Program-made: the position numbers and the translations under genes
Notes under the pieces: model-generated
Database searches by the model: none
The model's input: the letters and a program-made list of their open reading frames with translations, nothing else
Told to the model about the DNA's origin: nothing
Shown: piece by piece, positions 1-38,194 of the stretch
How the letters are laid out: every line of letters begins with the position of its first letter
How positions within the stretch are numbered: the first letter of the stretch is position 1
Assembly (NCBI GenBank): GCA_030427935.1
Contig: JAUICI010000013.1
Coordinates: forward strand, 1-38,194
DNA: 38,194 nucleotides
Direction of reading: 5' to 3'
From: Bacteroidia bacterium
GTDB lineage: Bacteria > Bacteroidota > Bacteroidia > Flavobacteriales_D > Crocinitomicaceae

Positions 1-5
1 CATAA

Positions 6-365
6 TCAACTATGACGTAACATCCTTTTAAAGCCTCCCAATTTCCTTTGAATGGTGACGATTTTCATTCTAAGTGTGATACAATCCTTGGTAAACTGGG
101 GGTAAATTCTTGAAATTAATATTAGCTGTGTTTCGATTTCAAAACTAGATCCAATTGAGAATTCAATAAACCGAATTTGGTCTCTATCCGATGATCTACT
201 GCAGCCTTCAGCAATATTTGAAGGAATCGAGACTGAAGCTCGAGCCATCTGTGATGCTAATCCAAATTTTTCAAAGTTGGGCAATTGGAAAATTAGTTGA
301 TAAACTTCTACGGTAAAATCCATCGACTCTGTCCATATCTGGAGTTCTTTAAAATTATGTTTCAT
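6..365 (-). CDS. Four-helix-bundle protein of the S23 / 23S rRNA intervening-sequence family
   Basis: 119 residues, the usual length for this family. The N-terminus (MKHNFKELQIW) and the central stretch around QMARASVSIPSNIAEGCSRS are the recognisable family signature: a helix, then the SIPxNIAEG turn, then helices rich in Phe/Glu. The family folds as a four-helix bundle that forms pentamers. It was first found inside 23S rRNA intervening sequences but in Bacteroidota it is usually a free-standing gene, and its function is unknown. I chose ATG at 365; the frame can be extended to a TTG at 392, but the family normally begins at the MxxNFxEL motif. The gene is divergent from metF, and an 8-bp tandem repeat array lies between the two. 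No rRNA sequence is seen around it, so it is not sitting in an rRNA gene here. Confidence 0.85.
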   Translation of the reverse strand: MKHNFKELQIWTESMDFTVEVYQLIFQLPNFEKFGLASQMARASVSIPSNIAEGCSRSSDRDQIRFIEFSIGSSFEIETQLILISRIYPQFTKDCITLRMKIVTIQRKLGGFKRMLRHS

Positions 366-436
366 GAAAATTGATTTAAATGGTTGAAGCAAATCTATAA
401 ATTATTAGAGCAAAAAGAGCATCATTGATGGCATCA

Positions 437-492
437 AAATATCCAATCACACAAAATTCCAAACATCCAAACATCCAAACGTCCAAATATCC
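437..492. repeat. 8-bp degenerate tandem array, seven units, consensus AAACATCC
   Basis: Seven consecutive 8-bp units, with units starting at 437, 445, 453, 461, 469, 477 and 485. The units at 461 and 469 are identical (AAACATCC); 477 is AAACGTCC, 437 and 485 are AAATATCC, 453 is AAAATTCC and 445 is the most divergent. The array ends one base before the -7 box of the metF promoter, so it occupies the place of the -33 region. Confidence 0.85.
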
Positions 493-493
493 C

Positions 494-501
494 TATATTT
501 G
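494..501 (+). promoter_or_regulatory. Bacteroidota-type -7 box of the metF promoter
   Basis: TATATTTG is an exact match to the TAnnTTTG -7 element of Bacteroidota sigma-ABfr promoters. It lies 17 bases before the metF ATG at 519, giving a leader of roughly 10 bases. No TTG -33 element is found at normal spacing; that region is the tandem array at 437-492. Confidence 0.6.
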
Positions 502-518
502 CAAAAATTTTCAATTAA

Positions 519-1466
519 ATGAAGGTCATAGATCACATTAATCAAGCAAAAGACACCCTATTCTCATTTGAAATTTTACCTCCTCTTAAGGGGAAAAGTA
601 TTCAATCAATCTTTGATAGTATTGATCCCTTGATGGAATTTAAGCCAAGTTTTATCAATGTGACTTATCATCGAGAGGAATACATTTACAAGAAAAGAGA
701 GGATGGTTTGCTCGAAAAAGTGACCATGAGAAAACGACCTGGTACGGTTGGTATTTGTGCAGCGATTATCAATAAATACGATGTAGAAGCGGTTCCTCAC
801 CTGATTTGTGGAGGTTTCTCTCGAGAAGAAACGGAAAATGCTTTGATTGACCTTCAATTTTTGGGAATTGACAATGTATTGGCATTGAGAGGGGATTCGA
901 TTAAGACGGAATCGACTTTTAAACCACATCCGGATGGACATGAATATGCGGTTGATCTTGTAAAGCAGATTAATGAAATGAATCAGGGGAAATATCTTTT
1001 GGATGAAGTCACTATGGCCCCTACTGAATTTTGTGTCGGTGTAGCCGGATATCCAGAAAAGCATTTCGAATCCATGAATTTGACTACGGATCTTCAATAT
1101 TTAAAAGAAAAAGTAGATGCGGGAGCGGATTATATCGTAACCCAGATGTTTTTCGACAATCAGAAGTATTTTGCTTTTGTGAAAGCTTGTCGAGATGCGG
1201 GGATTGACGTTCCAATTATTCCAGGATTGAAACCGATTAAATCTTTGAGACATATTTCCTTCTTGCCAAAATTCTTCCACATTGATTTCCCTGAAGATTT
1301 AAGTAAGGAATTACTAAAGTGTAAATCCAATGAAGATGTAGATCGAGTAGGAATCGAATGGGCCGTACAACAATCTAAAGAGTTAAAAGAGTTTGGTGTT
1401 CCTTGTCTGCATTTTTATACGATGAGTAATAGCTCGTCTGTTCAGGAGATTCTGAAGAATATTTAG
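519..1466 (+). CDS. metF: 5,10-methylenetetrahydrofolate reductase
   Basis: 315 residues, close to the length of bacterial MetF (about 300-320). The enzyme reduces 5,10-methylene-THF to 5-methyl-THF with FAD and NAD(P)H, supplying the methyl group for methionine synthesis in the cytoplasm. Recognisable motifs in order: FSFEILPP near residue 15, where E18 corresponds to the catalytic glutamate of the family; the FINVTYH strand near residue 45; and ALRGDS near residue 121, whose Asp contacts the flavin. The pattern DYIVTQMFFDN near 205 and PIIPGLKP near 235 is typical of the TIM barrel. ATG at 519 has a perfect -7 box just upstream and no Shine-Dalgarno sequence. It is transcribed alone and is convergent with the MuiA-family gene. 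Confidence is high on overall motif agreement. Confidence 0.96.
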   Translation: MKVIDHINQAKDTLFSFEILPPLKGKSIQSIFDSIDPLMEFKPSFINVTYHREEYIYKKREDGLLEKVTMRKRPGTVGICAAIINKYDVEAVPHLICGGFSREETENALIDLQFLGIDNVLALRGDSIKTESTFKPHPDGHEYAVDLVKQINEMNQGKYLLDEVTMAPTEFCVGVAGYPEKHFESMNLTTDLQYLKEKVDAGADYIVTQMFFDNQKYFAFVKACRDAGIDVPIIPGLKPIKSLRHISFLPKFFHIDFPEDLSKELLKCKSNEDVDRVGIEWAVQQSKELKEFGVPCLHFYTMSNSSSVQEILKNI

Positions 1467-1471
1467 TTTTT

Positions 1472-1527
1472 TTTTAGATTTTAGATGTTAGACTTTAGAG
1501 ATTAGACTCTAGATGTCAGATTATAGA
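1472..1527. repeat. 7-bp degenerate tandem array, eight units, consensus NTTTAGA
   Basis: AGA recurs at exactly 7-bp spacing (positions 1476, 1483, 1490, 1497, 1504, 1511, 1518, 1525), defining eight heptamers from TTTTAGA to TTATAGA. The array begins 5 bases after the metF stop codon and runs into the A-rich left arm of the terminator at 1530. The first four positions of the unit vary while AGA is invariant. Confidence 0.85.
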
Positions 1528-1529
1528 AA

Positions 1530-1570
1530 AAAAATGGAAGTGAGAGATTTACCAACCCACTCCCATTTTT
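1530..1570. terminator. Bidirectional intrinsic terminator between metF and the MuiA-family gene
   Basis: TGGAAGTG at 1535-1542 pairs with CACTCCCA at 1558-1565 with one mismatch. The stem is extended by an A-run (1527-1534) pairing with a T-run (1566-1570) around a 15-base loop. The A and T tracts make it usable on either strand, which fits the convergent genes. Confidence 0.7.
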
Positions 1571-1620
1571 CATCTTTAATTTCGGTCCCTGAGCGTAGTC
1601 GAAGGGTTCATTTTTAATCT
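1568..1620. repeat. Composite repeat: 7-bp units with an embedded GGTCCCTGAGC...GTCGAAGGG palindrome
   Basis: Heptamers TTTCATC and TTTAATT (1568-1581) are followed by a 23-bp imperfect palindrome at 1584-1606, beginning GGTCCCTGAGC and ending GTCGAAGGG. TTCATTT and TTAATCT (1607-1620) follow. The reverse complement closely matches the composite at 33619-33676: same palindrome family and same AATTAAA/AATGAAA units. It ends at the stop codon of the MuiA-family gene. Confidence 0.75.
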
Positions 1621-3301
1621 AAAGAACAATCTGCTTATCCTTATCGTACTTGACTGAGTATTCGTAATAAAGTTTTTTGGGTGTTTTCGCTCCTAAGTCG
1701 AAGACCCATTTAAGCATGCCTTTATCTTCATTGTACTCTGCTCCTCCTTTATCGATCAAATCCACTTTAATTTCTTCGTTTACAGATAATGGAATTTGAT
1801 CCAGAATATTCAGTTTTAAGCTTGTTACATTTAAGTTTTTGGCAATAATCTGATATTTCATGGTGGCAATTTTTTCACCTGCGACTTTCTTGATTTTCTC
1901 TTCGAAATCAATTCGCTTTCTTTGAACCAAGACTCTAGCGTCTCTACCTAAGGCCAACTCCATTGTGTCTCTGATTGAAGATGGGGAGATTCGAGTCTGA
2001 CCAACATAAGTACCATCGTAAAAGATATTGGCCACTGCTGGAAGTAAGTTCAGATCCTCCCAATCGGTCAATTTTGCAATCAAAAAGGCTTCTCTTTCCA
2101 CTTTTGGTGCGGCAAAATATTCGAAAGTTGAAGGAATCGACTTACTTGCGACAGCCATCAAATGTTCCTGTCCATCAGCTGGAATTGAATGCTTAATTTT
2201 CAGTTTAAACTCCACCATGGTCATATTGGATTGCATCTTGGTAAAATTATCCAAATGCTGCGCAACATCATCCTCATTCACTTCCTTAGATAAAGTCATT
2301 TTTTCTGCTGCTCTTGGGGCATTCACTACTCCGTTTCCGTAATAATTATTGTAAGCTCCTCCACCAACTGGCTGAATCGGCTGATAATAATTGATATACC
2401 ATGGTGCTAGTGTTGGTTTTACATTGGCTCGGTTTGGATTTATGGTTGATAAAGTCACATTTACTTCATCCCAATCCTTTCCTGTATTCTGAAAAACCTT
2501 TGCTTTGTAAGTGATTTTTACTGGTGCACTCACATTATCAGCTCTTAAATCATAGGAAGGTGACCATCCCGCTTGCTGCGTCATGTAGGAAACCGTCAAT
2601 GTACCTGAAGCCGCTTGATCGGCAGAAACCGTCACAACAATTTGCTGAACCGGACTCGCATTTGGAACTGGTTTGTGCGCACTATTTTGCCAGTTTCTTA
2701 GTTCATTCAATCTGGTGTTCATTTTATTCATGAGTTTATCCTCTTTCTCAATCTTTTGATCCAGTGCTAAAGTCAGCTTATTGATTTCGATCAGTTTTAT
2801 TCTATAATAATCCAAAGCATCCTTCAATAATGGAATCGAATCGTTTTGATCCTGTCCTTTAATCACACCACTATTTAGTAGAATTTGCTTTTCACTTTTA
2901 TAGACACTCAATTGGGATCTGAGTTTTTTCAATTTCCAAGACGAATCTGAAATAGAATCTTCAATGTTTTTGATTTCTCGAAGAATTTTCTCTGGAATCT
3001 CAGTTGTATTTACCGGTTTTTCCGGAACCGGATAATGCATACGATGACTCACATCTAGAATAATAAAATTTCCAGTCCCTTTGACTTGGATATTGTTTTT
3101 ATCAAAATACTGGCTTACATCATTTACGATGACCTTGGTGATTCCTTGCTCCACATAAACCTTTGCTTTTCTCTTTATTTGAGCCCCTTGTAAAAAGACT
3201 GTAACATCATTGATATTGGAACTCACTGTTTTCTCCTTTTCTGCTGCTAGGGCATTTCCAAAAAGTGTTAGTGTGAATATGCCTAAGATTAATTTTTTCA
3301 T
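1619..3301 (-). CDS. MuiA-family (DUF4140/DUF4139) exported protein
   Basis: 560 residues with a signal peptide (MKKLILGIFTLTLFGNALAA, cleavage after about residue 20). Residues about 28-130 fit DUF4140: a beta-rich segment starting INDVTVFLQGAQIKRKA. Residues about 105-205 are charged and helical, a likely coiled coil. Residues about 220-555 fit DUF4139, with LTVSYMTQQAGWSPSYDLRAD near 235 as its most typical stretch, ending in YEYSVKYDKDK. The family is named after a mucoidy inhibitor of gamma-proteobacteria, but its molecular role is not established, so export to the periplasm or outer surface is the only safe functional statement. ATG at 3301 is the only start that keeps the signal peptide. 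It is divergent from the SprB-repeat gene and convergent with metF. Confidence 0.85.
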   Translation of the reverse strand: MKKLILGIFTLTLFGNALAAEKEKTVSSNINDVTVFLQGAQIKRKAKVYVEQGITKVIVNDVSQYFDKNNIQVKGTGNFIILDVSHRMHYPVPEKPVNTTEIPEKILREIKNIEDSISDSSWKLKKLRSQLSVYKSEKQILLNSGVIKGQDQNDSIPLLKDALDYYRIKLIEINKLTLALDQKIEKEDKLMNKMNTRLNELRNWQNSAHKPVPNASPVQQIVVTVSADQAASGTLTVSYMTQQAGWSPSYDLRADNVSAPVKITYKAKVFQNTGKDWDEVNVTLSTINPNRANVKPTLAPWYINYYQPIQPVGGGAYNNYYGNGVVNAPRAAEKMTLSKEVNEDDVAQHLDNFTKMQSNMTMVEFKLKIKHSIPADGQEHLMAVASKSIPSTFEYFAAPKVEREAFLIAKLTDWEDLNLLPAVANIFYDGTYVGQTRISPSSIRDTMELALGRDARVLVQRKRIDFEEKIKKVAGEKIATMKYQIIAKNLNVTSLKLNILDQIPLSVNEEIKVDLIDKGGAEYNEDKGMLKWVFDLGAKTPKKLYYEYSVKYDKDKQIVL

Positions 3302-3372
3302 TTTTCGATTGTTTTGTTTATTTCATCAAGCCGTACATTTTTTCTGACCACAGGTTCATTTTTCACTTCATT

Positions 3373-3382
3373 TTCATATGAA
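3373..3382. promoter_or_regulatory. 10-bp perfect palindrome in a divergent intergenic region (possible operator)
   Basis: TTCATATGAA lies about 70 bases before the MuiA-family start and about 155 bases before the adhesin start. The rest of 3302-3538 shows no repeat array or RNA gene. A regulatory role is only a guess from position and symmetry. Confidence 0.25.
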
Positions 3383-3494
3383 CTTAGACATTCATTTGCA
3401 ATCGAAACCCTTTAATTTCTAGACTCATAGAGGGCAGTGACAATTATCATCGTTTCTCTAAACATATGTTCTTCAAATCCAGTTAATCCCACTC

Positions 3495-3502
3495 TAATTT
3501 TG
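3495..3502 (+). promoter_or_regulatory. -7 box of the SprB-repeat adhesin promoter
   Basis: TAATTTTG matches TAnnTTTG exactly and lies 36 bases before the ATG at 3539, leaving a leader of about 30 bases that ends in an A-rich stretch (CAAAAAAATA), typical of strongly translated Bacteroidota genes. Confidence 0.55.
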
Positions 3503-3538
3503 GATTGATAATTAAATCTCTAACAAAAAAATACTACT

Positions 3539-6500
3539 ATGAGAAAAGTTACAATGATGATGCTAGCGTTTATGACACTCGGAGCTACCGGTGTTTATGC
3601 GCAAACATCAAGTGGAACTGACAACTGCGAGTATGTCGACCACAAAAACAATGGTGGTACGGGGTATCATACGTTGGAAATAGGTCAGCAAGAAATGGCC
3701 GCTCAAACGTATCATTATTCCGGACCTGGAAGAATTGAACGAGTTTACATTAGCGGAGACAACCCAAGTGGCTTCACAAAAAGGCTGAGAGTTGGTGTGT
3801 ACAACGTTGATGGAAACGGAAGACCAACAACCTTAATTGATGAAGATTTCATTAATTGGCCAGGAAACTATTCTGGAGCAAGATATGCAGGGTTCAGTAA
3901 TTTAAATGTGAACCAAAATTTTGCTCTAGTTGTAGATCTTGAAGGAGTTTGGATTGGATGGCCTTTGTATACTGTAATTACAGAGCAAGGAACACAATTC
4001 AATCTTGAATATACGGGTGATGGTGAAGGACAAGGAGAAGATCTAGCTGCAAGAGCAGGAACTTCAACTGGTGGAAACTGGGTGTCTATCATCGGACAAG
4101 ATGGAGATTATTACATCTACCCAAGAATGAGACATTATAATACTGCAAATTTTACAGTAGATGACTATTGTATTGACGCAGGAGGTTCAGTAGATTTCAC
4201 TGATTTGTCTGAATTCACAAAAGATGAGATGTTTAATACCATTTCTCACCCAGACTATGCTGGATCAGATGTCCATTATGAGTGGGATTTTGATGATGGT
4301 TCGCCTGTTTCAAACCTTGCGAGTCCAACGCATACATTTACCAACCCAGGTGTTTATGAAGTTTCTTTGACTACGACTATCGGAAGATGGCCAATAGCAG
4401 GTACTTCTACAATTACAAACACAAAAACAATGCGAATTTCTGTCGGACTTTCAGTTTCTGGAAATGGAACAGATTTAACTTGTTTTGGTTCTGGTGATGG
4501 AGAAATCGACTTGACAGCTACAGGTGGAGACAACTCCAACTATACTTATATGATTACACATAATAGCTGGCAATCAGGAACAAACTTTAACGGACTTAAT
4601 GCAGGAACTTATGAAATTTATGTTCAAGATGCATTAGGATGTGAGGCTCAAGGAACAAATGTTGTTTTAGGAGAGCCTTCTCAAATCAATATTTCTTCAA
4701 TTGGAGTAACAGAAGCAACATGTGGAAACTCAGATGGTGCTCTATTAGTTGCTGCAACAGGAGGATCAGGAACATTGACTTATTCAAATGATGGTGGATC
4801 TAACTTCCAAGCAAGTGGATCATTCACGGCTTTGAACTCTGGTGCATACGAAATCGTTGTTGAAGACGCGAATGGATGTCAAACTAGCGAATGGGTAAAT
4901 GTTGACAATAATGCAGGACCTACTTTGACTGTTCAATCGCACACAAATATTTCTTGTTTTGGTGGAAACGATGGAACAATTACAATGATTGGATCAGGTG
5001 GAACTGGTGCTTTAGAGTATTCAGTTGACGGAACTAACTGGCAAGCTTCAGGAACTTTCACAGGTCTTACTGCTGGACAATATATCCCTCAAGTAAGAGA
5101 TGCTGCTGGATGTTTAACTTCCATGTGTGATGCAACTATTCAAATGTGTGGTATTGAGTTGACTCAACCAACTGCAATTACATTCTCTTTAGAAACAACA
5201 GATGCACTTTGTAATGGATCTTCAGACGGAGAAATCCTTGTTACAAATGGAATCGGAGGAATCGGAACTTTCACTTATTCTTCTGATGGAACAAACTTCC
5301 AGTCAAGCCCTTCTTTCTCAGGATTTGCAGCTGGAACTCACATGATTACAGTTAAAGATGCTGCTGGATGTACAGCTACTGGAAACGCGGTTATTAACGA
5401 ACCAACTGCAGTTACTGCAAACGTTACATCAACTACAGATTTAACTTGTAATGGTTCAGGAGATGGAGAACTTTCAATCGATGCTGCTGGTGGTGTTGGA
5501 GAGTATTCATTTAGCTTGAATGGAACAGATTTTTACCCAGAAGGTGAGTTTGGTGGATTAGACGCTGGAACTTACAATATCGTGGTAGAAGATGCAAATG
5601 GATGTGAAGCGATGACTGTGGCAACATTGAATGAGCCAACAGAAATTACTTTATCTACTTTTAATACAACTGCTGCAACTTGTGGATCAGCAAACGGAGG
5701 AATCCTTGCGCAAGCTACAGGTGGTGCTGGAACATTCTCATATAGTATTGATGGACTTGGAGGTTCAACTACAAACGGATCAGGATCATTCGGGTCTTTA
5801 GCTTCAGGAGAATATGAAGTGATTGTAGAAGACATGAATGGATGTGTTGCTTCATTCTCTACAGTTGTTATTGCAACTGGTGGTGCAGCAATTACTGGAA
5901 CTACTCAGACAAATGTTACTTGTCCAGGTGGAGACAATGGAACCGTTTCTGTTACAGCAACTTCGCCAAACGGTGGATTGGAATATGCTGCTGGTGGATC
6001 AGGTTACCAAGCTTCAAGTACAGTTGGTGGATTGTCAGCTGGAGATAATATCGTAACAGTAAGAGACGCACTTGGATGTATTGACTCTACTATCGTTACA
6101 ATTACAGAACCTTCTCCGTTTACAATTAACTTAACTCCAACTGATGTATCATGTTATGATGGAGATGATGGAGAAATTAGTGTAAGTGCTGCAGGTGGTT
6201 CAGGAACTCTAGCTTATAGCATTGACGGAATGAACTTCCAATCTTCTACTGATTTCACCGGACTTATGGCAGGTGACTATACAGTAACTGTTAAAGATGC
6301 AGGACAATGTGAAGGTGAAGCAATGGTTACGATTGATGAGCCTACTGAGATTCATATTACATCTTCTTATTTGAATGTTGATTGTTATGGAGATCAAACG
6401 GGATCCATCACTGCAACTGCAGTTGGTGGAACTGGAGCCATGACTTACAGCATCGATGGAACTGGATTCCAAGCAAGTGGAACTTTCACAAACCTTAGTG

Positions 6501-7300
6501 CAGGTAACTATATCGTGATTGCAAAAGATGCTAACAACTGTACCGTAACACAAATGGTTGTTGTTTCTGAACCAGATCAACTTGTGCTTACTGCAAATGT
6601 TTCTGATGTTTCTTGTGCTGGTGGTCACGACGGAGTTGTAGATCTTACCGTAACTGGAGGAACAACACCAATGGCTTTTGTTTGGTCAAACGGTGTAACT
6701 ACTGAAGACATCTTCAACTTAGGTCCAGATAACTACAGTGTTATTGTTACCGATGCCAACGGATGTACTGAAACTGGAAACTGGGATATTACAGAACCAT
6801 CAAATGCGATTACAATCAATGGAACTGTAACGGATGCAACTGGTGCTACAAATAATGATGGAGCAGTTGATATCACAGTAACAGGTGGAACACCTTCATA
6901 TTCTTATTCTTGGAATAATGGAGACATGACTGAAGATATCTTCGCTCTTCTTCCTGGAGTTTATGTGGTAACGGTAACAGATGCTAACGGATGTTCGATG
7001 CAAGGTTCATTCACAGTGAACTTTACACTTGGATTAGAGGATGAGTCAAACGAAATTTCACTAGACCTTTATCCAAATCCAACAAGAGATATCTTAAACA
7101 TCAAGTTTGGTTCAAACCAAAACGTAGAGAATTTATCTCTTATCGATATCACAGGAAAAGTGGTTTATGAAAATATACCTTCAAATAATAATGACAGCGA
7201 GTATGAGTTAAACCTTAACTTCTTGCCAGAAGGGGTGTACTTCTTAAATGTCTATACAAACGATCAAGTTCTAACGAGAAAAGTTGTTATAAGCAAGTAG
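3539..7300 (+). CDS. SprB-repeat adhesin with PKD domain and T9SS type A sorting domain
   Basis: 1253 residues. Layout: signal peptide (1-21, ending GVYA); an N-terminal beta-rich region without a recognised family (about 25-205); a PKD domain (about 210-300, with the diagnostic YEWDFDDGSP and HTFTNPGVYEVSLTT); eleven SprB-type repeats of about 75-85 residues (about 303-1165); and a C-terminal T9SS type A sorting domain (about 1170-1253, with LDLYPNPTRD and GVYFLNV). Each repeat carries a cysteine-containing CxGxxDGxI motif, a GGxGxxxYSxDG core and a DAxGC motif; the last two repeats are SNG/NNG variants and the eleventh lacks the first cysteine. SprB repeats occur in the mobile surface adhesin of gliding Flavobacteriia, so the product is probably secreted by T9SS and anchored outside the cell. 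It is monocistronic, with its own promoter and terminator. Confidence 0.93.
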   Translation: MRKVTMMMLAFMTLGATGVYAQTSSGTDNCEYVDHKNNGGTGYHTLEIGQQEMAAQTYHYSGPGRIERVYISGDNPSGFTKRLRVGVYNVDGNGRPTTLIDEDFINWPGNYSGARYAGFSNLNVNQNFALVVDLEGVWIGWPLYTVITEQGTQFNLEYTGDGEGQGEDLAARAGTSTGGNWVSIIGQDGDYYIYPRMRHYNTANFTVDDYCIDAGGSVDFTDLSEFTKDEMFNTISHPDYAGSDVHYEWDFDDGSPVSNLASPTHTFTNPGVYEVSLTTTIGRWPIAGTSTITNTKTMRISVGLSVSGNGTDLTCFGSGDGEIDLTATGGDNSNYTYMITHNSWQSGTNFNGLNAGTYEIYVQDALGCEAQGTNVVLGEPSQINISSIGVTEATCGNSDGALLVAATGGSGTLTYSNDGGSNFQASGSFTALNSGAYEIVVEDANGCQTSEWVNVDNNAGPTLTVQSHTNISCFGGNDGTITMIGSGGTGALEYSVDGTNWQASGTFTGLTAGQYIPQVRDAAGCLTSMCDATIQMCGIELTQPTAITFSLETTDALCNGSSDGEILVTNGIGGIGTFTYSSDGTNFQSSPSFSGFAAGTHMITVKDAAGCTATGNAVINEPTAVTANVTSTTDLTCNGSGDGELSIDAAGGVGEYSFSLNGTDFYPEGEFGGLDAGTYNIVVEDANGCEAMTVATLNEPTEITLSTFNTTAATCGSANGGILAQATGGAGTFSYSIDGLGGSTTNGSGSFGSLASGEYEVIVEDMNGCVASFSTVVIATGGAAITGTTQTNVTCPGGDNGTVSVTATSPNGGLEYAAGGSGYQASSTVGGLSAGDNIVTVRDALGCIDSTIVTITEPSPFTINLTPTDVSCYDGDDGEISVSAAGGSGTLAYSIDGMNFQSSTDFTGLMAGDYTVTVKDAGQCEGEAMVTIDEPTEIHITSSYLNVDCYGDQTGSITATAVGGTGAMTYSIDGTGFQASGTFTNLSAGNYIVIAKDANNCTVTQMVVVSEPDQLVLTANVSDVSCAGGHDGVVDLTVTGGTTPMAFVWSNGVTTEDIFNLGPDNYSVIVTDANGCTETGNWDITEPSNAITINGTVTDATGATNNDGAVDITVTGGTPSYSYSWNNGDMTEDIFALLPGVYVVTVTDANGCSMQGSFTVNFTLGLEDESNEISLDLYPNPTRDILNIKFGSNQNVENLSLIDITGKVVYENIPSNNNDSEYELNLNFLPEGVYFLNVYTNDQVLTRKVVISK

Positions 7301-7321
7301 TAAGCTAAATTCATACAAAGT

Positions 7322-7352
7322 AAAAAGGGGTTGCTTTAAGTAACCCCTTTTT
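7322..7352. terminator. Strong intrinsic terminator after the adhesin gene
   Basis: AAAAAGGGGTT (7322-7332) and AACCCCTTTTT (7342-7352) are perfectly complementary 11-base arms around a 9-base loop. The A and T tracts at the ends allow function in both directions. Confidence 0.9.
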
Positions 7353-7441
7353 CAATTTTAATTAACGCATTTAAAAAACTGACATTGGTCAGACATAAGC
7401 TCGATAGACTTCCTTAAATTCACGGGCATATTGTTTTGCAA

Positions 7442-9364
7442 ATGGGAGAACTAAATCAAAAAACGGCTTTTAATATCGATCAATTTGAAGGTGAAGTACT
7501 GGAAAATCTGGGACAAGGACTTGCACTTGTACCTTTCGGTGATCATCGCTTTTATTATACAAATACGGCTTTTGATCGTTTTTTTGGTTATCAAAAGGGC
7601 GAACTCTTGGGAGAAAAGGTTAGTATTTTAATTCCAGAAGAAATTCAAAAAGAAGATTTAGAATTAGTTCAGAATTTCGTCCGAGAGGACACAAAAGTCT
7701 TTTTTAATACCACTACCCCATTAAGAAAGCTAAAGGATGGGACTATCAAACCATTTCATATTCAATTAAATAAAATTGAACTTAATGGGCAATGGTTTTT
7801 GGCTGCCTTGGTCAATGATTTCAACCAATCTGATCTCTACATTAAAAAACGAAAAGCCTCAGATTTTTTCCTATCTCAAGCAGAAAAAATGGCTCAAATT
7901 GGTCATTTTGAAATACTAATTGATCAAAAAAACATTACCATTTCGCCCGAATTAAGAAAAATCTTAGAAATCCCAGACAACATACCAGCAGTTGTTGAAG
8001 CGGAAGATTTCTTACAATACATTCATGAGGATGACAGAGATTTTGTCCTAAAATCCTATAAGAAAGGAATTCAAATCAAAGGAATCATTGATCTTTCGTG
8101 TAAAATCATCACCCACAAAGGACATGAAAAATTGATTCATAGTACTGCGAGTATCAACAATATTGATGCAAACAATAAACCTCATACCGTTTTAGGAATT
8201 GTTCATGATGTAAGCAATTTCATTGATATTGAAGCCAATCTTAGAGCCTTAAATCAGGAGCTTGAAAAAAGAGTTCAAGAAAGAACCATAGAACTTGAAA
8301 AAAGTCAAAAACTCTATAAACTCATTGCACAAAATTTTCCTAATGGAGAGATTAATGTGTTTGATAGAAAATTCAACTATGTATTTGTTGAAGGAATGGA
8401 ATTGTTCAAAAGAGGGATTACCAGTGAGAATCTAATTGGTACAAACTTTCTTGATCGCTTGAACGACGATATTCGAGATAAAATAAAGGAAAAACTAGTA
8501 GCAGTTTTAAATGGTGAAAACTGCTCATTTGAGCAAGAAACGAATGGCAAAACTTTCATGATTTATGCGGTCGGACTCAAAGACATCCATAACGATATCA
8601 ATCAAATCCTGATGGTGTCCCAAAACATCACAAATTTGAAAAAGGCCGAAAATGAAATGAAGGAATTGCTGATAAAAGAGAAAAACTTGAATGAATTAAA
8701 GTCTCGATTCGTTTCCATGGCTTCACATGAGTTTCGAACGCCTTTAACTTCTATTAATAATTCACTTTCACTTCTTTCAAAGTACATTGATAATCCTGAC
8801 TATACAGATCGATCACATAAACACGTAGATCGATTAAGAAAATCCGTTCACCATCTTTCAAATATCCTAAATGACTTTTTATCCATGGATAAATTGGTTA
8901 CGGGTAACATGCATATCCATCCATCTGAAATCAACTTGAAGAATGAAATCAATGAAGTTATTCTGGACTTGGAACATGTCAAAAAGAAGGATCAAACTAT
9001 TGAATTGAAATATGAAGGCGATGAAGTAGTTTATCAAGATGAACATTTAATTAAAAATGTCATGAATAATCTACTTTCGAATTCAATTAAATACTCACAC
9101 GAAACAGACAATATTCAAGTCAACTGCTCTGTCAATTCTGCCATTAAAATCGAGGTTATTGATCATGGAATCGGAATTCCTAAAGAAGATCAACAACAGA
9201 TGTTTGAGCGATTTTTCCGCGCAAATAATGCACTAAACATTCAGGGTACAGGACTTGGTTTAAGTATTGTCAAACAATACATGGATCAAATTGGAGGCCG
9301 TGTTTATTTTAAAAGCACATCTAATATTGAGACCAAATTCACCCTTGAAATACCCCTACAATGA
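7442..9364 (+). CDS. PAS-domain sensor histidine kinase (HisKA/HATPase_c)
   Basis: 640 residues from ATG 7442; a TTG two codons upstream (7436) is possible but less likely. There is no membrane segment, so it is probably cytoplasmic. Numbering from the TTG: PAS 1 (about 20-130, FDRFFGYQKGELLG), PAS 2 (about 145-265, ending GIVHDVSNF), a coiled coil (about 270-300, ELEKRVQERTIELEK), and a divergent PAS 3 (about 300-400). HisKA follows with phosphoacceptor H431 in ASHEFRTPLTS. HATPase_c has the N box NNLLSNSIKYSHE, the G1 box DHGIGIP, the F box MFERFFR and the G2 box GTGLGLSIV. All catalytic boxes are intact. The stop codon overlaps the start of the downstream regulator (ATGA), so the two proteins are almost certainly a cognate pair. 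The signal sensed cannot be read from the sequence. Confidence 0.93.
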   Translation: MGELNQKTAFNIDQFEGEVLENLGQGLALVPFGDHRFYYTNTAFDRFFGYQKGELLGEKVSILIPEEIQKEDLELVQNFVREDTKVFFNTTTPLRKLKDGTIKPFHIQLNKIELNGQWFLAALVNDFNQSDLYIKKRKASDFFLSQAEKMAQIGHFEILIDQKNITISPELRKILEIPDNIPAVVEAEDFLQYIHEDDRDFVLKSYKKGIQIKGIIDLSCKIITHKGHEKLIHSTASINNIDANNKPHTVLGIVHDVSNFIDIEANLRALNQELEKRVQERTIELEKSQKLYKLIAQNFPNGEINVFDRKFNYVFVEGMELFKRGITSENLIGTNFLDRLNDDIRDKIKEKLVAVLNGENCSFEQETNGKTFMIYAVGLKDIHNDINQILMVSQNITNLKKAENEMKELLIKEKNLNELKSRFVSMASHEFRTPLTSINNSLSLLSKYIDNPDYTDRSHKHVDRLRKSVHHLSNILNDFLSMDKLVTGNMHIHPSEINLKNEINEVILDLEHVKKKDQTIELKYEGDEVVYQDEHLIKNVMNNLLSNSIKYSHETDNIQVNCSVNSAIKIEVIDHGIGIPKEDQQQMFERFFRANNALNIQGTGLGLSIVKQYMDQIGGRVYFKSTSNIETKFTLEIPLQ

Positions 9365-10437
9365 AAAAGATCGTATTTATAGAAGACAATACTGACATCA
9401 GAGAAACCACAAAAGAAATCCTTGAACTTGCCGATTATGAGGTAAGTGTAGCGGAAAATGGTTTGATCGGTGTTGATCTTGTGAAAGAAAGCCAGCCTGA
9501 CCTAATTATCTGCGACATCATGATGCCCGGACTCGATGGTTACGGTGTTTTAAAAATCCTAAATAAATATCCAGAAACAGCCTCAATTCCTTTCATCTTT
9601 TTAACGGCAAAAACCGAAAAGCAAGACATTCGAAAAGGAATGAATTTAGGTGCGGATGATTATATCGTGAAACCTTTTAGTGAAACCGACTTATTGGATG
9701 CGATTGAAACTCGTTTGCAACGAAAAGAAAAATTGAAAAAAGCAGCGGATGGCAACTCTCTAGAAGACTTAAATAGCTTTTTTAATGAAGCGAGAGCCAA
9801 TAAAGCTCTGCAAGATTTATCCAAAGAACGCAAGGTGAAATCCTTTCAGAAAAAGGAGGTTATTTTCAGAGAAGACAGCATTTGTAAATATCTCTATTTT
9901 GTGGTGAGCGGGAAGATTAAATGCGTTAAAACAGATGATTATGGAAAGGATTTTGTCAACGACATTTATGGACCTGGTGAATTCATAGGTTACACCACTT
10001 TATTTGATGATGGCGAATACAAAGAAAACGCCATCGCCATGGAAGAAACCAAGGTCGCCCTGATCCCAAAAGAAGACTTTACCGCTCTTATCCGAAAAGA
10101 TAGAGATGTAGCAACAACCTTTATTAAGCTTTTGTCCGGAAACGTCATTGAGAAAGAAAATCGCCTTCTACAATTGGCTTACGCTTCCATTCGAGAAAGA
10201 CTTGCAATCGAACTCCTACATTTGGACTCGAAAGAATGTATGCATGAGGATGATCCCAAGAAGATTAAAATCTCAAGAGAAGATCTTGCTAACCTTGTTG
10301 GAACTGCCAAAGAATCTTTGATTCGAACTTTGTCAGAAATGAAGAAAGATGGTTTGGTTGATACAGAAGGACAAGAAATTGAGATATTGGATAAAGATGG
10401 ACTCAATCAAATTGCTGCTGGTTATGTAGAACCATAA
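9361..10437 (+). CDS. Response regulator fusing a receiver domain to a Crp/Fnr-type transcription factor
   Basis: 358 residues. Residues 1-120 are a complete receiver: acidic pair E8/D9, phosphoacceptor D52 in ICDIMMPGLDG, T82 and K104 in IVKPF. Residues about 150-265 fit a cNMP-binding-like beta barrel (KKEVIFREDS, VVSGKIKC, GPGEFIGY). The Arg/Ser pair that binds cAMP in Crp is not evident, nor is an Fnr-type N-terminal cysteine cluster, so a ligand is doubtful. Residues about 275-350 are a Crp-type winged helix (ISREDLANLVGTAKESLIRTLSEMKK). Most OmpR- or NarL-type regulators carry a different output domain; Crp-type output on a receiver is a minority architecture. It is translationally coupled to the histidine kinase and followed by a universal stress gene that is a plausible target. 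Confidence 0.92.
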   Translation: MKKIVFIEDNTDIRETTKEILELADYEVSVAENGLIGVDLVKESQPDLIICDIMMPGLDGYGVLKILNKYPETASIPFIFLTAKTEKQDIRKGMNLGADDYIVKPFSETDLLDAIETRLQRKEKLKKAADGNSLEDLNSFFNEARANKALQDLSKERKVKSFQKKEVIFREDSICKYLYFVVSGKIKCVKTDDYGKDFVNDIYGPGEFIGYTTLFDDGEYKENAIAMEETKVALIPKEDFTALIRKDRDVATTFIKLLSGNVIEKENRLLQLAYASIRERLAIELLHLDSKECMHEDDPKKIKISREDLANLVGTAKESLIRTLSEMKKDGLVDTEGQEIEILDKDGLNQIAAGYVEP

Positions 10438-10456
10438 TATTTGTCATCGATTTTTA

Positions 10457-10470
10457 CTGATTAAAATCTG
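10457..10470. promoter_or_regulatory. Possible Crp/Fnr-type site upstream of the universal stress gene
   Basis: CTGATTAAAATCTG has the GAT-N4-ATC core of Fnr-family sites (TTGAT-N4-ATCAA), matching 7 of 10 specified positions. It is part of a longer inverted repeat (GATTTT at 10449, AAAATC at 10463). It is centred about 66 bases before the start site predicted from a one-mismatch -7 box (CATATTTG, 10516-10523). Confidence 0.3.
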
Positions 10471-10546
10471 TCATTCCACATTATAAAACTCATTTCTATT
10501 TTTCGTGGTTTCCTTCATATTTGTTTAGATGAAATACTAAGCAGAT

Positions 10547-11392
10547 TTGACAAAGGAATTGCACATACTTTTATTGACTGATTTCTCCAGAAATTCTAGG
10601 AACATGGTCAACTATGCGCTTAATTTTTTTGGAATTGAAAAGGTGAAATACACTCTTTTACATTGCTACAATGAACCTGAACCTGGATCGAGTCTGCTGG
10701 TCAACATAAAAGATATTCTTAGTCATGAATCCGAAAGAGGTTTGGAATCTGAAATTAAAAGAATTCAATCGCGATTTGACTTAGATGAAAATAACATCAC
10801 TCTGAAATCGAAGTACGGAAACTTCAATAAGGTCGTATCTCAGCTATGTCGCAACCATAATTATGACCTAATTATAATGGGAAATAAAGGCAAAACTAGT
10901 ACACGAAAAAAAGTATTTGGTTCCCATACTTCAGAAATGATTCGAAAGTCAAAAGTCCCACTATTGATCATTCCAGAATACTCCAATTTTAAACTCCCAT
11001 TGAATTATGGATATGCTACTGACTTGATCGAATTAAACAATTATGAGGGCCTAGAATTCCTGAATTCCCTTTTCGAAATCCATTTGTCGATATTGAAAAT
11101 AGTCAACGTCTCTCCTGCTGAAGAAGAAAAACTGGAAAAAGCTTACAAAGAAGAAAAACGACTGCAAGAATACTTCAACAGTGTTGGTCATGAATTCGTC
11201 GAGGAAAAAAACAAAAGTGTGACCACCGGAATCCGATCTTTCATCATTCACGAAGACATAGACCTTCTGGTTCTAATCGCAAGAAATCGAAGTTTCTTGG
11301 AAAATATATTTCACAAAAGTGTGACTTTAGACCTTAGTCAAAAACCAAGCATTCCACTTCTGATTTTAAAGGATTTTGATTTGGATTCTTGA
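10547..11392 (+). CDS. Tandem-domain universal stress protein (UspA family)
   Basis: 281 residues, two Usp folds in one chain, as is common in Bacteroidota. Domain 1 (about 4-143) starts ELHILLLTDFSRNS and keeps the ATP-binding pattern G-2x-G-9x-G-S as G112-N-K-G115 and G125-S126 (MGNKGKTSTRKKVFGS). Domain 2 (about 150-278) has the same strand order but lacks the glycine motif, so it is probably non-nucleotide-binding. The start is a TTG at 10547: an in-frame stop (TAA, 10538) lies just upstream and no ATG is available before the conserved first strand. It lies 109 bases after the receiver-Crp gene on the same strand. Usp proteins accumulate in stress or growth arrest; the exact role here is inferred from family only. 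Confidence 0.88.
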   Translation: MTKELHILLLTDFSRNSRNMVNYALNFFGIEKVKYTLLHCYNEPEPGSSLLVNIKDILSHESERGLESEIKRIQSRFDLDENNITLKSKYGNFNKVVSQLCRNHNYDLIIMGNKGKTSTRKKVFGSHTSEMIRKSKVPLLIIPEYSNFKLPLNYGYATDLIELNNYEGLEFLNSLFEIHLSILKIVNVSPAEEEKLEKAYKEEKRLQEYFNSVGHEFVEEKNKSVTTGIRSFIIHEDIDLLVLIARNRSFLENIFHKSVTLDLSQKPSIPLLILKDFDLDS

Positions 11393-11409
11393 GTCTAAAT
11401 TTAACTCAC

Positions 11410-11820
11410 TTAAAAGATGAAAATCTCAAATAAAAGATAGGTGAGTACATTAAGTAAAAATGATGCAAGACCTAGTGTTTTAAGCCAAATTTTATTTGGT
11501 ATTTCGGAGCTTGTATAAAAACCAATTACCCCAATCAGTCCTGCAAAAACGAAAACTCCCATTAAGCTAACAAATACAAATACTTGTGAAATCGCATTTC
11601 CAATTGCTTCGAAACCTTTTTCAGATTCTTTAAATAAACTATCAGTTGCTAAAAAAGTGAAAGAAATTAAAAGAAAGCCAACAAATAAAACTTTTAAAAA
11701 CAAAATCTTATTTAAGGGAAGAGAATTATTGTTTAGATCATCTCGATTCGGATTTTTACTTGGAACGGAATACAAAACCAGTAGACCTACGAACGCCATT
11801 AAAAATAAAATCAGAAACAT
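11410..11820 (-). CDS. Small four-helix membrane protein, unknown function
   Basis: 136 residues, very hydrophobic, with likely membrane segments at about 1-17, 40-60, 78-103 and 112-135. No family is recognised. The loop between the first two helices is polar (SVPSKNPNRDDLNNNS). It starts 4 bases after the riboflavin synthase stop on the same strand and is probably the last gene of that transcript. The spacing and clean membrane topology argue that it is a real gene. Confidence 0.7.
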   Translation of the reverse strand: MFLILFLMAFVGLLVLYSVPSKNPNRDDLNNNSLPLNKILFLKVLFVGFLLISFTFLATDSLFKESEKGFEAIGNAISQVFVFVSLMGVFVFAGLIGVIGFYTSSEIPNKIWLKTLGLASFLLNVLTYLLFEIFIF

Positions 11821-11824
11821 CCAT

Positions 11825-12406
11825 TTATTTCATTTGGTTAAGCTTAGCCACATACTTCCCAACAATATCAAATTCCAAATTTACACTATCCCCAATTTGA
11901 ATATTTCTGAGATTGGTATGTTCCAGCGTGTAAGGTATAATAGCCACGGAAAATTCTTTGTCTTTGGAATTCACTACGGTTAAACTGATTCCATTCACCG
12001 TAATTGAACCCTTTTCTACAGTTATATGCTCACCTGAATAACGAAAAGTAAAAATGGTACTCCCATCTTGATTCTCAATACCGACGCATTCTCCTGTCGC
12101 ATCCACATGTCCTTGAACAATATGCCCATCCAATCGATCACCTACCTTGGTACATCGCTCAAGATTGACCACATCCCCAATCTTTAAATCTCCCAAATTG
12201 GTTTTTTGCAAAGTTTCATCAATGGCCGTAACCCGATACCGATCAGAAGTGATTTCCACAACTGTCAAACAACAACCATTATGCGCCACTGATTGATCGA
12301 TTTTTAATTCATCTTTAAATGGGGCTTCAATAAAAATTTCGAGATTGGTGCGATCTTTCTGAAGGTCGATTACTTTTCCCTCAGCCTCAATTATTCCTGT
12401 AAACAT
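11825..12406 (-). CDS. ribE: Riboflavin synthase (alpha chain)
   Basis: 193 residues, slightly shorter than the 200-215 typical of bacterial homologues. The enzyme dismutates two 6,7-dimethyl-8-ribityllumazine molecules to riboflavin plus a pyrimidine, the last step of the pathway. The N-terminus MFTGIIEAEGKV is the invariant start of the family. Two lumazine-binding repeats follow: 1-90 with VAHNGCCLTV, and about 97-185 with GSITVNGISLTVV; the GHIVQGHVDATG linker between them is diagnostic. The start codon immediately follows the stop of the CHU_C gene with no intergenic base, so the two are very likely co-transcribed. The other rib genes are not in the window. Some genomes name this gene ribC. 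Confidence 0.96.
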   Translation of the reverse strand: MFTGIIEAEGKVIDLQKDRTNLEIFIEAPFKDELKIDQSVAHNGCCLTVVEITSDRYRVTAIDETLQKTNLGDLKIGDVVNLERCTKVGDRLDGHIVQGHVDATGECVGIENQDGSTIFTFRYSGEHITVEKGSITVNGISLTVVNSKDKEFSVAIIPYTLEHTNLRNIQIGDSVNLEFDIVGKYVAKLNQMK

Positions 12407-15061
12407 TTATTCTTTTGGATTTCGAATGTTGACTGTACCCTGAACGTCTGTATCGATCAGGCCTGCAAGTTTAATTGTAAATATTTTACAAACATAGAAA
12501 TAGGTTCCTTCGGTTAACAATTTACCATTCTCCATGTCACGCCCATTCCACATGATATTCGGATTTTCAGTTTCGAAAACCAATTGTCCCCAACGGTTGA
12601 ACACTTTAAAATCAACTTTCTCCACGAATTTATAAGGGAAAATGGGATGGTATAAATCGTTTTCACCATCTCCATTTGGCGTAAATACATTTGGTAATTC
12701 ATAAACCCCGTCACAATTATCTATACAAACCGTATCCGAAGGCAAGCTTTCATTTCCATAGATAGCAGAATCCACTGCGGTGATATAATAACATCCGGCA
12801 ATCGAACCTTTACCTCCGTCCGTGAAAGTCACATTACTAGCACCCTGCAAGGTTGTCAAATACTGGAAGGCTTGTCCGGTAAATGGCGTATAATACAGGT
12901 TGTAACTCATGACATCATCTGCACAGGAATTATTTGGATTCTCCCATTGTAGATAAACTTCTTCAAAATCACAATCTCCATCGATTTGCGGGTTTCCTGG
13001 AGGACAAGGAGGCGTGTAATCCCAAGGGATTCCGCAGGCAACTTGCGACCAATTTAATATTGGGTCGATTACTCCATCTTCATTGTAATGTCCATGGGAC
13101 AACACTTTATAACAATACGTTTGCTGATTGATTAATCCCGTGTCTAAATAAAAAGTGTCCGTCGTAATCCCAAGCAAATTGAAAGTCCCACTTCCAGTTG
13201 GCACTTCTTTATAAACATAGAAAGTGTCATTTACCCACGGGGCATTTACGCTCCATATTACATTCAGCTCGTTATCGTTTGGTATGGTACTGACGAAAAT
13301 GGAACTTGCAGATGAAGATTTCCCAACTGGGAACTGTCCACTATACAATTCAACAGCATAAGAATGCGCTGTGTCTTGCGTATTGATATTATTCTCAATG
13401 AAAACCGTATCCAAAACTGTAATATCCGCATTCGTTGGACCTGTATAAATCAAAGTATTCGCTTCTCCAAAGCCTTCAGTTTTATACAAGCGGTAATGAT
13501 AAGGTCCTGGGAAATTAACTGTATCTAATTCTTTTGGTCTCGCCCACATCACTGTATCAGAGCCAGTTGCTACATCGGTCGATAATATCGAAACATTCGT
13601 CATAATCGGAACCTCAAAATTCAGTTCTGTGCAAACTTGCTCCGACATACAAGATTCTTCATCATTGTCTAATACAGCTACAACAACATAGCAGTAATTA
13701 ATTCCAATCACCAAGTCATCCGAATCGATATAAGTTGTATCATTTGCACTAACCGTTCCAACCAAATCAAAACCGATTTCCTCAGGTCTTGTAGAACAAC
13801 AATCGTCTGTGTAAATCAAACTATCTGAACTTCTGAAAATTTTGTAGTAACCAACATTGGTACATGGATTGGCATCCCAAAAAAGTTGTATCGATGTTCC
13901 TATCGGCAGTGCGCTCAAATTCGTTACGGGTGGAGCGACAACAGATATATTCCAAGTTTCAATATCTTTTAGTGGCACTTGCGGATCTGAATCTTCTGCA
14001 ATAAAAGTCATTGCATATTCCGATCTTCTTACTGCTCCACAATCTGGAATCCAAGTAAAAGTTCCAACTGCTGTAGGATCTCCAGTACCTCCTGTAAACG
14101 TAGCAGGATTACTTGTGAAATTATAAGGCTCTCCTCCTGCAGTTAATGTAACAAAATGATTCCCGGGAGACAATGGATCTTCGTTCGCAGTAACATCAAA
14201 TTCGATAAGACTTCCAGCGACTACACAAGTATCTTCCACCGGATCGATCACAGGTGGTTCGTTTTGACAAGTAGTTACTGTGATTTGCATATCTCGAAGA
14301 ACAGAACCAATCTTGACTCCACTTCTCCACTCGTAAATTTTCAGTGCCAAATTATATTCTCCTGTAATTTGTGGTCCTGGTCCTACCCAAGAAACCGTTC
14401 CTGTAACTGGATCGACAGTCAAATTACCATTACTTGGCGCATTAAACTCATCCGGGTATTGATAAATCTGTGGCGAAAAATCCACGCAAAACTCACCCTT
14501 ACAAAAAACCAATTCATAAGACAAGGAGTCCCCATCTGGATCATAAGCCAATGAATTGTAATACCAAGGCTGTTGTACGCATGCTAGAGTTGGGCAAGGG
14601 CAATTATCAAAAAGTACTGAATTATTTGGTGAACCTAAAAATGGTGAGATGATCAGCTCCGTTTCCACGCAGAAAAATTTATCTACACTGTTTACCACAT
14701 TATTCACATCAATATTTCGGTTTGGATCATGAAACCAAATCAAATAGGTTCCCGGACCTGTATAGGTGTGCGTTCCGATGTAGGTGTTTACCTTGACATC
14801 ATATAAGAAATTAATGTCCTCACTTACCCTTTGAACCGTATCCGCATCTCCATCACCATAATTTAATGTTAGAAAGTCACGATCAGCTTCACTGGATTCC
14901 TTCGTACATGTTTTGATTGTGAAACGATAGGTGTTTCCCGAAATATGTTCATAAGTGATTTCACCTGCACGATTGTGGGTAGCCATGGTAAAATTTGCCC
15001 CTAAAAATGCAATCAGAAATATGGATAAAACACGTACTATCATTCGTTTAAATCGAAACAA
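12407..15061 (-). CDS. Large secreted protein with T9SS type B sorting (CHU_C) domain
   Basis: 884 residues. A signal peptide spans about 1-27 (hydrophobic VLSIFLIAFLGANFTMA, then THNRAGEI). Residues about 28-270 form a beta-rich N-terminal region with a PKD-like pattern (LNYGDGDADTV, THTYTGPGTY). Residues about 270-370 hold another Ig-like segment, and several fibronectin type III-like domains follow (about 375-780; for example SIQLFWDANPC, YYKIFRSSDS). The C-terminus (about 790-880) is a CHU_C domain with PNVFTPNGDGENDLYHP, FNRWGQLVFE and LTEGTYFYV, which directs T9SS type B export and attachment to the cell surface. Cysteines are frequent, as in extracellular proteins. An internal ATG at codon 7 is an alternative start. 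No enzymatic domain is seen, so an adhesive or structural role is inferred. It abuts ribE directly. Confidence 0.9.
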   Translation of the reverse strand: MFRFKRMIVRVLSIFLIAFLGANFTMATHNRAGEITYEHISGNTYRFTIKTCTKESSEADRDFLTLNYGDGDADTVQRVSEDINFLYDVKVNTYIGTHTYTGPGTYLIWFHDPNRNIDVNNVVNSVDKFFCVETELIISPFLGSPNNSVLFDNCPCPTLACVQQPWYYNSLAYDPDGDSLSYELVFCKGEFCVDFSPQIYQYPDEFNAPSNGNLTVDPVTGTVSWVGPGPQITGEYNLALKIYEWRSGVKIGSVLRDMQITVTTCQNEPPVIDPVEDTCVVAGSLIEFDVTANEDPLSPGNHFVTLTAGGEPYNFTSNPATFTGGTGDPTAVGTFTWIPDCGAVRRSEYAMTFIAEDSDPQVPLKDIETWNISVVAPPVTNLSALPIGTSIQLFWDANPCTNVGYYKIFRSSDSLIYTDDCCSTRPEEIGFDLVGTVSANDTTYIDSDDLVIGINYCYVVVAVLDNDEESCMSEQVCTELNFEVPIMTNVSILSTDVATGSDTVMWARPKELDTVNFPGPYHYRLYKTEGFGEANTLIYTGPTNADITVLDTVFIENNINTQDTAHSYAVELYSGQFPVGKSSSASSIFVSTIPNDNELNVIWSVNAPWVNDTFYVYKEVPTGSGTFNLLGITTDTFYLDTGLINQQTYCYKVLSHGHYNEDGVIDPILNWSQVACGIPWDYTPPCPPGNPQIDGDCDFEEVYLQWENPNNSCADDVMSYNLYYTPFTGQAFQYLTTLQGASNVTFTDGGKGSIAGCYYITAVDSAIYGNESLPSDTVCIDNCDGVYELPNVFTPNGDGENDLYHPIFPYKFVEKVDFKVFNRWGQLVFETENPNIMWNGRDMENGKLLTEGTYFYVCKIFTIKLAGLIDTDVQGTVNIRNPKE

Positions 15062-15098
15062 CTAAATTATGTATTAATAATAACTTTTCATATTAAAA

Positions 15099-15117
15099 AT
15101 TGTTGTATTTCAACAAT
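15099..15117. promoter_or_regulatory. 7-bp inverted repeat in the divergent CHU_C/aminopeptidase spacer
   Basis: ATTGTTG (15099-15105) and CAACAAT (15111-15117) are perfect inverted arms around TATTT. It lies 38 bases before the CHU_C start and 45 bases before the aminopeptidase start, so it could be an operator for either gene or a small hairpin. Confidence 0.35.
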
Positions 15118-15161
15118 AATTCTTCTATCCGATCATAAAGAATTAAGAAATTGATACTTTT

Positions 15162-16592
15162 ATGGAAAATTTCGAAATGATCAAAACAGATATAAATTCT
15201 TCTACAGAAAAAGACGCAAATCATATTCAATTGGTTGTAAAAGCTGAAGATTTAAATTCAGTTGACTTCCCTTTTGATTTAGATAAAAAACATCTAATCG
15301 ACTCTTTTTCAGACAAAGTTAAAAGTCGACTTCTATCCGATGGTAAACATCAATTCTTTATTGGTCTCTTATCAGAAGATCAGGAAGCCAATAGAAAATT
15401 AGGTGCGAAAGCCTTTAAATCTTTTGAAGGAGAGGAGCTTCAGTGTTCTATTTCCAATACAGGTGAGGATCAGAACTTACTTTCCTTTTTAGAAGGGTTT
15501 TATATGTCTGGATATGATTTTCGAAAGTACTTTTCAGAAGAGAAGAAATCCAAATTCGAAAAACTGACGCTTATTTCACAGCTCGATGCAGCTAAATTAA
15601 AGGAAACTCAAATCACGATTGAAGCCTCTTTATGGACCAGAGAAATGGTGAATGAACCTGTTTCTACTTTAAATGCACCAAAATTAGCTGAAGAAATTCA
15701 GACCTTATTTGAAGGGACATCTGCAAAAGTGGAAGTTTTCGAAAAAGCGAAAATCGAAGCACTTAAAATGGGTGGATTATTAGCCGTAAATAAAGGTTCA
15801 ATTGACCCACCAACATTCACAATTATTGAACATAAACCCGCAAATGCCATTAATGACAAACCAATTGTTTTAGTTGGAAAAGGGGTGGTTTACGATACGG
15901 GTGGATTAAGCTTAAAGCCGACTCCAAACTCCATGGATCTTATGAAATCTGACATGGGTGGTGCTGCCATGATGGTTGGTTCCATGGCGGCTATTGTCAA
16001 AAATCAATTGCCGGTTCACATGATCTGTTTGATTCCGGCCACCGATAATAGACCTGGAGGAAATGCTTATGCACCGGGAGATGTGATTAAAATGTACAAT
16101 GGCAAAACCGTTGAAGTTTTAAATACAGATGCTGAAGGAAGAATGATCTTGGCAGACGCTCTCTCTTATGGAGATAAATTCGAACCCATGCTTACAATGG
16201 ATGCAGCGACATTAACTGGTGCAGCAATTCGTGCAATTGGAACTTATGCTTCCTGTGTCATGGGAAATGCAGAAGAAAAGTATTTTGATTTATTAGAAGA
16301 CACTGGAAAAGAAACATTTGAAAGAACCGTAAGATTGCCATTCTGGGAAGACTATGGGGAAGAGATGAAATCGAAAATTGCCGACTTAAAAAATATTGGC
16401 GGACCTTATGCAGGAATGATTACTGCAGGTAAATTTTTAGAAAACTTTACAGATTCTCCTTATATACATATCGACATAGCCGGACCTTCATTTACACAAT
16501 CTCCAAAAGACTATTTCAGTTATGGAGGTACAGGATATGGAGTGAGATTGATCTATGGATTCATAAAAAAGATTGCAAATGGAGAAGCGTAA
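15162..16592 (+). CDS. pepA: Leucyl aminopeptidase, peptidase family M17
   Basis: 476 residues, close to the usual 480-500. It removes N-terminal residues from peptides with a two-metal centre in the cytoplasm. The N-terminal half (1-160) is the variable non-catalytic domain. The catalytic domain shows KGVVYDTGGLSLKP (lysine and aspartate metal ligands), SDMGGAAMM, PATDNRPGG and the family signature NTDAEGRMILADAL. There is no signal peptide. ATG at 15162 follows from the longest frame, but a TACTTTTA -7-like box occupies 15155-15162, so transcription may begin after it and ATG 15177 (MIKTDINSS) may be the true start. The end overlaps the start of pdxA by 14 bases, so the two genes are coupled. 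The symbol follows the family; the exact paralogue is not certain. Confidence 0.92.
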   Translation: MENFEMIKTDINSSTEKDANHIQLVVKAEDLNSVDFPFDLDKKHLIDSFSDKVKSRLLSDGKHQFFIGLLSEDQEANRKLGAKAFKSFEGEELQCSISNTGEDQNLLSFLEGFYMSGYDFRKYFSEEKKSKFEKLTLISQLDAAKLKETQITIEASLWTREMVNEPVSTLNAPKLAEEIQTLFEGTSAKVEVFEKAKIEALKMGGLLAVNKGSIDPPTFTIIEHKPANAINDKPIVLVGKGVVYDTGGLSLKPTPNSMDLMKSDMGGAAMMVGSMAAIVKNQLPVHMICLIPATDNRPGGNAYAPGDVIKMYNGKTVEVLNTDAEGRMILADALSYGDKFEPMLTMDAATLTGAAIRAIGTYASCVMGNAEEKYFDLLEDTGKETFERTVRLPFWEDYGEEMKSKIADLKNIGGPYAGMITAGKFLENFTDSPYIHIDIAGPSFTQSPKDYFSYGGTGYGVRLIYGFIKKIANGEA

Positions 16593-17637
16593 TATTAAAG
16601 TAGGAATTACAATAGGAGATATTAATGGAATTGGTCCTGAAATCATTATTAAAGCACTAAAGGACACCAGATATTTCTCCGAGTTCACACCTATTATATA
16701 TGGTTCAGCAAAAGTGATGTCTTTTCACAAGAAGGCAATCAATGATCAGCACTTCAACTTTACTTCCATCAAAAGTGCAGATGAAGCTAAAGGAAAAAAA
16801 GTAAGTGTAATTAACTGCTGGAATGATGAAGTAAAGATTAATTTAGGTGAAACCAATACTATAGGAGGCGAATATGCCTTTAAATCTTTGGAAGCCGCAA
16901 CTAAGGATCTTGCAGCAAATAAAATTGATGTTTTAGTTACGGCACCAATCAACAAAAAAAGTATTCAAGATGCCGGGTTTAAATTCCCAGGTCACACCGA
17001 GTACTTGGCTGATCTATCCAATGTGGACGAGGCTTTGATGTTGATGGTTTACGAAGGATTGAGAGTCGCCTTGGTAACTGCACACGACCCATTAAAAGAT
17101 GTAGCTTCTAAGATCACTAAAGAAAGTGTGACACACAAAATCAATCAATTACATCAGTCTCTGACCAGAGATTTCAGCATTCGAAAGCCAAAAATTGCTG
17201 TTCTTGGTTTAAATCCGCATGCAGGAGAAAGAGGAAATATGGGTGATGAAGAAATCAACCACATCTTACCCGCAATTGGAGAATGTAAATCGAAAGACCT
17301 ATTAGTATATGGGCCTTATGCTGCCGATAGCTTTTTTGGTTCTGAAAATTTGAAGAATTTTGATGGTGTCGTGGCTATGTATCATGATCAAGGTCTCACA
17401 GGATTTAAATCCATCGCTTTTGGAAATGGAGTGAATTATACAGCGGGTCTTCCCATAGTAAGAACCTCTCCTGATCATGGAACTGCTATGGATATCGCCG
17501 GTAAAAATAAGGCCAATGAAAATTCCATTCGAAACGCCATATTTTTAGCAATAGACATCTATAAGAATAGGCAAATGGAAAAAGAAATTACCGCCAATCC
17601 TCTTAAGCCTCAGAAAACTGGCTCTAAGAATGATTAA
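16579..17637 (+). CDS. pdxA: 4-hydroxythreonine-4-phosphate dehydrogenase
   Basis: 352 residues from ATG 16579 (a TTG at 16573 would add two residues). The enzyme oxidises 4-phosphohydroxy-L-threonine in the DXP-dependent pathway to pyridoxal phosphate. The N-terminus VGITIGDINGIGPEIIIKAL is the family opening. The metal-binding histidines are in FPGHTEYLADL, NPHAGERG and MYHDQGLTGFK, and the ending TSPDHGTAMDIAG is typical. The start lies inside the last codons of pepA. It stands directly upstream of the DUF177-rpmF promoter. Confidence 0.95.
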   Translation: MEKRNIKVGITIGDINGIGPEIIIKALKDTRYFSEFTPIIYGSAKVMSFHKKAINDQHFNFTSIKSADEAKGKKVSVINCWNDEVKINLGETNTIGGEYAFKSLEAATKDLAANKIDVLVTAPINKKSIQDAGFKFPGHTEYLADLSNVDEALMLMVYEGLRVALVTAHDPLKDVASKITKESVTHKINQLHQSLTRDFSIRKPKIAVLGLNPHAGERGNMGDEEINHILPAIGECKSKDLLVYGPYAADSFFGSENLKNFDGVVAMYHDQGLTGFKSIAFGNGVNYTAGLPIVRTSPDHGTAMDIAGKNKANENSIRNAIFLAIDIYKNRQMEKEITANPLKPQKTGSKND

Positions 17638-17666
17638 ATTTCTTTTTTTATAAAAATTTTTATCCC

Positions 17667-17674
17667 TATCTTTG
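17667..17674 (+). promoter_or_regulatory. -7 box of the DUF177-rpmF-plsX-fabH-accBC promoter
   Basis: TATCTTTG is an exact TAnnTTTG match 19 bases before the GTG start at 17694, after an AT-rich stretch (17640-17660). It gives the ribosomal/lipid operon its own promoter, separate from pepA-pdxA. Confidence 0.65.
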
Positions 17675-17693
17675 CCCTCTTAAATTTCGTGAG

Positions 17694-18248
17694 GTGCAAA
17701 GTTTTGACAAGACATTTGAAATCAATTTTAGTTCTTTAAAAACTGGAATTCACGAGTTTAAGTTCGTCCTTGACGATACGTTCTTTGATCAACTGGAGTT
17801 AGATAGAGAGTTTAAAGATTCCGAGATCGAATTTGATGTAAGGCTTGATAAGTCAGAAAACATGCTGACTTTCGACTTCACTTTAAATGGGGAAGCACTT
17901 ATGCCTTGTGGTCGATGTACAGATGATATGGCATTCGAATTTGATGGCGAATACAGACAAATCATGAAATTTGGTGAAGAATCCCTGAGAGAAGATGAAT
18001 TGTGGGTATTATCTCCCGCTGAATATAAAGTCAACTTGGGATCGCTACTTTATGAATTCTCCATGCTATCGATTCCTACGAATGTTTTTCATGAAAATGA
18101 AGAGGATTGTAATCAGGAATATTTATCAAGCATATCTGACTATCTGTTGACTGAAGTACCGGAAGAAGACGAAAACAACGAAGAAAATGATGAAGAAATT
18201 GACCCCAGATGGAGTCAATTGAAAAACTTAAAAAATAAAAACAATTAG
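17694..18248 (+). CDS. DUF177 (YceD-family) protein
   Basis: 184 residues. DUF177 proteins are found next to rpmF in most bacteria and plants and are implicated in 23S rRNA/50S accumulation. The conserved family motif is the CxxC pair C72/C75 in MPCGRCTDD. The C-terminal 30 residues are acidic ([20 protein letters not shown]), followed by a short basic tail. The start is GTG 17694, the first in-frame start after the promoter; no ATG is available upstream of the conserved region. The stop lies 2 bases before rpmF, so the pair is translationally linked. Confidence 0.88.
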
Positions 18249-18250
18249 AG

Positions 18251-18442
18251 ATGGCACATCCTAAGAGAAAACAGTCGAAAACTAGAAGAGACAAAAGAAG
18301 AACTCATGTTAAGGCTACAGCTGCAAATGTTTCTACATGTCCAACTACTGGTCAGCCACATTTGTTCCACAGAGCTCACTGGCATGAAGGAAAATTGTAC
18401 TACAAAGGAAAAGTTATTTTAGAAAAAGAAGTTGCAGTTTAA
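18251..18442 (+). CDS. rpmF: 50S ribosomal protein L32
   Basis: 63 residues, normal for L32. The N-terminus [18 protein letters not shown] is the universal, strongly basic L32 opening. The C-terminal half has a single cysteine followed by histidines ([18 protein letters not shown]) instead of the four-cysteine zinc knuckle seen in other phyla; as far as I know this is the usual Bacteroidota form. It sits between DUF177 and plsX, the classic order. Confidence 0.97.
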
Positions 18443-18493
18443 TTCATAATTCTTTGTTATCTTCCCATCGAATTTTAGAGGAAGAACTGAGAC

Positions 18494-19432
18494 ATGAAAA
18501 TTGCTATAGATATTATGGGCGGCGACTTTGCTCCTGAAGCGAATGTTTCAGGAGCGATTGAAGCCCGAAAAGAACTTCCTTCTGAATGCACAATTGTCCT
18601 TATTGGCGACAAAGACAGCATTCACAACTCCCTTCAAGAACTTAATGGTGATCCCAATGATTTTGAGATCGTATATACGACTGAGGTTGTTACCATGAGT
18701 GACCACCCTGCACGGGTAATTGGTCAAAAACCAGATTCCAGCATTGTAAAAGGCTTCAAATTATTAGCAGCAAAAGAAATTGACTGTTTTGCTAGTACAG
18801 GAAATACTGGTGCGATGCTTGCGGGTTCCATGTTGGTTATCAATACAATTCCAGGAGTTATTCGACCTTGTATCACTTCATCCATTCCGCGACCAGACGG
18901 CAAGCATAATTTAGTGCTTGATGTTGGATCAAACGCGGATTGTAAGCCCGACGTACTTTATCAATTTGCCATATTAGGAAATATCTACTCCAAGTTGATT
19001 CTTGGCTTTGATAATCCAAAAGTAGGACTTCTGAATATTGGTGAGGAAGAGGAAAAAGGAAACCTCTTAACTCAGTCTGCTCACAAGCTCATGAAAGGAT
19101 CAACTGACTTCAATTTTATTGGAAATGTAGAATCTCGATATATCTTCGAAGATTTTGCGGATGTCATTGTCTGTGACGGATTTACAGGAAACGTAATCTT
19201 GAAAGAAGCCGAGGGACTCTATAAATTAATCAAAAAAAGAGGTATCGAAGACGAATATTTTAATAAATTTAACTACGAAAATTACGGCGGAACACCGATT
19301 TTAGGTATTAATTCCAATGTGATCATTGGTCATGGAATCTCAAGTGGAAAAGCTGTAAAAAATATGTTAGTTTTGTCCTACGAAGTGACAAAAAACGAAC
19401 TTTCGAATAAAATAAAAGAACTTTTCATATAA
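18494..19432 (+). CDS. plsX: Phosphate acyltransferase PlsX
   Basis: 312 residues. PlsX converts acyl-ACP to acyl-phosphate, the donor for glycerol-3-phosphate acylation by PlsY, at the inner face of the membrane. The opening [20 protein letters not shown] is diagnostic. [14 protein letters not shown] near residue 95, [12 protein letters not shown] near 140 and [16 protein letters not shown] near 215 are family blocks. The length is slightly below the 330-350 often seen but the ends look natural. It lies 51 bases after rpmF and 1 base before fabH. Confidence 0.95.
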
Positions 19433-19433
19433 T

Positions 19434-20426
19434 ATGTCGAAAATCACAGCTGCGATAACAGGTATTCAAGGATATGTCCCAGACGACGTTATGACGAATC
19501 ATGATTTGGAAAAGATCGTGGATACAAATGACGAATGGATCAGAACTCGAACTGGAATTGAAGAAAGACGAATTCTTAAAGGGGAGGCATGTTCCTTTTT
19601 GGGCGTCAAAGCAGTTGAAGGTCTTTTGGAGAAAACAGGTACGGATCCGATGGACATTGACATGGTTATTTGTGGTACGGTGACTCCAGACTACGGTTTC
19701 CCAAGCACAGCCAACCTCATCTGTGATAAAGTAGGAATGAAAAATGCCTGGGGATATGATTTGATTGCAGCTTGTTCTGGATTTATTTACGGACTTACAA
19801 CTGCAGCATCTTTCATTGAATCAGGAAGACATAAAAAAATTATTGTGATTGGTATTGATAAAATGTCAGCTATCCTCAATTACGAAGATCGTACGACTTG
19901 TGTGATTTTTGGTGATGGTGGTGGAGCTGCATTGGTAGAACCCAACGAAGAAGGGATGGGAGTTATCGATACAATCATGAAGTCTGATGGTTCGGGTGTG
20001 AATTACCTGTACCAACCTGGTGGTGGTTCTGCTCATCCAGCTTCGCATGAAACTGTGGATCAAAGAATGCACTTTGTTCATCAGGAAGGTAAACAAGTAT
20101 TCAAATTTGCAGTGACCAATATGGCTGATGTTTCGGCCGAAATCATGGAAAGAAATAATTTGACCAGTGATGATGTTGATTGGCTCGTACCGCATCAAGC
20201 TAACTTGAGAATTATTGATGCAACTGCAAATCGAATGGGTCTTCCTAAAGAGAAGGTCATGGTCAATATCCAGAAATATGGAAACACGACTGCAGGCACC
20301 CTTCCTCTTTGTTTGTGGGACTGGGAAAAACAGTTGAAAAAAGGAGATAATTTAATTTTGTCGGCTTTTGGTGGAGGCTTCACATGGGGAGCAATCTACT
20401 TGAAGTGGGCTTATGATTCTAAATAA
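19434..20426 (+). CDS. fabH: 3-oxoacyl-[ACP] synthase III
   Basis: 330 residues. FabH condenses an acyl-CoA primer with malonyl-ACP to start fatty acid synthesis. The catalytic triad is complete: C114 in [10 protein letters not shown]254 in PHQANLRI and N284 in YGNTTAGT. The N-terminal part has the family pattern [10 protein letters not shown] in the form [14 protein letters not shown], and the C-terminus [17 protein letters not shown] is typical. It follows plsX with one base between and precedes accB by 18 bases. Confidence 0.97.
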
Positions 20427-20444
20427 ATAAGTAAACCAATTAAT

Positions 20445-20951
20445 ATGAACTTAAGCGAAATTCAGGATTTAATAAAATTCGTTGCTAAGTCAGGTGTTAA
20501 CGAAGTAGAGATCGAACAAAAAGATTTTAAGATCACTATTAAGTCTGACAGTCTGAAAAAGAAAAAAGGTCAAGAGCAAATCTTAGTTCAAGCAGCTCCT
20601 GTTGCTGCTGCACCTGTTGCTGCTCCGGCACCAGCACCTGTTGCTGCTGCACCTGCGCCAGCTCCTGCTCCGGCAGCCGCGGCTCCTGCACCAGCAGAAG
20701 ATGAATCAAAATATGTAACAATTAAGTCACCAATGATTGGTACTTTCTATAGATCTCCATCTCCAGATAAAGATGTATTTGTTGAGGTTGGTGATTCTGT
20801 AAAACCAGGTGATTGCATTTGTATCATTGAAGCTATGAAATTGTTCAATGAAATCGAATCAGAAGTTTCAGGAAAAATCGTGAAAGTTTTGGTTGATGAT
20901 GCAACTCCAGTAGAATATGATCAACCATTATTCTTGGTTGACCCATCTTAA
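20445..20951 (+). CDS. accB: Biotin carboxyl carrier protein of acetyl-CoA carboxylase
   Basis: 168 residues. An N-terminal helical domain (1-45) is followed by an Ala/Pro linker (about 46-85, almost only A, P and V), typical of BCCP flexibility. The biotinyl domain (about 88-168) has the biotinylated lysine K132 in [10 protein letters not shown]. It carries the carboxybiotin between biotin carboxylase (AccC, the next gene) and carboxyltransferase, which is not in this window. The linker DNA (20590-20700) is built of near-repeated GCTCCTG/GCACC codons and is a likely site of length variation. Confidence 0.97.
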
Positions 20952-20973
20952 TTGTTGATACTAAAAAGAAATT

Positions 20974-22308
20974 ATGTTTAAGAAGATTCTTATTGCAAAT
21001 AGAGGGGAAATTGCCCTGAGAGTAATAAGAACTTGTAAGGAAATGGGAATCAAAACGGTTGCTGTTTATTCCACTGCGGATAAAGACAGTTTACATGTGA
21101 GATTCGCTGACGAAGCCGTATGTATTGGTCCTCCTGCAAGTTCTGAATCCTATCTTCAGATTCCTAAGATTATTGCGGCCGCTGAGATTACAAATGCAGA
21201 CGCCATACATCCAGGATATGGATTCTTATCTGAAAACGCGAAATTTTCAAGAGTTTGTGCAGAACACAATATCAAGTTTATTGGTGCCTTGCCAGAGCAA
21301 ATTGAAAAAATGGGTGACAAAGCCACGGCTAAAGCAACCATGATTGAGGCTGGCGTTCCTTGTGTTCCAGGTTCCGAAGGACTTCTTGAGTCATTAGCGC
21401 ATGCTAAGAAAATGGCGAAAAAGATTAAATATCCTGTGATCATCAAAGCCACTGCTGGTGGAGGTGGAAAAGGAATGAGAATAATCTGGAATGAAGAAGA
21501 ACTCGAACCAAATTGGGATTCTGCAAGACAAGAAGCTGCAGCTTCATTTGGAAATGATGGGATGTATATGGAGAAGTTCATTGAAGAGCCTCGACATATT
21601 GAAATCCAAATTGCTGGTGACCAGCACGGAAATGCATGCCACATGTCAGAAAGAGATTGTTCAATCCAAAGAAGACACCAAAAATTGGTTGAGGAAACGC
21701 CCTCTCCTTTCATGACTGATGCCCTAAGAAAGAAAATGGGTGAAGCGGCTATTAAAGCTACCAAGGCAGTAAATTACGAAGGAGTTGGAACGGTTGAGTT
21801 TTTGGTTGACAAAAACAGAAACTTCTACTTCATGGAAATGAACACTCGTATCCAAGTAGAACATACCATTACAGAAGAAGTAATCAATTTTGACTTGATC
21901 AAAGAACAAATCAAAATTGCTTGGGGTGACAAAATCTCTGGAAAAAATTACGAACCACAAATGTGTTCGATTCAATGTAGAATCAATGCGGAGGATCCGG
22001 ATAATGATTTCAGACCTTCTCCAGGGAAGATTACAACTTATCACGAACCAGGTGGGCATGGACTAAGATTGGATACGCATGTTTATGCAAGTTACGTGAT
22101 CCCTCCATTCTATGATTCCATGATCTCAAAGCTAATTGTAGTTGCCCAAACAAGAGAAGAAGCAATTACAAAAATGCAAAGAGCCTTGGATGAATACATC
22201 ATTGAAGGAGTGAAAACAACCATTCCATTCCATCAAAAATTGATGAAAGACGAAAACTTCCGAAAAGGAAACTTCACAACGAAATTCCTTGAGGATTTTG
22301 AATATTAA
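20974..22308 (+). CDS. accC: Biotin carboxylase subunit of acetyl-CoA carboxylase
   Basis: 444 residues, the usual size. It carboxylates biotin on AccB with ATP and bicarbonate. The N-terminal biotin carboxylase domain opens [18 protein letters not shown]. The ATP-grasp region has [11 protein letters not shown] near 160 and the metal- and substrate-binding [11 protein letters not shown] near 288. The C-terminal domain contains [15 protein letters not shown]. It follows accB by 22 bases in the same operon and ends before a strong hairpin. The fused-carrier architecture of pyruvate or propionyl-CoA carboxylase is excluded because the protein ends after the biotin carboxylase C-terminal domain. 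Confidence 0.97.
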
Positions 22309-22313
22309 AACTG

Positions 22314-22340
22314 AAAGGAGCTTAAAAAGCTCCTTTTTTT
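22314..22340 (+). terminator. Intrinsic terminator of the lipid operon, abutting the next start codon
   Basis: AAAGGAGCTT (22314-22323) pairs perfectly with AAGCTCCTTT (22327-22336) around a 3-base loop, followed by TTTT (22337-22340). The ATG of the following lipoprotein begins at 22341, with no spacer after the T-run. Confidence 0.85.
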
Positions 22341-22889
22341 ATGCTTAAAATTTTTCCCATACTACTTCTAGTTATTTTCTCCTGCGCGCCCAAGAAAAAA
22401 GAGAAAAACCCACTTATTGCCCATTGCGATGGAGAATCCATTGAAATCGCACTAAAACCACAGGGGAAAAACGCACTTACACTCTATCCGGAAAAGGATG
22501 AATTGGATAGCAAAAAAGCATGGAAAATCGACTACCCTGTTTACCATTGGGAGATCGCGGATGTGGACAATGATGGCTGTGATGAAATTTTGGTAGGTGT
22601 AACAAAAACAACTCGTTTTGATCCGAATCCGGGTAAACGCCTTTTTATTTTTAAATTATTTGATGGTCATATTCGCCCAAAATGGATGGGTTCAAGATTG
22701 AGTAAACCTCTTGTTACTTTTAAAGCCATTGGACATGACAAAACCTTTATTTTATCACTGGAAGAAGATGGTGAAAACGAATTCCTGATCGCCTATTATG
22801 AATACGGAGAATTTGGACTGGAATTCGTCTCTTACCTACACAGAAAACTAAGCGAAAATTCAGCTAAACTCCTTTTTCAATTTTATTGA
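22341..22889 (+). CDS. Small lipoprotein with an FG-GAP/VCBS-like motif, unknown function
   Basis: 182 residues. A lipoprotein signal (MLKIFPILLLVIFSC) places the lipidated cysteine at C15. The mature part contains WEIADVDNDGCDEILVG near residue 72, the DxDxDG..E loop of FG-GAP/VCBS beta-propeller blades, but only one clear blade is visible, so a complete propeller is not supported. The start is fixed by the signal peptide, although it directly abuts the accC terminator. Transcription must therefore come from read-through or from an unusual leader. The function is not recognised. Confidence 0.75.
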   Translation: MLKIFPILLLVIFSCAPKKKEKNPLIAHCDGESIEIALKPQGKNALTLYPEKDELDSKKAWKIDYPVYHWEIADVDNDGCDEILVGVTKTTRFDPNPGKRLFIFKLFDGHIRPKWMGSRLSKPLVTFKAIGHDKTFILSLEEDGENEFLIAYYEYGEFGLEFVSYLHRKLSENSAKLLFQFY

Positions 22890-22932
22890 TTCGAATTTTA
22901 CTTGATTCCATTTAATAGTCCACTGAAAATAG

Positions 22933-22940
22933 TATTTTTG
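22933..22940 (+). promoter_or_regulatory. -7 box upstream of the DUF3160 lipoprotein
   Basis: TATTTTTG matches TAnnTTTG exactly, 41 bases before ATG 22982. No TTG lies at normal -33 spacing. Confidence 0.5.
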
Positions 22941-22981
22941 AACTCATTACAACTAAAACACTAAAGTTCAAAAACATAGAT

Positions 22982-25414
22982 ATGAAAAAGATTATTCCAA
23001 TAACTTTATTGCTTTTCCTTTTTTCCTGTTCAAGTGAAGAAAAATCATCGGAAAAAGACGCGGATAATTCAGCTGAAAATCAAGAAACGGTGCAGGAGGA
23101 AAATGCAGTCGCTTTAGAGATTCCCGAATTATCTAAACTGATGCCTATTTCCAAAAATTTCAATAAAGGAAAAGTAGATATCTCTAAAGTAAATGTGGAG
23201 GAACTTTCTTTAGTGGAATGCCGAATTTATCGCAATCACATCTTAGCAACGAAGGGTCATTTGTTCATGAAAGCAGAATTGAGAGCCTTTTTTGATGCCA
23301 CAGATTATTACCAAGATTTGATGTGGAAAGTCTATGAAGAAGATTTAAAAGTAGATAAAAACCTGAGTCCGGAAGAACAAGAATTCGTAGATAAATTAAC
23401 CGCAAGAGAAAATGAATTGAAGAAGTCAAATTTCGTCGATAATAAGGTGAATTTGGCTAACCTAGTGAACCTGTATCAGTTCATGGATATCAAACCAGAA
23501 TTCCTTTCCGCGATTGCGAAAAATGGTTTTATTATCACTCCCGGAAAGAAGGAGCAGCTTTTCCATGTGTATGAAGAAAATGATTACAAACAGATTCCAA
23601 ACTTTATCACAACCGACATTTATTTGCAGTTATACCATATGTATTTCTCTTATGTCTTAAAATCAATAGAAAAGGAGAGTTTCATCCCAATGTTGCGATC
23701 AATTTGTAAAAATCAATACGAATATTTCATTGGTGAAATGGAAGGTGCTCAAGGTGATCTTAGAAAAGTATTGGCGAAAAATGCCGCTTTCTACAAAATT
23801 GGTGCTGACCTCTTATTGGAGAAAGGGTTTACAAGCGAGACTCACCCTGATATAGCAGAAATGGTTCAAACTGAATTACAGTTAATCCAAAAATTCCAAG
23901 CTGGAGAATCCCCTTTTATGAGTGGTCGACTTGTAGATTATTCTTTATATAAACCTAGAGGTCATTATACTCGAAAAGAAGAAATGAAGCAATATTTCAT
24001 GGCCATGATGTGGATGCAAAACGCCTTTTATTGTGGAGCCGAAAAGGATGGTCAGATCAAGGATATTCTCTTCCACGCTCTTGGATTGAAGATGAATCCA
24101 GCTTCTTTGGAAAAGTACAAGAAAATGGACGAGCCTTTAACTTTCATTTTTGGTCAGCAAGACAACTTGTCCATGATTGACGTTTTAAATGAAATGGAAA
24201 AAGAAGGTGTTTCGGATTTTGCGGCTGTGGAAAATGCAGATATCGGCAAATGGTCGAAGAAACTTGAAAAAATGTACAAGAAAAAGAACCGTATCATGTC
24301 TGGAAATGATGCTGGTCCCGGAGCTTGTTATAAGGTGAATTTTATTCCTCAACGATATTTAAACGATAATGACATTCTTCAAAATTTAGTGGATTTAGAA
24401 AATAAACCGTCACAAAGATGTTTTCCTCAAGGACTCGACATGTTCGCTGCCTTTGGAAATGACAATGCCAGAAAAATCCAATTAGAGGAAATGAAAGAAG
24501 GTGAAAAGTGGGATCAATACGAGAAGAATTTGGATAAGCAAACAAAGAAATTTGCTAAGAAAAATGACTGGGGCGAAACGGTGTATGATTCTTGGATTAA
24601 GATGTTACTGGACATGGATAATCAGGATTCGAAATATCCGTATTTCATGAATACTTCTCAATGGTCAAAGAAGAATTTGTTTACTGGACTAGCTTCTTGG
24701 GCTGAATTGAAGCATGATGCCATTTTATACGGAGAACAACCCATGGCTGCAGAATGTGGTGGTGGCGGACCTCCTGAGCCTTATACATTGGGATATGTAG
24801 AGCCGAATGTGAAATTTTGGGAAAGCCTGCTGGCATTGAGTAACAAAACTAAATCTATTTTAGAGGACAATGGCTTATACAATAAAGATGTAAAAGGCAA
24901 AACAACAGAAATCATTGAATCCATTGAATTTATGGTAAGCATCAGTAAAAAGGAACTTGCTGGGAAAAAATTGACACAAAGTGAATATGAAACCATAGAA
25001 GTTTTAGGTTCTTCCATAGAATGGCTGACTCTTTCCGTATTAGATCCTGATCTTTGGTTGGATAGCTGGGATTTGGTGCAAGGTCCTGATAAATCAGTTT
25101 CGGTTATTGCTGACATTTACACCAATAACGATCGAAAATGTGAGCAAATGGGGATCTTACACGTAGGAACAGGTTTAGTGAATGAAATTTATGTAGTTGT
25201 GGAGATTGAAGGTCTTCTATATCTAACAAAAGGAGCCACATTATCTTACCACGAATTCCAAAGAGCTCTTGACGATAGACTGACCGACGAAAAATGGCAA
25301 GAAATGCTCAAAAAAGGTAAACGCCCTGGAATACCTGCATGGATTCAAGAGATTATGTATGAAGAAGGCGCGCCAAAAGGAGACGAGAAAGTCTTCTACT
25401 CTTCTGGATGCTAA
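22982..25414 (+). CDS. DUF3160 lipoprotein with an N-terminal YARHG domain
   Basis: 810 residues. A lipoprotein signal (MKKIIPITLLLFLFSC) places lipidation at C16, followed by a disordered acidic spacer (17-60). Residues about 70-120 resemble a YARHG domain (CRIYRNHILATKGHLF, then an FFDATDYYQ segment), a small domain common on bacterial surface proteins. Residues about 180-800 fit DUF3160: NFITTDIYLQLYHMYFSYVLKS near 205, FMNTSQWSKKNLFTGLASW near 557 and ELKHDAILYGEQ near 577 are characteristic. The molecular function of DUF3160 is unknown. It is probably attached to the outer or inner membrane facing the periplasm. It has its own promoter and is followed by other envelope genes on the same strand. 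Confidence 0.85.
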   Translation: MKKIIPITLLLFLFSCSSEEKSSEKDADNSAENQETVQEENAVALEIPELSKLMPISKNFNKGKVDISKVNVEELSLVECRIYRNHILATKGHLFMKAELRAFFDATDYYQDLMWKVYEEDLKVDKNLSPEEQEFVDKLTARENELKKSNFVDNKVNLANLVNLYQFMDIKPEFLSAIAKNGFIITPGKKEQLFHVYEENDYKQIPNFITTDIYLQLYHMYFSYVLKSIEKESFIPMLRSICKNQYEYFIGEMEGAQGDLRKVLAKNAAFYKIGADLLLEKGFTSETHPDIAEMVQTELQLIQKFQAGESPFMSGRLVDYSLYKPRGHYTRKEEMKQYFMAMMWMQNAFYCGAEKDGQIKDILFHALGLKMNPASLEKYKKMDEPLTFIFGQQDNLSMIDVLNEMEKEGVSDFAAVENADIGKWSKKLEKMYKKKNRIMSGNDAGPGACYKVNFIPQRYLNDNDILQNLVDLENKPSQRCFPQGLDMFAAFGNDNARKIQLEEMKEGEKWDQYEKNLDKQTKKFAKKNDWGETVYDSWIKMLLDMDNQDSKYPYFMNTSQWSKKNLFTGLASWAELKHDAILYGEQPMAAECGGGGPPEPYTLGYVEPNVKFWESLLALSNKTKSILEDNGLYNKDVKGKTTEIIESIEFMVSISKKELAGKKLTQSEYETIEVLGSSIEWLTLSVLDPDLWLDSWDLVQGPDKSVSVIADIYTNNDRKCEQMGILHVGTGLVNEIYVVVEIEGLLYLTKGATLSYHEFQRALDDRLTDEKWQEMLKKGKRPGIPAWIQEIMYEEGAPKGDEKVFYSSGC

Positions 25415-25417
25415 ATT

Positions 25418-25448
25418 GAGTGGGAGTTTTGAGCAAGAGCAAGAGGAA
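25418..25448. repeat. Short 6-bp GAG-led degenerate repeat
   Basis: GAGTGG, GAGTTTT, GAGCAA, GAGCAA and GAGGAA follow each other directly after the DUF3160 stop codon. Only the last three units keep a strict 6-bp period. The remaining spacer to the next gene (25449-25578) shows nothing recognisable. Confidence 0.45.
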
Positions 25449-25578
25449 AAGTGCTAAACTAGGATTTCGCTTGATTCGGATTATTTTCTGTTGCTAAAGA
25501 ATTTAGAGTCTTTCATGAACTTCTTCTTTGAAGGGGTATGCTAAACAAGTAATTTACAGATTACTAAAATGTACAATT

Positions 25579-26184
25579 ATGAAATTATTTATTTGTTCCT
25601 TCACCCTGCTTTCATCTATTCTTTTTTCATATTCTCATTCTCAAGAGATGGGTGCTTTGACTGATGAAAGAGATGGTCAATCCTATAAAACGGTTACGAT
25701 TGATGGAAAAACTTGGTTAGCCGAAAATCTAAAATTCAAAGCAGAAGGAAGTGTTAGTTATAAAAAAGATGAAAAAAACGATGCTAAATACGGTCGATAT
25801 TACACCTATGAAGCTGCTCTAAAGTCATGTCCAACAGGATGGGAATTACCAACTGAAGAGCAATACCAGGCTCTTTCGGATAAATTTGGAGGAAATTATG
25901 ACTCGGGTAAAAAACTCAAAAGCACTTCAGATTGGTATTGGACTACAAATGGAGATAATAGCAGTGGGTTTAATATTGTTCCAGCCGGGAAAATTTACAA
26001 GAACAATGATTCTGGTCAAGGAGAAACTGCTACTTTTTGGGTAGCGGGAGAAGCACCAGAAGGAAAAGGACTAATACGAACCATTTCATCAAGGGATGGA
26101 AACACTTATAAAGCTTACAAGTTTAAAAATGAATCCTTTACCAAAGCAAATGGTAAAATGACCATACGTTGTATTAAAAAGTAA
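25579..26184 (+). CDS. Secreted FISUMP-domain protein
   Basis: 201 residues from ATG 25579, which begins a good signal peptide (MKLFICSFTLLSSILFSYSHSQ); 17 upstream in-frame codons are unlikely to be translated. The mature protein fits the Fibrobacter succinogenes major paralogous (FISUMP) domain: DERDGQSYKTVTIDGKTWLAENL, split as DERDGQSYKTV then DGKTWLAENL, then YGRYYTYEAAL, CPTGWELPTEEQYQAL, and the ending MTIRCIKK. Such domains occur on many secreted Bacteroidota proteins with unknown role. No lipobox or T9SS C-terminal domain is seen. Confidence 0.85.
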   Translation: MKLFICSFTLLSSILFSYSHSQEMGALTDERDGQSYKTVTIDGKTWLAENLKFKAEGSVSYKKDEKNDAKYGRYYTYEAALKSCPTGWELPTEEQYQALSDKFGGNYDSGKKLKSTSDWYWTTNGDNSSGFNIVPAGKIYKNNDSGQGETATFWVAGEAPEGKGLIRTISSRDGNTYKAYKFKNESFTKANGKMTIRCIKK

Positions 26185-26226
26185 CCTTGTACTGAAGAAT
26201 TTTTCTAAAATAGTACCTTTATCCTT

Positions 26227-27189
26227 ATGAGAATTGGTACCATTCTTTATTTCCTTCTGTTTGTCAGTTTTTCCTGTTCGGACTCTGCGAAGGAGTCGAA
26301 AAAAGGAATCAAGCAATCAGATCAAATTGAGTCCAAGGAATCCATCCGTATCCTTTTTGCTGGAGACCTTCTTTTAGATCGTGGAGTTGCCGAACAAATT
26401 AAAAGAAAGGGCATCGACTTCCTATTTTCTGGAGTTGATAGCGTGATTCGTTCACATGATTATTTTGTAGCGAACCTGGAAACTCCTCTAACAAATATAG
26501 AGAGCCCCTTAAACAAAAAGTATATTTTCAGGTCTGACCCAAAGCACGCTTCATCCTTGAAAAATCATGGCATAAGTCATGTGATCATGAGTAATAATCA
26601 CACCATGGACCAGGGAAAGGAAGGACTGAAAGACAGCTATGAGAACCTAATTCAAGCTGGAATTGTTCCTGTTGGTTATGGTGATCAAGCTCTAGAATCT
26701 TGTCGCCCGATCCTAATTGAATCTGGAAAGCACAGCATTGCACTCTTCTCTAGTGTTCAAATTCCAATTGAGAATTGGTTTCAAGTAGATGAACAGCCGG
26801 GAGTTTGTCAATTTCAAGGAGAAGAATTAGAAGATAGGATCAAAGATTACCACGATTCCAATCCCGAACATAAGATCATTGTCAATCTGCACTGGGGTAT
26901 GGAATATTTGAGTACACCCAATTTCTCCCAAATGCAACATGCTAAAAATTTGATTGATGCGGGTGCCGATGCGATCGTTGGACATCATCCGCATGTTATT
27001 CAATCTATGGAGGAATACAAAGGAAAAATGATTTATTACAGTATTGGCAATTTCATTTTTGACTCTAAAAACCCCATTTCGAAAAAGGCTTTAATGGTGT
27101 CCATTCAAATTGATGAAAAAGGAGTATTGAGCTGTTCGAAAATTCCGATTAAAATTCGTTCTTGCAGACCCGAATACCTCGAAAATTAA
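26227..27189 (+). CDS. CapA-family lipoprotein (metallophosphatase fold)
   Basis: 320 residues with a lipoprotein signal (MRIGTILYFLLFVSFSC, C17). The rest fits the CapA/PgsA poly-gamma-glutamate synthesis family: FAGDLLLDRGV near residue 44, NLETPLTN near 83, SNNHTMDQGKEG near 118, LHWGMEY near 221, GHHPHVIQS near 255 and YSIGNFIFDS near 276, the metal-site blocks of a calcineurin-like fold. No other polyglutamate genes are present, so a role in capsule synthesis should not be assumed; the family is broad. A one-mismatch -7 box (TACCTTTA) lies at 26214-26221. Its stop codon overlaps the stop of the opposing SpoIIE gene. Confidence 0.88.
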   Translation: MRIGTILYFLLFVSFSCSDSAKESKKGIKQSDQIESKESIRILFAGDLLLDRGVAEQIKRKGIDFLFSGVDSVIRSHDYFVANLETPLTNIESPLNKKYIFRSDPKHASSLKNHGISHVIMSNNHTMDQGKEGLKDSYENLIQAGIVPVGYGDQALESCRPILIESGKHSIALFSSVQIPIENWFQVDEQPGVCQFQGEELEDRIKDYHDSNPEHKIIVNLHWGMEYLSTPNFSQMQHAKNLIDAGADAIVGHHPHVIQSMEEYKGKMIYYSIGNFIFDSKNPISKKALMVSIQIDEKGVLSCSKIPIKIRSCRPEYLEN

Positions 27190-27977
27190 AGGCGAACTCC
27201 AACAATACAGACATCGTCTAGCTGACTATTGGTTCCTTTCCAATCCAAAAATTCATTTTTTAATTTCTTATGCTGATCAGCCATGGAGCATTCAGAATTT
27301 TTAGATAGAAATTTATGTAGCCTCTTTGAAGAATATTTCTTGTTTTTCGGACCTCCAAATTGATCTTGAAAACCATCAGAACCCAAATAAAGCGTATCTC
27401 CTTTGTCATAATAGATGGTCTGAGATTCAAATTTTCTTTCATTCTCGATTTGCCATCCACCGATTGGATATTGACTGCCTTTATAAACCAGCATCTCCTT
27501 CCCTTTTCTCATGTGAAGAATCTTTCGGTTGGCAGAAGAGTAATAAATTTTTTGATTTTTCTGATCTAAACAAATTAGAGATAAATCGATCCATGGGTTG
27601 TCAAAATTGACTTTATAGGCATCCTTAAAACAAGCGATGAATTTCTTATCTACTTCCTGAAGAATTCGATTGGTCTTTTTAACCTCCTTATTCATCACGG
27701 CGTATTCAAAAAGATTCAAAGCTAAAACCGACAGCAGGGATGCTGATATTCCGTGACCAGTGCAGTCTCCAACAACTAAGTACTTTAAGTCATGATGCTG
27801 GCCCACCCAATAAAAATCTCCAGATACCAAGTTCTGTGGTAAATACAATGTAAAATACTCTTCGAATAGTCTGTCAAAATGCCTTTTCTTTGGCAACAAT
27901 CCCTGCTGTACAAATTGCGCACTTAGGAGACTTTTTCTCATCTCCAAGGATTGCAATTCTGAATCGGTTTTAATCAT
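27186..27977 (-). CDS. Stand-alone SpoIIE/PP2C-type serine phosphatase
   Basis: 263 residues made up almost entirely of the phosphatase domain, preceded by a helix with QGLLPKKRHFDRLF, which resembles the linker seen before SpoIIE domains in larger sensors. Metal-binding motifs are intact: LVSGDFYWV near residue 55, VVGDCTGHGISASL near 71, LGSDGFQDQFGG near 203 and LDDVCIVG near 252. No sensory, receiver or membrane domain is attached, although Bacteroidota SpoIIE phosphatases often carry TPR or 7TM sensors. Substrates would be anti-sigma-factor antagonists or similar phosphoproteins, but no partner gene is adjacent except possibly the STAS-like protein 5 kb away. It is convergent with the CapA gene. 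Confidence 0.88.
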   Translation of the reverse strand: MIKTDSELQSLEMRKSLLSAQFVQQGLLPKKRHFDRLFEEYFTLYLPQNLVSGDFYWVGQHHDLKYLVVGDCTGHGISASLLSVLALNLFEYAVMNKEVKKTNRILQEVDKKFIACFKDAYKVNFDNPWIDLSLICLDQKNQKIYYSSANRKILHMRKGKEMLVYKGSQYPIGGWQIENERKFESQTIYYDKGDTLYLGSDGFQDQFGGPKNKKYSSKRLHKFLSKNSECSMADQHKKLKNEFLDWKGTNSQLDDVCIVGVRL

Positions 27978-28174
27978 AGTTTGTGAGTTTCTACAACAAA
28001 AAAAGGCTTTATTCGACTTTGAATAGGTTAATAAAACCTTATTTAAATCTTAATCTCGACGAACGGTTGAAAATTGAATTATGAGACTTCAATTCCTTAC
28101 GATGAAAATGAATTAGCCTTCTATCTTTTTATTCTCTTTTGATCATTTTTTCTTATATCCCAATAAATTCTCAT

Positions 28175-28209
28175 TGGAAATTGTTCAATGATAATTGATA
28201 ATTGATAAT
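28175..28209. repeat. 7-bp tandem array, three perfect TGATAAT units plus two degenerate ones
   Basis: TGATAAT is repeated three times without change (28189-28209). Two upstream heptamers (TGGAAAT, TGTTCAA) keep the phase and the TG start. The array ends 7 bases before the ATG of the TerB/LETM1 gene. The rest of the 239-base spacer (27978-28174) shows no repeat or RNA gene. Confidence 0.75.
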
Positions 28210-28216
28210 TTTAAGC

Positions 28217-29476
28217 ATGTCATTTACACCGGAAGGAAAAGGATGGATTCAGAAATACCATGAATTGGCCTCAAATGGGACCATTCAGATGGAGGTTGAT
28301 CAGTATCAGTTTGATCCTGAAAAAAATCTGTATTTGAATATTCAAGATACCGGTTTGATTTATGGCTACCCGACCAATTTCATTTTCTATCCGGATGAAA
28401 TCAGTAAATGGGCAACAGCAGATTCTTATAAGCTTTTGTTATATGAAGGATTCATTCTATCCAATATCCTGAATAGCCAAAGTCATGTTATTGACCCCAA
28501 AGAATTGATTGAATTTTACGAAATGTTGAATCACAAAAAGATCAGCAAGTTCAATTTATTCGGGAAAGATGATGATTATGAAAAAGTGGATTTCCTTCTC
28601 AGCAAAAGATTGAATATTAAAATTCAGGGTGATAGTTTCTGGTTAAATTATTTGTCCAACAGTTTCATTTACACCGACCTCATTCTTTATCACAAGATCA
28701 AAATGGGCCATCAATTCCCCGAACTTGAGAAAAGAATTCAATTCATCCAAAAGGCCGCCTTGCATATTATCATCGCTGCGACAACATCAAACGGTATCAT
28801 TGGAGAAAAAGAAAAAGCGGTTTTTGATCTTTTCCTAGCCTCTTCAAGTCTACCTGATAGCGACAAAAACGAGATCGAATCAATGCTCAGCAAAGGGATC
28901 GATGTGAATGAACTTGTTTTGCCAGATGAATTGACCTGGATCGTTCGAAGATGGTTTTTGGAAATTGCTTTGATCGTTATTTTGGCTGATAATATCATCG
29001 ATCCGAAAGAACAAGCATTTGTGGAAAAGCTCTCAGAAAGATTGAGTTTCAATAAATACGAGTTGGAAGATGCACAAAATTCGATTCAAAGTTTCATTCT
29101 GAACAATTTTGAGAAGCTTCCTTATCTGACAGACAAGTCTGAATTTCAGCAAATCTATGGCAATGTTTCCAATAAGGTGGTTAAAGCCGTAAGCAATAAC
29201 AAAGAGAAACTGATCAAAGAATTACATGAAAGTAAGGAATTGGTTGCCCTAATTACAAAATCCACCACACGGGAACTTACAAGAGATGAAAAGAAGAAAG
29301 TAAGAAAACAATTAGGTGATTTAGCCAAATCCATCCCAGCATTAGCAGTTTTCATGCTTCCAGGAGGCGCAATTTTACTTCCTTTGGTCTTGAAAGTATT
29401 ACCAAATCTACTTCCAAGTGCTTTTCAATCGAATAAGTTGGATGAAGGAAATGAAGAATTAAAAATGAAAAATTAA
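28217..29476 (+). CDS. TerB-like/LETM1-like cytoplasmic protein
   Basis: 419 residues from ATG 28217 (a TTG five codons upstream is inside the repeat array). The first 180 residues have no recognised family. Residues about 185-300 resemble a TerB-type helical domain: AALHIIIAATTSNGIIGEKEKAV, read as AALHIIIAATTSNG then IIGEKEKAV, and a second acidic helix pair LADNIIDPKEQAFVEKL, a spacing like the two TerB metal-site helices. Residues about 350-410 resemble the LETM1 ribosome-binding-like segment: STTRELTRDEKKKVRKQL followed by LPGGAILLPLVLKVLPNLLP. LETM1 proteins of mitochondria handle cation exchange; bacterial LETM1-like proteins are uncharacterised. The last codons lie within the 7-bp repeat at 29450-29484. 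Confidence 0.7.
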   Translation: MSFTPEGKGWIQKYHELASNGTIQMEVDQYQFDPEKNLYLNIQDTGLIYGYPTNFIFYPDEISKWATADSYKLLLYEGFILSNILNSQSHVIDPKELIEFYEMLNHKKISKFNLFGKDDDYEKVDFLLSKRLNIKIQGDSFWLNYLSNSFIYTDLILYHKIKMGHQFPELEKRIQFIQKAALHIIIAATTSNGIIGEKEKAVFDLFLASSSLPDSDKNEIESMLSKGIDVNELVLPDELTWIVRRWFLEIALIVILADNIIDPKEQAFVEKLSERLSFNKYELEDAQNSIQSFILNNFEKLPYLTDKSEFQQIYGNVSNKVVKAVSNNKEKLIKELHESKELVALITKSTTRELTRDEKKKVRKQLGDLAKSIPALAVFMLPGGAILLPLVLKVLPNLLPSAFQSNKLDEGNEELKMKN

Positions 29477-29484
29477 AAATTGGG
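29450..29484. repeat. 7-bp degenerate array (AATTAAA/AATGAAA units) overlapping a gene 3' end
   Basis: Five heptamers in phase: AATGAAG (29450), AATTAAA (29457), AATGAAA (29464), AATTAAA (29471) and AATTGGG (29478). The TAA stop of the TerB/LETM1 gene lies within the fourth unit. The same unit alternation is present on the minus strand around 1568-1620. Confidence 0.75.
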
Positions 29485-29523
29485 ATTGAGTTATGACAAA
29501 AATTGAGTCGAGCCTTTAAATTT

Positions 29524-30243
29524 TTAGCTTTTACTTATTAGTTTATTTAGTTCTGCGAATTCTTCTTTTGTGAAATCTCGGTATTCTCCCACTGGGAGAT
29601 CTCCCAATTCGATGTTCATGATTCGGGTTCGTTTCAGTTTGACTACACGGTAATCGAGGTATTCGCACATTCTTCTGATTTGTCGGTTGAGTCCTTGAGT
29701 AAGGATGATTCGGAATTCAAATCGACCAGTTTGTTCTACGAAACATTTTTTGGTGATGGTTCCTAGGATTGGAATTCCGCTGGCCATGGATTCTACAAAT
29801 TGTCGGTTGACCGGTTTGTTTACGCGAACGATATATTCTTTTTCGTGATTGTTTCTTTCTCTCAGAATTTTGTTGACGATATCTCCATCATTTGTGAGAA
29901 AAATCAAACCTTCTGAAGGCTTATCCAATCTTCCCACCGGGAAAATTCTTGTGGGATAATTAATAAAATCAATGATATTATCGGGCTCCACTCGAGTATC
30001 AGTGGTACATACGATTCCAACGGGTTTATGGAAAGCGATGTAAACCGGTTTTTGATCACTTCCGTCTACATTTTCACCGTCTACACAAACTTGGTCTCCT
30101 TCTTGGACTTTGGTACCTAATTCCGGAATTTTCCCGTTGATGCTTACCCGATTTTGTTCGATGAGTTTATCGGCGGCTCTTCTAGAGCAGTATCCAATTT
30201 CGCTTAAATACTTATTGATTCTAGTTCCCTCGCTTTCTGACAT
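29524..30243 (-). CDS. rluF: 23S rRNA pseudouridine synthase, RluF type
   Basis: 239 residues. An S4 RNA-binding domain (about 7-60, RINKYLSEIGYCSRRAADKL) is followed by an RsuA/RluB/E/F-type catalytic domain. The catalytic aspartate is D107 in PVGRLDKPSEGL. The C-terminal QGLNRQIRRMCEYL block is typical; the family isomerises uridine to pseudouridine in 23S rRNA (position 2604 region in E. coli). The opening RINKYLSEIGxCSRRxAD is that of RluF rather than RsuA or RluB. It lies 20 bases downstream of the photolyase gene on the same strand and is probably co-transcribed with it. Confidence 0.9.
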   Translation of the reverse strand: MSESEGTRINKYLSEIGYCSRRAADKLIEQNRVSINGKIPELGTKVQEGDQVCVDGENVDGSDQKPVYIAFHKPVGIVCTTDTRVEPDNIIDFINYPTRIFPVGRLDKPSEGLIFLTNDGDIVNKILRERNNHEKEYIVRVNKPVNRQFVESMASGIPILGTITKKCFVEQTGRFEFRIILTQGLNRQIRRMCEYLDYRVVKLKRTRIMNIELGDLPVGEYRDFTKEEFAELNKLISKS

Positions 30244-30263
30244 AAGACAAAAGTAAGAGAATC

Positions 30264-31559
30264 TTAGAAATTTTCGTACTCACTTATCCCCTGTTTGTAT
30301 GCTTTTAATGCCCGTTCTCGAGCTTCTTTATGATCTACGATTGGATTTGGGTAGGTCAATTCGTCTAAATCTTCCACCCAAGTTCTTACATATTCGCCTT
30401 TGGGATCAAACTTTTTTTGTTGTTCTGTTGGGTTAAATATTCTGAAATAAGGCGCTGCATCACAACCTGTTCCCGCAGCCCATTGCCAATTTCCATTGTT
30501 GGCGGAGAGGTCATAATCCAATAATTTTTCAGCAAAATAGGCTTCTCCCCATCGCCAGTCAATCAGTAGGTGTTTGCATAAAAAACTCGCCACAACCATT
30601 CGAACACGATTGTGCATATAACCAGTTTTATTTAGTTGACGCATACCGGCATCCACCATGGGGTAACCCGTCTCGCCTTTCTTCCACAATTCAAATTCAG
30701 CTTCATTATTTCGCCATTGAATACCGTCATATTTACTTCTGAAATTCTGGTCGACTACTTTAGGATAGTGAAATAGAATTTGCATGAAAAACTCTCTCCA
30801 GATTAACTCGCTTAAAAATGTTGCATTGGAATCTAATGCCTGAGCTACGATTTCGCGAATACCGACTGTTCCAAATCGCAAGTGTGGACTCAAATAGGAA
30901 GTCGCATCCTGATCGGGATAATCTCGCAATAAGTCGTAGTCCCCGATTCTTTTAAAATTAAAATCCTTGACCTGAATTTTTGATCGTTCAAACCCAATGG
31001 AATCAAGAGAAGGAAAGGGAAACTTATTTTGATGCAAATTCTTAAGTTCAATTCTAACAGGTGCTGCTTTTTCAGCATCAAATTTTGCCAACCATTTTTT
31101 CTTAAATGGAGTGAATACGGTATAAGGAGAACCATCATCTTTCACAACTTCAGACTCTTCAAAAATGACTTGATCTTTAAAAGTATGGAAGTCAACATCC
31201 TTTTCTTTTGCGATTTCTTGAATCTTTAGATCTCTTTTAATTGCATAGGGTTCGTAATCTTTATTCGTGAAAATGGCTTTTGGATGAAATTCCGAAATCA
31301 ATTCTTTCCAGACCTCATCGGGATTCCCTTTTTTAACTAAAAGAGACGAACCTATTTCGAGTAATTCCGCATGAATCTTTTCCAATTGATCATAAATGAA
31401 GGTCACCCGAGCATCATCTTTCTTCAATTCCGCTAAAATTTCATCATCAAAAATAAAAACCGGAATGAGGGATGAGGAGGAATCTAGGGCATTTAACAAG
31501 CCTATATTATCTGACAAACGCAGATCTCTTCTAAACCAAAAAAAAGTAGTTGAATCCAT
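30264..31559 (-). CDS. phrB: Deoxyribodipyrimidine photo-lyase (cryptochrome/photolyase family)
   Basis: 431 residues. The N-terminal antenna-chromophore domain (about 3-160) opens TTFFWFRRDLRLSDN. The FAD-binding domain contains WREFFMQILFHYP near residue 261, GYPMVDAGMRQLNKTGYMHNR, read as GYPMVDAGMRQLN then GYMHNRVRM, and NNGNWQWAAGTGCDAAPYFR near 356. These blocks mark a class I CPD photolyase, which repairs UV-induced cyclobutane dimers using blue light. A cryptochrome role cannot be excluded by sequence alone, but the compact length and the intact FAD region favour repair. It is divergent from the TonB-domain gene with a 43-base spacer. Confidence 0.93.
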   Translation of the reverse strand: MDSTTFFWFRRDLRLSDNIGLLNALDSSSSLIPVFIFDDEILAELKKDDARVTFIYDQLEKIHAELLEIGSSLLVKKGNPDEVWKELISEFHPKAIFTNKDYEPYAIKRDLKIQEIAKEKDVDFHTFKDQVIFEESEVVKDDGSPYTVFTPFKKKWLAKFDAEKAAPVRIELKNLHQNKFPFPSLDSIGFERSKIQVKDFNFKRIGDYDLLRDYPDQDATSYLSPHLRFGTVGIREIVAQALDSNATFLSELIWREFFMQILFHYPKVVDQNFRSKYDGIQWRNNEAEFELWKKGETGYPMVDAGMRQLNKTGYMHNRVRMVVASFLCKHLLIDWRWGEAYFAEKLLDYDLSANNGNWQWAAGTGCDAAPYFRIFNPTEQQKKFDPKGEYVRTWVEDLDELTYPNPIVDHKEARERALKAYKQGISEYENF

Positions 31560-31602
31560 TCTTGTTTAACAACTGAAAATAGGAAATGTTTATTTTAGTG
31601 AA

Positions 31603-32007
31603 ATGAAATATTTCGCCTTTCTCATTCTATTGATTTCCAATTTCGCATTTGGCCAAGACAGTACTTCGATGGAGCAAGACACCACTTCTATTATCAAAAT
31701 GGATATGGCGGATGTTTTACCTGAATTTCCGGGCGGGGATGTAGCCATGATGCAATTTATTCAAACACATGTCACCTATCCAGCAATTGCCCGAGAAAAC
31801 AATATACAAGGAAGAGTTTTTGTTGAATTTATCGTAGACACAACCGGTAATCTCTCCAATTTCAAAATAGTAAGGAGCGTTTCCCCAGAATTGGATGATG
31901 AAGTCTTAAGAGTAGTAAAAAAATTCCCTCGATTTAAACCCGCCATGCAAAATGGGCGCAAAGTCCGGGTCAGGTATACAGTTCCTGTTACTTTTCGAAT
32001 GAGTTAG
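31603..32007 (+). CDS. Secreted TonB C-terminal-domain protein
   Basis: 134 residues. A cleavable-looking signal peptide (MKYFAFLILLISNFAFGQ) is followed by about 20 polar residues and one TonB C-terminal domain (about 42-134): FPGGDVAMMQFIQTHVTYP, AIARENNIQGRVFVEFIVD, FKIVRSVSPELDDEVLRVVKK and VPVTFRM. The fold binds the TonB box of outer-membrane transporters. The protein lacks both the proline-rich spacer and a clear stop-transfer anchor of a true energy transducer. If the N-terminus is cleaved it would be periplasmic and unable to transmit proton-motive force alone. It is convergent with, and 1 base from, the next gene. Confidence 0.85.
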   Translation: MKYFAFLILLISNFAFGQDSTSMEQDTTSIIKMDMADVLPEFPGGDVAMMQFIQTHVTYPAIARENNIQGRVFVEFIVDTTGNLSNFKIVRSVSPELDDEVLRVVKKFPRFKPAMQNGRKVRVRYTVPVTFRMS

Positions 32008-32008
32008 C

Positions 32009-32605
32009 TTAAAAATCCAGAATATCGTCGTTTGATACCTCATCGATATCCGTGTATTGATAACTGATATACACTGACAAAACGGAAAGCAACAAAATGG
32101 TATAAGCTAAATCCGAAACCATCGCAATTGCTCCAAACATTCCCAATAGAAAAGTCTCAATTAACATCACAGTAAAAACGAATATTGGAACCGCAATAAA
32201 AATGAGGGATTGAATCTTTAGAGGTCCTAGTTTATACATGCGTATTCCAAAAATAAAATGACCAACAATGAGGACAATAAAAGAGCCTAAACTTGCAAAA
32301 CCTATAACGACGTCAAATAGTCTTGTAGAGTCACTAGTACCTTGATTAAAAATCAAATACAAAAAGAACAAAAATAAAATCGAGTAGTGAATTAGAATTA
32401 AAACCAAAGGGGCTTTGAAACGAAACTTTTGCTTCGACTTTTTACGAATAAATGCGGCCAAATCATAAGTAATAAGAGCGAGCCCCGTGTAGGTTACCAA
32501 CAAAAGTGAAAGGGAAATATATGGTCGGTCATACATCAAGAACCAATGCTCAGGAATCCAGAATAGCACCAAAACAGTCAGAATAGAAATATACTGTCGA
32601 AACAT
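32009..32605 (-). CDS. Six-helix membrane protein, unknown function
   Basis: 198 residues with likely membrane segments at about 4-22, 29-50, 64-86, 98-120, 128-150 and 160-183, and a short acidic C-terminus (TDIDEVSNDDILDF). The loop after helix 2 is strongly basic (RKKSKQKFRFK), which places it in the cytoplasm. No family is recognised. It is 27 bases downstream of the STAS-like gene and probably the last gene of the MOSC transcript. Confidence 0.7.
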   Translation of the reverse strand: MFRQYISILTVLVLFWIPEHWFLMYDRPYISLSLLLVTYTGLALITYDLAAFIRKKSKQKFRFKAPLVLILIHYSILFLFFLYLIFNQGTSDSTRLFDVVIGFASLGSFIVLIVGHFIFGIRMYKLGPLKIQSLIFIAVPIFVFTVMLIETFLLGMFGAIAMVSDLAYTILLLSVLSVYISYQYTDIDEVSNDDILDF

Positions 32606-32632
32606 AAGTAGGTTTTATCGTTTTGTGTAAAA

Positions 32633-33061
32633 CTAAGAAAACCTTTTCAATGCTTCTTCAATATTTGCCCCCAAACTTCCCAACCATTCGAGCGCCTTAA
32701 CTTCTGATTTGAAAATTTTTGCCGGTTGTATGGGTTTGTCAATTTTAATATACGTCCGAATAACAATGCGCATGGCTAGGGTATTGATCATTATGGCATT
32801 TGCCAAGTTGATATCGTTTAGTTCAGGACTATTCGCTAGGTATTGCTTAGCTTCTTTGGTAATATTTCCAAAACTATTTTTCGTATCTACAAGGGAATAA
32901 TATTCCTGGTGTTTCATAAGCTCGTTTCCTTCTCGAACCATCTCTTGGATAACCGGCAGAGTAATCTCACAGTCAGGTAGATACCGAATGTAAAGCAAAT
33001 TATTGCTTAATATTTCTAAACGATAATTCTGATTATCGGTGCGAGTAGTAGTCGAGTCCAT
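32633..33061 (-). CDS. Small STAS/SpoIIAA-like protein (DUF7793-type), unknown function
   Basis: 142 residues from ATG 33061; the TTG at 33079 would add six residues. The layout of short strands and helices (YRLEILSNNLLYIRYLPD, then MVREGNELMKHQEYYSLVDTKN, read as MVREGNELMKH and YYSLVDTKN, then AIMINTLAMRIVIRTYIKI) resembles the small single-domain STAS/SpoIIAA-like proteins common in Bacteroidota. No phosphorylatable serine of a classic anti-sigma antagonist can be assigned. It lies 23 bases after the MOSC gene and is probably in the same operon. The assignment is structural impression, not a firm family call. Confidence 0.55.
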   Translation of the reverse strand: MDSTTTRTDNQNYRLEILSNNLLYIRYLPDCEITLPVIQEMVREGNELMKHQEYYSLVDTKNSFGNITKEAKQYLANSPELNDINLANAIMINTLAMRIVIRTYIKIDKPIQPAKIFKSEVKALEWLGSLGANIEEALKRFS

Positions 33062-33084
33062 TGCTCGAAAATAAGACAAATTTC

Positions 33085-33612
33085 TTATACAGCGACTAAC
33101 TTTTTATGGGGTTTCTGTGGAAATTCTAACTTGATGGGATCATTGGGTCGAACGACTCCATCAGCTAGGGCAATTGCCATGACTCCTGTTAGGTAGGGCA
33201 CTTCTCCATCCACAACCATTTCATTGAGTAAACCCTCTTGAACATGATTCAACTGTGAACAGGGTTTTCTCAGTCCTTTTATTTGAATTTTTGCCTCTTC
33301 CCCTAAATGCAAAATGGTATTTTCTGGAAGATTCAATAAATCAATCCCTTCCGTTGTGATATTCTCGCCCATTTCTCCAGGCTGAATCTCAAAACCTTTG
33401 GCTGACATCTCCTCAAACAATTCCTTATGAATCAAATGCACCTGCCTTAAATTGGGTGCCGTTGGATTTTTCTTTTTGTCCCAAATATGCTGAACGGTTT
33501 TACCGGCATGCCGGTCCCCTTCTACTCCATGACCTGCAATGATGTTTATTGAATCAACAGCTTTTTTGTTGATATGAATCTTTATGGAAATATTTACTGA
33601 GATGACTTTCAT
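33085..33612 (-). CDS. MOSC-domain protein
   Basis: 175 residues, a single MOSC domain without the N-terminal MOSC_N or ferredoxin parts of the larger mARC/YcbX proteins. Family blocks: HGVEGDRHAGKTVQH near residue 29, PGEMGENITTEGIDLLNL near 78, and the conserved cysteine in GLRKPCSQLN near 117, the residue expected to coordinate a molybdenum cofactor sulfur or to carry persulfide. The substrate is unknown for most small MOSC proteins. It is the first gene of a three-gene minus-strand group. The spacer upstream holds a composite repeat and a terminator. Confidence 0.88.
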   Translation of the reverse strand: MKVISVNISIKIHINKKAVDSINIIAGHGVEGDRHAGKTVQHIWDKKKNPTAPNLRQVHLIHKELFEEMSAKGFEIQPGEMGENITTEGIDLLNLPENTILHLGEEAKIQIKGLRKPCSQLNHVQEGLLNEMVVDGEVPYLTGVMAIALADGVVRPNDPIKLEFPQKPHKKLVAV

Positions 33613-33618
33613 TGTATG

Positions 33619-33676
33619 AATGTAAAATTAAAAATTAATCCTTCGACAAGCTCAGGAACCTAAATTAAAAAATAAA
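33619..33676. repeat. Composite repeat: AATTAAA-type heptamers with an embedded CCTTCGACAAGCTCAGG palindrome
   Basis: AATGTAA, AATTAAA and AATTAAT (33619-33639) are followed by the imperfect palindrome CCTTCGACAAGCTCAGG (33640-33656) plus AACCTA, then AATTAAA and AAATAAA (33663-33676). The reverse complement of the palindrome with its flanking GGTT matches the element at 1584-1606 except at its centre. Confidence 0.75.
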
Positions 33677-33683
33677 AGGAAAA

Positions 33684-33723
33684 GTGGGGAGGTGAAGGGG
33701 TGAATGGCAGAGAGGTACCTGGG
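33684..33723. repeat. 8-bp degenerate array, consensus GTGAANGG
   Basis: Five units in phase: GTGGGGAG, GTGAAGGG, GTGAATGG, CAGAGAGG and TACCTGGG. The first three closely match the array at 35618-35641. Confidence 0.65.
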
Positions 33724-33744
33724 TTTAGCTGAGCTATGGATAGG

Positions 33745-33781
33745 AAAAGCCCCGCTCTAGTGAAAAGAGCCAGGGGCTTTC
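33745..33781 (-). terminator. Intrinsic terminator of the lytS/lytR operon
   Basis: AAGCCCC (33747-33753) pairs with GGGGCTT (33773-33779) and an inner GCTCT (33754-33758) pairs with AGAGC (33766-33770) around a 7-base loop. On the minus strand the stem is followed by a short T-run, so it ends transcripts from the LytR-type gene. Confidence 0.8.
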
Positions 33782-33806
33782 TTGTTGCTTTAAGATATAG
33801 AGGTTA

Positions 33807-34484
33807 TTAGTTGATCAAGTTAAAAAATTGGTCTCTGTATGTGTCTGAAATAGGCAGCATTTCCTTGTTGATGTGAATGCGACTTCTCTCGATGGAATCG
33901 ATTTTATCGATGGCGACCATATAGGATTTGTGGACTCTTGGGATTTTGTTTTTGGGTAAAATTTGTTCCAATTCTCCGAAGGTTTGCAAGGTCATGATGC
34001 GTCGATCTTTACAGTGAAACCTCCGGTAATCGCCCATTCCCTCGATATATAAGATCTCATCAAAAAAGATCTTTTCCAATCGGTTTTCGGTTTTGATAAA
34101 AATGAACTCCTGATCCTGAGTAGTAGACTTCATATTCTCTCGAACTTTCTCAATGGCTTTCAGGAATCGATCTAAATCAAAGGGTTTGAGTAAATAGTCT
34201 GTCACATTTAGATCATAACCTTTTAAAGCGTATTCATCATAAGCAGTGGTGATGATGACCTGAGCCTCCACTTTGGTCGTTTCGAGAAATTGAATCCCCG
34301 ATAATTCATCCATTTTGATGTCTAGGAAAATCAAATCGACTTCATGATCTCGAATATAATCCATGGCGTCCAGGGCATTGTCGAAAGATTCCAACAGATT
34401 CAGATCACTCACTTTCTCGATGAACAACTGCGTTCGCTCCATCGCCAAAGGCTCGTCTTCTACTATGATGCACTTCATCGTCAT
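33807..34484 (-). CDS. LytTR-type response regulator
   Basis: 225 residues. The receiver (about 3-120) has the acidic pair E9/D10, phosphoacceptor D55 in LIFLDIKMDELSG, T80 and K100 in YLLKPFDLDRFL. The LytTR DNA-binding domain (about 128-225) contains FIFIKTENRLEKIFFDEILYIE, split as FIFIKTENRLEKI then FFDEILYIE, plus a VHKSYMVAIDKI block, typical of the family that binds direct repeats. Its start overlaps the stop of the upstream histidine kinase by one base (TAATG), so the two are translationally coupled. MTM at 34484 is used; the second methionine (34478) is an alternative. Confidence 0.93.
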   Translation of the reverse strand: MTMKCIIVEDEPLAMERTQLFIEKVSDLNLLESFDNALDAMDYIRDHEVDLIFLDIKMDELSGIQFLETTKVEAQVIITTAYDEYALKGYDLNVTDYLLKPFDLDRFLKAIEKVRENMKSTTQDQEFIFIKTENRLEKIFFDEILYIEGMGDYRRFHCKDRRIMTLQTFGELEQILPKNKIPRVHKSYMVAIDKIDSIERSRIHINKEMLPISDTYRDQFFNLIN

Positions 34485-35518
34485 TAAAAGTTCAATTTAA
34501 GCATTACCTGATAAACACCTGATTCTCTTGTGATTTTCAACTCGTGTTGATCTGGATAAATTAATTCTAATCGTTTTTTAATCAAGGAATTGCCTAAACC
34601 GGAGTCCTTAATTTCTGTTTGAAGATCCAATTCATATTTATTCGTGCATTGAAAAAGTAGCTCCTTTTTCTCCACATCCATGTGAACTTGAATGGCATGC
34701 TTGGCTTTTTTATTTCCCGCATGTTTAAAGGCATTTTCAATAAAAGGAATGAAAAGCATGGGTGCTACTTTGCAGTCTTCTATGTTGCCATTCACTTTAA
34801 AATCGACATAATCCTCATTTGCCGTTCGCAGTCTTTGCAAACCAATATATTTTTCGATGTATTCGATTTCTTTGCTAAGTTGGATTTCTTCTTCGTTTGT
34901 ATCATATAACATAAATCTCAGAATCTCCGAAAGCTTATTCAAATAGGCGGATGCATCGGCGGGATCCTTCATGATGAGTACATCAATATTGTTAATGGTA
35001 TTGAATAAAAAATGTGGATTCAGTTTAGACTTGACCAAAGCCAATTCCATTTCTTTATTCTTTTCTAAAAGCTCTTCATTTTTCTTTCTCTCTTCAAATC
35101 TCTCGATGAAACCTCGAAGCATAATCCCCATGATGCCATTGAATGCTGCAATTCCACTCATCATGATCAAACTTCCAATGAAAGAATTCCCTCCGGCTTG
35201 TGTCAGAAAGTCCGTTCCAAAAAAGAGCACGATATCAACGGAACCCACAGCCGCCGAACCCAGAGCGGTCAATAAACTAAAGAGTATCAATTCTTTGTAT
35301 TTCTTCGGCTTAACAAAGTGGTCAAAGAGTTTGCCATAGTGCACATAAAAAGAAACCATGGCAGGAACTACGGCTACTCCAATTCCCAGTTTAAGGATAT
35401 AAGAAATATCAGGACCCGTTTTAAAGCCTTGGGTTGCCGCCAAAATCAATAGAAAAAGGAAAATAAAATAGGCTTCCCAGTAGGCAATATTCAAAATAAT
35501 CTTGTTCGTCTTTTTCAT
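34484..35518 (-). CDS. LytS/YehU-type membrane histidine kinase
   Basis: 344 residues. Four membrane segments lie at about 8-30, 42-60, 77-101 and 113-135, followed by a coiled coil (about 140-165). The His_kinase domain has phosphoacceptor H169 in KLNPHFLFNTINNID. The HATPase part has the N-box-like FIENAFKHAGNKKAKH near residue 260 and a DSGLGNSLIKKRLELIYP G box near 305. No extracytoplasmic sensor domain is present, so the signal is probably sensed through the membrane part. It is coupled to the LytTR regulator downstream; the pair has its own promoter and terminator. Targets cannot be deduced. Confidence 0.92.
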   Translation of the reverse strand: MKKTNKIILNIAYWEAYFIFLFLLILAATQGFKTGPDISYILKLGIGVAVVPAMVSFYVHYGKLFDHFVKPKKYKELILFSLLTALGSAAVGSVDIVLFFGTDFLTQAGGNSFIGSLIMMSGIAAFNGIMGIMLRGFIERFEERKKNEELLEKNKEMELALVKSKLNPHFLFNTINNIDVLIMKDPADASAYLNKLSEILRFMLYDTNEEEIQLSKEIEYIEKYIGLQRLRTANEDYVDFKVNGNIEDCKVAPMLFIPFIENAFKHAGNKKAKHAIQVHMDVEKKELLFQCTNKYELDLQTEIKDSGLGNSLIKKRLELIYPDQHELKITRESGVYQVMLKLNF

Positions 35519-35547
35519 ACTTGTTGAATTTAATGATTAATACAATC

Positions 35548-35583
35548 CAAAAGTCAGATGAAATGCACTCCTATACAATTGTA
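35548..35583 (-). promoter_or_regulatory. Promoter of the lytS/lytR operon with an overlapping palindrome
   Basis: Read on the minus strand: a -33 TTG (35576-35578), a 20-base spacer and GACTTTTG (35548-35555), one mismatch from TAnnTTTG. The -33 element lies inside a perfect 10-bp palindrome TACAATTGTA (35574-35583), a plausible operator. Confidence 0.45.
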
Positions 35584-35617
35584 ATCTGTGAAATGGGGTA
35601 ATTTGTCGGTAAAATCG

Positions 35618-35641
35618 GTGGAGAGGTAAAGGGGTGAGTGA
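35618..35641. repeat. 8-bp degenerate array, three units
   Basis: GTGGAGAG, GTAAAGGG and GTGAGTGA follow each other and end directly before the stop codon (minus strand) of the next gene. They match the first three units of the array at 33684 in 20 of 24 bases. Confidence 0.65.
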
Positions 35642-36580
35642 TTACTCTTTGGTATTGAAAATTTCAACGCGATCGACTTTGTAGTTGAGCATTTTTCTTT
35701 TGAGGCGTTTGAGGGTGACATGTCGCTTATTGGAACGAGTTATATCACTGAGGTAGAAATACCGATTTATTCTTGGATAAATAGCAATTTCCACACCATT
35801 ACGCGAATAAAAAATGAGACGGGCATATTTACCAGGCATATGCCCACTAGCATGTATATCATCAATTCTGAGTTTGTAATATTTACGGATCCAGTTTGCT
35901 TTTTTACCTAGCATTTCTTCTTTTGTCAAGTCTGGAATTTCTTTTGCTGTTTTATTCGGGCGGACATAGAATTTAATGGCGTCTTTTTTCAAGCCGGTTG
36001 AATCGAGTAGTATTCGCTTTCTCACAAATTCAGTTTCATCCGCATGGATTTGAATATAAAAATCCCATTTTACTTTTAATGTCGCAAAACCTAGCGAATC
36101 CGTCCAAACCCCAAGACCATTATTGCTGTATTTTTCGGTTGGCTGAATTACTTTTTTGTTTGGAATCGGTTTTTTCGTGTAGGAATTGATGAGTTGTATG
36201 GTGATGTGGGTGGAGTCTTCTTCGTCTAATCCACAAAGAAATTCTCTTTCAAATCTATTCTCCTTTCCGAACTCGATTTGAATAATTTTGAAGTCAGAAA
36301 GAAAATGTGCAGCAATTGGCTTGTGTCCTTCATAAAATGATCGCGGTAACTTTCCTGAATTTCGATCTACTAACAAAAAATAATGATTATCCTGAAATTC
36401 AAAATGAATACTATATCCAAAACGAGAATGTCTAAATAAATACGGATGAATTTCTTCATTTGCCTCAACATCCTTTAAAAACACTTTGGCTTTCTTCCCA
36501 ATGTATTTGCAGAACTGGTGGGATTGTCCAAAACCAAAACAGAAATAGGAAAACGAGAGGATTATTAGTAGGATTCGCAT
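35642..36580 (-). CDS. Secreted protein of unknown function with a carboxypeptidase-regulatory-like segment
   Basis: 312 residues. Signal peptide MRILLIILSFSYFCFGFGQ. Residues about 125-205 look like a carboxypeptidase-regulatory/Ig-like beta domain (ITIQLINSYTKKPIPNKKV, then DSLGFATLKVKWDFYIQIHA), where a nutritional or structural role cannot be told. The C-terminal third is basic with many Arg/Lys and aromatics (RYFYLSDITRSNKRHVTLKRLKRKML), and no lipobox or T9SS domain is seen. No family is recognised with confidence. It lies between 8-bp repeat arrays on both sides and is probably transcribed alone. Confidence 0.7.
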   Translation of the reverse strand: MRILLIILSFSYFCFGFGQSHQFCKYIGKKAKVFLKDVEANEEIHPYLFRHSRFGYSIHFEFQDNHYFLLVDRNSGKLPRSFYEGHKPIAAHFLSDFKIIQIEFGKENRFEREFLCGLDEEDSTHITIQLINSYTKKPIPNKKVIQPTEKYSNNGLGVWTDSLGFATLKVKWDFYIQIHADETEFVRKRILLDSTGLKKDAIKFYVRPNKTAKEIPDLTKEEMLGKKANWIRKYYKLRIDDIHASGHMPGKYARLIFYSRNGVEIAIYPRINRYFYLSDITRSNKRHVTLKRLKRKMLNYKVDRVEIFNTKE

Positions 36581-36625
36581 ATTGGTAGAACAAAGAATTG
36601 AGGTGGAATGTTACAGGGAGTTTTG

Positions 36626-36681
36626 GTGAATGGCTGAATGGTTCTACTTCGCTAAGCTTCGTAGGATAAATGGAGGGGTGA
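36626..36681. repeat. 8-bp array interrupted by a 24-bp CTAC...GTAG palindrome
   Basis: GTGAATGG (36626) and CTGAATGG (36634) are followed by a 24-base segment (36642-36665) containing the imperfect palindrome CTACTTCGC-TAA-GCTTCGTAG. ATAAATGG and AGGGGTGA (36666-36681) then continue the 8-bp phase. The insert is exactly three unit lengths. Confidence 0.65.
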
Positions 36682-36687
36682 GGGTTT

Positions 36688-38194
36688 TTACTCAAAATAG
36701 TGTTTTAAGGCTTTTTCAAGGGATTGTTCTATGTTTTTGTTACTCATAAATTCAATTTTCCAAGTATCGCCTTTTCTTACCTTGGTAATGAATGTTTTAG
36801 TTCCGACCCCATCTTCTATGATTTCGTGCTTTTTGTAAATGATGCCTGCAGAATAGAAAAAGGCGCCCTTAAAACCGCCAACATAATACTTCACCAAATT
36901 GGAATTCATAACTTGAAAATTTGAACTTCTCCAGTCTGAATCAAAATAAATTTCTACCTCTTTCTTCCCATTTTGATCGTAAAATGTGTACTGCCGGAGC
37001 CAGTTCAAGTTTTTTCCTTCATGCACTATTTTTATAGTAAGCGTGTATCTCAACTTTCCAATTTCCAAATAATGAAATAGCGTATCATTTCCCAATTCAT
37101 ATTTCACTTGTCCATTAGAATAGTATTCGAACCTAAAACGATCTGGAAAAGCACCATAAGAATTTTCATTGATTACTCCCGAATACTTGGGCTGACCGTT
37201 CTCAAAATAAAACATTAAATGTTTTGAATCACCTGGAGAATTCTCAATCACTTCTCTTAAATTACCATTGGAATAGAATGTCAATGTATGTATTTTCTTT
37301 TTAGAAATTTTTACTAAAGCGCTAGAAGGAAGAGAGTCTCCGAAATTATAATAATATAGAGTATCCTTATTTTCTCCATTTTCAAAACTCCCTCTCATAA
37401 GTAGGTGATCATCATAGGAGTAGAACTCGTGATATCCATTTAAAGGAACATCGTCACAATCACGATACAAATACTTTCCCTTAAATTTTTTATCTTTTTT
37501 CATCCCTATGCTATAGTTTATCTCCTGAATTATCGAATCCTGTGAATTCAACGGAACTACAAATCCATAAGAAGAATTTTCCGGTGACTGCCCATATAAC
37601 CTGTCATTCCCAATGAGATAATACTTGCCACCAACTTCAAAATCAAAATAGCCATTAATGTCAGGATACACCTCCTCGAAAGTCTCTGAATTAACAGCAT
37701 TCATGAATTCATATTTGTAATCCAAACATCTTCGTTTAAGAACTGGTTTTACTTTAACCATTCTCTTTTTTACAACCCAAATGGGCTGAAAGTTTGGAGG
37801 CGGAATATTAAAAGAAGAACTATCGATTAGAAAACTGTCTTGGTGAAAAATGATTTCAAAAAGCTCCGATTTGTAGACTAAATTCCGAATTGAATAATGT
37901 TCATCAGCTGCATATCCTACAGCTCTTAATTCATAGGCGGATTCATTTCTGATCAAACTAAAATATTTTGTCGAGTCTCCAATAGCAGCTATTGGATTCG
38001 GAACTGGACCTAGAGGTTCATTATAATCAACGGGCTCTCTTTTAACTTCTGGAAAAATAGGTCGAGAAATGACTTTTTGTTCCAGGACTCCATAATATTT
38101 CCCGTCAATCTTTCGATACCGAAACCAAGCGCCAATGCCAGTTTTGCGTAAAGATGGATCTACCCAAATCCTTTTTTTCTTTGTTATATATTGT
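36688..38194 (-). CDS. MORN/YwqK-like repeat protein, 5' end beyond the window
   Basis: The frame stays open to the right edge of the window: 501 residues are visible and no start can be assigned (the TTG at 37956 is not a convincing start, because sense codons continue upstream to 38193). The middle (about residues 240-370 of the visible part) carries MORN_2-type repeats: LTFYSNGNLREVIENSPG, HLMFYFENGQPKYSG and FRFEYYSNGQVKYELG, each an F-Y-x-N-G-x-L/V pattern as in YwqK-family proteins. The N-terminal visible part reads QYITKKKRIWVDPSLRKTG and may be a separate domain. MORN/YwqK proteins have been annotated as antitoxins in some genomes, but no toxin is seen here. The C-terminal residues include a Lys-rich stretch (TWKIEFMSNKNIEQSLEKAL). 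Confidence 0.75.
   Translation of the reverse strand, partial: QYITKKKRIWVDPSLRKTGIGAWFRYRKIDGKYYGVLEQKVISRPIFPEVKREPVDYNEPLGPVPNPIAAIGDSTKYFSLIRNESAYELRAVGYAADEHYSIRNLVYKSELFEIIFHQDSFLIDSSSFNIPPPNFQPIWVVKKRMVKVKPVLKRRCLDYKYEFMNAVNSETFEEVYPDINGYFDFEVGGKYYLIGNDRLYGQSPENSSYGFVVPLNSQDSIIQEINYSIGMKKDKKFKGKYLYRDCDDVPLNGYHEFYSYDDHLLMRGSFENGENKDTLYYYNFGDSLPSSALVKISKKKIHTLTFYSNGNLREVIENSPGDSKHLMFYFENGQPKYSGVINENSYGAFPDRFRFEYYSNGQVKYELGNDTLFHYLEIGKLRYTLTIKIVHEGKNLNWLRQYTFYDQNGKKEVEIYFDSDWRSSNFQVMNSNLVKYYVGGFKGAFFYSAGIIYKKHEIIEDGVGTKTFITKVRKGDTWKIEFMSNKNIEQSLEKALKHYFE

Follow-up and report, generated by a model that had tools for sequence, protein, structure and literature searches.

A short palindrome with the core CTGAGC-N2/3-GTCGAAG occurs at two distant places of the window, that is, the whole stretch of 38,194 nucleotides of a Bacteroidia bacterium contig that was analysed, and both copies lie inside arrays of 7-nt direct repeats. 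The palindrome is probably a small non-autonomous REP-like element that inserts cleanly and that favours, in this lineage, pre-existing heptamer arrays at a fixed phase. According to this interpretation, a unit made up of 6 nt, the core, and 2 nt would insert without target duplication and without net loss, and the heptamers would serve as the landing place of the palindrome, not as a component of the element. An enzyme acting in trans would move the unit, probably as a single-stranded hairpin. Comparison of the copies gives good support to the view that the unit entered arrays already present; the enzyme and the hairpin mechanism we infer, as an HUH-type mechanism would be compatible with the missing target duplication and with arms that pair.

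The core is located at positions 1589–1604 on the plus strand and 33641–33655 on the minus strand of the window, within the palindromes GGTCCCTGAGCGTAGTCGAAGGG (1584–1606, plus) and GGTTCCTGAGCTTGTCGAAGGA (33639–33660, minus). The copies have common arms with one base different in each outer arm, and their centres are GTA in copy 1 and TT in copy 2, which makes copy 2 shorter by one base. The preliminary description had reported one palindrome at two distant loci, with common arms, different centres, and 7-bp units around both, and the sequences bear this out. The putative inserted units, both with the exact core, are CGGTCC-CTGAGC-GTA-GTCGAAG-GG in copy 1 (24 nt; 1583–1606, plus) and AGGTTC-CTGAGC-TT-GTCGAAG-GA in copy 2 (23 nt; 33639–33661, minus), and their removal restores the heptamer register at 6 of 7 and 7 of 7 positions, respectively. 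In context, copy 1 reads TTCATCTTTAATTT-unit-TTCATTTTTAATCT and copy 2 reads TTATTTTTTAATTT-unit-TTAATTTTTAATTT, with heptamer-like flanks (TTCATTT/TTAATTT) in identical phase on both sides of both copies. The left array of copy 1 (CATTTTT CATCTTT AATTT; 1563–1582, plus) matches TT[CA]AT[TC][TC] at 14 of 14 positions in phase 0, as does the right array (TTCATTT TTAATCT; 1607–1620, plus), which extends to the stop codon of a convergent gene. The flanks of copy 2 on the minus strand are also in phase 0: 13 of 14 positions match on the 5′ side (33662–33676) and 14 of 14 on the 3′ side (33624–33638), where Tandem Repeats Finder gives a period of 7.

Site 1 is situated between the convergent ends of the upstream methylenetetrahydrofolate reductase gene (MTHFR; 519–1466, plus; PF02219, TIGR00676) and the MuiA-family gene (DUF4139/DUF4140; 1619–3301, minus; TIGR02231, PF13598). 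Site 2 lies between the upstream LytTR response regulator gene (33807–34484; PF00072 and PF04397) and the downstream MOSC-domain gene (33085–33612; PF03473), both on the minus strand. An Rfam search of the window returned no match. At 3539–7300, the window also encodes a large protein with SprB repeats and a tail for Por secretion, similar to those of gliding Bacteroidota.

In the source genome, an incomplete assembly of 3.9 Mb in 289 contigs (96% complete), the exact core was found 27 times and the reversed-pattern control once. Relaxed patterns gave only a few extra matches, indicating that the copies are well conserved. The unit measures 23 or 24 nt in this genome; in relatives whose loops are 4 nt long, it can reach 26 nt. 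By their ends, the copies of this genome fall mainly into three classes, namely class A (CGGTCC..GG), class B (CCYGCA..TG), and class C (CTTGTG..TA); both window copies belong to class A, the ends of copy 2 being AGGTTC..GA. The two positions beside the core, −1/+1 and −2/+2, are paired in 27 of 27 copies, compared with 51% and 81% when the partners were shuffled. As the first outer pair may be C-G, A-T, G-T, or G-C and the second C-G, T-A, or T-G, this exchange of bases on both sides supports a hairpin that matters. The fold energies of the palindromes, as RNA or DNA, gave z-scores near zero relative to shuffles, which weighs against the proposed element, although the models may underrate G.A mismatches in the stem. 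Within the set of papers searched, the core sequence had no match.

The arrangement of some copies defines the ends of the unit. At locus L076, two units abut exactly head to tail (GTCGAAG-GG followed by CGGTCC-CTGAGC) and the first of them carries a class C unit in its own loop, and at three more loci (L071, L082, and L067) an outer copy holds a second unit in its loop. These nested and abutting copies place the ends 6 nt ahead of the core and 2 nt behind it and exclude a 7-bp duplication at those copies. Other copies stand without heptamers (L075, L085, L007, and L073); at the last locus, two cores lie within a 69-bp tandem repeat (around 1630–1740; contig C69).

Sixteen of the 27 copies are inside heptamer arrays, compared with 6.2% of 17,495 random intergenic points taken from the same DNA with simple ORFs as gene calls (binomial p ~3e-13, this and the other statistics having been designed after the pattern had been seen), so that the recurrence claimed in the preliminary description goes beyond chance. 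When the unit was removed, the mean number of period-7 matches across the junction was 4.48 of 7, compared with 1.6–2.9 for other lengths, and the match peaked only at a removal of 23/24 nt. The phase is locked in 14 of 17 right flanks and 11 of 13 left flanks, with the preferred insertion position TTCATTT^TTCATTT. In L084, the one clear exception, unit and heptamers run in opposite directions and the phase differs, yet the register is still kept. The own flanks of the copies matched at 4.92 positions compared with 3.75 when right flanks were swapped among copies (p=0.0003); the corresponding values for the sister species were 4.11 and 2.46 (p=0.0003). This better agreement indicates that each copy resides in its own local array and, as far as flank comparison can tell, that the palindrome entered an array already present.

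Most heptamer arrays carry no palindrome, and they are of many sequences (AGGTAAT, TTAGATT, TTCTAAG, CGAATTA, and CCTAATT). Three such intergenic arrays of period 7 are present on the plus strand of the window, namely one of the NNNTAGA type just after the MTHFR stop codon (1470–1527), TGATAAT upstream of a start codon (28179–28216), and AAATGAA/AAATTAA (29449–29485). The sister species has partly kept their positions but not their 7-mers: a similar array type is found at the place of the first, and the heptamers at the position of the second are altered.

The core is present in 122 of the 197 genomes of the class, with up to 215 copies, and its distribution within genera is very uneven; species of genus g37, for instance, can have 67 cores or 1, and those of g61 can have 42 or 0. 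In the sister species (G001), the arrangement at locus L092 is (TTCTAAG)n, CGCTGCC-CTGAGCGGTAGTCGAAG-GG, TTCTAAG, and L091 and L094 are alike. The palindrome lies within AACTCNN heptamers in another genus (G012), within TGACAAG heptamers in another family (G208), and within AATCTGT heptamers in one copy of G002. Removal of the unit restored the register in single copies of all four genomes, with heptamers other than those of the source genome; the swapped-flank test was not significant for G012 (3 copies) and G208 (6 copies). The core stands outside heptamers in G009, G010, and G064, which indicates that the preference for arrays is lineage-specific. Site 1 is syntenic in the sister species, where arrays of other heptamers occupy the same places and the palindrome is absent; this is a comparison at the genus level, between species and not strains, of intergenic DNA too diverged for base-by-base alignment. 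The orthologous comparison refers to site 1, the sister contig ending inside the MOSC gene at site 2.

G064, the richest genome with its 215 cores, is a complete assembly of one contig. Many of these cores (L204–L233) are arranged, next to CGTCATTGCGAG..AAGCAATCT repeats, as inverted pairs that carry TGTCAT ends and have a spacing of 43–48 nt. Core dimers are also found in G010. In contig C3 of G002 (L101, around 1400–2780), a long ORF composed of repeated segments contains cores and near-cores many times over, which gives the impression that the palindrome became incorporated into a coding repeat.

When 84,980 species genomes were scanned for the core together with the GGTTCATTTTT flank, two records matched: Microcystis aeruginosa LEGE 91341 and a MAG of an uncultured member of the Bacteroidia. 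Their flank match follows from the way the query was built. In Microcystis, the copy lies within a 23S_rRNA_IVP (four helix bundle) gene (L172, 4610–5047), which it splits. Its unit of 24 nt, CTTGCC-CTGAGCTACGTCGAAG-GG, has the same anatomy and introduces a stop codon. When the flanks were joined minus the 24 nt, the encoded protein aligned without gaps across the junction to the homologues of Nostoc, Tolypothrix, and Oscillatoria, which indicates a net insertion of 24 nt without duplication. Viral contigs gave more than 120 matches to a 15-base pattern; about that many were estimated by chance for a collection of this size, and they were not used.

The preliminary description had suggested a link to a RAYT. 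Four Y1 transposase genes, two for RAYTs (NF047646) and two IS200-like, are present in the source genome, and each of them lies near its own different palindrome (L008–L011; contigs C30, C249, C114, and C55): ACTGACGGTTTAAACCGTCAGT; GGACCCnnnGGGTCC, four times downstream; GTCACGCTCG..CGAGCGTGAC; and CGCGAATCCTTCGCG. It is therefore likely that several independent REP systems coexist in one genome. Y1 genes were sought with PF01797 in 46 genome searches, and the exact core was absent within ~1.5 kb of the Y1 genes at all 62 loci of the source and other genomes; one weak match with a single mismatch was seen at L166. No Y1 gene was detected in several genomes rich in cores, and G064 gave no PF01797 match. 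With no exact core beside the 62 loci, a RAYT was rejected as the cognate enzyme and the suggested link was abandoned. Tentatively, and with more doubt than confidence, we extend the proposal to heptamer arrays of any sequence, which in several Bacteroidia families might be landing pads for an enzyme distinct from RAYT that inserts a hairpin of 23–26 nt cleanly at one repeat phase, reading either the periodicity of the array or the position of a recurring motif.

The strongest rival of the proposed element is spread driven by homology, which we nevertheless regard as unlikely. As the arrays are dispersed homologous DNA, one bearing a palindrome could donate it to others by gene conversion or template switching; register, phase, and orientation would then be kept automatically and no transposase would be needed. 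The phase lock, the near-constant orientation with its one clear exception, the many dispersed arrays alike in sequence, and the failure to find a cognate transposase among the Y1 loci are all in agreement with such donation. However, one phase is common to several unit classes whose 6-nt ends differ, L084 is reversed and in another phase, and there are nested copies as well as copies outside arrays. The copy-specific flanks, the different heptamers of the sister species, and the clean insertion within the Microcystis gene also speak against donation.

The preliminary description had proposed that the palindrome and its flanking heptamers travel as one unit. The palindrome does form a dispersed family, regularly in heptamer surroundings, and its mobility is now better supported, but joint travel is very improbable and already largely refuted. 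Most copies of the source genome do have TTAATTT...TTCATTT flanks in the same phase, as joint movement would predict. Against it stand the many arrays without a palindrome, the sister species with its palindrome in a different heptamer (TTCTAAG), the flanks that are specific to each copy in the swap test, and the nested or abutting copies with no heptamers between them. At the orthologous site 1 of the sister species, the heptamers are present and the palindrome is not, and copies lacking heptamer flanks, named in that description as the observation to look for against joint travel, exist at L075, L085, L007, and in the tandem repeat of L073.

It is equally improbable that the palindrome is mainly a selected transcript-end or RNA element, a weak terminator with a T-rich heptamer tract, whose recurrence reflects function and not mobility. 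Each window copy stands on the 3′ side of a gene of matching orientation and is followed by TTCATTTTT or TTAATTTTT, and several relatives have the core at the tip of longer, perfect hairpins with A/T tracts (L111). However, the fold energies give the palindromes no advantage over shuffles in models that may underrate G.A mismatches, the orientation of the copies to the upstream gene is mixed across the source genome, and a terminator leaves the exact 23/24-nt unit and the split Microcystis gene unexplained. Least probable of all is that insertion itself made the heptamers by a 7-bp target duplication or slippage beside the hairpin, later amplified into arrays: the identical 7-mers on both sides of some sister-species copies (TTCCAAG, TTCTAAG) are compatible with it, and the restored register alone fits such a duplication as well as clean insertion into an array, but the nested, non-array, and Microcystis copies show no 7-bp target duplication, and most arrays have no palindrome, and arrays stand at orthologous positions without it.

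Compared with known systems, the proposed element most resembles REPs. The CGTC-tagged REPs (Di Nocera et al. 2013, PMC3733652) are likewise short intergenic palindromes with no known transposase, in agreement with the Y1 survey above, and they were reported inside target palindromes, not heptamer arrays. In G064, the core carries the TGTC tag (a listed CGTC variant), has a stem with AT at its base, and forms inverted dimers; its inverted pairs with TGTCAT ends fit the CGTC superfamily (PMC3733652). The units of the source genome differ: they are mostly single, with few nested or abutting and not in head-to-head dimers, and they lie in register within arrays. Their ends (CGGTCC/AGGTTC, with GGTC, and the unrelated CCYGCA and CTTGTG) lack the unpaired CGTC (or TGTC/CCTC) motif, and they do not have the stem of 8–9 bp with A and T at the first and second positions. 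The GTAG REP/RAYT systems (REPtrons, REPINs; PMC6006769) are also imperfect palindromes in dispersed positions, for which mobilisation in trans is assumed; a Y1/HUH enzyme would be expected to leave no target duplication. In contrast to them, the foot of the hairpin shows no GT[AG]G tetranucleotide in any unit class, and none of the four Y1 genes of the source genome has this palindrome beside it, as a cognate RAYT gene would.

Direct repeats of 7 nt occur here around and away from the palindromes, mainly in intergenic DNA. Arrays of the heptanucleotide TAACTGA, also intergenic and including mixed heptamers, were described in Bacteroidetes and Cyanobacteria (MacGregor 2015, PMC4679880); the portion of that paper considered here describes no palindrome inside the arrays and does not contain the word palindrome. 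MITEs are similarly small, non-autonomous, and dispersed, but here the nested, non-array, and Microcystis copies have no target duplication, there are no terminal inverted repeats besides the hairpin, and no parent element was found. The palindrome is thus best filed as a REP-like variant.

Heptamer arrays are often regarded as products of slippage. The results presented here indicate that they can also serve as insertion sites, and they bear on how REPs without a RAYT move. As the exact unit, the lack of target duplication, the target context, and the split cyanobacterial gene can all be read from sequence, the insertion may be traced strain by strain.
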